In this document: positions 1 to 64,000 of the stretch, in pieces
How the letters are laid out: each line of letters opens with the position of its first letter
Position numbering within the stretch: position 1 is the first letter of the stretch
Source of the DNA: SAR116 cluster bacterium AG-426-B08
GTDB lineage: Bacteria > Pseudomonadota > Alphaproteobacteria > Puniceispirillales > Marisalimonadaceae
Direction of reading: 5' to 3'
Assembly (NCBI GenBank): GCA_003213175.1
Contig: QCNN01000002.1
Coordinates: 57,092-121,091, forward strand
Length of the DNA stretch: 64,000 nucleotides
The notes under the pieces: model-generated
What the model saw: the letters and a program-made list of their open reading frames with translations, nothing else
What the model was told of the DNA's origin: nothing
Databases searched by the model: none
Made by a program: the position numbers and the translations under genes

Positions 1-55
1 AAGTTTTATATGCTAGGGCTGGTATAATGAGTTTATTTTTAAAAGATAGTAAATC

Positions 56-805
56 ATGACAAACAGTATTTTAAAAATTGATAATCTTAGTAAAGGGTTT
101 CATGCGGTTAGAGCTTGTGAAAATATTTCTTTAGAAATAAATAAAAATGAAGTTCATGCTTTAATCGGTCCAAATGGAGCTGGAAAATCAACTTTGATTA
201 AATTAATTACAGGTTTTTTGGAACAGGAATATGGTAAAATATTTTTAGACAACCAAGAAATATCATTTTTAACACCTGAGGAAAGAGCTCAAAAAGGAAT
301 TGCTAGAAGCTTTCAAGTATCTTCGATAATTAATAATTTTAGCGTTGTACAAAATATTAAATTAGCATTAATAGGGAAAAATAAAAATTATCTAGATTTT
401 TTAACAAATATTAATTTAAACAAAAAATTGTTGAAAGAAGCTTTTTATTATTTAGAAGAAGTGGGTCTCAATAAAAAAGCCAATGAATTAGCATCTAGCT
501 TAAGCCATGGTGAAAAAAGAAAATTAGAAATATGTATAGCAATATCTATGGCGCCAAAAATTTTCCTGTTTGATGAGCCGATGGCAGGGTTAGATGGAGA
601 GTCGTCTGAATTAATTTTACAGTTGTTTAAAAAAATTAAAAAAAGAGCACCAATATTATTGATAGAGCATGATATGGATACGGTTTTTTCATTAGCAGAT
701 AGAGTTTCCGTTTTGGACTATGGAAAAGTTATAGTAACTGGAACAGTCTCAGAAATCAAAAAAAATAAGACTGTAAAAAAAGTTTATTTAGGAACAGAAC
801 ATTGA
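56..805 (+). CDS. Branched-chain amino acid-type ABC transporter ATP-binding protein (LivG-like)
   Basis: Walker A GPNGAGKST, signature LSHGEKRKLEI, Walker B IFLFDEPMAGLD; adjacent LivF-like gene. Confidence 0.85.
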   Translation: MTNSILKIDNLSKGFHAVRACENISLEINKNEVHALIGPNGAGKSTLIKLITGFLEQEYGKIFLDNQEISFLTPEERAQKGIARSFQVSSIINNFSVVQNIKLALIGKNKNYLDFLTNINLNKKLLKEAFYYLEEVGLNKKANELASSLSHGEKRKLEICIAISMAPKIFLFDEPMAGLDGESSELILQLFKKIKKRAPILLIEHDMDTVFSLADRVSVLDYGKVIVTGTVSEIKKNKTVKKVYLGTEH

Positions 806-1491
806 CAAATCTATTAAATGTTCAAAATTTGAAAGCTTGGTATGCAGATAGCCAAGTTTTATTTGGAATAGACTTAAAAATTGAACCTGGTCAAATGGTA
901 GCTCTATTGGGAAGAAATGGTATGGGCAAATCAACTACTATAAAATCACTTTGTGGGATAATGGAAAAAGTAGAGGGACAAGTTTTTTTCCAAGGTAAGT
1001 CAATAATTAACAAGCCAAGTTACGAAATTGCAAAACTCGGATTTGGTCTAGTTCCTGAAGGAAGAAGAGTTTTTACAAATTTAACAGTATATGAAAATTT
1101 AATTTGCTCGGCAAAAAAAGGCTACTGGTCAATTGATAAATTGAAGTTAATTTTCCCAAGGTTAAATGAGAGACTTTCTCAAATGGCATCATCTTTATCT
1201 GGAGGAGAACAACAAATGTTATCAATAGGAAGAGCATTGATGACTAATCCAAAATTACTTATTTTGGATGAGGCTACTGAGGGCTTGTCTCCAAATTTAA
1301 GAAATGAAATTTGGAAAGTTATTTCAGAAATAAAAAAAGAAGGTATTTCAATTATTTTGATTGATAAATATTTGCATAAAATTAAAGCTTTAGCAGATTA
1401 TTTATATATTCTCAGCCGTGGAAAAAATGTCTGGGAAGGCAATAGTAAAGATTTAGATGATAATATAGTCAAAAAGTTTTTATCAGTATAA
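802..1491 (+). CDS. Branched-chain amino acid-type ABC transporter ATP-binding protein (LivF-like)
   Basis: GRNGMGKST, LSGGEQQMLSIGRALM, LLILDEATEGLSP; TTG start overlapping the previous stop. Confidence 0.85.
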   Translation: MTNLLNVQNLKAWYADSQVLFGIDLKIEPGQMVALLGRNGMGKSTTIKSLCGIMEKVEGQVFFQGKSIINKPSYEIAKLGFGLVPEGRRVFTNLTVYENLICSAKKGYWSIDKLKLIFPRLNERLSQMASSLSGGEQQMLSIGRALMTNPKLLILDEATEGLSPNLRNEIWKVISEIKKEGISIILIDKYLHKIKALADYLYILSRGKNVWEGNSKDLDDNIVKKFLSV

Positions 1492-1520
1492 AATTATTAA
1501 ATAATTAATGTTAACAAAAG

Positions 1521-1829
1521 TTAATTAAAAGATAATTCTCCCAAATCTTGTGTAACTACCCCGGTAAATTCAACAGTTTTTGGAGACAATGTTTTAACAT
1601 ATTTGACAATATTTTCTTGAATTAGTTTTTCTATACTCTTCATTGACTCTTTATCAGGAAATTCCCACACAACAACACTTACATTTGCAGTATTTGGATT
1701 TTTTATTGCTCTAAACCTAACCCCTTTAACTGTTTGTAATAAGTTAGGCCATTTTGTTTCTAAAATTGACTCAAAAAGTTCACAGTCTTCTTTACTAGGA
1801 AATGTTCTTACAAAAATTTTAACAATCAT
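1521..1829 (-). CDS. Small dimeric alpha/beta-barrel (ABM-like) hypothetical protein
   Basis: 102 aa ORF, plausible ABM-like fold; weak motif evidence. Confidence 0.45.
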   Translation of the reverse strand: MIVKIFVRTFPSKEDCELFESILETKWPNLLQTVKGVRFRAIKNPNTANVSVVVWEFPDKESMKSIEKLIQENIVKYVKTLSPKTVEFTGVVTQDLGELSFN

Positions 1830-1887
1830 ATATGCCTCATTTAATCTTTTTTTTTTAAAAGTTATATGTAATATACACCATTATCTA

Positions 1888-2127
1888 ATGATGGTTAAAA
1901 AAATGTTTGAATTAATTTTAAGAAAAGATGTTTTTTTTAGAGCAATTAAATTTGCTTGTGTTGTAGGAGTAATCTTAGCTGCTATTAATCATGGAGATCA
2001 TATAATCAGTGGCAAGATGACATTTAATAATTGGGTTAAAATAGCTATAACTTTTTGTGTACCATATTGTGTTTCAACATTTTCTTCAGTTTTAGCAATT
2101 AAAAAAGAACAAGTTTCAAAGAATTAA
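1888..2127 (+). CDS. NrtS-like nitrate/nitrite transporter small membrane protein
   Basis: 79 aa, two TM segments, FKVACVVGxILAxINHGD...ITFCVPYCVST pattern typical of the NrtS family. Confidence 0.6.
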   Translation: MMVKKMFELILRKDVFFRAIKFACVVGVILAAINHGDHIISGKMTFNNWVKIAITFCVPYCVSTFSSVLAIKKEQVSKN

Positions 2128-2141
2128 ATAGTATTAAAAAA

Positions 2142-2993
2142 GTGAATAATATAGGTTTAATTGGTAAATTCATTTCAAACTCTCAAATGCCAGATTTGAT
2201 GAGAAAACTTGGAAATGAGTTTGAGACCCCAATTAAATATAGTTTGTTTGATTTTTCTCAAAAAAAAAATGTAAATCTTAAAAATATTGTTAACAACTTT
2301 AAAAAAAAAAAGTTTCTTGGTATTGGAGTAACCTATCCATATAAAGAAAAAATTCTAGAAGTTGTTCAAAGTTTTGGAAAAGAAGTAGATCTGACCAAAG
2401 CATCTAATACGCTTATTTTTGGAAATGAAATTGTTGCTAGAAACACTGATTTTCTGGGTTTTGTAAAATCATTAGAATTTCATTTTAAGAATGAACTAAA
2501 AAACATACTTGTTATCGGTGGTGGCGGTGTTGGTAGGGCAGTTTGTTTTGGATTAGCTGAGTTTGGTGTTGAAAAAATTTATTTAATGGAAAAAGACTTA
2601 AATAAGTCAAATAAGTTAATTAATGAATTAAGAAACCAAAGCATAAATTGTATTTCTTTAAAAATTAGAGATTTAATAGAAGTACAGGGTGATTTGGAAG
2701 GGATAGTCAATTGCACACCAATAGGTCATAACAGTTCTCTGGGTAATCCATTGCCACAACTATTAACATCAAAAAATCAATGGGTTTATGACGTTGTATA
2801 TACACCAGCTAAAACTGATTTTTTAAGAACAGCTGAGAGAAAAAATTCCATGATAATTTACGGTGTAGATCTTTTTATATTTCAGGGTATAGAAGCATAC
2901 ATCCTTTTTACAAACCAAAATAAAAACAGAAATAATATTTATAAACAAATTAATGAAATCAGGACTTATTATTTAAAAAAGTTGGTATATTAA
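2142..2993 (+). CDS. aroE: Shikimate dehydrogenase family protein
   Basis: GxGGVGRAVCFGL Rossmann motif, VNCTPIGH, GVTYPYKE; GTG start. Confidence 0.8.
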   Translation: MNNIGLIGKFISNSQMPDLMRKLGNEFETPIKYSLFDFSQKKNVNLKNIVNNFKKKKFLGIGVTYPYKEKILEVVQSFGKEVDLTKASNTLIFGNEIVARNTDFLGFVKSLEFHFKNELKNILVIGGGGVGRAVCFGLAEFGVEKIYLMEKDLNKSNKLINELRNQSINCISLKIRDLIEVQGDLEGIVNCTPIGHNSSLGNPLPQLLTSKNQWVYDVVYTPAKTDFLRTAERKNSMIIYGVDLFIFQGIEAYILFTNQNKNRNNIYKQINEIRTYYLKKLVY

Positions 2994-4213
2994 TTCTGAG
3001 TTGAAATAATTCCATCTTTTAAAAGTAATTCTATCTCTTGCTCAGAATAACCCTGTTCTTTTAAAATTTGAATTGTATGTTCTCCAATCAAAGGAGGCGT
3101 AAATTTGACACCTACGTCCTCAGACCTACTAAATTTTATAGGAGATGCAATTCCTTTATAATAATCTTTTTCTAAAACCATGTTTCGTTCTTTAGTTTGA
3201 GGATGTTGAATTGCTTCTTCAATATTTCTAACTGGCCCAGCAGGAATTCCTGCTGATAAAAGCTTTTCTGAAAATTTTATGCCGTCAACATTAGATAAAG
3301 CTTTCTCAATAAATTTTGTCAATTCCACTCTGTTTTTTACTCTATCACCATTTGTTCTAAACCTAGCATCATTTGCAAGTTCCTCGAGGTTAAGTGCATA
3401 ACATAATCGTTTAAATCCAGCATCATTTCCAATGCCCATAAAAATTTCGTTTGAAGCTGTTTTGAATTTATCATATGGAGAGATATTTGGGTGAGAATTA
3501 CCAGTAGCTTTTCCAGGCTTTTTTGTTAAAAAATAATTAGCATTATGAGGGTGCATTAAAGCTAATGCTGAGTCGTAAAGTGTCATGTCTATAAATTGAC
3601 CTTTATTAGATTTATTTCTTTCGTAGAGCGCCATTAAAATACCAATAGTACTATATAATCCAGTACCCATGTCTACAAAAGGGGCTCCCATTCTTACACT
3701 TCCACTTTCATGAGTTCCATTTACAGTCATCATACCGGTCATAGCTTGTACAATTGCATCATAACCGGGCGCACCTCCCAATGGACCTTTCGATCCAAAT
3801 CCAGAAATTCTACAATGAATTAATCTTGGAAACTTATTTTTTAAAAACTCCTCATATCCAAATCCCCATTTTTCCATAGTACCTGTTTTAAAATTTTCTA
3901 TCAAAATGTCGGTTTCCTTCATAAGTTTTAAAAGGATTTTCTTTCCGGCAGTTTTTTTTAAATCCAAAGCGATAGACCTTTTATTTCTATTAACATTTAT
4001 AAAATATGAAGCCATATTTTTTGCAAATGGTGGTCCCCATTCACGCACTTCATCTCCCAGATGAGACTCGACTTTTGTAACTATTGCTCCGTGATCTGCC
4101 AAAATCTGAGTAGCATACGGACCACCTAAAACTCTTGTCAAATCAAGAACTTTGATTCCTTCCAGAGTATGACTAATTTTATTTTCTAATTTACTCATGA
4201 TTGAACCTTTCAT
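2990..4213 (-). CDS. CaiB/BaiF (family III) CoA-transferase; start may be 4198
   Basis: LEGIKVLDLTRVLGGPYATQILADHGA, GYDAIVQAMTGMM, P-x-GPVRNIEEA. Confidence 0.9.
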   Translation of the reverse strand: MKGSIMSKLENKISHTLEGIKVLDLTRVLGGPYATQILADHGAIVTKVESHLGDEVREWGPPFAKNMASYFINVNRNKRSIALDLKKTAGKKILLKLMKETDILIENFKTGTMEKWGFGYEEFLKNKFPRLIHCRISGFGSKGPLGGAPGYDAIVQAMTGMMTVNGTHESGSVRMGAPFVDMGTGLYSTIGILMALYERNKSNKGQFIDMTLYDSALALMHPHNANYFLTKKPGKATGNSHPNISPYDKFKTASNEIFMGIGNDAGFKRLCYALNLEELANDARFRTNGDRVKNRVELTKFIEKALSNVDGIKFSEKLLSAGIPAGPVRNIEEAIQHPQTKERNMVLEKDYYKGIASPIKFSRSEDVGVKFTPPLIGEHTIQILKEQGYSEQEIELLLKDGIISTQN

Positions 4214-5380
4214 TTAATAAGATTTTGGAAAGCCAAGAATTTTTTCTGAAACATAATTTAATATCATCTCTGAACTTACTGGGGCTAATTTTGGAATAAG
4301 AGATTCTCTGAATAATCTTTCAACATGATATTCTTTTGCATAACCCATACCACCTAAGGTTACAACTGCTTGAGTAGCAGCTTTAAAAGCTGCCTCAGCG
4401 GCAAAATATTTTGCTGCATTTGCTAGTCCTCCTGAATTTTCTCCATTATCGTACTGATAAGATGCCTTTTCTATCAAAAGTTCAGCCGCCTCGAGTTCTA
4501 TCCAGTTTTTAGCTAATGGATGTTGAATACTTTGGTTTTTCCCTATTGGTCTATCAAAAACAATTCTTTCTTTAGCATATTGTGTTGCTCTTTTGAGAAC
4601 ATTTTTACCTATACCTAACGCTTCTGCAGCGATTAAAATTCTTTCAGGATTGAGACTATCAAGTAAGTATCTAAAACCTTGACCCTCTTCACCTATTCTG
4701 TCTTCTTCATTTACGTTCAAATTATCAATAAATATCTGGTTACTATCAACTGCTGCTCTACCCATTTTTTTAATTTCTCTAACTTCAATTTTTTCTCTAT
4801 CAAAGTTTGTATAAAAAAGAGTTAATCCATCTATAGGCTTTTTCGTTGCTGATATGTCACTTGTACGAGCAAGCAGTAAAATTTTGTTTGCAACTTGAGC
4901 TGTCGATGTCCAAATCTTTTGTCCATTTATTATGTAACCTCCTTGAACTTTTTGAGCCTTTGTTTTAATTTTTCCTGTATCAAGACCACTATCAGGTTCT
5001 GTTACACCAAAACATGTTTTTTCTTTACCTGAAATAAGAGGAGGTAACCATAATTCTTTTTGTTTTTCTGTGCCATATATCACTATTGGATGTGGCCCAA
5101 AAATATTTATATGAATAGATGATGCGGCTGCCATTCCTCCACCACTTTCTGATATGGTTTGCATAAAAAGAGACGCTTCTCTAATACCTAAATTAGAACC
5201 ACCAAATTTTTCAGGCATACAAATTCCAAGCCATCCTCCAGAGGCAACTTCATCGTAAAACTCATGAGGAAACTTTGCGTTAATATCACAGTCAAGCCAA
5301 TAATTGTCATCAAATTTTTCTGATATATATTTTGCGGACTCGATGATAGAAATCTGAGTTTCATTTAATTTGAACGACAT
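4214..5380 (-). CDS. Acyl-CoA dehydrogenase
   Basis: CFGVTEPDSGLDT, NGQKIWTSTA, TLGGMGYAKEYHVERLFRE. Confidence 0.9.
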   Translation of the reverse strand: MSFKLNETQISIIESAKYISEKFDDNYWLDCDINAKFPHEFYDEVASGGWLGICMPEKFGGSNLGIREASLFMQTISESGGGMAAASSIHINIFGPHPIVIYGTEKQKELWLPPLISGKEKTCFGVTEPDSGLDTGKIKTKAQKVQGGYIINGQKIWTSTAQVANKILLLARTSDISATKKPIDGLTLFYTNFDREKIEVREIKKMGRAAVDSNQIFIDNLNVNEEDRIGEEGQGFRYLLDSLNPERILIAAEALGIGKNVLKRATQYAKERIVFDRPIGKNQSIQHPLAKNWIELEAAELLIEKASYQYDNGENSGGLANAAKYFAAEAAFKAATQAVVTLGGMGYAKEYHVERLFRESLIPKLAPVSSEMILNYVSEKILGFPKSY

Positions 5381-5401
5381 TAATTTTACCTTTGAAAATA
5401 T

Positions 5402-5998
5402 CTATCTATACATATTATGATAAATGTCATTAGGTTCCATTTCAGATGCTATTGCAAGTCTATTTGTCATGTTAAAAAATCCTATAACTAGACTTATATC
5501 CCAAATATCTCTATCATTAAATCCTACTTTATTTAGAGCAAGTCTGTCCTCTTCATTTACTGTAGATGGATTTCTAGTTAAATTTCTGGCAAAAAGAAGC
5601 ATTGTCTTATGCTTTTTGGATAAATTAGCTGCTTCAAAATTTGATGCTAATCTCTCTCCTAACTGAGGATCTTGAGATAGTTCACGTAAAGTTGCACCAT
5701 GAGCTGCAAGACAATAGAAACATTGATTTTCTGATGAAACTGTTACAGCTATCATCTCCCTTTCTAATTTAGAGAGGCCAGATTCACCTAACATTATACT
5801 ATTGTAGAGTTTTGTAAATCCTTCAAACTGTTTAGGGAAGTTTGAAAAAGCTTTTAATACATTTGGTACAAAACCAATTTTTTCATTTACAACTTTAAGA
5901 TAATTTGAAGCATTTTTTTGATCTTCATAATTTAATTTTTTTTCTAATTTGAGAGCAGTAATTTTTTCTTTTGCTTCTTGCTTTTCTATTTTAGACAT
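5402..5998 (-). CDS. AhpD-like / carboxymuconolactone decarboxylase, peroxidase-related enzyme
   Basis: CFYCLAAHGATLRE CxxC motif; start at 5998 overlaps the upstream stop (TAATG). Confidence 0.8.
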   Translation of the reverse strand: MSKIEKQEAKEKITALKLEKKLNYEDQKNASNYLKVVNEKIGFVPNVLKAFSNFPKQFEGFTKLYNSIMLGESGLSKLEREMIAVTVSSENQCFYCLAAHGATLRELSQDPQLGERLASNFEAANLSKKHKTMLLFARNLTRNPSTVNEEDRLALNKVGFNDRDIWDISLVIGFFNMTNRLAIASEMEPNDIYHNMYR

Positions 5999-6792
5999 TA
6001 TTCCTCCATAATCCAATTTGGCTTTTTTTTATTAAAGAATGCATTAATTCCTTCCAAACATTCTTCATTTTCCCATGTATCTGCAAGAGCTTCTATACTC
6101 ATTTCAATTAAATTTTGATCAATTTTGTCAGTAAGTTTTCTTACTAATTTTTTAGAGTTTGTAATAGCCTCAGGAGCTGAAATTTTGTAGGGTGATAAAA
6201 TTTCTTTTATCTTTTTATCAAGACTATTTTGTTTTACGACAAAGTCAATCAAACCTATTTTTAAACCTTCTTCTGATGATATTTCTCTTGCAGACGTAAA
6301 GAGATCTATACAGTTTTTCTCACCAATTTTTCTAATAACATATGGACTTATAGTAGCTGGAATTAATCCTAACCTTGTTTCAGTTAAAGCCATTTTAATG
6401 TCTTCAGAGGCTACAACTATATCACAAATAGCCATGATGCCAATTCCACCACCAAAAGAATTCCCATGAACTTTGCCAATAATGGTTTTGTTAACATAAA
6501 AAAGCTTATTTAACATTATTGCCAATTTCTTAGCTTCTTTTATTCTTGTTTTCCTATCAGCTGTGATTTGACGTTTCATCCATTTAAGATCACCTCCGGC
6601 ACAAAAACTTTTTCCAGATGATGACAAAACGATTATTTTAATATCTTTATCTTGATCAAGTTTTTTGAAACAACAACCCAAATCTTCTATCATCTGAGGA
6701 GATAGAGCATTATGTCTCTGAGGTTCATTTAGTACTACTTCAATTACCCCTAGAGAGTTTTCCTTAACTATTAAGCTTTTATAACTATACAT
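5998..6792 (-). CDS. Enoyl-CoA hydratase/isomerase (possibly methylglutaconyl-CoA hydratase)
   Basis: Crotonase motifs SFCAGGDLKWM, GxxFGGGIG; located in an ivd/mccB operon. Confidence 0.85.
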   Translation of the reverse strand: MYSYKSLIVKENSLGVIEVVLNEPQRHNALSPQMIEDLGCCFKKLDQDKDIKIIVLSSSGKSFCAGGDLKWMKRQITADRKTRIKEAKKLAIMLNKLFYVNKTIIGKVHGNSFGGGIGIMAICDIVVASEDIKMALTETRLGLIPATISPYVIRKIGEKNCIDLFTSAREISSEEGLKIGLIDFVVKQNSLDKKIKEILSPYKISAPEAITNSKKLVRKLTDKIDQNLIEMSIEALADTWENEECLEGINAFFNKKKPNWIMEE

Positions 6793-6813
6793 GTTTATAT
6801 ATTTCTAATTAAT

Positions 6814-8415
6814 TTACATTCTAAATAAACCAAACTTACTATCTTTAATTTTTTGAGACATTGAAATTTCTATGCTGAGAGCAAGAATTCTTCTAGTTTC
6901 AATTGGATCTATGATACCATCATCCCACAATCTTGCAGATGCAAATAGAGGATGCGATTGTTCTTCAAATTGATCAACAATATTTTGGTGAAACTTTTTT
7001 TCAACTTTATCATTCCACGTTTGACCTTTTTTTCTAGCATTTATTTTTTTTAATTCAGATAAAACATTTGCAGCTTGTTCACCCCCCATAACAGAAATTT
7101 TAGAACTTGGCCAAGTCCAGAGAAATTTTGGATTATATGCTCGTCCACACATTCCATAGTTTCCTGCTCCAAAACTCCCACCTACAATTAGAGTTATTTT
7201 TGGACATTTAGTATTTGAAACAGCATTAATTAATTTAGCACCATTTTTTGCAATTCCGCCATGTTCTGCACTTTTACCTACCATAAAACCTGTAATATTT
7301 TGTATAAATATAATTGGTATTTTTCTCTGACTACATAACTGTATAAAATGTGCTCCTTTGAGTGCACTCTCAGAAAACAAAACTCCATTATTTGCAATTA
7401 TTCCACAATTATTTCCATGAATAGTTGCAAAACCAGTAATCAAAGTTTTACCATACTCTTTTTTAAATTCTTCCATTTTTGAACCATCAACTATTCTCAT
7501 AATAATCTCTTTTATTTCAAAAGGCTTTCTTAAATCTTGTGGGACAATGCCAAGCAAATCATTTTGATCATAAATTGGTTCTTCAAAATTATTATTTTTA
7601 GTTTTTGATTTAAGGTTTAAGTTTAAAATGCAATTTCTTGCAATTTCTAACGCATCATTATCATCATTAGCAAGATAGTCTGCAACTCCTGAAATTTTTG
7701 AATGAACTTCACCTCCTCCTAATTCTTCAGGAGTTGTTTTTTCTCCTATAGCTGCCTTAACTAATGGAGGTCCAGCTAAAAAAATTGTACCTTGATTTTT
7801 AATAATTATAGTTTCATCTGACATTGCTGGTACGTATGCCCCTCCTGCTGTACAACTTCCCATAACCACTGCTATTTGAGGTACATTCTTTGAAGACATA
7901 ATTGCTTGATTGTAAAAAATTCTTCCAAAATGCTCTTTATCTGGGAAAACTTCATCTTGGTTTGGTAGGTTGGCGCCTCCAGAGTCAACTAAATAAATAC
8001 ATGGTAGATTATTATCAATTGCAATTTCTTGAGCTCTAAGGTGTTTTTTTACAGTTATAGGATAATATGTGCCACCTTTAACAGTAAAGTCATTACAAAT
8101 AACCATAACATTAAAGTTATGGATTTTACCAATGCCTGCAATTATTCCTCCACCAGGACATTCATTGTTATAAAGATTATATCCAGCTGATAAACCAATT
8201 TCCAGGAAATCTGAGTTTTGGTCTAAAAGTTTTGTAATTCTCATTCTGGGAAGAAGTTTTACATTTTTTGTAATCTTATTGTTAAACTGCTTTACGCCAC
8301 CTCTAAATGAGTTTTTATTAACTTCTTTGATTTTTTCAATATTTGATAACATATAATTTTTATTATCATTAAAGTCATTGCTATTAATATTTATTGACGT
8401 TTTTAATATTGTCAT
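6814..8415 (-). CDS. mccB: Methylcrotonyl-CoA carboxylase-type carboxyltransferase (beta) subunit
   Basis: LPCIYLVDSGGANLPNQDEVFPDKEHFGRIFYNQA, IIFIQNITGFMVG, GAGNYGMCGRAY; ATG at 8415 preferred over the longer ORF start. Confidence 0.9.
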   Translation of the reverse strand: MTILKTSININSNDFNDNKNYMLSNIEKIKEVNKNSFRGGVKQFNNKITKNVKLLPRMRITKLLDQNSDFLEIGLSAGYNLYNNECPGGGIIAGIGKIHNFNVMVICNDFTVKGGTYYPITVKKHLRAQEIAIDNNLPCIYLVDSGGANLPNQDEVFPDKEHFGRIFYNQAIMSSKNVPQIAVVMGSCTAGGAYVPAMSDETIIIKNQGTIFLAGPPLVKAAIGEKTTPEELGGGEVHSKISGVADYLANDDNDALEIARNCILNLNLKSKTKNNNFEEPIYDQNDLLGIVPQDLRKPFEIKEIIMRIVDGSKMEEFKKEYGKTLITGFATIHGNNCGIIANNGVLFSESALKGAHFIQLCSQRKIPIIFIQNITGFMVGKSAEHGGIAKNGAKLINAVSNTKCPKITLIVGGSFGAGNYGMCGRAYNPKFLWTWPSSKISVMGGEQAANVLSELKKINARKKGQTWNDKVEKKFHQNIVDQFEEQSHPLFASARLWDDGIIDPIETRRILALSIEISMSQKIKDSKFGLFRM

Positions 8416-8416
8416 A

Positions 8417-9583
8417 CTATTTCGTTTCCAAAAATAATTCTCTTCCAATAAGCATTCTTCTTATTTCAGAAGTACCCGCTCCAATTTCATAAAGTTTTGC
8501 ATCTCTTAATAATCTCTCAACAGAATAATCTTTTGTATAACCATTTCCACCCAGTGATTGAATAGCTTCTAATGTTAACTGCGTTGCTTTTTCAGCGGCA
8601 TATAAAATACAACCAGCTGCATCTTTTCTGGTTGTCTCTCCCCTATCACAAGCTGATGCCACCGCATAAACATAGGATCTGCATGCGTTTGTGGTAGTAT
8701 ACATATCAGCAATTTTTCCTTGCATTAATTGAAATTCACCAATTGATTTTCCAAATTGTTTTCTTTCATGAACGTAAGGAACTACTTCATCTAATGCTGC
8801 GGCCATAATACCTAGAGGCCCAGCTGCAAGGACAACTCTCTCATAATCCAATCCACTCATTAAAATAGCGGTCCCTTCACCAGGATTACCGAGAACATTT
8901 TCTTCTGGTACTGCACAATTTTCAAATATTAATTCAGATGTATTAGAACCCCTCATTCCTAATTTGTTTATTTTTTTTCCGCATGAAAAGCCATCCATAC
9001 TCTTTTCTATTAAGAACGCTGTGATTCCTTTTGAACCAATATTTGCATCAGTTTTTGCGTACACTACAGCTATGTCAGCATCAGGTCCATTTGTGATCCA
9101 CATTTTAGAACCATTAAGTAAGTAGGTTTTATTACCCTGTTTTTCTGCATACAAAGTCATTGACACAACATCTGAGCCTGAACCGACTTCGCTCATTGCA
9201 AGAGCACCAATTTTTTCTCCGCTACAAAGATCTGGTAAATATTTTTCTTTTTGGTATTTATTTCCATTTCGATTAATCTGGTTAACACATAAATTCGAAA
9301 AAGCGCCATATGACAGTCCAACAGATGCACTTGCACGACTAATTTCTTCTAGGGCCACACAGTGAGCTAAATAACCCATGCCACTTCCACCAAATGATGT
9401 CTCGGCAGTAATTCCTAATAACCCAAGGGAACCAAATCTTTTCCACAAATGATTTGGAAATTCATTAGTTTCGTCTATTTGTTTTGCTAAAGGTGCTATT
9501 TCAGATTGTGCAAATTTACGAACATTTTTTTGAAGAATTTTAATTTCTTCGTCAAATCCAAAATCCATAGATTTTTCAAACAT
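8417..9583 (-). CDS. ivd: Isovaleryl-CoA dehydrogenase
   Basis: [63 protein letters not shown]. Confidence 0.9.
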
Positions 9584-9597
9584 GATAAATTTCCTTA

Positions 9598-10047
9598 TTA
9601 ATTTCCTAGAGCTCTCTTTTTGGCCTCGGAACTCTCAGTACCAGATACATGAAGCAAACCACAAATTCGCCATATCAAATTTGCCTCATACTCATCTACT
9701 TTCCCATCTGATAAAATAATTTCCCACAACATTTCTATAACTGAAATTCTTTCATCATGATCCATACTATCAAGAATGACCTTAATATCTGAGTAAATTT
9801 CAATTTTTTCATCACTTTTATGAAGAACAAAATCAATAGATTTTTCAGCTTTTTGAGGATTTAGATGAAATTTAGTAATAAGTATTTTTTTAATTAAATC
9901 TATTTCGTCGTTACTAACAATTCCATCAATTTTACTTGCTTCAATTAAAAGGGATAAGACGGCAAAAATATCTTCATCCAAATATTCTTGATTTTCATCT
10001 TCATTTATTTTTGCTGTGTCAAAAAAGTTTTTTATATTTTTAAACAT
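9598..10047 (-). CDS. TerB family tellurite resistance-like protein
   Basis: Two acidic helical repeats: [20 protein letters not shown] / [22 protein letters not shown]. Confidence 0.75.
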
Positions 10048-10218
10048 ATTTCCTCATCAATTTAATATATTCATTTTTGTTCTGCCTAAATAAAATATAA
10101 AACAAATCTGAAAATAAACAAAAGCTTAATAATTTTTTATTGTTTTTAGTTATAAGTATTTATGATACCATCTCTTTTAAATTTTTAAATGGGGGCATCG
10201 AGAAATCGTTGAAAAAAA

Positions 10219-11640
10219 ATGGCAGGAGACGAGTTTCTAAATTCAATTGAAACAAATTTTAAAAAAGCTATAAATTGTCTGCAAAAATCGGAAGGTGGTA
10301 AATTCATTACTGAGGATTTAGCAAATCAAATTATGATGGCTAATGCTACTTACGTAGTTCGTTTTGGGGTAAGATTAAGAAATTCAATATACACATTTAC
10401 AGGTTACAGATCTGTTCATTCTGACCATTTTGAACCTGTTAAAGGTGGTATTAGATATGATATGGCTGTTAATCAAGAAGAAGTTGAAGCTTTAGCAGCG
10501 CTAATGACCTATAAATGTTCTCTTGTTGAAGTCCCTTTTGGTGGTTCTAAAGGTGGATTAATAATTAACATTCGTGATTGGAACGAAGAAGAGATGGAAA
10601 GAATTACAAGAAGATTTACGCAAGAGCTAGCGAAACGTGATTTAATCCATCCATCTCAAAATGTACCTGCACCAGATGTTGGTACTGGGGAACGTGAAAT
10701 GGCTTGGATGGCAGATGAATATAGAAGATTAAATCCAACTGATCTCAATGCTTGGGCATGTGTTACTGGTAAGCCTGTTAATAAAGGAGGCATATCAGGT
10801 AGGACTGAGGCAACTGGTAGAGGAGTAGAATATGCTTTGAAAGCTTTTTTTGACAATCATGAAGATGTTAAAAAAACAGGGTTAACCTCTGGATTAGTGG
10901 GTAAAAGAGTAATAGTACAAGGTTTAGGTAATGTCGGTTATCATGCCGCATTATTTTTATCGAAGGAAGATGAATGTTTGATTACACATGTTATTGAAAG
11001 AGATGGTTCCATAGTAAACAAGGATGGAATTGATATCGAAGATCTGAAAAACCATATTGTTAAAAATGGAAGTGTAAAGGGCTATCAAGGTTATACATCA
11101 AAAGGTTCAGAAATTTTAGAAGAAGATGCAGATATTTTAATCCCAGCTGCTATGGAACTAGTAATTAATAAAGAAAATGCTAACAGAATTAAAACTCCAC
11201 TTATTATTGAGGCGGCTAACGGGCCCGTTTCCTCTGAGGCAGATGAAATACTTAATAAAAAAGGAGTGGTAATTATACCCGACCTCTATGCAAATGCTGG
11301 TGGTGTTACAGTAAGTTACTTTGAATGGATTAAAAACTTGAGTAGAATAAGGTTAGGTAGACTTCAAAGGCGCGCTCAAGAAAACCAAGTCAACATTCTT
11401 GTTGAGGCAATGGAAAAAATGACAGGAACAGACTTTCCAGAAGGATATAAAGAAAAGGCAATTAAAGGATCATCAGAACTTGATTTAGTTAGGTCAGGTT
11501 TAGAAGATACTATGAGAAACTCTTATCAAGTAATCAGTGATGTTTGGAACAACGACGAAAATGCTAAAGATTTAAGAACAGCTGCAATGATGGTTGCAAT
11601 TAAGAGAGTAGCTCAAAGTTATACTTCGCTTGGAATGTAA
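10219..11640 (+). CDS. gdhA: Glu/Leu/Phe/Val dehydrogenase (glutamate dehydrogenase)
   Basis: PVKGGIRYDMAVNQEEVEALAALMTYKCSLVEVPFGGSKGG, ASNGPVSxEAD-like, VIVQGLGNVG. Confidence 0.92.
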   Translation: MAGDEFLNSIETNFKKAINCLQKSEGGKFITEDLANQIMMANATYVVRFGVRLRNSIYTFTGYRSVHSDHFEPVKGGIRYDMAVNQEEVEALAALMTYKCSLVEVPFGGSKGGLIINIRDWNEEEMERITRRFTQELAKRDLIHPSQNVPAPDVGTGEREMAWMADEYRRLNPTDLNAWACVTGKPVNKGGISGRTEATGRGVEYALKAFFDNHEDVKKTGLTSGLVGKRVIVQGLGNVGYHAALFLSKEDECLITHVIERDGSIVNKDGIDIEDLKNHIVKNGSVKGYQGYTSKGSEILEEDADILIPAAMELVINKENANRIKTPLIIEAANGPVSSEADEILNKKGVVIIPDLYANAGGVTVSYFEWIKNLSRIRLGRLQRRAQENQVNILVEAMEKMTGTDFPEGYKEKAIKGSSELDLVRSGLEDTMRNSYQVISDVWNNDENAKDLRTAAMMVAIKRVAQSYTSLGM

Positions 11641-11673
11641 ACAAAGGCAGTTATAATCGTAACTGCCTTTGTT
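11640..11673. terminator. Bidirectional hairpin terminator between convergent gdhA and amt
   Basis: Perfect 14-bp stem AACAAAGGCAGTTA / TAACTGCCTTTGTT with 6-nt loop. Confidence 0.8.
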
Positions 11674-11686
11674 AAGAGGGAGGAAT

Positions 11687-12970
11687 TTATTTTCTAAAAT
11701 CTGGATAAGCTTCCATGCCAATTTCACTTGCATCTACACCTTCCATCTCTTGCTCTGGGGTAACTCTAATTCCTATAATCATTTTGATAATGTACCATAC
11801 AACTCCCGAAGCAATTACTGTGAATAGTCCGATAGCAAAAATACCATAGAGTTGAGCTCCTAATGATGCTTCTGAATTCGAAAACACAACTGCGATTGTT
11901 CCCCATATTCCTGCAAATAAGTGAACAGGTATTGCACCAACTACATCATCAATTTTAAATTTATCCAAAAGTGGAATGGCAATAACAACAATTAAGCCAC
12001 CTACAGCACCAATAAATATTGCTAACATTGGGCTTGGTGCAAGAGGTTCAGCTGTAATAGCAACTAATCCACCCAAAGCACCATTTAATGCCATAGTTAA
12101 ATCTGTTTTTTTGTAATATAACATCGTAATTATAATTGCAACAACGACACCACCTGCAGCGGCTAAATTTGTATTTATGTAAATATTAGAAATATCATTT
12201 ACATCAGCAGCACTTCCCATTGCAAGTTGTGAACCACCATTAAAACCAAACCATCCAAACCAAAGTAAAAAAGTACCCAGTGTAGCCAATGGTAAGTTTG
12301 AACCTGGCATTGGTTTCACACTTCCATCATCAGCGTATTTACCTTTTCTCGCACCTAGTATTAGACAACCAGTTAAAGCTGCCCATCCTCCAACACCATG
12401 AACTATAGAAGAACCAGCAAAATCTAGAAAACCTGCACCAGATAAAAACCCAGCACCCCATGACCAAGAACCTTGTATTGGATATATGAAACCAGTTAAA
12501 ATAACTACGAATATTAAAAAGCTCGAAAGTTTAACTCTTTCAGCTACTGCTCCACTGACTATAGATGCGGCCGTAGCACAAAACACCATCTGAAAGAACC
12601 AATCAGACCCAGCACTATAACCGTCATCAACTGCTACTTCTCCAGGACTCCATATGTTAAAAGAACCAATCCATCCAGTATTTTCAGTCACTCCATCGTA
12701 CATCAAGTTGTATCCTACAAATGCAAACATAAGTCCAGCTATAGAATAAAGTCCAATATTTTTAGCACATTGTACCACAGCATTTTTGGCCCTTACTAGT
12801 CCAGTCTCTAACATACAGAAACCAGCGGCCATTAACATTACTAAAAATCCATGAACCAGAAATGAAAATGAATTAAATATATAAGCCACTTCTTTATCAA
12901 CCTCTGCATTTGCTGCATTAATTGAAAAAAATATTAATAAAGAAGTTAACGTAAGTTTTAAAATATTCAT
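11687..12970 (-). CDS. amt: Ammonium transporter
   Basis: Signal peptide, AFCMLETGLVRAKN, GSWSWGAGFL, LWFGWFGFNGGSQLA, VHLFAGIWGTI. Confidence 0.93.
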   Translation of the reverse strand: MNILKLTLTSLLIFFSINAANAEVDKEVAYIFNSFSFLVHGFLVMLMAAGFCMLETGLVRAKNAVVQCAKNIGLYSIAGLMFAFVGYNLMYDGVTENTGWIGSFNIWSPGEVAVDDGYSAGSDWFFQMVFCATAASIVSGAVAERVKLSSFLIFVVILTGFIYPIQGSWSWGAGFLSGAGFLDFAGSSIVHGVGGWAALTGCLILGARKGKYADDGSVKPMPGSNLPLATLGTFLLWFGWFGFNGGSQLAMGSAADVNDISNIYINTNLAAAGGVVVAIIITMLYYKKTDLTMALNGALGGLVAITAEPLAPSPMLAIFIGAVGGLIVVIAIPLLDKFKIDDVVGAIPVHLFAGIWGTIAVVFSNSEASLGAQLYGIFAIGLFTVIASGVVWYIIKMIIGIRVTPEQEMEGVDASEIGMEAYPDFRK

Positions 12971-13125
12971 AAAACTCTCCTTAATAAAAATTGAAATTAT
13001 TAATTAATGCAAATAGTAGTTAAATATGACTTTTATTTTTTGATGACAGTGAGAAAATTGTGGATGATTAAAAAATAAACAAAAATTTTAAAGTTAAAAT
13101 TGATTTGTCTATTTTTTATGCAATT

Positions 13126-14664
13126 CTATAATTTTAAAATTTCTTCAATATTCTTACAAATTTGATTTTTATGATCTTTAACTGTTTGTTTTAATGTACC
13201 TAAGTCTTTTAGATTAAGATATGAGACTAAATATTTTGAAACTTTGTTAGGCAAGTTTCTTGGTTTATCCATTGAAAAAGTTATATTTACAAATTGGTCT
13301 AGGATAAAATAAAATAATTTAACTTTTTTCAAAAACAATTTTTTTACATCTAAATTTTCAATCTTTCGATAGATTTTTTCTCTAATATAAAAATACTCTA
13401 AAAATTCTATATCTCTTTGACCTCCTAAAGAATATTTAGTTTCATACCAATTAAGTAGATTTTTACTTTTTCGGTTTATCAAATTCTTTGCTGTAAAGTT
13501 TTTGTCTCCACCTCTCATGGTTATGATTTCTTTTTTTAATTCAGGAAGATTTATTTCTCTTTTTTTAATATCATTTATTTTTGAGTTTAGTGAGTTTTGA
13601 AATTTAGAATTGTTTAAGACTAATTCACTCTTTAAGAATGCTATCTTTTGCCAGGCGAATGAGTGATCTTTTTGAAAACTTATAAAATCTGACATTGTGC
13701 AAGCTAAATCACTTTGTGTGTTAGAGGGTGTTAATTTTGTGTCTACTTCATACATGAAACCTTCTGCAGTTTGCGAAGAAAGTATATTAATAATTTTTTT
13801 TGAAAAACGGTTGTAAAAAGTTTCATATTCTTTTTTGTTTTTAAAATTTTTGTTTACATCAGGAAAAATAAAAACCAAATCTAAATCAGAGTTTGAAGTC
13901 ATCGTATTATTTGCTAACCTGCCATAGGCTAAAACGGCAAAATCATCATAAAAACTTTTTCTTAAATTATTTTGCTTTAAAAATAAGTAATGAGCAATTT
14001 CTATAACTTTTTCTATGATTGATCTAGCTAAAAGAGAAAATTCATATGAAGCACTTTCAATTCTCAATTCATTTTTTATTACAGAAACAATTATCTGAAA
14101 TTTAAGTTTTCTATGAACTTTTCTTAAGTTATTAAAAATATTTTCTTCTACATCATTTTGGTATTGTATTTTATTTAATTCATTTTTATAGATTGAAATA
14201 TTACCATTTAATCTAATTGCAAAATATGGGTCTAATATTTCTAATAATTTTTCATCTTTTGCTAAGAAATTTGTTATGTGGCCAGAAAAAGATAAAACTT
14301 CTATTAACTTGTCGTATATAAAAGTTTTAGTTGAGAGGTTTTCTAAATACTGAAAGTTTGGACTAATTTCATTTAAAAATCTTAATAGTTGATACGTAGC
14401 TTGTTTGGGATGGTTTTGATTTAATATCAAAGGTAATATTTGATCTAAAAATTTAGAAATTAGTGAAATATAATTTTTCTTTATTTTAATGTTAATTTTA
14501 TCATCAAAATAGTTAAGAAAAATCTTCTTTATTGCATTTTCGCTTAATTTTTTTGAATCAATTAAGTATGAAATAAAACGAATCACAGCTTTATTATTTT
14601 CACCTGCTGTTTCATTAATAGTAGAGAGATTTTCAGGAAAATAGTTTTTTTTGTAATATATCAA
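13126..14664 (-). CDS. glnE: GlnE-like adenylyltransferase, single catalytic domain (C-terminal/adenylylation-type half)
   Basis: YGRLANNTMTSNSDLDLVFIFPD; AEGFMYEVDTKLTPS; SLGGQRDIEFLEYF; 512 aa versus roughly 950 aa for typical GlnE. Confidence 0.75.
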   Translation of the reverse strand: MIYYKKNYFPENLSTINETAGENNKAVIRFISYLIDSKKLSENAIKKIFLNYFDDKINIKIKKNYISLISKFLDQILPLILNQNHPKQATYQLLRFLNEISPNFQYLENLSTKTFIYDKLIEVLSFSGHITNFLAKDEKLLEILDPYFAIRLNGNISIYKNELNKIQYQNDVEENIFNNLRKVHRKLKFQIIVSVIKNELRIESASYEFSLLARSIIEKVIEIAHYLFLKQNNLRKSFYDDFAVLAYGRLANNTMTSNSDLDLVFIFPDVNKNFKNKKEYETFYNRFSKKIINILSSQTAEGFMYEVDTKLTPSNTQSDLACTMSDFISFQKDHSFAWQKIAFLKSELVLNNSKFQNSLNSKINDIKKREINLPELKKEIITMRGGDKNFTAKNLINRKSKNLLNWYETKYSLGGQRDIEFLEYFYIREKIYRKIENLDVKKLFLKKVKLFYFILDQFVNITFSMDKPRNLPNKVSKYLVSYLNLKDLGTLKQTVKDHKNQICKNIEEILKL

Positions 14665-14777
14665 TTTAATTACTTTATTATTTTTTATTTAAGTTTTAAT
14701 TTAATTAAATCATTTAATTGATTTAAAATCAAAAATTTGAAACATTATTATTTTAATTTAAGAAATGGGGACAAATC

Positions 14778-15719
14778 TTGAAAATTTTGAGTTTCTTAAA
14801 CGAATTTTCAAAAGATCAAAATTTAAACAACGTAATTTTAAAATTATGTAGTTCAGCTATAAAAATTAGTAAAAGTATTCATGACGATGATTATGAGATT
14901 GAAAAAACTTCGCTTAATGAGGATGGTGATGTTCAAAAACCACTAGATATTTTTTCAGATAAAACTTTGTTAGATAAACTTCGAATACCTGAAGTAGCTG
15001 CATATTGTTCTGAAGAGCAAAAAGGAATAGTAAATCTAGATGAAAACGGAAACTTTATTGTTTTAACTGATCCTCTCGATGGTTCATCAAATATTGAAGC
15101 AAATGTTTCTATTGGAACTATTTTTTCAATTATTCCAAAAAATGGGAAATGTGTTAATGAAGCAATTTTTCAAAATGGTAATAAACAAGCTTGTGCAGGC
15201 TTTTTTGTTTTTGGCCCGAGAACAACTTTATTTTTAACATATAAAAATGGAACTCATTCTTTTTTCCTTAATAATAAATCTAATACTTTTGAATTATTAC
15301 AAAAGAATATTTCGATACCAGAATATACTTCAGAATATGCTATAAATTCATCATATCGACGCTTTTGGCATAAAAATGTTTTGAATTACATTGAAAACTG
15401 TCTTAAAGGCAAGGATGGGCCAAGGAAAAAAGATTTTAATATGAGATGGGTAGGATCTCTGGTTGCTGATGCTAGCCGAATTTTTACTAGAGGAGGTATA
15501 TTTCTTTACCCAGACGACAAAAGAAAAAAAAACAAAGATGGTAGACTAAGGTTAACTTATGAGGCAAATCCAATTTCACTTTTAGTTGAGCAAGCAGGAG
15601 GTAAAGCAACAAATGGAAAGGAAGATATTTTAAACTTAACTATAAATGATATTCATCAAAGAACTCCTTTAATTTTTGGTTCAAAAGAAGAGGTTGATAC
15701 TTTTTTAAATACAGAGTAA
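14778..15719 (+). CDS. fbp: Class I fructose-1,6-bisphosphatase
   Basis: LTDPLDGSSNIEANVSIGTIFSI; RxxGSLVADASRIFTRGGIFLYP; YEANPISLLVEQAGGKA. Confidence 0.93.
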   Translation: MKILSFLNEFSKDQNLNNVILKLCSSAIKISKSIHDDDYEIEKTSLNEDGDVQKPLDIFSDKTLLDKLRIPEVAAYCSEEQKGIVNLDENGNFIVLTDPLDGSSNIEANVSIGTIFSIIPKNGKCVNEAIFQNGNKQACAGFFVFGPRTTLFLTYKNGTHSFFLNNKSNTFELLQKNISIPEYTSEYAINSSYRRFWHKNVLNYIENCLKGKDGPRKKDFNMRWVGSLVADASRIFTRGGIFLYPDDKRKKNKDGRLRLTYEANPISLLVEQAGGKATNGKEDILNLTINDIHQRTPLIFGSKEEVDTFLNTE

Positions 15720-15755
15720 ATCTTTTTAATACATTCATACAAAATCTGAGTAAAC

Positions 15756-17744
15756 ATGGAAAATTTAAAATCAAATGATGAAAAAATAATGAGAAGAATG
15801 GCTAATGCCATCAGAGTCTTGGCAGCCGAAGCTGTTCAAGAAGCAAATTCAGGTCATCCAGGAATGCCTATGGGAATGGCAGATGTAGCAACAGTACTAT
15901 TTTCTAAATTTATTAACATTGATCCATCAACTCCAGATTGGCCTGATAGAGATAGATTTGTTTTATCAGCTGGCCATGGATCAATGCTTATTTACGCGCT
16001 TAATTATTTGCTAGGTTATGATGACATGCCGATAGAAAGTATAAAAAACTTTAGACAGTTGAATTTTAATACTCCTGGCCATCCTGAGTATGGACATACT
16101 AAAGGTGTTGAAACAACAACCGGTCCACTTGGACAAGGATTTGCAACATCTGTGGGAATGGCTCTAGCTGAAAAATTGTTGAATGCCAGATTTAAAAATG
16201 AACTTGTCGATCATTTTACATATACAATTGTTGGAGATGGATGTTTACAAGAGGGAATTAGTCATGAGGCAATAGAGTTTGCAGGTCATTTGAAGCTATC
16301 TAAATTAATTGTTCTTTGGGATGACAATAAAATTTCTATTGACGGAGAAACAAATTTATCAACTTCTAGTAATCAACTTATTCGTTTTAAAGCGAGTGGT
16401 TGGGATGCTCAAATTATTGACGGACATAATTTTGAAGAAATAACTAATGCTATTGATAAGGCTAAAAAGTCAACCAAGCCATCTTTAATAGCATGTAAGA
16501 CTATTATTGGTTATGGTTCTCCTAATTTAGCTGGAACAGAAAAAACACATGGCGCTCCTCTTGGTAAAGATGAGGTTGAAGAAGTGAAAAAACATTTAAA
16601 TTGGAATTATGAACCATTTAAAGTTCCTAATGAACTTGTAGAGGAATGGAAAAAAGTAGGATTAAGAGGTAATACAAAAAGAAAAGATTGGCTTTTAAAA
16701 TTAGAGTCCAGTTCTAAGAAACAGAAATTTGCTAACTTTCATAATACAGACATAAATAAAAAGTTTGAAAAAAAATTTAGAAGTTATTTAAAAAAACTTA
16801 AGACAGATAAACCTAAAATAGCAACCAGACAAGCAAGTCTTAATTTTTTAGAAGTAATCAACAGCTCTATTGAAAACACAATTGGTGGTTCGGCAGATTT
16901 AACCGGTTCAAATCTTACAAAAACTAAAAATATGAAACCAATTATGCCTAGAAAGTTTAAAGGCAATTATATTCATTATGGGATAAGAGAACATATGATG
17001 GGTGCTGTTATGAATGGGATAGCATTGCATAAAGGATTTTTGCCGTATGGTGGAACTTTTTTAGTGTTCAGTGATTATATGAGAGCGTCTATGAGATTAT
17101 CATCTATTATGAAAGCGAAAGTTGTTTATGTGCTGACTCATGACTCTATTGGGTTAGGTGAAGACGGACCTACTCATCAACCAATTGAACATTTAGCTAT
17201 GTTAAGAGCAACACCAAATTTAAATGTCTTTAGACCAGCAGATGCAGTGGAAACAGCAGAAGCTTGGCGCTTAGCTCTTTCTCATAATGGTCCATCTGTG
17301 CTTGCTTTATCTCGACAAGGACTGCCTGCAATTAGAGATGAAAAAAAATTTGAAAACCTAACAGAGAAAGGTGGATATATTATAAAGGATGTAAAAGGCA
17401 ATAGAGATGTTACAATAATAGCATCAGGTTCAGAAGTTAATATTGCATTACAAGTTTCAGACTTATTGTCAAAACATAAAGTAAATGCTGCAGTTATATC
17501 TATGCCGTGCTGGGAATTATTTGAAAATCAAAATAATGATTACAAATCAAATGTCATAGGAAATGTTTTAAAGGTAGCCATTGAAGCTGGTAGTGAATTA
17601 GGATGGCATAAATATATTGGTAGTAAGGGAATGTTTTTTGGATTAAATACTTTCGGAGCTTCTGCACCTGCATTGGATTTATTCAAACATTTTGGTTTAG
17701 ACCCAGAAGAAATAAAAGAAAAAATTTTAAAAAGATTAAATTAA
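15756..17744 (+). CDS. tkt: Transketolase
   Basis: QEANSGHPGMPMGMAD, TGPLGQG, GDGCLQEGISHEA, GLGEDGPTHQPIEHLA. Confidence 0.96.
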   Translation: MENLKSNDEKIMRRMANAIRVLAAEAVQEANSGHPGMPMGMADVATVLFSKFINIDPSTPDWPDRDRFVLSAGHGSMLIYALNYLLGYDDMPIESIKNFRQLNFNTPGHPEYGHTKGVETTTGPLGQGFATSVGMALAEKLLNARFKNELVDHFTYTIVGDGCLQEGISHEAIEFAGHLKLSKLIVLWDDNKISIDGETNLSTSSNQLIRFKASGWDAQIIDGHNFEEITNAIDKAKKSTKPSLIACKTIIGYGSPNLAGTEKTHGAPLGKDEVEEVKKHLNWNYEPFKVPNELVEEWKKVGLRGNTKRKDWLLKLESSSKKQKFANFHNTDINKKFEKKFRSYLKKLKTDKPKIATRQASLNFLEVINSSIENTIGGSADLTGSNLTKTKNMKPIMPRKFKGNYIHYGIREHMMGAVMNGIALHKGFLPYGGTFLVFSDYMRASMRLSSIMKAKVVYVLTHDSIGLGEDGPTHQPIEHLAMLRATPNLNVFRPADAVETAEAWRLALSHNGPSVLALSRQGLPAIRDEKKFENLTEKGGYIIKDVKGNRDVTIIASGSEVNIALQVSDLLSKHKVNAAVISMPCWELFENQNNDYKSNVIGNVLKVAIEAGSELGWHKYIGSKGMFFGLNTFGASAPALDLFKHFGLDPEEIKEKILKRLN

Positions 17745-17760
17745 ATTTTAAAATTTTTAA

Positions 17761-18972
17761 ATGAATAAAGACCAAAAAAACATCGATAATCAAATACTTA
17801 CAGGTAAGACATTACTATTAAGGGTTGATCTGAATGTTCCAGTTATTGATGGTAAAGTTCAAGATGATACAAGAATCAAAAGTGTTATCCCCTCTATAAA
17901 ACATATAATTAAAAAAGGAGGAAATGTTGTTCTTTGTAGTCACTTTGGTCGACCAAAAGGAGAGATGGATACAAAATACACCTTAAAGCCAATGTCAGAA
18001 ATATTATCAAAAGCATTAGGTGGATATGTAGATTTTTCTTCAAATTGTATTGGTGAAGAAGCAATAGAGAAAAAGAAGGCATTAAAGGAAGGTGATATAC
18101 TCTTATTAGAAAATTTAAGATTTCACAAGAGTGAAGAAAAAAATGAGAAAGAGTTTTCTAAACAACTTGCGGCAAGTTGTGATTTATTTGTAAATGATGC
18201 CTTCTCTTGTTCTCACAGGGATCATGCAAGTATTACAGGTGTTACCAAATTCTTACCATCTTTTTTTGGAATGCATTTACAAAAAGAAATTGAAGCTTTG
18301 GATAAAGTATTAGAAAAGCCTAAAAGACCAGTTGTAGCAGTTGTTGGAGGATCAAAGGTATCCACTAAAATCGATATAATTTCGAATCTGATAGAAAAAA
18401 TGGATTTCATTATTATTGGAGGAGCAATGGCTAATACTTTTTTAGCTGCAGAAGGTAATAAACTTGGTAAAAGTTTATATGAAAAAGATGTTTTGCAAAT
18501 TGCTCATAAAATTTTGAATAAAGGAAAAATAAATAATTGTAAATTTATTCTACCAGAGGACGTTGTTGTCTCAAAAAAATTAGAAATAAGCGGAAAAACT
18601 TATAATGTCGATGTAAATAAAATACCAGAAGAAATGATGGCTCTTGATATAGGAGTAAAAAGTATAAAAAAAATTAAAAAAATTGTTGATGAATGTAAAA
18701 CATTATTGTGGAATGGACCTTTAGGGGCATTTGAAATAAAGCCTTTTGATAAAGGAACAAATGAAATTGCTAAAATTGTTTCAATGAACACGAAACATAA
18801 AAAACTAGTTAGTGTGGCTGGTGGAGGTGATACAATTTCTGCATTAAATAATGCGGAAGTTACTAATGACTTTACCTATGTTTCAACTGCAGGAGGAGCA
18901 TTTCTCGAGTGGTTGGAAGGAAAAGAACTACCTGGAATTTCAGCACTACATAATCAAAGACTAAAAATTTAG
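17761..18972 (+). CDS. pgk: Phosphoglycerate kinase
   Basis: [53 protein letters not shown]. Confidence 0.96.
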
Positions 18973-18982
18973 AGGTGAGAGT

Positions 18983-19990
18983 ATGTCTGTAAGAGTAGCC
19001 ATTAATGGATTTGGAAGAATAGGAAGAAATATTTTAAGAGCGATAATTGAAAATAAAAATGAATTTATTAAAGTTGTAGGTATCAATGATTTAGGACCTG
19101 TTAGTACAAATGCCCATCTTCTAAAGTATGACACTGTTCATGGAAAATTAAATACACAAATTGCTATTTCTGAAGAAGGAATAGATATTGGTCAGGGAGT
19201 AATTAGGGTTACATCTATAAGAGAACCTGAAAATTTGCCATGGAAGGAACTTGATGTAGATGTGGTTTTGGAGTGCACAGGTCTTTTCACTAATAGAGAT
19301 AAAGCAGCATTACATTTAAAAGCAGGTGCAAAAAAAGTATTAGTCTCAGCGCCAGCTTCTGGCGCTGACTTGACTGTCGTTTATGGAGTTAATCATAATA
19401 AACTTAGCAAGAGCCATGATATAATCTCTAATGCTTCATGCACAACAAATTGTCTTGCTCCAATCGCCTCTATTCTAAATGAATCAATAGGAATTGAAAA
19501 TGGTTTTATGACAACCATTCACTCTTATACTGGTGACCAACCAACCTTGGACACCATGCATAGTGATTTATATAGGTCTAGAGCTGCAGCAGGAAATATG
19601 ATTCCAACTTCAACAGGTGCTGCAAAAGCTGTTGGATTGGTTTTACCTGAATTAGATGGCAAGCTAGATGGTGTAGCTATTAGAGTTCCAATGCAAAATG
19701 TTTCAGTTGTGGATTTAAAAATAGTTTCAAAAAAAGAAACAAGTATTGAAGAAATTAATAGTGTTGTTAAAGAAGCTGCTGATGGTAAATTAAAAAGAAT
19801 TCTTGGTTACAATGAAGAGCAATTGGTTTCAAGTGATTTTAATCATAATCCTATGTCATCTATTTTTCATGCAGATCAAACAAAAGTCATAAATGGTACT
19901 TTAGTAAGAGTGATGAGTTGGTATGATAATGAATGGGGTTTTTCAAATAGAATGTGTGATACTGTCGAAGAAATATCAAAATATATATAA
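18983..19990 (+). CDS. gap: Glyceraldehyde-3-phosphate dehydrogenase
   Basis: [39 protein letters not shown]. Confidence 0.96.
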
Positions 19991-19992
19991 TT

Positions 19993-20658
19993 ATGGATAA
20001 TGATATAATTATAGCCCCTTCAATACTATCTGCAGATTTTTCTAATCTTGGTCAGGAAATTAGTGATATTGATGAAGCTGGAGCTGATTGGATGCACTTA
20101 GATGTAATGGATGGTCATTATGTTCCTAACTTAACTTTTGGGCCACCAATAATATCCAAAATAAGAAAGTTTACAAAAAAGATTTTTGACACTCATCTTA
20201 TGGTATCCAATCCAGATGATTTACTTGAGTCATATAAAGATGCTGGTTCAGACTCAATCACAGTTCATAAAGAAGTATGTGATGACCTAGATAAAACATT
20301 ATCTAGAATTAGACAATTAGGTTGTAAGGCGGGTGTTTCAATAAATCCAGAAACAAGCTTTTCTGGTCTTGAAAAATTTTTAGATAAGTTAGATCTGATT
20401 TTAGTAATGTCAGTAAACCCTGGATTTGGAGGTCAAAAATTTATCCCTTCATCTATAGAAAAAATTAAAAATATAAAATCATTAATAGGTAATAGACAAA
20501 TTCTTTTGGAAGTTGATGGAGGTGTTAATGATTCTAATGCTCCAAAACTAGTTAAGGCTGGAGCGGATATTCTTGTAGCAGGTTCTTTTGTTTTTAATGG
20601 AAATAACATCTCTGATTACAAAAAGAATATTTCTTTATTAAGAAATAGTTTTGATTAA
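19993..20658 (+). CDS. rpe: Ribulose-phosphate 3-epimerase
   Basis: IAPSILSADFSNLGQE, HLDVMDGHYVPNLTFGP, VNPGFGGQKF, EVDGGVN. Confidence 0.95.
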   Translation: MDNDIIIAPSILSADFSNLGQEISDIDEAGADWMHLDVMDGHYVPNLTFGPPIISKIRKFTKKIFDTHLMVSNPDDLLESYKDAGSDSITVHKEVCDDLDKTLSRIRQLGCKAGVSINPETSFSGLEKFLDKLDLILVMSVNPGFGGQKFIPSSIEKIKNIKSLIGNRQILLEVDGGVNDSNAPKLVKAGADILVAGSFVFNGNNISDYKKNISLLRNSFD

Positions 20659-21326
20659 TGATTAGTCCTATAAATAAAAAAATAGCCTTAATTTTTGATT
20701 TAGATGGAACTTTGGTTCATTCTGTACCAGACATGCATCATGCTATAAGCAAAACACTTAAGGAATTTGAACTAGGTAGCATTTCAGAAGAACAATTGCA
20801 ATTATTTGTTGGTCAAGGAATGTTGAAGTTATCAGAAAGGGTAGTTAAATTTTGTGGAGGTGAGCAAAGTTTAGTTGAACCAGTTTATAATTCTTATAGA
20901 AAAAAATATTCTGAAGTACCATACAAATATAGTAGGTATATGAAAGGAGTGGCAAACACTTTAAATTATCTTTTTGAAAAGAAAATTCCTATGTCAGTAT
21001 GTACTAACAAAAGACAATTAGTGACTGAAAAATTATTAGGTCAAATGAATATTGATCATTATTTCAAAGTTATTGTTGGCGCTCAAGATGGTATTAAATT
21101 AAAGCCAAATAAAGAAATGGTCGACCTAGTTATATCAAATCTAAATCTTGATGACTTTTCATATTTTATGGTTGGGGATACAGCAAATGATATAGAGGCG
21201 GCAAGATCGGCGGGCATAAAATCTATTTTTGTTTCAGGAGGTTACACTGATAAATCAGCCAAAGTTTTAAATCCTGATTATGTTCTCAAAGATATGGGGG
21301 AATTATCTGATTTTCTGGGCGTTTAA
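20658..21326 (+). CDS. gph: HAD phosphatase, phosphoglycolate phosphatase-like
   Basis: FDLDGTLVHS, VCTNKR, VGDTANDIEAARSAG; directly after rpe. Confidence 0.85.
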   Translation: MISPINKKIALIFDLDGTLVHSVPDMHHAISKTLKEFELGSISEEQLQLFVGQGMLKLSERVVKFCGGEQSLVEPVYNSYRKKYSEVPYKYSRYMKGVANTLNYLFEKKIPMSVCTNKRQLVTEKLLGQMNIDHYFKVIVGAQDGIKLKPNKEMVDLVISNLNLDDFSYFMVGDTANDIEAARSAGIKSIFVSGGYTDKSAKVLNPDYVLKDMGELSDFLGV

Positions 21327-22243
21327 ATTGGATCCCAGCTAAACACATCTCCGCTTCTTTCATTAAGACTTAGAGAAGACTTAAAAGTTGGCATAGCTCT
21401 TTCAGCAATTTTTTTTGCATCCCAACCATCACTTGAATGAACACTTTTTATAGGTCTATTCTGACTAAACAAAAATAGCTCGTTTAATCTTGCACTAAAA
21501 ATTTGTCCTGTTACATCCTTTGCTGCATCTGATGATAAAAAAACAGCAAGTGGAGCATTAGTTTCGGGAGTCATCTTTTTAATTCTCTCTACTCTCTCTT
21601 TTTCGCTATCTGTATTTGCAGGTATAGAATTAGTCATTCTGCTCCATGCAAATGGGGCAATACAGTTAGACCTTACATTATATCTTTGCATATCTAATGC
21701 TATTGATTTTGATAAAGCAGCAATTCCAAGTTTTGCTGCAGAATAATTAGCTTGTCCAAAGTTACCTATTAACCCCGACGTACTAGTCATATGAACGTAA
21801 ACACCTGAATTTTGTTCTCTATATAAAGGTGCAACTGACCTACTTACATAAAAACTTCCATTTAGATGAACATCTATTACTTCATTCCAGTCTTTAGGAT
21901 CCATTTTATGAAAAATAGTATCCCTTAAAATACCGGCATTATTGACAACGATGTCAATTTTACCGAAGTTATCCATAGCATTTTCTACAATTTTTTTGGC
22001 AGAATCCCATGTGGTTACACTATTATTATCACTTATAGCTTTACCTCCTTTTTGAGTAATTAAACCACATGTTTCCTCAGCGGGCTGAAGAGAACCTCCA
22101 TCACCAGTCAGCGAAACACCAATATCATTAACTACAATAGAAACGCCTTCATTCGCAAGTGATAAAGCTATTTCTCTTCCGATGCCACCACCCGATCCAG
22201 TAACAATGGCAACTTTCCCCTCCAAGCCAAGATCTATATTCAT
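21323..22243 (-). CDS. Short-chain dehydrogenase (peroxisomal multifunctional enzyme-like / 3-hydroxyacyl-CoA dehydrogenase type)
   Basis: VTGSGGGIGREIALSLA, NNAGILRD, YSAAKLGI. Confidence 0.85.
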   Translation of the reverse strand: MNIDLGLEGKVAIVTGSGGGIGREIALSLANEGVSIVVNDIGVSLTGDGGSLQPAEETCGLITQKGGKAISDNNSVTTWDSAKKIVENAMDNFGKIDIVVNNAGILRDTIFHKMDPKDWNEVIDVHLNGSFYVSRSVAPLYREQNSGVYVHMTSTSGLIGNFGQANYSAAKLGIAALSKSIALDMQRYNVRSNCIAPFAWSRMTNSIPANTDSEKERVERIKKMTPETNAPLAVFLSSDAAKDVTGQIFSARLNELFLFSQNRPIKSVHSSDGWDAKKIAERAMPTFKSSLSLNERSGDVFSWDPI

Positions 22244-22338
22244 ATTGATACCTTATAAATATTATTGAATTTTTTTATTAAACAATTTTTGAATTGCTTA
22301 GTCTACAATTCGTTTGTAAAATTATATTTAAATTTTAT

Positions 22339-22415
22339 GGGGGCGTAGCTCATCAGGATAGAGCGTGAGATTCCTAATCTCAAGGTAACAGGTTCGAGTC
22401 CTGTCGTCCTCACCA
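22339..22415 (+). tRNA. tRNA-Arg(CCU)
   Basis: Cloverleaf by eye: acceptor GGGGGCG/CGUCCUC, anticodon loop UUCCUAA, T-arm ACAGGUUCGAGUCCUGU, encoded CCA. Confidence 0.93.
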
Positions 22416-22417
22416 AA

Positions 22418-24877
22418 CTATAAATCTCTTCTGCTTTTTCCTTTTGGTTTGATTAATCTTTTTATTCTATCATGTGTCATTCGTAAAATTTGCATTGGTT
22501 GACCAATTGCCTTTGGACATGCCTGTCTTTTTTGACCTCTGCTTAATGAAGAGTATACATTCAAAACATAACTATATTCAGGATTTTTTGAAAAATTAGC
22601 ATAAGCTTTGTCCCAAGCTTTATTTTTAATTTTTTCTCTCGCACTATTTGGAGCTTTTTTACTATCAAAGTACATCTCTATAGTTTCTTTTAAAAGGGAC
22701 TTCATTTCTGAGAGATTTATAGCTTTTTCACATAATTCTTTTGCAAACATATATGGTTCATAAAGTGAAGCAACTAAATCAATATCGTCAGCTTTAATTT
22801 TATATATTTTTTGATTTTTTGTAGTATTAATACTTTCATTTTTTTTCTTATCTTTTTTAACTTCTACAACTTTTTCTTCCTCAAGTTTTCCTGTTTTTAG
22901 GAACAATTTAATTACATTATTTAACTTTTCTTTTTCTAAATTTGTCTTAACTTTATTTATTTTTTCAATTAATTTTGAAGCATTTTTGGCTTTATCTGTT
23001 CCAAAATTATTTCTTAAAACTAGATTTAATTCTTCATTAAAGCGATTTAAATCATTATCCAATTTTTCTATTTTTTTAATTTTACTAGTAATATTGTCAA
23101 TAGACTTAGACGATTGATCTAATAATTTCGATGCTGATTCTAATACAAAGCTTTTATCTAAAGTACTTAGAAAAGTTTTAACTTTATTAATACTTTTTTG
23201 TAAAGGCTTCGAAAATTCTTTATTAGAAAAATTTTCTCTAAGAAGAGAGTTTAGTTTATCTAAATTATTGTTTAAAGCAGCAATAATTTCATCTTTCTTT
23301 TTTTCATAGTTAAGTTTTCTTTCAGCAATTTTTGCCTCCTCAAAAACATTAAATTCAGCAATTGATCTCATAAACTTTTCTAGATTTTCTAAATTAGTTA
23401 TATCTTTTTTTGTCCATGCCTTTTTGGGATCAGGTTTAAGTTCAAATAATTTTGTTAACTCTAGAAGATCTAATTCACCTCCAGATTTTACAAAATCATT
23501 TATATCATTATAAAAATTAGCAACTTCTTTCTTAACAGAATTTATTTTGTCTCGAAGTACTTTTGCTTTTTCTTCAGCAATTTTTCTTGCTTTTTCTTCA
23601 GCAATTTTTTTAGCTTTAGCTTCTGCTAGCTTTCTAGCTTTTTCTTTTTTAGCTTTTTCATTTGCTTTTCTTGCTTTTTCCTCTGCAATTTTTCTGGCTT
23701 TAGTCTCTGCTAGTTTTCTAGCCTTTTCTTTTCTTGCCCTTTCTTCGGCAATTCTGTCTTGTTCCTTTGCAATCCTTAGTTTCTTTTCGGCAAGTTCAAG
23801 TTCTTCTCTAGCTTTTCTTTCTCTTTCTTTAGCAATTTCTTTTGCTTTTTCTTCAGCAATTTTTCTTGCTTTTTCGTGCTCTATCTCCTTTGCTTTTTGT
23901 TTTTCAGCGGCTGTAAGTTCTACTTTTTTAAGTTCGAAAGCATGAGGTGGATGGTATTTTGAATTACGACTATTTAGTTTTAGTCTTCCTTCAATGTTTC
24001 CCACTATTTCGAAAGAAGAATACTTTCTTGAATGAGAGTCTTTTTGTTTAATTTTAAAATTAATCTCTCCATTACTATCTATATTTCCTGTAATAGTTCC
24101 GTTATGATACAGTTTACAAAATGAGTGTTTATTGCCTCCACCATTGTTAAATATAAAACCTTCAGCTTTACCATTTTTGATAAAGATTTCTAATTCGATA
24201 GGAAGTTTGCTTGGGCAAACCGAAGCACGACTCATTTTAAAGTTAAAGCTAGCATTATACTTTCCATCCCAAGAATTAGAAGTGTTTACTTTAACTAAAT
24301 TATACTTTCCATCCCAAGAATTAGGAGAAGAGAAACCTGAGTTTGAAACAAGTTTTTGATCATCTGATACAACTTTTTTGGTCATTTCACAGGACCCAGA
24401 TGCAGAAACAAAGTTCCATTTTCGTTGAGCAGGTATATCTATATCTACATAATATTTCTTTGATTTATAATCGTATAAATTTTTTATTTTTATTTTTTTA
24501 GAATGCATAACTTGATTAGGACTTTTAAAGTTTATTTTCATCTCGTAAGTCCAAATCACATTTCTTTTATTTGCTACAACTATTTTTCCAGAGTAATTTT
24601 TTCCAATTAAAAATTCAGTTGGTATATTTTTAAAATTAGCTGATTTTTCGTGTAGCTTGTGTATCATTTCTTTGTCTTTGTGAAGCCATCTTGCTGCATA
24701 TTTTTGACTTTGAGTTTCATCAATTTTGTCTAATGAACAAATAAATGTTGTTTTTTCATAAGAGCCTTTAAAGAAAGTTAAATTCATTGCATAAGAAATA
24801 CTTGCGCTCGAAATGAATATGAACTTAAACAAAAAAATAAAAGAAGTTAGAAATTTAAACATAATATGTAATTTCAA
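22418..24877 (-). CDS. Large secreted/periplasmic coiled-coil protein with TolA-like KAxEIAEEKARK repeats and an N-terminal domain shared with the neighbouring gene
   Basis: Signal-like N-terminus; WDGKYNASFNFKM...NNGGGNKHSFCKLYHNGTITGN domain; long E/K/A-rich repeat. Confidence 0.7.
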   Translation of the reverse strand: MKLHIMFKFLTSFIFLFKFIFISSASISYAMNLTFFKGSYEKTTFICSLDKIDETQSQKYAARWLHKDKEMIHKLHEKSANFKNIPTEFLIGKNYSGKIVVANKRNVIWTYEMKINFKSPNQVMHSKKIKIKNLYDYKSKKYYVDIDIPAQRKWNFVSASGSCEMTKKVVSDDQKLVSNSGFSSPNSWDGKYNLVKVNTSNSWDGKYNASFNFKMSRASVCPSKLPIELEIFIKNGKAEGFIFNNGGGNKHSFCKLYHNGTITGNIDSNGEINFKIKQKDSHSRKYSSFEIVGNIEGRLKLNSRNSKYHPPHAFELKKVELTAAEKQKAKEIEHEKARKIAEEKAKEIAKERERKAREELELAEKKLRIAKEQDRIAEERARKEKARKLAETKARKIAEEKARKANEKAKKEKARKLAEAKAKKIAEEKARKIAEEKAKVLRDKINSVKKEVANFYNDINDFVKSGGELDLLELTKLFELKPDPKKAWTKKDITNLENLEKFMRSIAEFNVFEEAKIAERKLNYEKKKDEIIAALNNNLDKLNSLLRENFSNKEFSKPLQKSINKVKTFLSTLDKSFVLESASKLLDQSSKSIDNITSKIKKIEKLDNDLNRFNEELNLVLRNNFGTDKAKNASKLIEKINKVKTNLEKEKLNNVIKLFLKTGKLEEEKVVEVKKDKKKNESINTTKNQKIYKIKADDIDLVASLYEPYMFAKELCEKAINLSEMKSLLKETIEMYFDSKKAPNSAREKIKNKAWDKAYANFSKNPEYSYVLNVYSSLSRGQKRQACPKAIGQPMQILRMTHDRIKRLIKPKGKSRRDL
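23560..23900. repeat. Degenerate in-frame minisatellite coding for the coiled-coil repeat
   Basis: Repeated ttttcttcagcaatttttcttgctttt-like units on the + strand. Confidence 0.7.
24254..24324. repeat. 26-bp direct repeat ATTATACTTTCCATCCCAAGAATTAG, 45-bp period, in frame
   Basis: Copies at 24254-24279 and 24299-24324, encoding NSWDGKYN twice. Confidence 0.85.
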
Positions 24878-24907
24878 TATTTGTCATCATTTTTTTTCTT
24901 GATTGAT

Positions 24908-25369
24908 TTAATCAGCTACTCTAGTAAGTTGAAATTTATGAGGTGGATGGTACTGATAACTTCGACTTATAAGCTCAAGTTTACCCTCTATATCACCTTT
25001 TATTTTGTAAGATGAATACTTTTTAGCATGAGAGTCATTTTGTTTTACACTGAATTTTACCTCACCATTTTTTCCAACGTTTCCTGTAATTGTTCCATTA
25101 TGATATAATTTACAAAACTCATGTTTATTACCCCCACCATTATTAAAAATAAAACCTTCCGCTTTACTATTAGTAATAATTATTTCCATTTCTATAGGTA
25201 ATTTGCTAGGACAAACTGACCCAGGTCCCATTTTAAATTGAAAAGTAGCATTATATCTTCCATCCCAATTAGTGTCGGCTATTGAATTTTTAGTAATAAA
25301 TAAAGTGATGAAAAATATAGTGAATAACTTAATGATATTAAAAAAGTATTTAAACTTTAGTACAAACAT
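24908..25369 (-). CDS. Small secreted protein, paralog of the N-terminal domain of the 22418-24877 product
   Basis: WDGRYNATFQFKMGPGSVCPSKLPIEMEI...EGFIFNNGGGNKHEFCKLYHNGTITGN...YHPPHKF. Confidence 0.75.
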   Translation of the reverse strand: MFVLKFKYFFNIIKLFTIFFITLFITKNSIADTNWDGRYNATFQFKMGPGSVCPSKLPIEMEIIITNSKAEGFIFNNGGGNKHEFCKLYHNGTITGNVGKNGEVKFSVKQNDSHAKKYSSYKIKGDIEGKLELISRSYQYHPPHKFQLTRVAD

Positions 25370-25449
25370 ATTAACCTCTGAATTAAAATTACAATTACAA
25401 TTTATAATATATAAATATTAAAAAATACCAAATTCAATTGTCAAATAAT

Positions 25450-27141
25450 TTATTTGTACATTGCTCTAATTTGTTTTTCATATTTTTTTTCAATTACTTT
25501 TCTCTTCATTTTAAGAGTGGGCGTTAATTCAAGTGTTTCAATGGTAAAGGGTTTTTCTACCGAATAAAAGTTTCTAATTTTTTTTTCAATACTTAATTTA
25601 GAATTGATTTCACTGATAATATTTTTGATATCCTTTATATTTAAAGAAGAATGAATTAAAGCCACAAGATAGGGTTTCCCATGTCCGTAAATCATCACTT
25701 GTTCTATATCTTCATAACTTGTTAAAAGTTCTTCTAAAGGAACAGGGGAAATGTTTTCTCCGCCTGTGTTTACAATCATCTCATTTTTACGTCCTACAAT
25801 AGATATGTATTTATCTTCATCAATTTTACCTAAATCTCCAGTGTGTAACCATCCATTTTTTATTGTTTTATTAGTTGATTTCTTATCTTTCCAATAACCT
25901 TTCATTAACGAAGGACCTTTGACTAAAATTTCTCCACTTTTTGATAGTTTTATATCATGATTTTTTATTGGAATCCCAACAGTACTAAGTTTAATTTTAT
26001 TGATTGGATTTACAGATATAATAGGTGAACATTCGGTTTGTCCATATCCTTGTAAAATTTTAATTCCAAGTGAAGTAAAAAAAATACCAGAGTTGAAATT
26101 TAGTGCAGCTCCTCCAGAAATAAAGGCAATCAAATTTCCACCAAAAATTTGCTTGATTTTTTTTCTAATAATTTGATCTAAAAAACTATCTAAAATTTTA
26201 TTGAATAAAGAAAGTTTTTCTTTTTTATATTTTTTTTCTCCAATTTTTAAAGTTTTAAAAAAAAGAGATTTTGTTATTATACCCTTTGATTTTATATTGT
26301 TTAAAATCCTTTTATACAAAACATCATATAGTCTTGGAACAGCTACCATTAACGTTGGTTTTGCAAATTGCAAATCACTTATCAATTGTTCTCGATTATT
26401 TGAAAAATATATTTCTCCACCAATTAGAATTGGTAATAAAAAACCTCCTGTATGCTCATAAGCGTGAGATAAAGGTAATATTGAAACAAATTTATGATTT
26501 GAGCCTTCTATTTCATCAACAAACTTTTTTGCTCCTTTAATATTTTCAATAATTGACCCATGTGTAAGCATAACACCTTTTGGTCGAGCACTCGTGCCTG
26601 AAGTATAAATAATGCATGCTAAATCATTCTTATCCACTTCTTGAAATTTATTTGATAAAACTATTTTTTTGAAATCAAACTTTTTTAACAAATCTTCATA
26701 ATTGATTACATTAAATTTTTTAAATTTTTTATTCAATTCATCAACGCATATTATGTGTTTTAAAAATAAGAGCTTTTTAAAAACTTTTTCTATTTTTGAC
26801 AAAATATCAGATGATACAAAAGCTATTTTAGACTCAGAATGATTAAGCAGGTATAATAACTCATCTTCATTACTTGTTGTGTATCCAGGTACTGTAATTC
26901 CCCCTAAACTCATTATTGATAAATCAGCAATACACCATCTCGGTGAATTTGGAGCTATAATAGATACTTTATCACCCTTTTTAATTTTTAAAGTTTTTAA
27001 GATTTGTGTCAGTTTTTTCTTTTCACTAGAAGCTTCTGACCAACTCATTGAAACCCAATCCGAATTTTTTTTATACCAAAAAAGAGGTTTATTTTTATTA
27101 AAATTTACGTTTTTATTAAAAATTTCGTTAATGTTTTTCAT
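25450..27141 (-). CDS. AMP-dependent (long-chain) acyl-CoA synthetase
   Basis: IIYTSGTSARPKGVMLTHG, GYGQTECSP, GWLHTGDLGKIDEDKYISIVGR. Confidence 0.92.
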   Translation of the reverse strand: MKNINEIFNKNVNFNKNKPLFWYKKNSDWVSMSWSEASSEKKKLTQILKTLKIKKGDKVSIIAPNSPRWCIADLSIMSLGGITVPGYTTSNEDELLYLLNHSESKIAFVSSDILSKIEKVFKKLLFLKHIICVDELNKKFKKFNVINYEDLLKKFDFKKIVLSNKFQEVDKNDLACIIYTSGTSARPKGVMLTHGSIIENIKGAKKFVDEIEGSNHKFVSILPLSHAYEHTGGFLLPILIGGEIYFSNNREQLISDLQFAKPTLMVAVPRLYDVLYKRILNNIKSKGIITKSLFFKTLKIGEKKYKKEKLSLFNKILDSFLDQIIRKKIKQIFGGNLIAFISGGAALNFNSGIFFTSLGIKILQGYGQTECSPIISVNPINKIKLSTVGIPIKNHDIKLSKSGEILVKGPSLMKGYWKDKKSTNKTIKNGWLHTGDLGKIDEDKYISIVGRKNEMIVNTGGENISPVPLEELLTSYEDIEQVMIYGHGKPYLVALIHSSLNIKDIKNIISEINSKLSIEKKIRNFYSVEKPFTIETLELTPTLKMKRKVIEKKYEKQIRAMYK

Positions 27142-27218
27142 AAATTTTCTAATTGATTAATGTAATCTATAAATAAATAACTATTTATATTTTATAACTA
27201 CTTAAGAATAATAATCAA

Positions 27219-28982
27219 ATGTCAAAAAATAAATTACCTGCATGGGACTTATCTGAGATCTTCAAAAATTATAAAGATCCTAAAATTGATAATGAACAAA
27301 ATAAATTAAATAAAAACGTAAATACTTTTGTTAAAAAATGGAAAGGTAAAATTAAAAACCTTGATGGTAATGATGTTTCTAATTGTCTAAAAGAATATGA
27401 AAAGATAAATGAAAAACTTGGTTTTATGAGCACTCATAGCAGCTTGTCTTTTGCGAGCAATATGGAAGATGAGGAAGTTTCTAGGTATAATTCAAAAATA
27501 TCTGATTGGATAGCACAAATATTTTCAAAGATAGTTTTCGTTTCATTAGAAATAGCATCTGTAAGTGACAAAGTGTTTAATAATTGGGCTAAAAACAAAA
27601 ATTCTGAAAAGTGGTTACCTCTAATTAAAAGTCTGAGAAAAAGAAGAAAATATCAACTTTCTCCTTTGGTTGAAGAAATTTTAATTGAAAAATATGCAAC
27701 TGGAAGATCAGCATGGACAAGATTGTTTGATGAGACATCTGCTGGATTAAGATTTCCTTATAAAAAACAGTTATTAACAGAAGCCGAAATACTTAGTAAA
27801 TTATCTGATAAAAGCTCAGTGAATAGAAAAATAGCAGGAAAATCATTATCAAAAGTTTTAAGTTCAAATAAAAAAGTTTTTGGAATGATTTTGAATGTTA
27901 TTTCACGTGATAAATATATTGAAGATTATAAAAGAGGTTTTAAATCATCTTTATCATCAAGAAATTTGGATAATGATGTCGAAGATGAAGTGGTAAACTC
28001 TCTAGTTAATGCTGTAGATGAACAAATGCCAAATTTAACTCATCGGTATTATAAATGGAAGGCTAAACAATTTAAAAAGAAAAAACTAGATTGGTGGGAT
28101 AGGAATGCCCCTTTTCCGCAAAATAGTGAGGATAACATTAAATGGGATCATGCTAGAAATATTATTTTAGATTCTTTTTATGAATTCAATCCAAAAGTAT
28201 CTGAAATAGCGGATAAATTTTTTAAAAATAACTGGATAGATGCTGAAGTTCGAACTGGAAAAGCATCAGGTGCATTTGCTCATCCATCAGTTCCTTCTCA
28301 TCACCCTTATATTCTTCTTAACTATCAAGGTAAAGTTAGAGATGTAATGACTTTAGCTCATGAGTTAGGTCATGGCGTACACCAAGTTTTAGCTGGTAAA
28401 CAAGGTTTATTACTTTCTGAAACACCACTAACATTAGCTGAAACAGCATCCGTATTTGGTGAAATGCTTGTTTTTAGAAACTTATTGAATGAAAGTACTA
28501 AAAAAAGACGTAAAGAAATGTTAGCTAATAAGATTGAGGATATGTTGAATACCGTTGCTAGACAAATAGGTTTCCATCAATTTGAATATAAATTTCATAC
28601 TGCAAGACAGAATGGCGAATTAACTCCTGACGAAATTTCTGAAATTTGGATGGACACGCAAAAACATGCAGTTGGTCCATATGTGAATTTAGATGAAAAT
28701 TATAGAAGTTTGTGGGCTTATATTCCTCATTTTGTCCATACACCATTCTATGTTTATGCATACGCTTTTGGAGATTGTTTAGTCAACGCATTATGGGCAG
28801 AATACCAAAAGTCTGACAAAAAAGAATTTTCTAAATTGTATTTAGCTTTACTTGCATCAGGCGGTTCAAAAGATCATAAAGAGTTATTGAAACCATTTGG
28901 ACTTAGTATACAAAAGAAGAATTTTTGGCATAATGGGTTAAGTTCTATTACAAGTATGATAGACGAATTAGAGACACTATAG
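27219..28982 (+). CDS. M3 family oligoendopeptidase (PepF-type)
   Basis: LAHELGHGVHQ zinc motif, M3 context ASVFGEMLV. Confidence 0.92.
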   Translation: MSKNKLPAWDLSEIFKNYKDPKIDNEQNKLNKNVNTFVKKWKGKIKNLDGNDVSNCLKEYEKINEKLGFMSTHSSLSFASNMEDEEVSRYNSKISDWIAQIFSKIVFVSLEIASVSDKVFNNWAKNKNSEKWLPLIKSLRKRRKYQLSPLVEEILIEKYATGRSAWTRLFDETSAGLRFPYKKQLLTEAEILSKLSDKSSVNRKIAGKSLSKVLSSNKKVFGMILNVISRDKYIEDYKRGFKSSLSSRNLDNDVEDEVVNSLVNAVDEQMPNLTHRYYKWKAKQFKKKKLDWWDRNAPFPQNSEDNIKWDHARNIILDSFYEFNPKVSEIADKFFKNNWIDAEVRTGKASGAFAHPSVPSHHPYILLNYQGKVRDVMTLAHELGHGVHQVLAGKQGLLLSETPLTLAETASVFGEMLVFRNLLNESTKKRRKEMLANKIEDMLNTVARQIGFHQFEYKFHTARQNGELTPDEISEIWMDTQKHAVGPYVNLDENYRSLWAYIPHFVHTPFYVYAYAFGDCLVNALWAEYQKSDKKEFSKLYLALLASGGSKDHKELLKPFGLSIQKKNFWHNGLSSITSMIDELETL

Positions 28983-28985
28983 AAT

Positions 28986-30356
28986 ATGTCGAGAAAAAAA
29001 ATTTCAAATGATAAAATTAGTAGTTCTTTTACTGGTGGAAAATTAAGAAGATACGCCAAAGTCACCACTGCGATGGGTGGTTTGGCAGCAAAATTAGCTG
29101 GTGAAAAATATCTAGGTATAAAAGTTGATAGAGAAAATCATGCAAAACAATTAAGAGATGCACTAGGGGGTATCAAAGGACCTTTAATGAAGGTAGCGCA
29201 GATTTTATCTACTATTCCAGATGCTGTTCCACAAGAATATGCAAATGAATTAGCTCATTTACAAGCAGATGCTCCTTCCATGGGATGGTTGTTTGTGAAA
29301 AGAAGAATGAGAGCAGAATTAGGTGATAATTGGGAAGATAATTTTAAGTCTTTTGACAAAACGGCCTCAGCTGCTGCGTCTCTTGGACAAGTTCATTTTG
29401 CAGAAGGTTTAAATAATACAAAACTAGCATGTAAGTTGCAATATCCAGACATGTCATCAGCAGTGCAAGCAGACTTAAATCAACTTAAATTAATTTTTTC
29501 ATTATATGAAAAATATGATTCTGCAATTTCAACTAAGTCAATTCATGAAGAATTATCTGAAAGACTTTTAGAAGAATTAGATTATGGTCATGAATTAAAA
29601 AATTTAAATCTATATAGAAGTATGCTTTCAAAATATAAAGAAATAATACTTCCTGAACCTGTAAAAGAGTTATCCACAAGTAGACTGTTAACTATGACCA
29701 AGACTTCAGGTACAAAGGTAATGGACTTTATTAAAAATACAGAAGATAAAAAATTAAAAAATAAATTAGCTTTGAACATGTTTAAGGCTTGGTATGTTCC
29801 TTTTTATGAATATGGTGTCATTCACGGCGATCCTCACTTAGGTAATTATACTATTATGAATAATGCAAATCTCAATTTATTGGATTTTGGTTGTATCAGA
29901 ATTTTTAAACCAAAATTTGTGACTGGTGTTATTGATCTTTATAGTGCTCTTAAAAATAATGACACTGATTTAGCTGTATCAGCATACGAAAGCTGGGGTT
30001 TTGAAAATCCAACAAAAGAGCTTATAGATATATTAAATATATGGGCTCGATTTGTATACGAACCTTTATTACAAGATAAAGTAAAACCAATAAGTGAAAT
30101 GCCAACAGGTCAATATGGCAGAAAGACAGCAGAGAAAGTTCACCAAGAATTAAAAAAAATAGGAGGGGTTAAACCGCCTAGGGAATTTGTTCTTATGGAT
30201 AGAGCGGCCGTAGGTTTAGGTTCAGTGTTTATGCATTTAAAAGCAGAAATTAATTGGTACAGAGTGTTCCATGAGTTAATTGAAAATTATGATGAAGATC
30301 AACTAAGTAAAAAGCAAAATAATGCTTTAGCTCAAGCTGGTCACACTATTAATTAA
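28986..30356 (+). CDS. ABC1/UbiB/COQ8-family atypical kinase
   Basis: [45 protein letters not shown]. Confidence 0.88.
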
Positions 30357-31722
30357 TTTGTTGCAAAATGTTATCTAAACTATTTTTGGCATCACCATAG
30401 ATCATTCGAGAATTGTCTTTAAAGAAAAGAGGATTTTCAATACCAGAATAACCTCTTCCTTGACCTCTTTTAAATATATAAACTTGACTTGATTTCCAAA
30501 CTTCCAAAACAGGCATTCCAGCTATAGGGCTATTTGGATCTTCTATAGCTGCAGGGTTTACTATATCGTTTGCACCCAGGATTAGTACAACATCTGTTTC
30601 CGAAAAATCATCGTTAATTTCGTCCATTTCTAAAACTATATCATAAGGAACCTTTGCTTCGGCTAAAAGAACGTTCATATGTCCAGGTAATCTTCCAGCT
30701 ACAGGGTGTATACCAAACCTTACATTAATTTTCTTTTTTCTTAATCTGGAAGTTAGTTCTGAGACAGAGCTTTGTGCCTGAGCAACAGCCATACCATATC
30801 CTGGTACAATAATAACATTTTTTGCATCATTCAATGAAGATGATATAGTTTCTATATCAGTTGGTATCATCTCACCTTCAATTTCTTTGGTTGGTCCAGT
30901 TGAGTCACCCCAACCTCCTAATATTACAGATAAGAAATTTCTATTCATTGCTTTACACATTATATAAGACAAAATTGCACCAGAGGATCCGACTAGTGCT
31001 CCTGTAACTATTAACAAGTCATTCCCAAGAAGAAATCCTGTGGCGGCAGCAGCCCATCCTGAATATGAGTTTAGCATTGATACAACGACTGGCATATCTG
31101 CTCCACCTATGGCTAAAACTAAATGCGCTCCTAATATAAAAGCAATTAATGTCATTAGATATAGTGATGAAATACCATATTGATTTAAAAACAAGTAACC
31201 AAGCACAAAACAACTTAAGGTCATTACAATATTTATAAGGTGCCTACCTGGTAACACTAATGCTTTACCAGTTATTAATTCAGAAAGTTTTCCAAAAGCT
31301 ATAACTGAACCAGTAAAAGTTATAGCACCAATAAAAACACCTAAGAAAATCTCTATTTCATGGATTATTAATTCAATATTTGATAGATTTTTTGGAGGTT
31401 CTAGAGCTGAATTTATCCCAATAAACACAGCAGCTAAACCAACAAATGAATGAAGTGCTGCTACTAATTGAGGCATTCCTGTCATTTTAACTTTTTGAGC
31501 TACAAGGATACCAATAATACTTCCAATAATAATTGTAGGTAAAAGCCATTCATCATAATTAGTATCTGGTCCAAAAATGGTACCAAAAACAGCTATTATC
31601 ATTCCAAAGATACCGTACCATACTGCTCTTTTAGCCTTTTCCTCATTACTTAGCCCACCAAGTGATAAAATGAATAGGACGCTAGAAGCAATATATAGGG
31701 CAGTTAAAATTTCTTTAGTCAT
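30349..31722 (-). CDS. pntB: NAD(P) transhydrogenase subunit beta
   Basis: [52 protein letters not shown]. Confidence 0.95.
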
Positions 31723-31728
31723 TTAGAT

Positions 31729-33288
31729 TTAACTCTTTTTAAACATAGATAACATTCTCTTGGTAACTAAGAAACCACCAACAATATTTATTGTTGCGAT
31801 TAAAACTGAAATACTAGCCAATATGTTTACTAAATAATTCGACGACCCAATTTGCAGTAACGCACCTATTATTATAATTCCTGAAATAGCATTAGTTACA
31901 GCCATTAGAGGAGTATGAAGTGAATGGGATACATTCCATATTACCTGAAAACCTACAAAGCAGGATAAAACAAAGACTATAAAATGTTGCATGAAACTTG
32001 GTGGTGCATAACTACCAATAAGAAACATCAAAAAACCACCAATTATTAAAAGCATGACTTGACGTCTACCATAAGAACGTTCTTTATCGTAGTTTTCCTT
32101 TTCTAATTCTTGAGGTGACTTTTGATTGGAATTTGAAGTAACTTTTGCAATAGCCTTAATTTTTGGAGGAGGAGGTGGATAGGTAATATTACCTTCATGA
32201 GCAACAGTAGAACCTCTTATAACGTCATCATCCATATTGATATTAATCACGCCATCCCTATTCGGAGTTAGGTCACTTAACATATGTCTAACATTGTTGC
32301 TGTAAAGATTAGAGGATTGTGCTGCCATTCTACTAGGAAAGTCAGTAAAACCAATTATTTTAACTCTATTTTCAGTTTCTATTATTTTTCCTGGTTTCGT
32401 AAATTCACAATTTCCTCCTTGTTCAGCAGCTAAATCAACAATAACAGAACCTGGTTGCATAAGTTTGACCATTTCTGCCAACCATAATTTTGGAGCTGGC
32501 CTTCCAGGTATTAAAGCAGTTGTTATAACAATATCTATCTCAGAAGCTTGTTCTTTAAAAAGGGTCATTTCTTTTTTTATAAACTCTTTCGATGCTGGTT
32601 TTGCATAACCGCCTTCTCCGGATGCATCTTCAGGAAAATCTAGCATAAGAAATTCAGCACCCATGGACTCAATTTGTTCAGCGACTTCAGGTCTTACATC
32701 AAATGACCTTACAATAGCGCCTAACGATTGAGCGGTTCCAATTGCAGCAAGACCAGCAACTCCAGCCCCTATAACAAGGACTTTTGCTGGGGGCACCTTG
32801 CCTGCAGCAGTTATTTGTCCAGTAAAGAATCTGCCAAAGTTATTTCCAGCTTCAATTACAGCTCTATATCCAGCTACATTTGCCATTGATGAAAGTGCAT
32901 CCATCTTTTGTGCTCTACTTATTCTAGGAATCATATCCATAGCTATTACAGAAGCATTTAATTTATTTAATTTACCCAAAAGGTCTTTATTTTGTGCTGG
33001 CCAAATAAATGATATTAATATCGTTTTGGGTTGGATAAGTTTAATTTCATTTTGTAATGGGTTTCTAACTTTAATGATTACATCAGATGTTTCCCATATT
33101 TTTTTTGCACTATTAAGAACCTTTACTCCTGCGTCAAGATATTCTTGGTCAGAGAAACCGGAATTTGAGCCTGCATTTTTTTCTATAAAACATTCAAAAC
33201 CTAACTTTTTTAACTCAAGTGCACTTGAAGGCGTTAATGCAATTCTATTTTCATCTTTTGTTATTTCAGCTGGACAACCGATTTTCAT
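31729..33288 (-). CDS. pntA: NAD(P) transhydrogenase subunit alpha (fused domains I and IIa)
   Basis: [43 protein letters not shown]-terminal TM region. Confidence 0.95.
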
Positions 33289-33310
33289 ATTAAACCTATA
33301 ATCTTAAGTA

Positions 33311-33341
33311 TAAAAAAACCGTACTTAAACTTTAAGTACGG
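33311..33341 (-). terminator. Rho-independent terminator for rpsU
   Basis: CCGTACTTAA-ACT-TTAAGTACGG perfect 10-bp stem followed on the minus strand by a 7-T run. Confidence 0.9.
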
Positions 33342-33366
33342 CAAGGATTAAATAAGTATTAAAAAA

Positions 33367-33570
33367 TTAATAGCCTTCTCTCTCAAGTCTCTTTCTCATT
33401 AATTTTCTTACTCTTCTTGTGCTTTCTGCAAGTTCTCTAGCTTTTTTTTCAGAAGGCTTTTCATAAACTCTTCTATTCTTCATTTCTCTAAACATACCTT
33501 CTCTTTGCATTTTTTTCTTCAAAATGCGTAAAGCTTGATCAACGTTGTTATCTCTTACTGAAACGTACAT
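33367..33570 (-). CDS. rpsU: 30S ribosomal protein S21
   Basis: [39 protein letters not shown]. Confidence 0.96.
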
Positions 33571-33697
33571 AAAAATCCTTTAAAGAACGCTTATGTAACA
33601 TACAAAAATATCAATTGGCAAGAATTTTTAAAAAAAATGTGATATAAACTTTAATTGGTTGACTTCAATTTTAATTTAATTATTTAAATAAAGTCTT

Positions 33698-34417
33698 ATG
33701 AGTATGAACGAATCTAAAAAATTAAAGGAAAAACTCCTTCTTTCAATGTTGACTAACGTTCCTTTTGATGGATGGTCTTGGCAAGCATTGTATACTGGCG
33801 CAGAAGACATAAAATTATTTGAAAATGATTTTGGAGAAGAAGAAAAAAATAAATTGAAATCAATTTTTGAATATAAATTAGTAAATGTTGTTAATGCTCT
33901 AAATGTTTATTTAGATGAAAAGATGAAAAAAAAATTTCTAAAGGAAAAGATTGATAAATTAAAAACTCCTGAAAAAATAAAAAAATTAATTCTTTTTAGA
34001 TTACAAGCTGCAGAAAAATTCAAAGAAAGCATAAGAGTATCTTTATCGTTTATGGCGATGCCCAAGAATACAAAAAATTCAATTAATATGTTATATAGAA
34101 CTTGTGATATCATGTGGAGAACCTCCGGAGATACATCTACAGATTTTTCTTTCTACACTAAAAGATTAATTTTATCGGGAGTTTATTCATCAACTCTTCT
34201 TTATTGGTTAAATGATGAATCAGAAAAATTTAATAATACTGAAGCTTTTTTAGATCGAAGACTTAATGATGTTTCAAAAATAGGCAAATTAAAAAAGCCT
34301 AAATCATTTTTTAATAAAAATAATAATTTTTCAAAAATGCCATTTGAAGCTTTTATTAATATACCAAAATCGATTTTCAAATATAGTTTTGGTAGAAAAA
34401 CTAATCGCTTCAAATGA
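33698..34417 (+). CDS. COQ9 family ubiquinone biosynthesis protein
   Basis: VPFDGWSWQAL, WRTSGDTSTDFSFYTKRLILSGVYSSTLLYWLNDES; next to rpsU as in many alphaproteobacteria. Confidence 0.85.
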   Translation: MSMNESKKLKEKLLLSMLTNVPFDGWSWQALYTGAEDIKLFENDFGEEEKNKLKSIFEYKLVNVVNALNVYLDEKMKKKFLKEKIDKLKTPEKIKKLILFRLQAAEKFKESIRVSLSFMAMPKNTKNSINMLYRTCDIMWRTSGDTSTDFSFYTKRLILSGVYSSTLLYWLNDESEKFNNTEAFLDRRLNDVSKIGKLKKPKSFFNKNNNFSKMPFEAFINIPKSIFKYSFGRKTNRFK

Positions 34418-34426
34418 TTAAAATTT

Positions 34427-35344
34427 ATGCCAATAAAAATTCCAGATAAATTACCTGCAAGAAAAATACTTTTAAAAGAGTCTATAGATGTGATTGATAA
34501 AAGCCTAGCTGTAAAACAGGATATAAGACCTTTAAAATTTCTATTATTAAATCTAATGCCAAAAAAAATTAATACAGAAATACAGTTTGCAAGATTAATT
34601 GGCGCATCACCACTGCAAATTGAGCTCACTTTAATGACAACCAAATCCTACAAACCAAAAAATACAGAAAATGACTATTTAATTGAGTTTTATAAAACAT
34701 TAGATGATGTAAAAAATAATTTTTATGATGTTTTGATTGTTACCGGAGCACCAGTTGAACAACTTCCATTCGAAGATGTAAAATATTGGGATGAGTTATT
34801 AAATATTCTTGAATGGTCTAGAAAAAACATTTTCCGAAGAATAGGAATTTGTTGGGGGGCTCAAGTATTATTAAAAGTGTTTCATAATATTGAGAAATAT
34901 CAATTGAAAAATAAAATGTTTGGTATTTTCGATCATCAATTAAGTGAAAATAATAATAGATTACTACATGGTTTTACAGACTATTTTCCAATGCCAGTTT
35001 CTAGGTTCACTGAAAACAAAATAAATGAACTTTTAACCAAAGGCTTAGAAATTCTTGCTATTTCTGATAAGTCTGGTGTCGGTATGGCAAGATGTCCGCA
35101 ATCAAAAGATTTGTTTATACTTAATCATCTAGAGTATGATGCTAATACTTTGAATGAAGAGTTTTTACGAGATAAGGCAGAAAATATTGAAATAGTAAGA
35201 CCTGAAAATTACTTTCCACAAAATGATACGAGCCAGAAACCAATTAATCGATGGAGGCCATATGCTTTTTTACTATTTGCAAACTTTATAAATGAAGTAT
35301 ATCAAGATGTTCCTTTTGACTTGAATAAAATTAGGACCTTTTAG
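34427..35344 (+). CDS. metA: Homoserine O-acyltransferase (MetA family)
   Basis: MPIKIPDKLPARKIL, LNLMPKKINTEIQFARLI, GICWGAQ, FNHLEYD-like FILNHLEYD. Confidence 0.93.
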   Translation: MPIKIPDKLPARKILLKESIDVIDKSLAVKQDIRPLKFLLLNLMPKKINTEIQFARLIGASPLQIELTLMTTKSYKPKNTENDYLIEFYKTLDDVKNNFYDVLIVTGAPVEQLPFEDVKYWDELLNILEWSRKNIFRRIGICWGAQVLLKVFHNIEKYQLKNKMFGIFDHQLSENNNRLLHGFTDYFPMPVSRFTENKINELLTKGLEILAISDKSGVGMARCPQSKDLFILNHLEYDANTLNEEFLRDKAENIEIVRPENYFPQNDTSQKPINRWRPYAFLLFANFINEVYQDVPFDLNKIRTF

Positions 35345-36425
35345 TAAAATGTCCCATTTTTCTTCCATTTTTAACAATTTTTTTCCCATAAATGTGATAA
35401 GAATATTTTTGTTCATCAATTAGATTTTTTAAATCATTTATTTCATTACCAATTAAATTATACATTTCCCATTTTCCATTATTCTTTGTATCTTTAATTT
35501 TTAAGCCACATATGCATCTCACTAAGATTTCAAACTGACTATTATCACAACCTTCAATACTCCAATGAAATGAGTTATGAGGTCTAGGTGCTATTTCATT
35601 AAAAATTAAAGTTCCATCACTTAATTCAAATAATTCAAAAGTTAATAAACCAACTAAGTTCAAAACATTAGAAAATTTTTTTACTAAATTTTTTAAATCT
35701 ATTAATTTTTCCTCATTAATTGAAGTAGGTGCAATTGTTTTTTTTAAAATACCTTTTTCATGAAAATTTTGAGAAAGTGGGAAGAAACAGTCTGTTTTGT
35801 TTGCGCTTCTAGCATACAAAATTGAAATTTCCCTTCTAAAATCAATTTTTTCTTCTAAAATACAGTCTGTAAAGTTAATACTTCGCCATATTTCATTAAT
35901 TTCCTTTTTGGAATTAATTAAAAATTGTCCCTTACCATCATAACCAAGAGAATTAGTCTTTAATATTCCTCTATAATTTAAGCTTTTTGTGTATTTTAAT
36001 AAATCTTCAATTGATTTTATCCTATACCATTTAGCTACATTAAATCCAACTTTTGCAGCAAGTGTTTTTTCTTTGTCTCTAAATTGTGCACACTTAAAAG
36101 TTCCACTATTTGGAAAAACAAGTGTCTTTTTTGAAATGACTTGTAATACATTTGATGGAATATTTTCAAATTCAGAAGTTACACAAGATACTTTTGAGGC
36201 GAAATCATCAATTTTGACTTTATCATTCCATTCTCCGTGATAAATTTTATCAACTACGCTTTCCGCTGGATTATCTCCTTTAGGGCAGTAGAGAAAAACA
36301 GTAAAACCCATTTTCTTTGCAGCCATAGCGATCATTTTCCCTAATTGTCCACCACCTAAAATACCTATTACATTTTTCCTAGAGGGCAAAATAGGTAAAG
36401 TTTTATTTAAATTAAGCTTTTGCAT
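35331..36425 (-). CDS. purK: 5-(carboxyamino)imidazole ribonucleotide synthase
   Basis: IGILGGGQLGKMIAMAAKKMG, ATP-grasp motifs, EIAPRPHNSFHWSIEGC. Confidence 0.95.
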   Translation of the reverse strand: MQKLNLNKTLPILPSRKNVIGILGGGQLGKMIAMAAKKMGFTVFLYCPKGDNPAESVVDKIYHGEWNDKVKIDDFASKVSCVTSEFENIPSNVLQVISKKTLVFPNSGTFKCAQFRDKEKTLAAKVGFNVAKWYRIKSIEDLLKYTKSLNYRGILKTNSLGYDGKGQFLINSKKEINEIWRSINFTDCILEEKIDFRREISILYARSANKTDCFFPLSQNFHEKGILKKTIAPTSINEEKLIDLKNLVKKFSNVLNLVGLLTFELFELSDGTLIFNEIAPRPHNSFHWSIEGCDNSQFEILVRCICGLKIKDTKNNGKWEMYNLIGNEINDLKNLIDEQKYSYHIYGKKIVKNGRKMGHFTKRS

Positions 36426-36920
36426 TTAATCTTTAGGAGATAAAGGGACATTTTTTGACAGTAATTTTTTCCAATGCAACAATGACTTTGCAATTTTTTT
36501 ATCTTCTAAACTTAATATTTCTGCAGCAAAAACTGCAGCATTAATTGCTCCAGAATTTCCAATTGACATGGATGCAACAGGGATACCCTTTGGCATTTGA
36601 ACAATTGATAATAGACTATCTAAACCATCTAACGACGTACTATTAATTGGGACTCCAATGACAGGAATATTGGTGTGAGAGGCAATCATTCCTGGTAAAT
36701 GAGCCGCACCTCCAGCTCCAGCAATGATTACTTTAAAACCTTTTTCTTGTGCTTTTTTTGCAAATAGGTTCATTCTGTTAGGTGTTCTGTGGGCAGAGAT
36801 TATTTTGCATTCATTATTAATATTTAATTCATTCAACACTTTTTCAGCATTTTTCATAGTTTCCCAGTCAGATTTACTTCCCATTACAACAGCTACCAAA
36901 TTTTTTTCTGATTTTTTCAT
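36426..36920 (-). CDS. purE: 5-(carboxyamino)imidazole ribonucleotide mutase
   Basis: [37 protein letters not shown]. Confidence 0.96.
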
Positions 36921-36935
36921 GACAAGTTAAATTTT

Positions 36936-37484
36936 TTAATTATCTTCAGAATTTTCCACTTGAATTGTACCTCCAGATTTAATGACTTCTTTCTCTAAAT
37001 CTTCTTGAGAACATAAATTTAATAAAACTGGGTGTTTAGCAGTAATGTTAGAAATATTCCAGTGTGTTCTGGTTCTTATCTTTTCTATAGTAGACTTCGT
37101 TGTACCAACTAATTTAGAAATTTGACTATCCTTTAGTTCTGGATGTGTTTTAACTATCCAAGCAACAGCATTTGGTTTATCACCTCTTCTAGATAATGGT
37201 ATATATTTTGGACCTTTTGTTCTATCGCTTGATGAAGGCAAAACATCAGTTGATTGTTTTAAACGAGCATTTGGATCTTGAGTACATTTATCTATTTCAT
37301 CTTTTGTAAGTTGTCCATTTAGAATTGGGTCAAATCCTAAAATACCCTGTCCAACATCTCCATCAGCAATTGCTTGAACCTCTAATATATGTAAATCACA
37401 AAATTCCGAAATTTGTTCGAAAGTTAGTGTGGTATTATCTATTAGCCATACAGCAGTAGCTTTGGGCATTAGTAAGGAAGGCAT
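36936..37484 (-). CDS. DUF1013 / TrcR-type cell-cycle transcriptional regulator
   Basis: LMPKATAVWLIDNTTLTFEQISEFCDLHILEVQAIADGDVGQGILGFDPILNGQLT. Confidence 0.85.
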   Translation of the reverse strand: MPSLLMPKATAVWLIDNTTLTFEQISEFCDLHILEVQAIADGDVGQGILGFDPILNGQLTKDEIDKCTQDPNARLKQSTDVLPSSSDRTKGPKYIPLSRRGDKPNAVAWIVKTHPELKDSQISKLVGTTKSTIEKIRTRTHWNISNITAKHPVLLNLCSQEDLEKEVIKSGGTIQVENSEDN

Positions 37485-37562
37485 TTCTCACTCCATAATT
37501 CAGTTTACAGTATTTATTAACTAGTTTTTAAATCATAAAAAGTCAATTTTAGTTTTTAATTA

Positions 37563-38426
37563 TTAATTAATTATTTTTGGTTTATAAACAACTAATGGAT
37601 GGTCATTATAAAAACATTTAAATTCATTATCATTTTGGACTAAATACTTTGATTTTATTAAACAAAAACCTAAGGTATTAATTTCAAAATTGTTTATAAA
37701 AATAATTTCTCCTAAATCAAAGTCGTCATTTTTAATTATTTTAGAGTATTTTTGAGAGTTTAAACTGAGCTTTTCTAGACTCTCAAATCCACAACAATAT
37801 TTTTTTATATTGCCCTTATATTTTACCCTAGCAATAACTTCTTGACCTATGAAGCAACCTTTTTCAAAGCTAACACCATTATTAGAGAGCATTCCTATTT
37901 CAAAAGGATAAAGTTTGTTTGATGAAACTTCATTCTCACCCTCAAGAACACAATTTTTAACTTTTTCATAATGGTACCAAAAATGATCTTCAGTAAAATG
38001 AAAGAAAGATTTTTTATCAAATTCACTTTTCTTTAAATAAGTTCTTCCAATATATGTTTTGTAGAATCTCACATCTTTGTATACTTGTCGAAAATCACTC
38101 GGATTATTAGTGACAATAGTTATTAATTCTGTTTCATTTATTTTGATATTTTGTCTTAAACTATAAAGTTTTAATTTATTTATTAACTCGTTTTTTTGTC
38201 CTTTACTACATTCTATATAAACTACTTTATGTCCTTTGTTAGCTATGAAAGTTAAGAAATCGAATAAAATTTTACCTTGTGGAGTTAATAAGGCAGACGG
38301 ACATATTTCATTCTCTTGCAAATTTAAAATATTATTCGTTAAAATATTATTTAAAAAATTAATACAGTCTGAACCTGATATTTCAATTATAGATCTATTA
38401 TTTAAAACTGAAATTTTTTTTGTCAT
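37563..38426 (-). CDS. ygfZ: YgfZ/GcvT family folate-binding protein
   Basis: YPFEIGMLSNNGVSFEKGCFIGQEVIARVKYKG (YgfZ KGCYxGQE motif). Confidence 0.85.
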   Translation of the reverse strand: MTKKISVLNNRSIIEISGSDCINFLNNILTNNILNLQENEICPSALLTPQGKILFDFLTFIANKGHKVVYIECSKGQKNELINKLKLYSLRQNIKINETELITIVTNNPSDFRQVYKDVRFYKTYIGRTYLKKSEFDKKSFFHFTEDHFWYHYEKVKNCVLEGENEVSSNKLYPFEIGMLSNNGVSFEKGCFIGQEVIARVKYKGNIKKYCCGFESLEKLSLNSQKYSKIIKNDDFDLGEIIFINNFEINTLGFCLIKSKYLVQNDNEFKCFYNDHPLVVYKPKIIN

Positions 38427-38520
38427 AATTTAAATCCATACATACTAAACAATTACTTTTCTATAATTTTTAAATTGTAGAGTAAGTAATTTAAAATTAG
38501 AAATCTCATTTTCTAAATTG

Positions 38521-40179
38521 TTATAATTTATTAATGGCACTAATTACTGCTAAAATTGGAGCTAAAGTAATACTTGTATGAATTCCACAACCAAACACTG
38601 AAATATCATTATTATTGACTAATTCTACATATGCTGCGGCTTCGGCTTTTGAAGTGGCACTCCGAGTGTTTTGGCCAAAATCTTTTAACTTAAAAGTTAA
38701 ATTAAAATTATCTCTCATACCGTTTACAAAAGCAGAAATGGGTCCATTGCCCTCGCTTGTAATTTTCACTTTTTTATTTTTACATTCTATCTCAGCTGAG
38801 ATAATTTCAAGACCTGAACCTCTGCTTGATGCTTTTGACTCAAAAGAAATTAACTTGAAAGGTTTATCTAAAAGAAAATTTTCAGTAAAAATTGACCAAA
38901 TTTTTTCACTTGTTATTTCCGTACCAGTTTTATCTGCTTCTTTTTGTACATGCTTTGACAATTGTATTTCAGCATCTCTTGGAAGCCTTACTTGATGGTC
39001 TGTCTCCAAAATCCAGGCAGTACCTCCTTTACCAGATTGACTATTCACTCTAATTATAGCTTCATAAGTTCTACCAATATCTGCTGGGTCAATAGGTAAA
39101 TAAGGAACTTCCCATTTATCTGTATTAGATTTTTCTATAGCATCCATTCCTTTTCTTATGGCATCTTGATGACTTCCAGAAAAGGCAGTATGTACTAACG
39201 ACCCAGCATAAGGGTGTCTTTGATGCACTGGAATTCTATTACAATATTCTGCAACCTCAATAAGAGAGTTTATATTTGATAAATTAATATTTGGATTAAT
39301 ACCTTGTGTAAATAAATTTAATCCAAGTGTAATTAAATCTACATTCCCTGTTCTTTCACCATTACCAAATAAAGTTCCTTCAACTCTATCAGCTCCAGCC
39401 ATAATCCCTAACTCAGTTGCAGCTACAGCAGTTCCTCTGTCATTATGAGGATGAAGTGATAAAATCACCCTATCTCTGTTGGAAAAATTATTATTCATCC
39501 ATTCTATTTGATCTGCATAAATATTTGGAGTAGACATTTCAACAGTTGCTGGAAGATTTATAATCACAGGTTTTTCAGCAGATGCTTCCCATATGTCTAA
39601 AACATTCTCACAGACATCTAGTGCGTATTCCAACTCTGTTCCAGTAAAACTTTCTGGTGAGTATTCAAAACGAATATTAGATTTATTCAATTTAGAGACA
39701 TTATTTCGAATTATTTTAGCACCATCAGTAGCGATTTTCTTAACACCTTCCATATTTTCTTTAAACACAACTCTTCTTTGTAAAGTGCTTGTTGAGTTAT
39801 AAAGGTGTATGATCGCATTTTCACACCCTTCTAAGCTATCAATTGTTTTATTAATCAACTCTTCTCTAGATTGAGTAAGGACTTGGATTGTCACGTCACT
39901 AGGTATGTGTCCATCTAAAATTAATTCTCTTACAAAGTTAAAATCAGTTTCAGATGCTGATGGAAATCCAACTTCAATCTCTTTATATCCAATTTCAACA
40001 AGTTTTTTAAAAAACTTCATTTTGCGTTCAGAATCCATTGGTTCTGCTAAAGCTTGGTTTCCATCTCTTAAATCAACAGGACACCAAATAGGACTAGTCT
40101 TAATTACTTTAAGTGGCCAAGTTCTATTCTTAAGATTTATTTGAGGATATGATGTGTATTTTGTGTATTTTGTCATCAT
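38521..40179 (-). CDS. leuA: 2-isopropylmalate synthase
   Basis: PIWCPVDLRDGNQALAEPM, SLHPHNDRGTAVAATELG, ERTGNVDLITLGLNL. Confidence 0.95.
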   Translation of the reverse strand: MMTKYTKYTSYPQINLKNRTWPLKVIKTSPIWCPVDLRDGNQALAEPMDSERKMKFFKKLVEIGYKEIEVGFPSASETDFNFVRELILDGHIPSDVTIQVLTQSREELINKTIDSLEGCENAIIHLYNSTSTLQRRVVFKENMEGVKKIATDGAKIIRNNVSKLNKSNIRFEYSPESFTGTELEYALDVCENVLDIWEASAEKPVIINLPATVEMSTPNIYADQIEWMNNNFSNRDRVILSLHPHNDRGTAVAATELGIMAGADRVEGTLFGNGERTGNVDLITLGLNLFTQGINPNINLSNINSLIEVAEYCNRIPVHQRHPYAGSLVHTAFSGSHQDAIRKGMDAIEKSNTDKWEVPYLPIDPADIGRTYEAIIRVNSQSGKGGTAWILETDHQVRLPRDAEIQLSKHVQKEADKTGTEITSEKIWSIFTENFLLDKPFKLISFESKASSRGSGLEIISAEIECKNKKVKITSEGNGPISAFVNGMRDNFNLTFKLKDFGQNTRSATSKAEAAAYVELVNNNDISVFGCGIHTSITLAPILAVISAINKL

Positions 40180-40211
40180 AATATAATTAAATTCCTATAA
40201 AATTTTAGTTC

Positions 40212-40277
40212 AAAAAAATTAACTATTTAATCCCTGGCTCCTTAGAGACAGGGCAAATTAGTAGAGCTAAAATAGTT
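40212..40277 (-). promoter_or_regulatory. Putative leuA attenuator: nested hairpins ending in a 7-T run
   Basis: On the minus strand AACTATTT(40277-40270)...AAATAGTT(40228-40221) encloses CCCTG..CAGGG, then AATTTTTTT. Confidence 0.5.
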
Positions 40278-40306
40278 CCAATCATATAATTATGCGACTT
40301 AGACAT
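40223..40306 (-). CDS. Putative leuA leader peptide MSKSHNYMIGTILALLICPVSKEPGIK
   Basis: 27-codon ORF upstream of leuA with clustered Leu codons (TTA GCT CTA CTA) overlapping the hairpin region. Confidence 0.45.
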   Translation of the reverse strand: MSKSHNYMIGTILALLICPVSKEPGIK

Positions 40307-40434
40307 TTGCAGTATGGTAACAATTAGAGATGACAATAGTCAAGGTGTATTACTTAATATAAATATATTTTAATTAAAAGTTTAAATCTTATGTCAATAA
40401 ATTATATATTAGTCTATAAAGTTAAATAATACCT

Positions 40435-42228
40435 ATGAGTAACATAAAACATATAAGAAATTTTTCTATAATCGCACATATAGACCATGGTAAATCAACC
40501 CTTGCAGATAGGTTGATACAGGTATGTGGAGGCTTAGAAGATAGAGAAATGAAAGAGCAAATTCTGGATAATATGGAAATTGAAAGAGAAAGAGGTATTA
40601 CGATTAAAGCTCAAACAGTAAGACTAAAATATAAGCACGATGATGGTATTATTTATACATTGAATTTAATGGATACCCCAGGACACGTTGATTTTTCGTA
40701 TGAAGTCTCTAGATCCTTATCAGCTTGTGAGGGTTCCTTGTTAGTGGTAGATGCCTCTCAAGGAGTTGAAGCACAGACATTAGCTAATGTTTATCAGGCA
40801 ATTGATGCTAATCATGAGATTGTAACAGTACTCAATAAAATAGATTTACCAGCATCTGAACCGGAACGAGTTAGAAAGCAGATTGATGAAGTTATTGGAT
40901 TACCTGGTGAAGATGCAATTGAGGTTTCAGCCAAAACTGGTCAGGGTATAAAAGATGTTTTAAGTGATTTAGTTAACACCTTGCCATGCCCAGCAGGAGA
41001 TGAAGGTAAATCATTAAAAGCAATGCTTGTTGATAGTTGGTATGATCCTTATTTAGGTATTTTAACCTTAATACGAGTTGTAGATGGAAAAATCTTCAAA
41101 GGACAAAAGATAAGATTTATGTCTACAAATGCAAATTATACTGTAGAAAGTTTAGGTGTGTTCACACCAAAAATATTGAATGTTGAAACACTTGGTCCTG
41201 GTGAAGTGGGTTTTATTACAGCGTCAGTTAAAACAGTTGCTGATTGTAAAGTTGGTGATACAATTACTGAAGACAGAAATCCAACTAGCAAAATGTTACC
41301 AGGGTTTAAACCTTCGACGCCAGTTGTGTTTTGTGGTCTTTTTCCAACTGACAATGCTGATTTTACTGACTTAAGAGATGCTCTAGATAAACTATCCTTG
41401 AACGATAGTTCATTTAGTTTCGAGGCTGAAACATCAGCTGCTCTTGGCTTTGGTTTCAGGTGTGGATTTTTAGGACTACTGCATATGGAAATAGTCAGAG
41501 AAAGATTGAGTAGGGAATTTAAATTAGAATTAATTTCAACTGCTCCTTCAGTGGTTTACAAAATATTAAAATCAAATAATGAAACAATAGAGTTACATAA
41601 CCCAGCTGATTTACCTGAAGCAAATCACATAAATTTTATAGAAGAACCATGGATACTGGCTACAATATTAGTTCCAGATGAGTATTTAGGTTCAGTACTA
41701 ACTTTATGTACTAGTAGAAGGGGTGAACAAATAGATTTAACATATGCTGGTACAAGAGCTATGGTTGTTTACAGGCTTCCATTAAATGAAGTGGTTTTTG
41801 ATTTTTATGATAAGTTAAAAAGTGTTACTTCTGGTTATGCAAGTTTTGATTATCAGATTGATGCATATAGAAAAGGAGATTTAGTCAAAGTATCTATTTT
41901 AGTTAATGGAGAACCAGTAGATGCTCTAGCCATGATTACAAATAAAGAGCAAGCTGAACAAAGAGGAAGATCTATTTGTATAAAATTGAAGGATCTAATT
42001 CCAAGACAATTATTTAGGGTTGCACTTCAAGCTGCCATAGGAAGTAAAATAATAGCCAGGGAAACAATTAGTGCTGTTAGAAAAGATGTAACAGCAAAGT
42101 GTTATGGTGGAGATATTTCAAGAAAAAGAAAATTATTAGAAAAACAAAAAGCAGGTAAAAAGAAAATGCGTCAATTCGGACAAGTTGAAATACCACAAAA
42201 TGCTTTTTTTGAGGCTTTAAAAATTTAA
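40435..42228 (+). CDS. lepA: Elongation factor 4
   Basis: [45 protein letters not shown]. Confidence 0.97.
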
Positions 42229-42608
42229 GTTTTGATATTTTTAGCAGATATTTTTTTTCTCTTTTTTAAGCCAAAATATATAAGTACAAAAGATAAAATA
42301 GCTAAAGTGGGGCCTGCGGGTAAAGTTAAAATTGAAGATATTACAGGATGCCACAAAAATCCTGAGCAATTTAAAATTTCAAAAGATGAGCAAGGATCAA
42401 TATATCTACTAACTATAGCCTCAGCTATTTGTAAGCTCTCAAAACTTATATAAGCCCACAAATGACCTATTTGTGTTATCCCACTATCGCCTGCAATGTG
42501 ATTAGTAACATTGGGATTATCAAAAAGATATTTTTTGACATCAAAATAATTACTCATAAGCGTAAGTATGAAAAATAACAAACCTAAAATAATTAATAAT
42601 CTTCCCAT
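42225..42608 (-). CDS. Hypothetical membrane protein
   Basis: 127 aa, two hydrophobic segments, convergent with lepA. Confidence 0.55.
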
Positions 42609-42671
42609 AATATTCTTTTACTTTTTTATATTATATAATAAATATTTCAATTATAAATATAAATTGTCAAA

Positions 42672-42761
42672 GGAGAGGTGGCCGAGTGGTTTAAGGCGCA
42701 CGCTTGGAAAGCGTGTATAGTAGCAATACTATCGAGGGTTCGAATCCCTCTCTCTCCGCCA
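42672..42761 (+). tRNA. tRNA-Ser(GGA), integration target
   Basis: GGAGAGGUGGCCGAGUGG..., anticodon stem-loop CACGC-UUGGAAA-GCGUG, variable arm, GGUUCGAAUCC, encoded CCA. Confidence 0.96.
42745..42761. repeat. attL of element A (tRNA-Ser 3' end)
   Basis: TCCCTCTCTCTCCGCCA, identical to 48865-48881. Confidence 0.9.
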
Positions 42762-42813
42762 ATATATATTTATTTAATAAAAACAATTAGTTAGTTATAT
42801 AAATTATTTATTT

Positions 42814-42831
42814 GTACCCAATAAGTACCCA
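42814..42831. repeat. Putative integrase arm-type sites, left end of element A
   Basis: GTACCCAataaGTACCCA, 11-bp period; same arrangement at 48784-48801. Confidence 0.75.
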
Positions 42832-43077
42832 GTATTAAATTAAATAAATTTGATGTTGAAATAAAACATGGTTAAGAATCATCTAAACCTTTCTATTCGT
42901 CTTAATTGTTTCTAGCAAATTAAATAGTTAGACTATCAATACAGAATTTTATGTTTTTTAACAAAAATAATTCATTAAAGGATTTTTTCAGTAACCCTTA
43001 ATTAAACATTTAGAACATACATTTGGGGGGGTTATACATATCTTTGATACAACCCATGTTCTAATCCATCTTTATAG

Positions 43078-43281
43078 TTAGTTGTCATCCAAAAATAGTT
43101 TCTTTATAACCCAAAATATTATTCCTCCTAATATCCAAGGAAATATAAATGAAAAAGTTAACAACCATAATGCCGTTTCACCAGGCTTCGGAGAATAATC
43201 AAAACGAATTAATACAGCAATATAACTTAATGATATACTTATCACTATTCCAATTAATAAAACGTAATGTTTAGTTTCCAT
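43078..43281 (-). CDS. Small membrane protein, hypothetical
   Basis: 67 aa, two TM segments, within element A. Confidence 0.5.
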   Translation of the reverse strand: METKHYVLLIGIVISISLSYIAVLIRFDYSPKPGETALWLLTFSFIFPWILGGIIFWVIKKLFLDDN

Positions 43282-43325
43282 ATGGCTGCCTTAAAGATAA
43301 CAATTTTTTTTTAAATCATATCAGT

Positions 43326-43802
43326 ATGATTAGACTTTTTCTAATAATTTTATATACTATTTGTATACCATTTTTCTCTTTTGCTAAAGATTCACAAAAT
43401 GAGATTACTGGTATGGAAGAGATATTTTATCAAACCTTATTTTGGATAGCTATTTTGGCTGGGATAGCCCTTGCATATAAGCACGATGAAAGGCTTGGAA
43501 AAATTCTTTTTGCACCTTTTCTATTTGGAATTTATGCTGTAATAATATTATCAATTTATTCTCTTGCCTATTATTTGATAGATGCAAATAGTTTTCAGTT
43601 AAAGCATCCTGAACTCTACGAATACGTTCCTAAATTAAGTTTTAAAAATTTATTATTAGAGTTACTTGGTATAATTTGTATTTTTTATTCCAGTTACTTG
43701 TTCTTTAAAAATATAACAAAAGAAACTTATCTTTCTTGGATTTCATTTATAAAGTTTTTAGTTATTTTACTAATTGGTATTATCTTAATTTTGAAATATT
43801 AA
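43326..43802 (+). CDS. Hypothetical membrane protein
   Basis: 158 aa, N-terminal signal and several TM segments. Confidence 0.55.
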   Translation: MIRLFLIILYTICIPFFSFAKDSQNEITGMEEIFYQTLFWIAILAGIALAYKHDERLGKILFAPFLFGIYAVIILSIYSLAYYLIDANSFQLKHPELYEYVPKLSFKNLLLELLGIICIFYSSYLFFKNITKETYLSWISFIKFLVILLIGIILILKY

Positions 43803-43831
43803 AAAGATGTCAGTTAGCAGCATCTTAATTG

Positions 43832-44041
43832 CTATAAAGTATATTTTCTCTTATACTCAGCTTGTATTTCAGGGGTGATAGTAATGTTTCTGCACTCAGA
43901 TGCAGGACCATATCTTGTCCCTCTTAAACCTCTCATCTTGTTACTCTTATGACCTCCCCAACGATTGTTGGAGAAGCCACGAAGGTAATAAGGCATATCT
44001 GATAATTTCTGATTATAGTCTCTATGCTGTTTCTTTTTCAT
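43832..44041 (-). CDS. Small basic hypothetical protein, overlapping the HTH_8 gene
   Basis: 69 aa, 20-bp overlap with the upstream ORF suggests translational coupling. Confidence 0.5.
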   Translation of the reverse strand: MKKKQHRDYNQKLSDMPYYLRGFSNNRWGGHKSNKMRGLRGTRYGPASECRNITITPEIQAEYKRKYTL

Positions 44042-44237
44042 CTTTAATGACCTTTTTGTATACTTTAGGCATCCCTAGATGTTTCATTTTCCTGTGTAAG
44101 CCAGAATAATGCATACCTAATGTTTCAGCAGACTTACGAAGGCTATAATCATTATCCTGTAAGACATCATTGATGAACATAATCTCAAAGTGTTCTTTAG
44201 CTTCTTTAAGACTATTATGTGAATATAATCTACCCAT
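44022..44237 (-). CDS. Stand-alone Fis-type HTH (HTH_8-like) protein
   Basis: LRKSAETLGMHYSGLHRKMKHLGM matches the Fis/NtrC C-terminal HTH pattern. Confidence 0.7.
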   Translation of the reverse strand: MGRLYSHNSLKEAKEHFEIMFINDVLQDNDYSLRKSAETLGMHYSGLHRKMKHLGMPKVYKKVIKDEKETA

Positions 44238-44691
44238 TAATTAACTCCTATAATGTAAGGGCATATAGATGTTCACATAAGAAATGTTTAATACTAACAA
44301 TCTTAAGAAAAACATCTTAAATGTGGTATCCATAGGTGGACAACGTAGAAGGCTAAAATTACCTAGTACGTTTGCACACTTCATGAATACTTTGTTAAGG
44401 GATTTTCACCCAACATGACTTTTCGCTTTTATGAGGTAGCAATTTTAAAGCTTTGCTCAGTGCTATCAGTAATATATAAACTGCTTGTTTCTATTAACCT
44501 TTTTATACAGTAGTAGTCAGTATTATTCTACACAACCTGAAATCGTTGCCGAAAATTTAGCTACTAAGTCATCAATTAAAAAGTGGTCTGAAATTTCATG
44601 GGTTCTAGCTAGGAAGTAGCATGAAAATAAGAGGTTCTTATTAAATATAGTTATACACAAAATGATGAAAAAGTCAAGGTTTTCTGAAGCT

Positions 44692-45570
44692 TTAGGTGGA
44701 CATTTTTGCAATTTTATAAATTAATGTTTTATATTTAGAATTAATATATTTTAGAACTTCTTTTGGAAAAGATTTACAATGTTCTTTTGCTTCTAATTTA
44801 ATTTGAGCTAATGTTAAAGAAGTTCTTTTAGGTATTTTATTTATTAATTTGAGCAAATCATCTTTACTCATTGATTTTAAATTTTTATGAATATTATGTA
44901 ACTTATTTGGTGGTATAAGGTTAATATGAAATGGTAATTTATCTTCTAAAATATCATTTAACAAATCTCTTTCTTTTGAAAAATATGATGTCATGGTAGC
45001 CTTTTTATTTAAATTTCTTACATCTCTTTGAGCCATTAATTCTTTATGAGCTTTTTGAATATTCATTAATCTTAGTTTTTTATCTTCTTGTTCTTTTTCA
45101 TAGTCTCTAACAACTATTGCATCTAGATATTCTTTATACTCTTGATAACTTTTGAACCCTCCATATTTACCAAAGCCAAATGGAGTATATGAGTTAGTAG
45201 ACCTATTTTTAAATATCCAGTCTAACAATTCAGGTGTATCTAGGTTTAATCTTCTAATCTCATTAAATACAGTAATGTTTGGTGCAACAGAACCATAAGT
45301 TCTTCCAAATCCATAAGAGTTAATTTTTTCAAATAAAATTAATCCTTTTAGTAGATGAATTTTAATCTCATCGTTTGGAAACAACTCTTCACAATTTTTA
45401 CTCCAAGAATTGTAATCTTCACATAACTTCATGATTAAGTTATAATCAAAATCTTTGATGCTTTCTAATTGTTCATTTGATGGCAAAATACCTGTCTTAC
45501 CAAACTCAAGAAGTATAGAAATTTTTTTTAAAAAAGATGGTTCATATTTTTCTTTTAGACCTTCAGTCAT
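44692..45570 (-). CDS. Hypothetical protein, element A cargo
   Basis: 292 aa ORF, no recognised domain. Confidence 0.6.
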   Translation of the reverse strand: MTEGLKEKYEPSFLKKISILLEFGKTGILPSNEQLESIKDFDYNLIMKLCEDYNSWSKNCEELFPNDEIKIHLLKGLILFEKINSYGFGRTYGSVAPNITVFNEIRRLNLDTPELLDWIFKNRSTNSYTPFGFGKYGGFKSYQEYKEYLDAIVVRDYEKEQEDKKLRLMNIQKAHKELMAQRDVRNLNKKATMTSYFSKERDLLNDILEDKLPFHINLIPPNKLHNIHKNLKSMSKDDLLKLINKIPKRTSLTLAQIKLEAKEHCKSFPKEVLKYINSKYKTLIYKIAKMST

Positions 45571-45752
45571 AACAAATAATTGAAAATAAATTGGGCATAA
45601 TTATGACTATATAAATGAATGTTCCAGTAGGAAAACTTTTAACAAATCTATAAATAAATTTTTACTATTTTTAAATTTGTAATTTCTGCTGTATGTAAAT
45701 GAACTTTAAAATTATATTTATTGTTAAATATGATTTAGATTAGAATATATTT

Positions 45753-46853
45753 ATGAAAAAACTTTTATTTACAATATTCTTTATTTCTTTTTTAGTAAAA
45801 CCGTCTATTGCAAATTCTCAAAATTTTATATGTGAACAAATTGGTTATGCTTGCGAAGAAGTTAAATATGAAGATTTAATTATAAGAGAGAAGATTTATT
45901 ATAAAAAGTTTTCTGATAAGCCATTTACTGGTTTTGCTAATGGAAAATGTTGTAAGAGAAAACTTGAGAGTTATGAAAAGCTAACAATAAAAAAAGATTT
46001 TGAATATAAATTAATTAAAGGAAAAATATTAAAAGGAAAAAGAGATGGAGAATGGTTGAAGTTTAACGAGGATGGTTCTCTTTTAGAGAAAATATCATAT
46101 AAATTTGGAAAACTTGATGGTAAATACGAGTTACATTCTCAAAAAATGATTATAAAAGGCTCAAATAAAAACGGGAAAAAAGAAGGTTTATGGAAAACAT
46201 ATAAATCAAATAAACTTTTTTTAGAAGCTAATTTTCAGAACGATAAAAAGAATGGTTTTTACAGAACATTTTATGAAAGTGGAAAATTACAAGCTGCAGC
46301 TCATTACAAAGATAATCTTCTAGACGGAGAAATGAAAAAATATCATAAGAATGGGAAATTATCTTTTACTAAATTTTTTACGAGAGGTGTTTTGAATGAT
46401 GGTGAGTGGTTAAGCTATCATGAAAATGGAAAACTATTTAAAAAAGAAATTATGTCCGATGGAAAAAAAAATGGTAGGTGGGAAACTTTTTATGAAGATG
46501 GAAAACCATGGAATATCATTATTTACAAAAATGATAAAAAAAATGGTTTAGAAAAGTGGTTTAAAGATGACGGTAGAATTGATTTTGAAAGAAACTTCAA
46601 AGATGGAAAATTGCACGGCATAAGTTTGTGGTATTATGTAAGTGGAAAGTTGCGAAAGACAGAAAATTTTAAGAATGGAAAACCAGACGGTAGTTATAAA
46701 AGTTTTTATGAGGATGGTACAACTAAATACATCTTAAATCATAAAAATGGAAATCGTCATGGTACTTCAATATGGTATCACCCAGATGGTACTTTAAGAG
46801 CAAAAAGAATCTACGAAAATGGTAAAACTGTTTCATATAAAGAATATAAGTAA
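45753..46853 (+). CDS. Secreted MORN-like repeat protein, YwqK-family antitoxin type
   Basis: Signal peptide; repeats such as GKKNGRWETFYEDGKPWN, NGKLFKKEIMSDGKKNG. Confidence 0.75.
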   Translation: MKKLLFTIFFISFLVKPSIANSQNFICEQIGYACEEVKYEDLIIREKIYYKKFSDKPFTGFANGKCCKRKLESYEKLTIKKDFEYKLIKGKILKGKRDGEWLKFNEDGSLLEKISYKFGKLDGKYELHSQKMIIKGSNKNGKKEGLWKTYKSNKLFLEANFQNDKKNGFYRTFYESGKLQAAAHYKDNLLDGEMKKYHKNGKLSFTKFFTRGVLNDGEWLSYHENGKLFKKEIMSDGKKNGRWETFYEDGKPWNIIIYKNDKKNGLEKWFKDDGRIDFERNFKDGKLHGISLWYYVSGKLRKTENFKNGKPDGSYKSFYEDGTTKYILNHKNGNRHGTSIWYHPDGTLRAKRIYENGKTVSYKEYK

Positions 46854-46892
46854 TCTAGTAAAATCTGAATGAACATTTGAAGGGAAATTATT

Positions 46893-47354
46893 ATGAAGAT
46901 AATATTAGCATTTTTAATTTTAATTCTAAGCAACTTTAAATCATACGCTTACACAGCAGAGAATATGTATAAATTTTGTAAAATGTCTCAAAAAATAGAG
47001 TATGCCTCTAAAAGTGAAAAAGAAAATATATCTTATGAAGATGCAAGTTTAGCAATAATATGTGATACTCATATAAGTAGTTTACTGTACTCTGGGATTG
47101 ATAATTGTCGTGTTTATAATGAAATTTTAAAAATTTCAAAAAAGACAGTATCATCACAAGGTTTAAAACAATCTTATTTAGCGCTTGAAGCAGTAAAAGA
47201 AACAACGGCGAATGGTGAAGTTTCGTTAAGACAAGCAATTACATCATTTTTAAATTTTGCCGAAAAAAACCCTGATATGTGGAAATATAGAACAACTGCT
47301 TTAAAGATGTTTTATCTTGGTAAACCATTCCCATGTATTCTTCAAAAACCTTAA
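46893..47354 (+). CDS. Secreted Rap1a/Tai immunity-like protein
   Basis: Signal peptide; C-terminal VSLRQAITSFLNFAEKNPDMWKYRTTALKMFYLGKPFPC resembles the Rap1a/Tai ending. Confidence 0.55.
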   Translation: MKIILAFLILILSNFKSYAYTAENMYKFCKMSQKIEYASKSEKENISYEDASLAIICDTHISSLLYSGIDNCRVYNEILKISKKTVSSQGLKQSYLALEAVKETTANGEVSLRQAITSFLNFAEKNPDMWKYRTTALKMFYLGKPFPCILQKP

Positions 47355-47429
47355 TTACTCTTTTCCTAATCTGCTGCAGAGCTTAAGTATAGTATAACGT
47401 ATAGGGGGTATGGGTCATGCCTGCCCTAA

Positions 47430-48773
47430 TTAGATTTTTGGAATACTTTCAACTATTTCAATTAATTTGGAAATATCCTGTTTTGCAAAATAGCTTTTTC
47501 CAGCTTGTGTTCTTCCAATGTTGGATTTCTTATGACCTGTAATGTCTGAAAATTCTAATTCACTAAATCTATTTTGAAGTAAAAGAGTTATAAACCCATG
47601 TCTAAATGAATGATGAACATAAGTTTGTTTTTCATGACTTAATTCAAATTGTTTAAGCATTTTATCTTTAAGTCTTCCAAATCGTTTTCCAAGAGCTGTA
47701 GAGGAAGGAGATTTCCATGGTAAAAGTTCAATTTTCTTTAGTTCAGAGTGTAAGGGAATAATTCTTTTAGAAGATTCAGTTTTACCTTTTTCTTCTGCAA
47801 CTCTAAAAATGCGAATATTATTAATCCTATCTAATTTGGCTGTAAAAATTTCATCTAATCTCATTCCTGTATAGTAGCTAACATAAATTAACTGTGTCAG
47901 TTCCTTATCCTTTGATGATAGTTCTAAAAGTTTTTTAATCATTTCAGTTGTAAATGGTTTTCTATTAACTCTTTTTTTAAAGTTTGTAAGTCTGTGTCCT
48001 TTAAAGGGATTAGGAGAGTTATCTAGGAAACCTTGTTTAGCTGCATATGAATAAACAGCTGCAAGATAGCTCATATCGTTTGAGAACGTTGTTGAAGCTC
48101 TGTTTTCTTCTCTAGCAAATTTAACGTAATCACTTACTATTTTTGGAGTAATTAATCTTAGTTCTATATCTGCAACTTCTCTGTATTCTAAAAACCTTTT
48201 AGTTGCATTTTTAACTTTATTTTGAGTTTTATTTGGTCTTCCTTCTGATTTGAGTTCATCCATATACTTGTTAGAGATGACTGTAATACCTACTGGATAA
48301 GGGTGAGGTTTATCAAAAAATTTTGCTTTTCTTTTCTCTTGTTCTCTTTCTAAAGCAATTAAATTATTATGAGCATTACTGAACTCTTTTTCATCAACAA
48401 CAACTGTTTCTCCAGGTATACGAAAAGTATCTGTGGTATTATGAATTAGTTCTAGAATAACTTCTTTTTCTTCTTCTAATTGCTCATCAGTAAGAGTTTG
48501 AAAATTCTCTACACCTTTCCAATATGCTTCAGCCCCTACAAGAAGACGATAAGGTTTTGGATTTTCTAAAATCTGCAACTCCTTAAGTCTTTTATTTGCT
48601 CTTTCATAAGCAAGATTAAAATCTGAAGTTCTTAAAGTTTCTTTAAAATTTTTTTTACTAGTTGGTAAGTGAGATAAGTTAGGCAACATTCTCATCCAAT
48701 TTTTTATATGAAACTGAAGATAGTAATTATTACCATTTTTTGATATAAAGTTTTTGTGGTATTTTCTAGCCAT
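47430..48773 (-). CDS. Tyrosine recombinase / phage-type integrase of element A (ATG at 48773 preferred)
   Basis: YYTGMRLDEIF, HHSFRHGFITLLL, TGHKKSN...AGKSYF catalytic pattern. Confidence 0.9.
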   Translation of the reverse strand: MARKYHKNFISKNGNNYYLQFHIKNWMRMLPNLSHLPTSKKNFKETLRTSDFNLAYERANKRLKELQILENPKPYRLLVGAEAYWKGVENFQTLTDEQLEEEKEVILELIHNTTDTFRIPGETVVVDEKEFSNAHNNLIALEREQEKRKAKFFDKPHPYPVGITVISNKYMDELKSEGRPNKTQNKVKNATKRFLEYREVADIELRLITPKIVSDYVKFAREENRASTTFSNDMSYLAAVYSYAAKQGFLDNSPNPFKGHRLTNFKKRVNRKPFTTEMIKKLLELSSKDKELTQLIYVSYYTGMRLDEIFTAKLDRINNIRIFRVAEEKGKTESSKRIIPLHSELKKIELLPWKSPSSTALGKRFGRLKDKMLKQFELSHEKQTYVHHSFRHGFITLLLQNRFSELEFSDITGHKKSNIGRTQAGKSYFAKQDISKLIEIVESIPKI

Positions 48774-48783
48774 TTTGTCAAAT

Positions 48784-48801
48784 GTACCCAGAATGTACCC
48801 A
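48784..48801. repeat. Putative integrase arm-type sites, right end of element A
   Basis: GTACCCAgaatGTACCCA, 11-bp period, just upstream of the int start. Confidence 0.75.
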
Positions 48802-48864
48802 ATTGACAACCTTATTTTTGAATACTATAGTTATACTGTGGAGATTTTAGGAATAAGAAGAGAT

Positions 48865-48881
48865 TCCCTCTCTCTCCGCCA
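48865..48881. repeat. Junction att site between elements A and B
   Basis: TCCCTCTCTCTCCGCCA, identical to tRNA-Ser 3' end. Confidence 0.9.
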
Positions 48882-48993
48882 TGTACCTAACTATGTTATG
48901 TCATGCTATGTCATAACTCTAAGCTGTGCTTGGTTTTAATTGACGAAACCTGATTAAGTTATTTCATTATAAATCATCTTTAACCAACCCAAC

Positions 48994-49013
48994 TTGTGGA
49001 CAGAGTTGTAGAC
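48994..49013. repeat. Putative arm-type sites, left end of element B
   Basis: TTGTGGACagagTTGTAGAC, 12-bp period; matches 51854-51873. Confidence 0.75.
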
Positions 49014-49023
49014 AGGAGATGAC

Positions 49024-49200
49024 ATGAAAAAATTAAATGCAAAGCAATTATCAATTTTAACAAAAGGTAAATACCATGATGGAAATGGACTTTATATTTC
49101 AATTTCAAGTCCAGGAAAAGGTAGATGGAGTTTTCGTTATTCCATTAATAAAAAATCAAGAGAAATGGGTTTAGGAAGTTTTCCAGATATTTTGTTTTAA
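49024..49200 (+). pseudogene. Truncated P4-type integrase, N-terminal DUF4102 arm-binding domain only
   Basis: MKKLNAKQLSILTKGKYHDGNGLYISISSPGKGRWSFRYSINKKSREMGLGSFPDILF*; no catalytic domain follows. Confidence 0.85.
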
Positions 49201-49336
49201 TCCATTTTAAAATAAACGAAAATAAACAAAAAAAAATAAAATATTAGCGAATTTTCTTTTATTTTATTTTACAGGTATCAAATTTGACATTAAAATTGAA
49301 AATCATTAAAATTTTTGAAGATTAAACATTTGAATT

Positions 49337-49468
49337 ATGGCTGAAAAAAAACAAGAAATATTTATAAAATATCCTAAGTTATCAAACTATTTCATAGGTG
49401 TAGTAGACCAATTAAAAAATTTTAGCATTGCAATAAAAACTGATAATAATATACCTCATAATGATTAA
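49337..49468 (+). CDS. Possible 43-aa small ORF
   Basis: MAEKKQEIFIKYPKLSNYFIGVVDQLKNFSIAIKTDNNIPHND; below the ORF track threshold. Confidence 0.25.
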   Translation: MAEKKQEIFIKYPKLSNYFIGVVDQLKNFSIAIKTDNNIPHND

Positions 49469-49489
49469 ATTTTTATGTTATATTAGAAA

Positions 49490-50077
49490 TTGATGATTAT
49501 GAATAATGTTGATGAATATAAAAATGTGTCAGTAAATGTTGTACGTATATTAAATCTAATAAAAAATAAAGATTACACTAAAAAAGAATTACATACTTTT
49601 TTTGAGAATATAAACAACGAATATTCTAAAGGTAAAGTTACTGACTATGAATTTGAAATTCTAATTCAAGAATTAGAAAAGAGAGTTAGGATTACTCAAC
49701 CCCGTTTATCAAAAATTCTATTTGGACCAAAAGATGATAAGGTTAGAACATCATTAAGTAAATTTTTAGATGAATTGAAGACTACTTTTGATTTTTCTAA
49801 TAATAATGTTGGAAGCCATGTCAAAACTGGTGGTTCAATGATTAATGGTACTAAATACATTGACGTTTACATATCTTATAAAAATAAAGATAAATGGCAC
49901 TGCTCTTTTGCGTTTGTACAAGATCAAGCAAATACAAATCTTTACATAATGACAAGAAAGTATCAAGGAGGAATGATGAACAAAGAAAGTGTATCTGAAA
50001 TCATTTATGAAATTGAAGATCTAGATAAAGCTAAGTTGGGATTTATAGAAAATTTAGAAGCAATAATAGATAAATAA
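49490..50077 (+). CDS. Hypothetical protein, element B cargo
   Basis: 195 aa ORF, no recognised domain. Confidence 0.6.
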   Translation: MMIMNNVDEYKNVSVNVVRILNLIKNKDYTKKELHTFFENINNEYSKGKVTDYEFEILIQELEKRVRITQPRLSKILFGPKDDKVRTSLSKFLDELKTTFDFSNNNVGSHVKTGGSMINGTKYIDVYISYKNKDKWHCSFAFVQDQANTNLYIMTRKYQGGMMNKESVSEIIYEIEDLDKAKLGFIENLEAIIDK

Positions 50078-50099
50078 ATTACAGGTTGGTGAAGAAATA

Positions 50100-50480
50100 T
50101 TGAGTTGGTTAGAGATAAGTGAAAAAGCGTTTAATACTTACTTCGAAAACTTTGTTAAAAATAAAGACCATAATATTGCTCAAAAATCGACTAATAAATT
50201 TATCGAATTATATGCGAAGAAAGTGGGATTTAAGTTTACAAACCTGTCATCAAATAATGTTTCCCAAAAAATTCTTATAATTATTTTTAATCAGTTTGCT
50301 CAAAGAATGCGTTATCTTAAAGAAGATAAAAACTACATTGATAATGGAGAATTTTTATGGCCAATGCATTCCTGGTTATCAAATCACTGTTATGCAAATT
50401 TGCAATATTATGGAACGGATCAATTTAAAGTAATACAAAAATATATTGATGAAGAATTAACAGAATATTTACCAGATTAA
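50100..50480 (+). CDS. Orphan small protein, 'LWPMHxW' family copy 1
   Basis: Pairs with the 51303-51719 product: KAFNxYF, FAQRMR, GEFLWPMHSW, LPD; TTG start. Confidence 0.6.
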   Translation: MSWLEISEKAFNTYFENFVKNKDHNIAQKSTNKFIELYAKKVGFKFTNLSSNNVSQKILIIIFNQFAQRMRYLKEDKNYIDNGEFLWPMHSWLSNHCYANLQYYGTDQFKVIQKYIDEELTEYLPD

Positions 50481-50483
50481 CTT

Positions 50484-50503
50484 GAGGAGGTTGTCTTCGC
50501 CAA
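50484..50503. repeat. Internal att-like sequence
   Basis: GAGGAGGTTGTCTTCGCCAA versus GAGGAGGTTCTCTCCGCCAA at about 51930-51949 (18/20 by eye). Confidence 0.5.
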
Positions 50504-50714
50504 TAAGATAAATAATCTTTAGTCATATTTTTTGACAAAGGGTAAAGATGATATCTCTTAAAAAAATAGAGAAAAAACTTAAATAACATTTAGATTACAA
50601 AGAATTCAATTTTGGTATTATTTAAAGAAGAAGAAAATCTTCTCATTATATTAATTACAATTCATGTAGATTTAAAATAATAAATAAATTTAACTTTTAT
50701 CAAAATCTAATTTT

Positions 50715-51224
50715 TTATTGAATATTATGTTTTAAAATATTTACTTCTTTATATCTATCAAAAACACTTTTATATTTATTCCATCCAAATGGCATTTTAT
50801 CTTTCAAATTGTTTTTGGTAAGCTTATCGTCTTCTTCCTTTGTTATCACGCCCAATTTATAATAATTGATTAAAAAATTTTCAATGTCTTTTTCATGTTG
50901 AAATTTTTCTTCAAATAAAAGTTTGTAAATCACTGAAACTGGCAGAGAGTGCTCTTTTATCAATCTAGCATTCATATTTTTATTAATGACTTCAAAAGCA
51001 TTTTTAGAAATAAAATGCATGCTTAGCAATGCATTTTTTGATTTATGAGGATTGGGATTATTAAACCATTTAGGTCTATTATTTTTGGATAGAAAAGGCC
51101 CTCTTTTATAATATGCAAACCAGTTGTCAATAAAAGTTCTTAAGAGATGTTTATCATTATTATATGATTTTATGTAAATCTTAATATGCGTAAGGTAAGA
51201 ATTTTTTAGTTCTACACAATCCAA
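50715..51224 (-). CDS. Hypothetical protein, element B cargo
   Basis: 169 aa ORF, no recognised domain. Confidence 0.55.
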   Translation of the reverse strand: MDCVELKNSYLTHIKIYIKSYNNDKHLLRTFIDNWFAYYKRGPFLSKNNRPKWFNNPNPHKSKNALLSMHFISKNAFEVINKNMNARLIKEHSLPVSVIYKLLFEEKFQHEKDIENFLINYYKLGVITKEEDDKLTKNNLKDKMPFGWNKYKSVFDRYKEVNILKHNIQ

Positions 51225-51302
51225 TTTATTCTACATTTTATAGATGAATTAAAACCATAATTTAGAAACCCTCTAGATTTTTATCTAATATAAGTTGAAA
51301 TT

Positions 51303-51719
51303 TCAATCATCATCTGGGAGTAAATCTGGTAATTTATTACTAATAAAATCGTCTAAATCTTTAAAATATTCTTCATCATTGTGATGTTCTTTAGCCTCAT
51401 AAAGTTTATCAATAATCCAAGTATGCATTGGCCATAATAATTCACCTGATACTTTGTAACCAACTTCTTCATGAATATCTCGCATTTTTTCGGCAAAATT
51501 TTGAATAACAATCTTTACTTTTTCTTTATCTAAATCAAATTCCCAATTGGTTTCAATATCAACACCAATATTTTCCATAGCATTTGCAATCTCTCCATCA
51601 GCTAATTCTTGAGACTCTTCATGATCTTCTGATTTTCTATACCAGTTAAAATATTGGTTAAAAGCTCTTTTTCCAACTTCTTCCCAATTAACGTCAGAAT
51701 TTTCATTATTCTTACTCAT
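51303..51719 (-). CDS. Orphan small acidic protein, 'LWPMHxW' family copy 2
   Basis: KRAFNQYF, FAEKMRDIHEEVGYKVSGELLWPMHTW, LPDLLPDDD. Confidence 0.65.
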   Translation of the reverse strand: MSKNNENSDVNWEEVGKRAFNQYFNWYRKSEDHEESQELADGEIANAMENIGVDIETNWEFDLDKEKVKIVIQNFAEKMRDIHEEVGYKVSGELLWPMHTWIIDKLYEAKEHHNDEEYFKDLDDFISNKLPDLLPDDD

Positions 51720-51853
51720 TTTATTTACCTCACTATTATTTTCTTCTGAATAGTCGTTTTTAATAGTTTTATTGTATCACAAATTATTTATCGTGGAAAT
51801 TAAATAATCTGCCAGAGAATTTCAAGAACAAAACTTAAATAAATAGAAATTAA

Positions 51854-51873
51854 TTGTAGACTAAATTGTAGAC
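51854..51873. repeat. Putative arm-type sites, right end of element B
   Basis: TTGTAGACtaaaTTGTAGAC, 12-bp period. Confidence 0.75.
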
Positions 51874-51937
51874 TGAAAACTTAATAGTCTATAAAATATA
51901 AGTAAATCAGATGATTAAAATGGAATAACGAGGAGGT

Positions 51938-51948
51938 TCTCTCCGCCA
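51938..51948. repeat. Distal partial att site of element B
   Basis: TCTCTCCGCCA, matches the last 11 nt of tRNA-Ser including CCA. Confidence 0.75.
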
Positions 51949-51957
51949 AAAAACATT

Positions 51958-52704
51958 TTATAATATATGTTTGTAAAGAACTAATAATCCAACAAAAGTT
52001 AAAAAAATAAGTGTTAAATTTTTAAAAGTTTTTTGTGGTATTTTATCTCTTACTTTTAAGCCTATATATTGCATAAACATAGCTGGAAACAATGCTAAGG
52101 ATGTTACTAAAAAATCACTTACCACAACTTTTTGATATATAAAAAACATTATATAAAGTGGAATTAAGGTTGCAAAAACTAAAAAAGAAACGTTTTGACT
52201 AAATCTTTCTTTAGACAAATTTAAGCTAACTAAATATATAATCATTAAAGGACCTAAAACAGTTGTCATTCCTCCAATTACCCCCGAGAATAATCCGTAC
52301 AAAAGCCCAAATAATTTATTATATACTAACACCTCATTTATCTTGAACCCTTTAAAATTTATTAATGCAAAAATTATAATTGTTACTCCAATTGCAATAC
52401 TAATTGTTTCACTTTTAGTATTATGAAAAATATAACTCCCAATTAATATGCCTGAAAAGATACCAATACTAAAAGGTATCAAATTCTTATAATAACTTAA
52501 ATTTTTGAAATTTATTTCTCTTATATTTGCAAAAATAATTGGGAAAAAAAGTAGGAAAAGGGCTGATGTAGGTGGCAGAACAATAGTAAGGATTGGTAAA
52601 GAAATTACTGGAAATCCCCAGCTTATTACACCTTTAGTGAAACCACCTAAACATAACGAAAACAAAATTACTACAATACTTATTTGATCTAAATTGGAAA
52701 ACAT
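51958..52704 (-). CDS. TauE/SafE-family sulfite exporter/permease
   Basis: Eight-TM-like pattern, LCLGGFTKGVISWGFPVISLPIL, GVIGGMTTVLGPLMIIYLVSL. Confidence 0.8.
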   Translation of the reverse strand: MFSNLDQISIVVILFSLCLGGFTKGVISWGFPVISLPILTIVLPPTSALFLLFFPIIFANIREINFKNLSYYKNLIPFSIGIFSGILIGSYIFHNTKSETISIAIGVTIIIFALINFKGFKINEVLVYNKLFGLLYGLFSGVIGGMTTVLGPLMIIYLVSLNLSKERFSQNVSFLVFATLIPLYIMFFIYQKVVVSDFLVTSLALFPAMFMQYIGLKVRDKIPQKTFKNLTLIFLTFVGLLVLYKHIL

Positions 52705-52775
52705 GCAATATGATTTTAACCTTTAAAATAATTTTTCTATAAGTTTAAATTGTAATTTAAAAAGAAAGGTCCTCA

Positions 52776-53186
52776 ATGTCCACTGTTTCACCTCCTCAAA
52801 ATCCAGAAGCAAATCCAAAAGTGAAAATAGTTTTCGATGACATTCGTGCTACACGTGGAAGTAATTTCATAAATAATTTATGGCATTATCTTGCCTTCGA
52901 TCCAGAGTTACTTGAGAGTACATGGAACGAAGTAAAAACCATTATGGCAAAACCTAGTAATCTTGATCCAATGACTAAAGAACTTATCTATGCAGCAGTT
53001 TCTATTGCTAACAGTTGTGAATATTGTATTCACTCACACACTGCTGCTGCCCGTGCTAAAGGCATGAGTGATGAACAGTATGCTGAATTTCTATCAATTG
53101 TATCTCTCGCAGGTAGAACGAATCATTTACTAAATGGTATCAAGGTCCCAATAGACCCAGAGTTTGATCATGAAAATAATGGTTGA
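52776..53186 (+). CDS. Carboxymuconolactone decarboxylase/AhpD-like protein
   Basis: AAVSIANSCEYCIHSHTAAARAKGMSDEQYAE. Confidence 0.8.
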   Translation: MSTVSPPQNPEANPKVKIVFDDIRATRGSNFINNLWHYLAFDPELLESTWNEVKTIMAKPSNLDPMTKELIYAAVSIANSCEYCIHSHTAAARAKGMSDEQYAEFLSIVSLAGRTNHLLNGIKVPIDPEFDHENNG

Positions 53187-53256
53187 TTTTATATAATTAA
53201 AACAGGGAGTAAATTCAGATAGTCAAAGTTATCTATACAACAATTTTTATTTAAAA

Positions 53257-53811
53257 TCACTTGTCGTGTTTCTTTATAAATTTAGTTACATCATTATAAA
53301 AATCATCAATTTCACTGATAATTTTTTCTTCAGACCAGTTCCACCACTGTATTCTTAAAAGAGAGTCGATTTGTTTTTTGTTAAACCTGGTTTTAATTAA
53401 TTTTGCAGGATTTCCTCCAATTAATTGATATGGTCCTACATCTTTTGTCACAATTGACCCAGCAGCTATAACAGCCCCACTTGAAATATTTACACCTGAC
53501 ATTATCAAGGAATTAGCTCCTACCCAAACGTCATTTCCAATTGTAACTCCTCCTTTTGATATTACATCCAAATTAGGCCATGGAGATTTTTGTTTAACTA
53601 ATGTTTTAAGAGGGAAGGTAGATACTAAATTTATAGGATGATCTGAATTCAAAAAAATTTTAACATTAGGTCCAAATGAGCAATACATCCCAATTTGAAT
53701 TGGTGTTTCATTACTGAGTCCAATAAAACAATTTCTATCAAGACCATATGTAAATTTTCCTATGGTGAGACAATCTTTGAATTTAATTTTCCAATCTTTT
53801 TTTTTAAACAT
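53257..53811 (-). CDS. Left-handed beta-helix (CatB-like) acetyltransferase
   Basis: Hexapeptide repeats GGVTIGNDVWVGANSLIMSGVNISSGAVIAAGSIVTKDV, GGNPAKLIKTRF. Confidence 0.88.
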   Translation of the reverse strand: MFKKKDWKIKFKDCLTIGKFTYGLDRNCFIGLSNETPIQIGMYCSFGPNVKIFLNSDHPINLVSTFPLKTLVKQKSPWPNLDVISKGGVTIGNDVWVGANSLIMSGVNISSGAVIAAGSIVTKDVGPYQLIGGNPAKLIKTRFNKKQIDSLLRIQWWNWSEEKIISEIDDFYNDVTKFIKKHDK

Positions 53812-54679
53812 CGTATATTTTTATCAAATCACTTATAGTTTCATTAATATTAAACTTTATTTTATACTTAAGGGTATTTTTTAGTTTTGAATTATCAGAA
53901 ATAATTCTAATTACCTCGGCTTGTTTAGTATTATTTATTATATCTTTGTTATCAAACTTACCTTTAATTTTTATAATTTTTTTTGTCAAATTTAAAGGAG
54001 TATTTGAAGTAGCAGAACCTATATTGAAAATTCCATAATTTTTATCAACTGCAAATTGAGAAATTATTTTTGCAACATCCCTCACATCAATAAAATCAAT
54101 TAAGTCATTTGGTCTCCTTAAATTAATTGACATATCATTATTTAGATTCAAAATAATTGAAGATAATAATTTATTTTTATTTTCTCCGGGGCCACAAACA
54201 AAAAAATTTCTTAAAATTAAACTTTTATTTTTGAAGTTTTTTTCAAGAAAATTAGATACTAAGTTTTTCGATTTTCCATATAATGTTTTCGGTTTACATG
54301 TATTTAATTCATTAATATTTTTTTCATTTGCTTTAATTTCATACTCATCACATGTACTTGAAAAAATGAATTTTTCTCCGCCTTGAAGGAAAAATTTTTC
54401 AATTAAATTAATAGTAGCACTAGACCATTTTATATTTGACTTATGATTATAAAATCTAGGTGGAGTAGTTTCCCAAGCCAAATGAATAATAATCTGAGGT
54501 TTAATATGTCTCAGTATCTCATCGAAATTATTTTCATCTAGTAGATTACCAGAGAAATGATTAGCCAATTTTTTTTTTGATCTAGAAAATGTAAACAAAT
54601 TATATTTATATTTTTTTAACTCAGCTAAGAGATGTAATCCAATAAATCCGAATGCACCTGTAATAAGAATGTTTTTCAT
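53804..54679 (-). CDS. NAD-dependent epimerase/dehydratase
   Basis: ILITGAFGFIGLHLLAEL, YGKSKNLVS (YxxxK), RNFFVCGPGENKNKL. Confidence 0.85.
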   Translation of the reverse strand: MKNILITGAFGFIGLHLLAELKKYKYNLFTFSRSKKKLANHFSGNLLDENNFDEILRHIKPQIIIHLAWETTPPRFYNHKSNIKWSSATINLIEKFFLQGGEKFIFSSTCDEYEIKANEKNINELNTCKPKTLYGKSKNLVSNFLEKNFKNKSLILRNFFVCGPGENKNKLLSSIILNLNNDMSINLRRPNDLIDFIDVRDVAKIISQFAVDKNYGIFNIGSATSNTPLNLTKKIIKIKGKFDNKDIINNTKQAEVIRIISDNSKLKNTLKYKIKFNINETISDLIKIYDV

Positions 54680-55233
54680 AACTCATTTAATTTAAATAAA
54701 TTTTGATCGTTTTTTGAAATGACTTTTGGTTGATAAGGCCACGAAATATTCACTTCTTTATCATTCCAAATTAAACCTGTACTTGCCTTAGCATCATAGA
54801 ACTCATCCATAAAATAAATAATTTCAACTTTGTTGGTTAGGGTAATGTATCCATGAGCAAACCCACTAGGAATAAATAAACAATTATTTTTATCTAAATG
54901 AAAGTTTTGCCATTTTCCAAAAGTTTTTGAATTTTTTCTTATATCAACTACTACATCCCATATTTCACCTCTTAAACAATGTAAAAGTTTTTGTTCTTGC
55001 ATAGGATGTTTTTGAAAATGTATACCCCTCAATGTGTGTTTTTTGATATTAGTTGCAAGGCTCACTTGTTTGATCGCAAAGTTAATATTAAAATTAGAAT
55101 AAACTTTTTCACAAAAAATTCTTGAGAAATTACCTCTAAAATCTGAATTTGCATCTAATTTTATTAAATAGAGATTTTCAAAATTTGTACTTAAAAATTC
55201 CATAACTTTAATCAAAAGAAATAAATTTTCCAC
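54676..55233 (-). CDS. rfbC: dTDP-4-dehydrorhamnose 3,5-epimerase family protein
   Basis: DFRGNFSRIFCEK, LRGIHFQKHPMQEQKLLHCLRGEIWDVVVDIRKNSKTFGKW, FIPSGFAHGY. Confidence 0.88.
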   Translation of the reverse strand: MENLFLLIKVMEFLSTNFENLYLIKLDANSDFRGNFSRIFCEKVYSNFNINFAIKQVSLATNIKKHTLRGIHFQKHPMQEQKLLHCLRGEIWDVVVDIRKNSKTFGKWQNFHLDKNNCLFIPSGFAHGYITLTNKVEIIYFMDEFYDAKASTGLIWNDKEVNISWPYQPKVISKNDQNLFKLNEL

Positions 55234-56401
55234 CCCAAGATTTTATAAACTCCAATTCATTCTTAATTTCGTTTTTCAAGTTCCATGGTAATATAACAAC
55301 ATAATCAGGTTTTAGTTTTTTTATTTCTATAGGGTCTAAAATTTTTATATTTAAGCCTGGAATAAAACATCCTTGCTTCATTTTGTTTTTATCAAAAACT
55401 GAGGAAATGTATTTTGCTTTAGGACCACAATAATTTAGAAAGCTAATTCCTTTAGCGGCTGCTCCATAAGCACTTATAATCTTATTGAGTTTGATTTTCT
55501 CTTCTATAAAATTTAGAAACTTTTTTCTTTTATTTTCTGCGTTTTTAGAAAATATTTTCCTTACGTTTGTTTCAAATATTTTTTCATTAGTTTCAGATAT
55601 TCTCTCGTTTAGGACAGAGTTATAGATTTTTTTAGGAGTTTTTGAGATCCATATTCTTAAACTTCCACCATGTGTTCGAAGTTTTTCTACTTTAAAAACT
55701 TTCATTGTAAATTCTTCTAGAATTTTCTCAACTGTAGACAATGATAAATATGTATAATGTTCGTGATATATTGTATCAAACTGATTAAACTTAATTAAAT
55801 TTTTAACAGAAGGAAATTCAATACTAATAATTGTCTCACTTGTAGCAATTATATCTAGAGATTTAAAAAATACTTTTATATTAGGAACATGAGCCAAAAC
55901 ATTGTTGGCTATAATAAGCTTTGGATTACCATACTTTTTTTTAATAAATTTAGCTGTGCCTATATTAAAAAACTTATTTTCTGTATTTACGCCTAAACTT
56001 TTAGCGATAATCGCCACGTTGGTTGAAGGTTCAATGCCTAAAACCTTAAACTTTTTTTTATCAAAGTTTTTCAAAAGATATCCGTCATTTGAGGCAATTT
56101 CCAAGATAAAATTGTTTTTTGTAAAATCTAATTTTTTACAAATATCATTCACAAATTTTTTTGCGTGTTCCAAAAATGTTGAAGAATAACTGGAATGATA
56201 AAAATAATTATTAAAAATTATTTTAGGATTTAGTCTTTTACCTAATTGGTATAATTTACATTTTTTACATAAAAAAACTTCAAGTGGGTATGTTTTACAT
56301 GATTGGTCTTTTTTTAAAAGCAAGTGATTTGCCACAGGAACACTTCCCATATTAATCAGGCTTATTTTCAATTTTTTAGAACAATTTTGACAAGTATACA
56401 T
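55208..56401 (-). CDS. NDP-hexose C-methyltransferase-like SAM methyltransferase (Methyltransf_13/14 architecture)
   Basis: CQNC...CKKCKLYQL N-terminal Zn-binding pattern, EIASNDGYLL, AYGAAAKGISFLNYCG. Confidence 0.85.
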   Translation of the reverse strand: MYTCQNCSKKLKISLINMGSVPVANHLLLKKDQSCKTYPLEVFLCKKCKLYQLGKRLNPKIIFNNYFYHSSYSSTFLEHAKKFVNDICKKLDFTKNNFILEIASNDGYLLKNFDKKKFKVLGIEPSTNVAIIAKSLGVNTENKFFNIGTAKFIKKKYGNPKLIIANNVLAHVPNIKVFFKSLDIIATSETIISIEFPSVKNLIKFNQFDTIYHEHYTYLSLSTVEKILEEFTMKVFKVEKLRTHGGSLRIWISKTPKKIYNSVLNERISETNEKIFETNVRKIFSKNAENKRKKFLNFIEEKIKLNKIISAYGAAAKGISFLNYCGPKAKYISSVFDKNKMKQGCFIPGLNIKILDPIEIKKLKPDYVVILPWNLKNEIKNELEFIKSWGGKFISFD

Positions 56402-56402
56402 A

Positions 56403-57470
56403 TCATTTATTTTTAAAAAATTCTTCTATCATAATCTTGTTATAATTACTCATATTTTTCTTTTCTAAATAAGAATGATACCAAGAAAAAGTTTTTTCTA
56501 AAATATTTGTCAAATTATTATCAGTTTCCCATCCTAAATATTTATAAATTTTATTGCTATCAATTGACAGCTTTGCTTCCTCATAAATCAGATCGACACT
56601 ATTACTTAATTTGTAATTAAATCTATCTCCCCAATAATTCTTTGCAAAATTTATAATTTCAATTGCTGGAAAAGAAACTTTTGGAGCAAAGTTATAAGAA
56701 TTAAAAAAACTTTTTTCTTCAATCGTAACTTTTGCACCTAGAGTGGCATAACCAAAAATAAGATCTAAAATATATTGCCATGGTCTTGTGTTATTAGGAT
56801 ATCTAACTTCCATTATATGATTAAATTTAACTGATTTGACTATATCAACAATTAATCTGTCTTGACCCCAATCACCACCCCCTAAAACATTGCCTGCTCT
56901 TACGGTTACAATATTAGTTTTTTCTTTCAAATAACTTTCAAAAAAACATTGAGATACTATTTCTTGCATTGATTTTGAGGCGCTATATGGTTCAAATCCA
57001 CCTAATTTATCATTTTCTGTAAAATTATTTTTTGTTTCATTTTTTTCATAAACCTTATCACTAGTGATTATGATTATAGTTTTTATATTGTGGTCATAAG
57101 ATTTTATGAAATTTAAAAATTCTATTAATCCCATTACATTAGACTTAAATGTATGCAGAGGATTTATGTATGCTTCTCTGACTAGAGGTTGAGCTGCTAA
57201 ATAAAATATAATTTCAGGGTCGAATTTTTTTATTTGTTCCGAGTAATTTTTTAAATCGTTTATATCACTTATCACTTCAAGATCAATCAAGTCTCTATTA
57301 AAGCCAGATTTATCATTTTGTTTTATTTTGTCAATTGAAATGCCAAGTATATTTGCATTCAAATATTTAAGAAACGATGTAAGCCAGCTACCTTTAAATC
57401 CAGTATGTCCTGTTACTAAAATGTTTTTATTTTTGTAGAAATTTTTAAGATTATTATATTTATATTGCAA
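56403..57470 (-). CDS. rfbG: CDP-glucose 4,6-dehydratase (likely TTG start at 57470)
   Basis: ILVTGHTGFKGSWL, YLAAQPLVREAY, ITSDKVYEN-like, RAGNVLGGGDWGQDRLIVD. Confidence 0.9.
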   Translation of the reverse strand: MQYKYNNLKNFYKNKNILVTGHTGFKGSWLTSFLKYLNANILGISIDKIKQNDKSGFNRDLIDLEVISDINDLKNYSEQIKKFDPEIIFYLAAQPLVREAYINPLHTFKSNVMGLIEFLNFIKSYDHNIKTIIIITSDKVYEKNETKNNFTENDKLGGFEPYSASKSMQEIVSQCFFESYLKEKTNIVTVRAGNVLGGGDWGQDRLIVDIVKSVKFNHIMEVRYPNNTRPWQYILDLIFGYATLGAKVTIEEKSFFNSYNFAPKVSFPAIEIINFAKNYWGDRFNYKLSNSVDLIYEEAKLSIDSNKIYKYLGWETDNNLTNILEKTFSWYHSYLEKKNMSNYNKIMIEEFFKNK

Positions 57471-57471
57471 T

Positions 57472-58246
57472 TTAGTTCCATACTTTCCATGGTGCTTTTT
57501 TATCTCTCCATAGCATATCCAAATAATCTCTTTCTCGCATTGTATCCATAGGTTGCCAGAAGCCATTATGCTCAAAAGCCATTAATTCTTTTAATTCTGA
57601 AATTTTAATAAGAGGGGTGCCTTCCCAAGGTTCATCACGAGTTACAAAATCCAAACATTTTTTTTCACAAACAAAAAATCCACCATTAATTCTACCCTCA
57701 TCTCCAACATTCTTTTCACTAAATTTTGTAATTAAATTTTTCTCCAATACTATAGACCCAAACCTTGGAGGTGGATATACGGCAGTCATAGTAACAAGCT
57801 TTTTTGAGACTTGATGAAATTTAAGTTGTTTTTTTATGTTTACATCCGCCAAACCATCTCCGTATGTCATGAAGAATGGATTATCATTATGAAGATACTT
57901 TTTTATTTTTTTAAGTCTACCAGCAGTAAGTGTTTTCTCACCAGTATCTATAATTTTTATTGACCAATCTAATTTTTTTTTCTTTAGACATGTAATTTAT
58001 AGAATTGGATTGAAAATTTATATCTATGTCAGATGTTTTTAGCAAATAATTAGTAAAATAATCTTTAATTTCATAACCCAAATATCCTGCACAAATTATA
58101 AATTCTTTTACACCGTAAAAAGCATATAATTTCATGATGTGCCAAATTATAGGTTTTCCACCAATTTCAACCATTGGTTTTGGTTTTATAGAACTAATTT
58201 CACCTAATCTAGTTCCTCTTCCTCCGGCTAAGATTACTGCTTGCAT
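57472..58246 (-). pseudogene. rfbF: Glucose-1-phosphate cytidylyltransferase, split by a 1-nt homopolymer frameshift
   Basis: MQAVILAGGRGTRLGEISSIKPKPMVEIGGKP...MSKEKK, frame break at the T9 tract 57973-57981, then KLDWSIKIIDTGEKTLTAGRLKKIKKYL...MTYGDGLADVN. Confidence 0.88.
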
Positions 58247-58247
58247 T

Positions 58248-59126
58248 TTATTTTATCCTCAATAAAAAGAGCAAAGCTCCATATAAATATGCTATATCTT
58301 TTAAGATTTTTTTAAATTGAAAAATTACTAAATGTCCAAAAAACTTTATAGCTGATTTTAAAATTATAGAAATAGAAATTTTAATAGATTTAAAAACACC
58401 AAAATACTTTTCTTCAATGTAACACCTCGAAAAACTCATATGAAAAAATTTTTCCCATTGATTTTTAATTGTTGGAGGCCCTATTGAACCTCCTGCAAAG
58501 TGGTCTACTACTACATCATGTAAAAGTACATTTTCGAAACCATTTTTTCTTGATTTAATGCAGAGATCATCATCTTCATAGTAAAGAAAAAATTTTTCAT
58601 CAAAAAAACCAAGTTCACTTATTTTTTTTTTATCAAGTAACATAATCGCACCAGAGATATATTCTACGCTGCAGTCCCCGAAAAAGTTATTAGAATTTAA
58701 TAAATCTTTTTGTTTATTATAAAAAAATGGTCTGACTGGTAAATGGATTTTTCCATCATTATTTCTGTGCAAAGGAGCTAGAATGGCAGCATTAGGATAT
58801 ATTTTTGTTTTCTCATAAAGTTTTGAAATTGAGTTTAAATTTATTTTTGTATCAGGATTTATGAGTAAAACATATTTTGTTTTGATTTTTCTTAAGCCTA
58901 TATTCGCTGCACAGCCAAAGCCAAGGCCTTTTTGGTTAAAAATAATTTTTTTAGATACACAATTATGTTTTTTTAAGATATTTTTGGTTTTATCTTTTGA
59001 CTCATTATCAACTATAAAAATTGGAAAATTAACATCGAGTAATGTTAATAATGGTTTTATGACTCTCTCAGAATTATGAGTTACAATTAATATTGTAATA
59101 TTTTTATATAACTCTTGTTTTTTCAT
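58248..59126 (-). CDS. Family 2 glycosyltransferase (rhamnosyltransferase-like)
   Basis: TILIVTHNSERVIKPLLTLL, FIVDNESKDKT, LLINPDTKI, EDDDLCIKSRKNGFE. Confidence 0.88.
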   Translation of the reverse strand: MKKQELYKNITILIVTHNSERVIKPLLTLLDVNFPIFIVDNESKDKTKNILKKHNCVSKKIIFNQKGLGFGCAANIGLRKIKTKYVLLINPDTKINLNSISKLYEKTKIYPNAAILAPLHRNNDGKIHLPVRPFFYNKQKDLLNSNNFFGDCSVEYISGAIMLLDKKKISELGFFDEKFFLYYEDDDLCIKSRKNGFENVLLHDVVVDHFAGGSIGPPTIKNQWEKFFHMSFSRCYIEEKYFGVFKSIKISISIILKSAIKFFGHLVIFQFKKILKDIAYLYGALLFLLRIK

Positions 59127-59350
59127 CTCATAGATATCGCATATTTACTGTGATTTTCAAATTTATAATTTCTGAATTAAAGTTAATTTGTAAAATTATT
59201 TAATATTATTTTTTCTAAAGGTAATTATTTTTTTGATTAATTTTTAATCACATTTTATAGAAAATGCATAAATTATGCTCTTTTAAATTGCTAATATTAC
59301 ATACCTACAATAAATATCAATCCTTAGTATAAATGATTTGGAGGATAGTC

Positions 59351-60622
59351 ATGAAGTTCTTGTTATTATTTTTGTCTTATGTGTTTATACCAAACATTGC
59401 ATTTGCAAACGTTAACAGTGGTGATACAGCATGGATAATGACTTCCACTGCCTTAGTACTTTTTATGACACTTCCTGGCCTCGCTCTGTTTTATACAGGT
59501 CTTGTGCAATCAAAAAATGCTGTATCTGTCTTGATGCATCATTTTGCTATAGCATGTCTAGCTTCAATTCTTTGGGTTATTTTTGGTTATTCACTTGCAT
59601 TTTCAGAGGGTAGCCAGTGGGTTGGTGGATTAAGTAATATATTTTTGACAAATCTCTCTTACGACGGATTGAGTGGGTCTATTCCAGAGAGTACATTTAT
59701 TGGTTTTCAGATGACTTTTGCTATTATCACTCCAGCACTTATGATTGGTGCCTTTGTAGAAAGAATGAGGTTTTTGGCAGTCATAGTTTTCTTGTCTTTG
59801 TGGATTTTGATTGTATATGCTCCTGTAACTCATTGGGTTTGGGGTGGTGGCATTCTAGCAGATTGGGGTGTGATGGATTTTGCTGGAGGTCTTGTTGTAC
59901 ACGCCACAGCTGGAATTGGTGCCTTAGTAACAGCAATAGTTTTGGGATCTAGAAAACAATTTCCAAAATCGATAAATCCTCCTCACAGTCCTGTTTTAAC
60001 CATGATAGGCGCCTCAATGCTATGGATAGGTTGGTTTGGGTTCAATGGTGGTTCAGCATTATCTGCAGGAACAAATGCTGGAATGGCAATTTTAGTCACA
60101 CATATATCTGCAGCCGCAGCATCAATTGTATGGATGGTGATTGAGTGGCTAAGATTTGGTAAGCCATCTTTAGTAGGAATGGTAACTGGTATGGTTGCAG
60201 GGTTGGCTACTGTTACACCAGCATCGGGATATATCGGTGTTCCAGGTGGATTGATACTTGGTATTTCGGGTGGGTTACTATGTTATTTGGCAGTAGATTT
60301 GATTAGAGGAAAATTAAAAATTGATGACAGTCTTGACGTTTTTGCTGTTCATGGGGTTGGGGGTATATTAGGAAGTTTCTTAGTATGCTTTTTAGCTCTT
60401 GAGAGTTTTGCTGGCGTTGGCTTAGCTGAAGGTCAAACTGTATCTGGTCAGTTCACTGCACAAGCTTTTGGGATTTTTATAACAGTGGCATGGACTGCAG
60501 TATTTACTTACATCATTTTGAGAATCACATCATTTGTCACACCTTTAAGAGTTGACGAAGAAGAAGAAATTGAAGGTTTAGACTTGAGATCTCACGGAGA
60601 GAGAGCATATTCCAAAGATTAA
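59351..60622 (+). CDS. amt: Ammonium transporter (second copy)
   Basis: GGAGG RBS before ATG 59351; PGLALFYTGLVQSKN, THWVWGGGIL, LWIGWFGFNGGSALSAG, FAVHGVGGILGS. Confidence 0.93.
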   Translation: MKFLLLFLSYVFIPNIAFANVNSGDTAWIMTSTALVLFMTLPGLALFYTGLVQSKNAVSVLMHHFAIACLASILWVIFGYSLAFSEGSQWVGGLSNIFLTNLSYDGLSGSIPESTFIGFQMTFAIITPALMIGAFVERMRFLAVIVFLSLWILIVYAPVTHWVWGGGILADWGVMDFAGGLVVHATAGIGALVTAIVLGSRKQFPKSINPPHSPVLTMIGASMLWIGWFGFNGGSALSAGTNAGMAILVTHISAAAASIVWMVIEWLRFGKPSLVGMVTGMVAGLATVTPASGYIGVPGGLILGISGGLLCYLAVDLIRGKLKIDDSLDVFAVHGVGGILGSFLVCFLALESFAGVGLAEGQTVSGQFTAQAFGIFITVAWTAVFTYIILRITSFVTPLRVDEEEEIEGLDLRSHGERAYSKD

Positions 60623-60645
60623 TTAACTTTGATAAAGTTAATTTT
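60621..60645 (+). terminator. Terminator after second amt
   Basis: AATTAACTTT-GAT-AAAGTTAATT stem then TT. Confidence 0.6.
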
Positions 60646-60784
60646 CTGAGATTAATTTTATTTTTTTCATAAATTGATGATTACAATTTAGTTATAATGT
60701 TGAGTTATGGGTCATACATAAATATTGTTTATTTTAAGTTTATTAAGCCTTTGATATAATGTATAGTTATTTCTGAGGTAAGAA

Positions 60785-61018
60785 ATGTTTGCAATTAAGA
60801 TTACACCGGATAAGAAAAAACCTGATATCTGGTTTCTTCTCAGAGACACTACTGATTATGTGGTTTATTGCTGGAATATTAGAGAAGAAGCTGAAGAATT
60901 TATGAAAAAATTAGATTTTGACAATTGTGAGATTACTGAAGATATACCTACTGGTGCAATAAGGAGGTTTAATGAAAGAAGGGATGCTCAAAAACTTGAG
61001 CGTGAGAAAAATGATTAA
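60785..61018 (+). CDS. Hypothetical protein
   Basis: 77 aa ORF upstream of PhyH-family gene. Confidence 0.55.
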   Translation: MFAIKITPDKKKPDIWFLLRDTTDYVVYCWNIREEAEEFMKKLDFDNCEITEDIPTGAIRRFNERRDAQKLEREKND

Positions 61019-61041
61019 TAATTTTAAAGGTTTGTTTAAAG

Positions 61042-61896
61042 GTGCCTACTGTACTAGCTGAAAAAGAAAAGATACAATTTCTGGAAAACGGATATACTAT
61101 TGTTAAGAAATTTTTTGATGAAGAAGAAATAGAACTTTTGCAAAGAGCATCAATCGAAGACCCGGCAATAAGAAAACATTTTTACGATAGAAAAGACTCT
61201 GAAGGATTAATTACAAAGATGGTAGCTTGGAATCATCCTGATGATAGCATATATGGCGTTGTAGCAAGATCCTATAAATTAGTTGATACAATGGAAGATT
61301 TGCTTGGAGGAGAAGTTTATCATTATCATTCAAAAATCACTGCCAAAGAGCCTTATGATGGAGGTGCCTGGGAATGGCATCAAGATTATGGTTATTGGTA
61401 TAATAATGGGTGTCTTTTCCCTCATATGGCTACAGCTATGATAGCTCTTGATAAATGTACAAAAGAAAATGGATGTCTTCAAATTCTTGCTGGTTCAAAT
61501 CAAATCGGGAGAATTGATCACGCATTGTTAGAAAGTGGTCAAGTTGGCGTAGACCTTAAAAGAGTTGAAGAGGCTAAAAAGCATTTAAAGCTAGTATACT
61601 GTGAGATTGAACCAGGTGATGTTTTGTTTTTTCATTGCAACACTTTACACAGATCAGATAAAAATAAATCAGATCAAAGAAGATGGACTTTGTTATGTTG
61701 TTATAATGCTGCTAGAAATAATCCTTTTTTGGAGCACCATCATCCAAGATATACGCCTTTAAAAAAAGTACCAGATGAGGAAATTAAAAAAGCTGGAGAA
61801 AGATTTTTAAATCCTGATAGTACGGGAGCCTTTTTAAGTAGGCCTACTGCACCGCCTACATTAAAAAATAAAAGTGGAAAACTTTTCACTAGTTAG
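61042..61896 (+). CDS. Phytanoyl-CoA dioxygenase (PhyH) family protein
   Basis: WEWHQDYGYWY (HxD), CLQILAGSNQIGRIDH, PGDVLFFHCNTLHRSDKN; GTG start. Confidence 0.9.
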   Translation: MPTVLAEKEKIQFLENGYTIVKKFFDEEEIELLQRASIEDPAIRKHFYDRKDSEGLITKMVAWNHPDDSIYGVVARSYKLVDTMEDLLGGEVYHYHSKITAKEPYDGGAWEWHQDYGYWYNNGCLFPHMATAMIALDKCTKENGCLQILAGSNQIGRIDHALLESGQVGVDLKRVEEAKKHLKLVYCEIEPGDVLFFHCNTLHRSDKNKSDQRRWTLLCCYNAARNNPFLEHHHPRYTPLKKVPDEEIKKAGERFLNPDSTGAFLSRPTAPPTLKNKSGKLFTS

Positions 61897-62696
61897 TATT
61901 TTTCTACTTCGTTTTGTAAAAATAATGCAAGACTCTTATCGTCTAGATAGGGTAATTCTTCATTTTTATAATATTTACAAACTTTAAAATTAATAGGTTT
62001 ATCAAGACTTTTTTTGATTTCATATAAATAAAGACTTTGTTTTACAGTTTGATGAATTCTAGAGGCGACTTGAAAAAGATTTGAGTTTGATCCTTCAAAT
62101 TTTGTTAGTAAAAAGTCACATTTTGATGAATTTATAATTTTGCCAAGCATGGGTTTCCAAATTTCTTCTTGGACAGGCTGTCCTTTTCTTCTTGACCAAG
62201 CAACTGCTCCAGCAGGAAAAATTGCAATAACACCATTTTTTTTCAAAATTTCAATAGCTTTTCTTCTAACTAAAACATTATTTCTCATTGCATTTTTAGA
62301 ATTACTAAAGTCTATGGGTAGAATGCTGTGAGCTAAAGAGGGTTCTTTTTGAAGAATCCCATGAGCTATGACTTTAAATTTTGGGTCAATTCTTGAGGCT
62401 ATCCAGGCTAAAAATACCCCATCAGTAACACCAAAAGGATGATTAGCAGCAATAACTAATCCTCTTTTTTTATTTTTTTCTGGTAATAAAAAATTTGGCT
62501 TTATAATTCCCAATGATTCAATGGCTTGATCCCAGAGAGCATTACCTTTCTTGTCTTTAACTTTATCTGTATAAGTCTCGTATCTTTTTTTCAGAGCTAT
62601 CCTTGCTGAACAAGTTTCCACTATGTTAATGAACAATCTATGGTGAAAAGGCAACCAAGGTTCAGCATATGTAATTTTAACAATATTTTTATTCAT
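61893..62696 (-). CDS. Lysophospholipid acyltransferase-like (PlsC-type) protein
   Basis: NHPFGVTDGVFLAWIAS (NHxxxxD variant), AIFPAGAVAWSRRKG. Confidence 0.7.
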   Translation of the reverse strand: MNKNIVKITYAEPWLPFHHRLFINIVETCSARIALKKRYETYTDKVKDKKGNALWDQAIESLGIIKPNFLLPEKNKKRGLVIAANHPFGVTDGVFLAWIASRIDPKFKVIAHGILQKEPSLAHSILPIDFSNSKNAMRNNVLVRRKAIEILKKNGVIAIFPAGAVAWSRRKGQPVQEEIWKPMLGKIINSSKCDFLLTKFEGSNSNLFQVASRIHQTVKQSLYLYEIKKSLDKPINFKVCKYYKNEELPYLDDKSLALFLQNEVEKY

Positions 62697-62818
62697 CTAT
62701 ATAATAATCCATAAAAAAATGTATTTTTTATTTTTTACAAATTTGATTTATATAAAATAAAATTTTTTTCAACATAAATATTATTTCACAATAATTTTAA
62801 AAAACAAAATTAATTGTT

Positions 62819-63991
62819 CTAAAATTTTGGATTAATGGCGGTGATTTTTGAAAAACATTTTTCTAAATCATAACCAACCTCAATAAGGATATCTTCCCTA
62901 AATCTTCTAGTTAAAAATTGAACACCTTTTGGAATATTTTGATCAGTTATTCCATTACAAAAACTTAGACCAGGTAATCCTATATAAGGAGGTGCAATTT
63001 GAGGTAGCATAGATGAAAAGACATAATCAAAATCTTCTATTGATTTAACATCTTTTAAATCCTCAAATGGAGGATCCCCAGATATTGGGCAGAGAATTAA
63101 AGGATATTTATCAAAAAAATGACTCCATTTCCGACCAAGTGTTGCTCTTTGTTGCAAAGCATCCATAAATTTTTCTATAGAAGTATCTGGACATTTTTTG
63201 GACATTTGTTCAAAGATGAATGAAGCATCTTTATTATCTTCTTTATTGATAGCGACTCCAGAGGTTCGTCTAAATTCAGCGAGCCAAAGAACGGCCTGGT
63301 AGTGAGCTAAATCCTCAAAATCAGGACCTGTTACTTCTTCAACTATCCATCCCAAAGATTCTAACTTTTTTGCAACATCATTTAAATTTTCTATTACTGA
63401 GCCTTCTATTTTCAACCCTTTAATTTGAGTTAATAGAGCAATTTTTTTTGGTAATTTTGGAAGTTGGTTACTAATTGGTGACCACCAAGGATCATCATAA
63501 TTTTCCATACTCATAGCTTTTAATCCTAAATCTATATCTCTAATTGATCTAGCTAAAGGACCTGAAACAGCCATGATTTGACCACCAATTAATCTATCAG
63601 GAGTACTATAATTGATCATAGGAACTCTTCCTAAACTAGGTCTTAAACCATGAATGCCGCAGGCATATGCTGGATATCTTATTGAACCCGCAATATCTGT
63701 TCCATGACCAATTGCCCCAATACCAACTGCTGTAGCCGATGCAGCCCCTCCAGATGATCCACCAGGGGTAATCATTTTGTTGTGAGGATTTAGAGTATGT
63801 CCATGAATTGAATTATCAGTAAACCATCTAATGCTAAATGCAGGAGTATTACTCCTTCCAATAATAATACCATCAGCATCTTGAATATTTTTTACTACTG
63901 TACTGTCTTTTTCAGCAACAAGATTTTTTTGAATTTTAAGACCATTTGTTGATGCAAAACCTATTTGATCTGTATTGATTTTTACAGTCAT
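62819..63991 (-). CDS. Amidase signature family protein, possibly truncated at the window edge
   Basis: TPGGSSGGAASATAVGIGAIGHGTDIAGSIRYPA. Confidence 0.88.
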   Translation of the reverse strand: MTVKINTDQIGFASTNGLKIQKNLVAEKDSTVVKNIQDADGIIIGRSNTPAFSIRWFTDNSIHGHTLNPHNKMITPGGSSGGAASATAVGIGAIGHGTDIAGSIRYPAYACGIHGLRPSLGRVPMINYSTPDRLIGGQIMAVSGPLARSIRDIDLGLKAMSMENYDDPWWSPISNQLPKLPKKIALLTQIKGLKIEGSVIENLNDVAKKLESLGWIVEEVTGPDFEDLAHYQAVLWLAEFRRTSGVAINKEDNKDASFIFEQMSKKCPDTSIEKFMDALQQRATLGRKWSHFFDKYPLILCPISGDPPFEDLKDVKSIEDFDYVFSSMLPQIAPPYIGLPGLSFCNGITDQNIPKGVQFLTRRFREDILIEVGYDLEKCFSKITAINPKF

Positions 63992-64000
63992 TGGAACGCC

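Follow-up and report, generated by a model that had tools for sequence, protein, structure and literature searches.

Two small, homologous proteins of a family undescribed in every library tested are encoded in SAR116 cluster bacterium AG-426-B08, within a 3,067-bp insert behind a tRNA-Ser gene (positions 48882-51948 of the 64,000 nucleotides analysed here, hereafter the window, to which coordinates refer unless another locus is named). The insert carries both copies of the family and is not found at the matching site in a genome of the same genus (G002), so that the pair lies in a mobile context; it probably has an accessory or immunity-like function in conflicts with phages or other mobile elements. 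The proteins themselves are undescribed orphans, and the type of element that carries them is familiar.

The two open reading frames are present as described in an earlier note made from the sequence alone: P0001 at 50100-50480 on the plus strand (126 aa, TTG start, with no in-frame ATG upstream of it in the open frame) and P0002 at 51303-51719 on the minus strand (138 aa, ATG start). Their kinship, seen by eye in that note, is beyond doubt in the alignment, and the two are homologous: BLASTP found 41 of 128 positions identical (32%; 59% similar; E=8e-23), and the local alignment score of 195 compares with a mean of 31 for 2000 shuffles (sd 5.4, maximum 64; Z about 30). The sequence blocks named in the note as common to both are among the invariant columns, which include (in P0002 numbering) W12, E14, AFN19-21, YF23-24, DH32-33, FA75-76, MR79-80, E84, Y88, GE92-93, LWPMH 95-99, W101 and LPD134-136. 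The two genes differ at 70 first, 42 second and 62 third codon positions, the second being the most conserved, and they use different codons at 12 of the 31 identical residues (methionine and tryptophan left out). The constraint on the second codon position together with the differing codons at identical residues points to conservation at the protein level.

The note had called both products small and acidic and had both of them ending in LPD. Strong acidity holds for P0002 (36 D/E vs 15 K/R; pI 4.4), whereas P0001 is neutral (15 D/E vs 15 K/R; pI 6.8), and the C-terminus of P0002 reads LPDDD. The AlphaFold models, which drew on the two family sequences, have five helices in P0002 (moderate confidence; pLDDT 76, pTM 0.72) and five in the same order in P0001 (low confidence; pLDDT 65), and the family is probably all-helical. 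The HEPN motif RX4-6H is not present, as 19 residues separate the conserved R80 from H99 (by eye on the alignment), and no active-site signature was recognised in a comparison that comprised these two sequences only.

Relatives of the pair were sought in profile libraries, genomes, sequence collections and structure databases. Neither protein gave a meaningful match in Pfam, PHROGs or NCBIfam (P0001 none at all), and the best profile matches of P0002, Top6b_C (0.015) and NDK (0.021), lay under the curated cut-offs and were rejected. There were no families at E<=1 among the defence models of PADLOC-DB 2.0.0, no match among PDB sequences and, for P0002, no tblastn match in phages and plasmids. 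Queried against its own genome (about 52% complete), P0002 had just two matches, itself and P0001 (E=3.7e-18). A profile built from the pair detected no relative in 136 genomes from the order, 386 from the class, 399 from the phylum and 203 from a second order of Alphaproteobacteria, sets with some overlap; it returned the window's own genes and two weak matches, one in a gene of G006 that reads as tilS-like from its sequence and one inside an 888-codon frame of G367, both regarded as chance. The motif ExLWPMHxW occurred at seven loci in viral and GTDB contigs, none of which proved a true relative once the frames were read. Scanning these collections with P0001, with P0002 and with both together did not yield a confirmed relative either; such scans require exact short peptide patterns, which are weak for distant relatives, and could miss a distant family elsewhere. 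Foldseek with the P0002 model gave no match below E=0.5 in the PDB (weak ferritin matches with TM about 0.25 are noise) and none below E=1 in BFVD. The earlier impression that no known domain is present is thus upheld by sequence libraries and fold search alike.

The boundaries of the insert are given by copies of an attachment site derived from the tRNA. The 3' end of the intact tRNA-Ser(GGA) gene (42672-42761, +; ARAGORN), CTCTCTCCGCCA, forms the attachment site S0 of a tandem island, and its core CTCTCCGCCA recurs at S1 (48872-48881, +), the junction with the resident element A at which the insert starts, and within S3 (51930-51952, +; GAGGAGGTTCTCTCCGCCAAAAA; core at 51939-51948) at the right end of the insert. 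In G002 the left 40 nt through S1 are identical and then run directly into the sequence from window position 51949 onward; blastn places the junction at 48881/51938, and exactly 48882-51948 is missing. The flank on the integrase side joins a chromosomal tauE-like gene in G002 at the same tRNA-Ser 3'-end sequence. An intact tRNA at one end (S0), displaced 3' fragments that mark the other end or ends (S1, S3) and a shorter site in a relative are all as in a tRNA island, and the proposal in the earlier note of a new family within one mobile element is supported in this respect. Presence in one of two genomes and absence from the other would alone leave the direction of the event unset, and site-specific loss would likewise imply a mobile unit; the attachment-like ends and an integrase remnant favour insertion over a precise loss in G002.

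That remnant (49024-49200, +; Arm-DNA-bind_3, PF13356, E=6.9e-10) keeps 58 codons from the start of a P4-type integrase gene, which encode the arm-binding domain, and then has a stop, whereas the tyrosine-type integrase of element A (47430-48809, -; Phage_int_SAM_5 2e-9, Phage_integrase 8e-7, phrog_1 3e-31) is intact and has about 96% nucleotide identity in G002. The simplest reading is that the insert (element B) is the decayed form of an element that had integrated behind element A, in tandem with it. Its layout is integrase remnant, orfA, P0001, S2, orfB (-) and P0002 (-), with a GC content of 25-26% compared to about 30% in the window. S2 (50484-50506, +; GAGGAGGTTGTCTTCGCCAATAA) is a degenerate attachment-like repeat directly past the stop codon of P0001; it is identical to S3 at 20 of 23 nt (87%), and the pattern of S2 and S3 occurs at these two sites only in the genome (control 0). 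The repeat suggests that S2 may be the joint of two accreted units, orfA with P0001 and orfB with P0002. A promoter scan performed no better than shuffles. Within element A, a gene for a Fis-type HTH protein and one for a 69-aa protein (43832-44237, -; about 92% nucleotide identity with G002) look, together with the integrase, like the core of the element, which also encodes a MORN_2 repeat protein with a signal-peptide-like start (45753-46853, +; eight stretches matching Pfam MORN_2).

The gene upstream of P0001, orfA (P0003; 49499-50077, +; its ATG start is in line with the starts of its relatives), belongs to an orphan family beside defence-type genes. It shares a strand with P0001 across a 22-bp gap, and the two likely form an operon. 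No library tested matched the orfA family (a sub-threshold Colicin_Pyocin profile match was rejected), and most members have the motif VKxGGxMIxG...YISYKN. Relatives were identified at four outside loci (L029:7207-7764, L035:9192-9770, L027:7917-8486 and L039:9892-10446), in G059 (85%), G002 (37%), G430 and a Ruegeria plasmid; an orfA-like match in G013 (E=4.5e-4), which lies within a frame of 472 codons, was left uncounted. Reading of the neighbours found restriction- or defence-type genes around all four. In G002 the same integrase, at the same tRNA-Ser, is associated with other cargo than in the window, namely a C5 methyltransferase, an NgoFVII-type PLD nuclease, a DndB/DGQHR protein, the orfA relative and an RHH-like gene (L029, contig C24 of G002, 7207-13595), of which the methyltransferase and the nuclease form a type II R-M-like pair. 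The relative in G059 adjoins a PD-T4-3-like protein, a HEPN-like protein and a UvrD/GajB-like helicase, that in G430 an HNH nuclease, two C5 methyltransferase-like genes (one of them profile-scanned), DUF4420 and Z1, and on the Ruegeria plasmid GmrSD_N lies directly downstream. We therefore regard orfA as a candidate for an uncharacterised defence-associated family. The nucleotide similarity to G059 spans orfA alone (49485-50078, 89%), which means that orfA travels without P0001; as no relative of P0001 is detectable beside orfA at any of the four outside loci either, orfA and P0001 are no obligate pair.

The gene orfB (P0004; 50715-51224, -; 169 aa), downstream of P0002 and on its strand, has no match in Pfam or PHROGs. 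A distant relative was detected in G1045 (E=4.2e-5 in the genome search and 4e-6 pairwise; motif EHxxP..MPxxW), and the relative at L040:1480-1932, in a different alphaproteobacterium, is flanked by pnp- and fabI-like genes, with ...RY also common by eye. The G1045 relative gave one weak match, a gene on a Desulfohalobium plasmid that adjoins a site-specific integrase gene.

Our tentative explanation, to which we give a little less than an even chance, is that the pair was acquired horizontally, as cargo of a tandem tRNA island now in decay, and that both proteins serve in conflicts as small helical partners of the genes beside them. The family members would have arrived with an integrative element that inserted site-specifically behind the resident tRNA-Ser element, retained its attachment sites while the greater part of its P4-type integrase disappeared, and that itself may consist of the two units accreted at S2. 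Each copy would be produced together with the adjoining orphan gene and act as its small helical binding partner, in the manner of an immunity protein, an antitoxin or an adaptor, and both units would act in phage or mobile-element conflict like other cargo at the same tRNA site. The partner and conflict parts draw on the position of orfA and P0001, close together on one strand (P0002 and orfB likewise share a strand), on the defence-type surroundings of the orfA relatives and of the tRNA-Ser site, and on the lack of a recognised catalytic signature in P0001 and P0002. Against them stands that no relative of P0001 was detected beside other orfA genes and that the neighbours of the two copies are unrelated to each other. 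The conflict role put forward in the earlier note is plausible from context (the R-M-like and DndB-like genes at the G002 site, the orfA family among restriction and defence genes). In a bolder and rather unlikely version, P0001 and P0002 would found a new small-protein family typical of mini-cassettes borne at tRNA genes. Its members, helical adaptors or immunity proteins paralogous to one another, would each be matched with an orphan effector of its own (orfA or orfB), and the resulting modular anti-phage units would be mobilised by the integrase of a neighbour.

Attachment-like sites lie near both copies (the stop codon of P0001 is a few bases from S2, and some 210 bp separate the start of P0002 from S3) in an element that is minimal, as might be expected if the proteins served the element itself, for example in recombination directionality, copy control or satellite maintenance, and not host defence. 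We consider this unlikely, because the profile libraries gave no match of either protein to an HTH or other DNA-binding domain, no copy of the family was detected in G002, where element A is resident, and P0002 is strongly acidic, whereas typical excisionases are small and basic. There is similarly a small chance that the proteins are stand-alone effectors that act against phages or mobile elements without a partner, for example helical nucleases or metal-binding enzymes that use the conserved D-H, R, E and H: polar residues are among the most conserved (D32-H33, R80, E84, E93, H99) and the model consists of helices, yet neither the canonical HEPN motif nor any other catalytic motif was recognised, and Foldseek gave no match in the PDB or BFVD below the E-values stated above. 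Least probable to us are neutral passengers without present function, adrift in a decaying island. The truncated integrase, the AT-rich insert and the absence of relatives elsewhere would agree with such a fate, but two intact reading frames at 32% identity, with conservation at the level of motifs and a constraint on second codon positions, argue for selection during their divergence.

Among known systems, the immunity proteins of the colicin/pyocin Im type are comparable, being small and helical. The two copies are likewise small and predicted to be helical, and P0002 is acidic; unlike in these systems, neither P0001 nor P0002 has a Colicin_Pyocin sequence match, no fold match was obtained, and no recognised bacteriocin nuclease adjoins them. 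As a small mobile element of a marine bacterium the insert resembles tycheposons, which are tRNA-associated, and PICMI-type minimal marine satellites, but replication, packaging and capsid genes were not seen in it and membership is not claimed. In architecture the locus resembles Islander-type tRNA islands and tandem arrays, with a tyrosine integrase, ends marked by displaced fragments of the tRNA 3' end, accretion in tandem at a single tRNA and cargo that varies between relatives (PMC4383910). The Islander rule expects an integrase in every member of an array (PMC4383910), so that the insert, whose integrase is truncated to the arm-binding domain, would not count as a separate tandem member and, in contrast to such members, would need help in trans.

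The precise comparison with an empty site makes the tRNA-Ser locus a clean place to seek uncharacterised conflict genes. With five loci (the insert and the four outside), orfA is arguably a better candidate for a new defence gene than the pair, and orfA together with the tRNA-Ser hot spot is an interesting open end, more so than P0001 and P0002 alone. If true, the modular-partner version would add a minimal, integrase-poor type of cassette.
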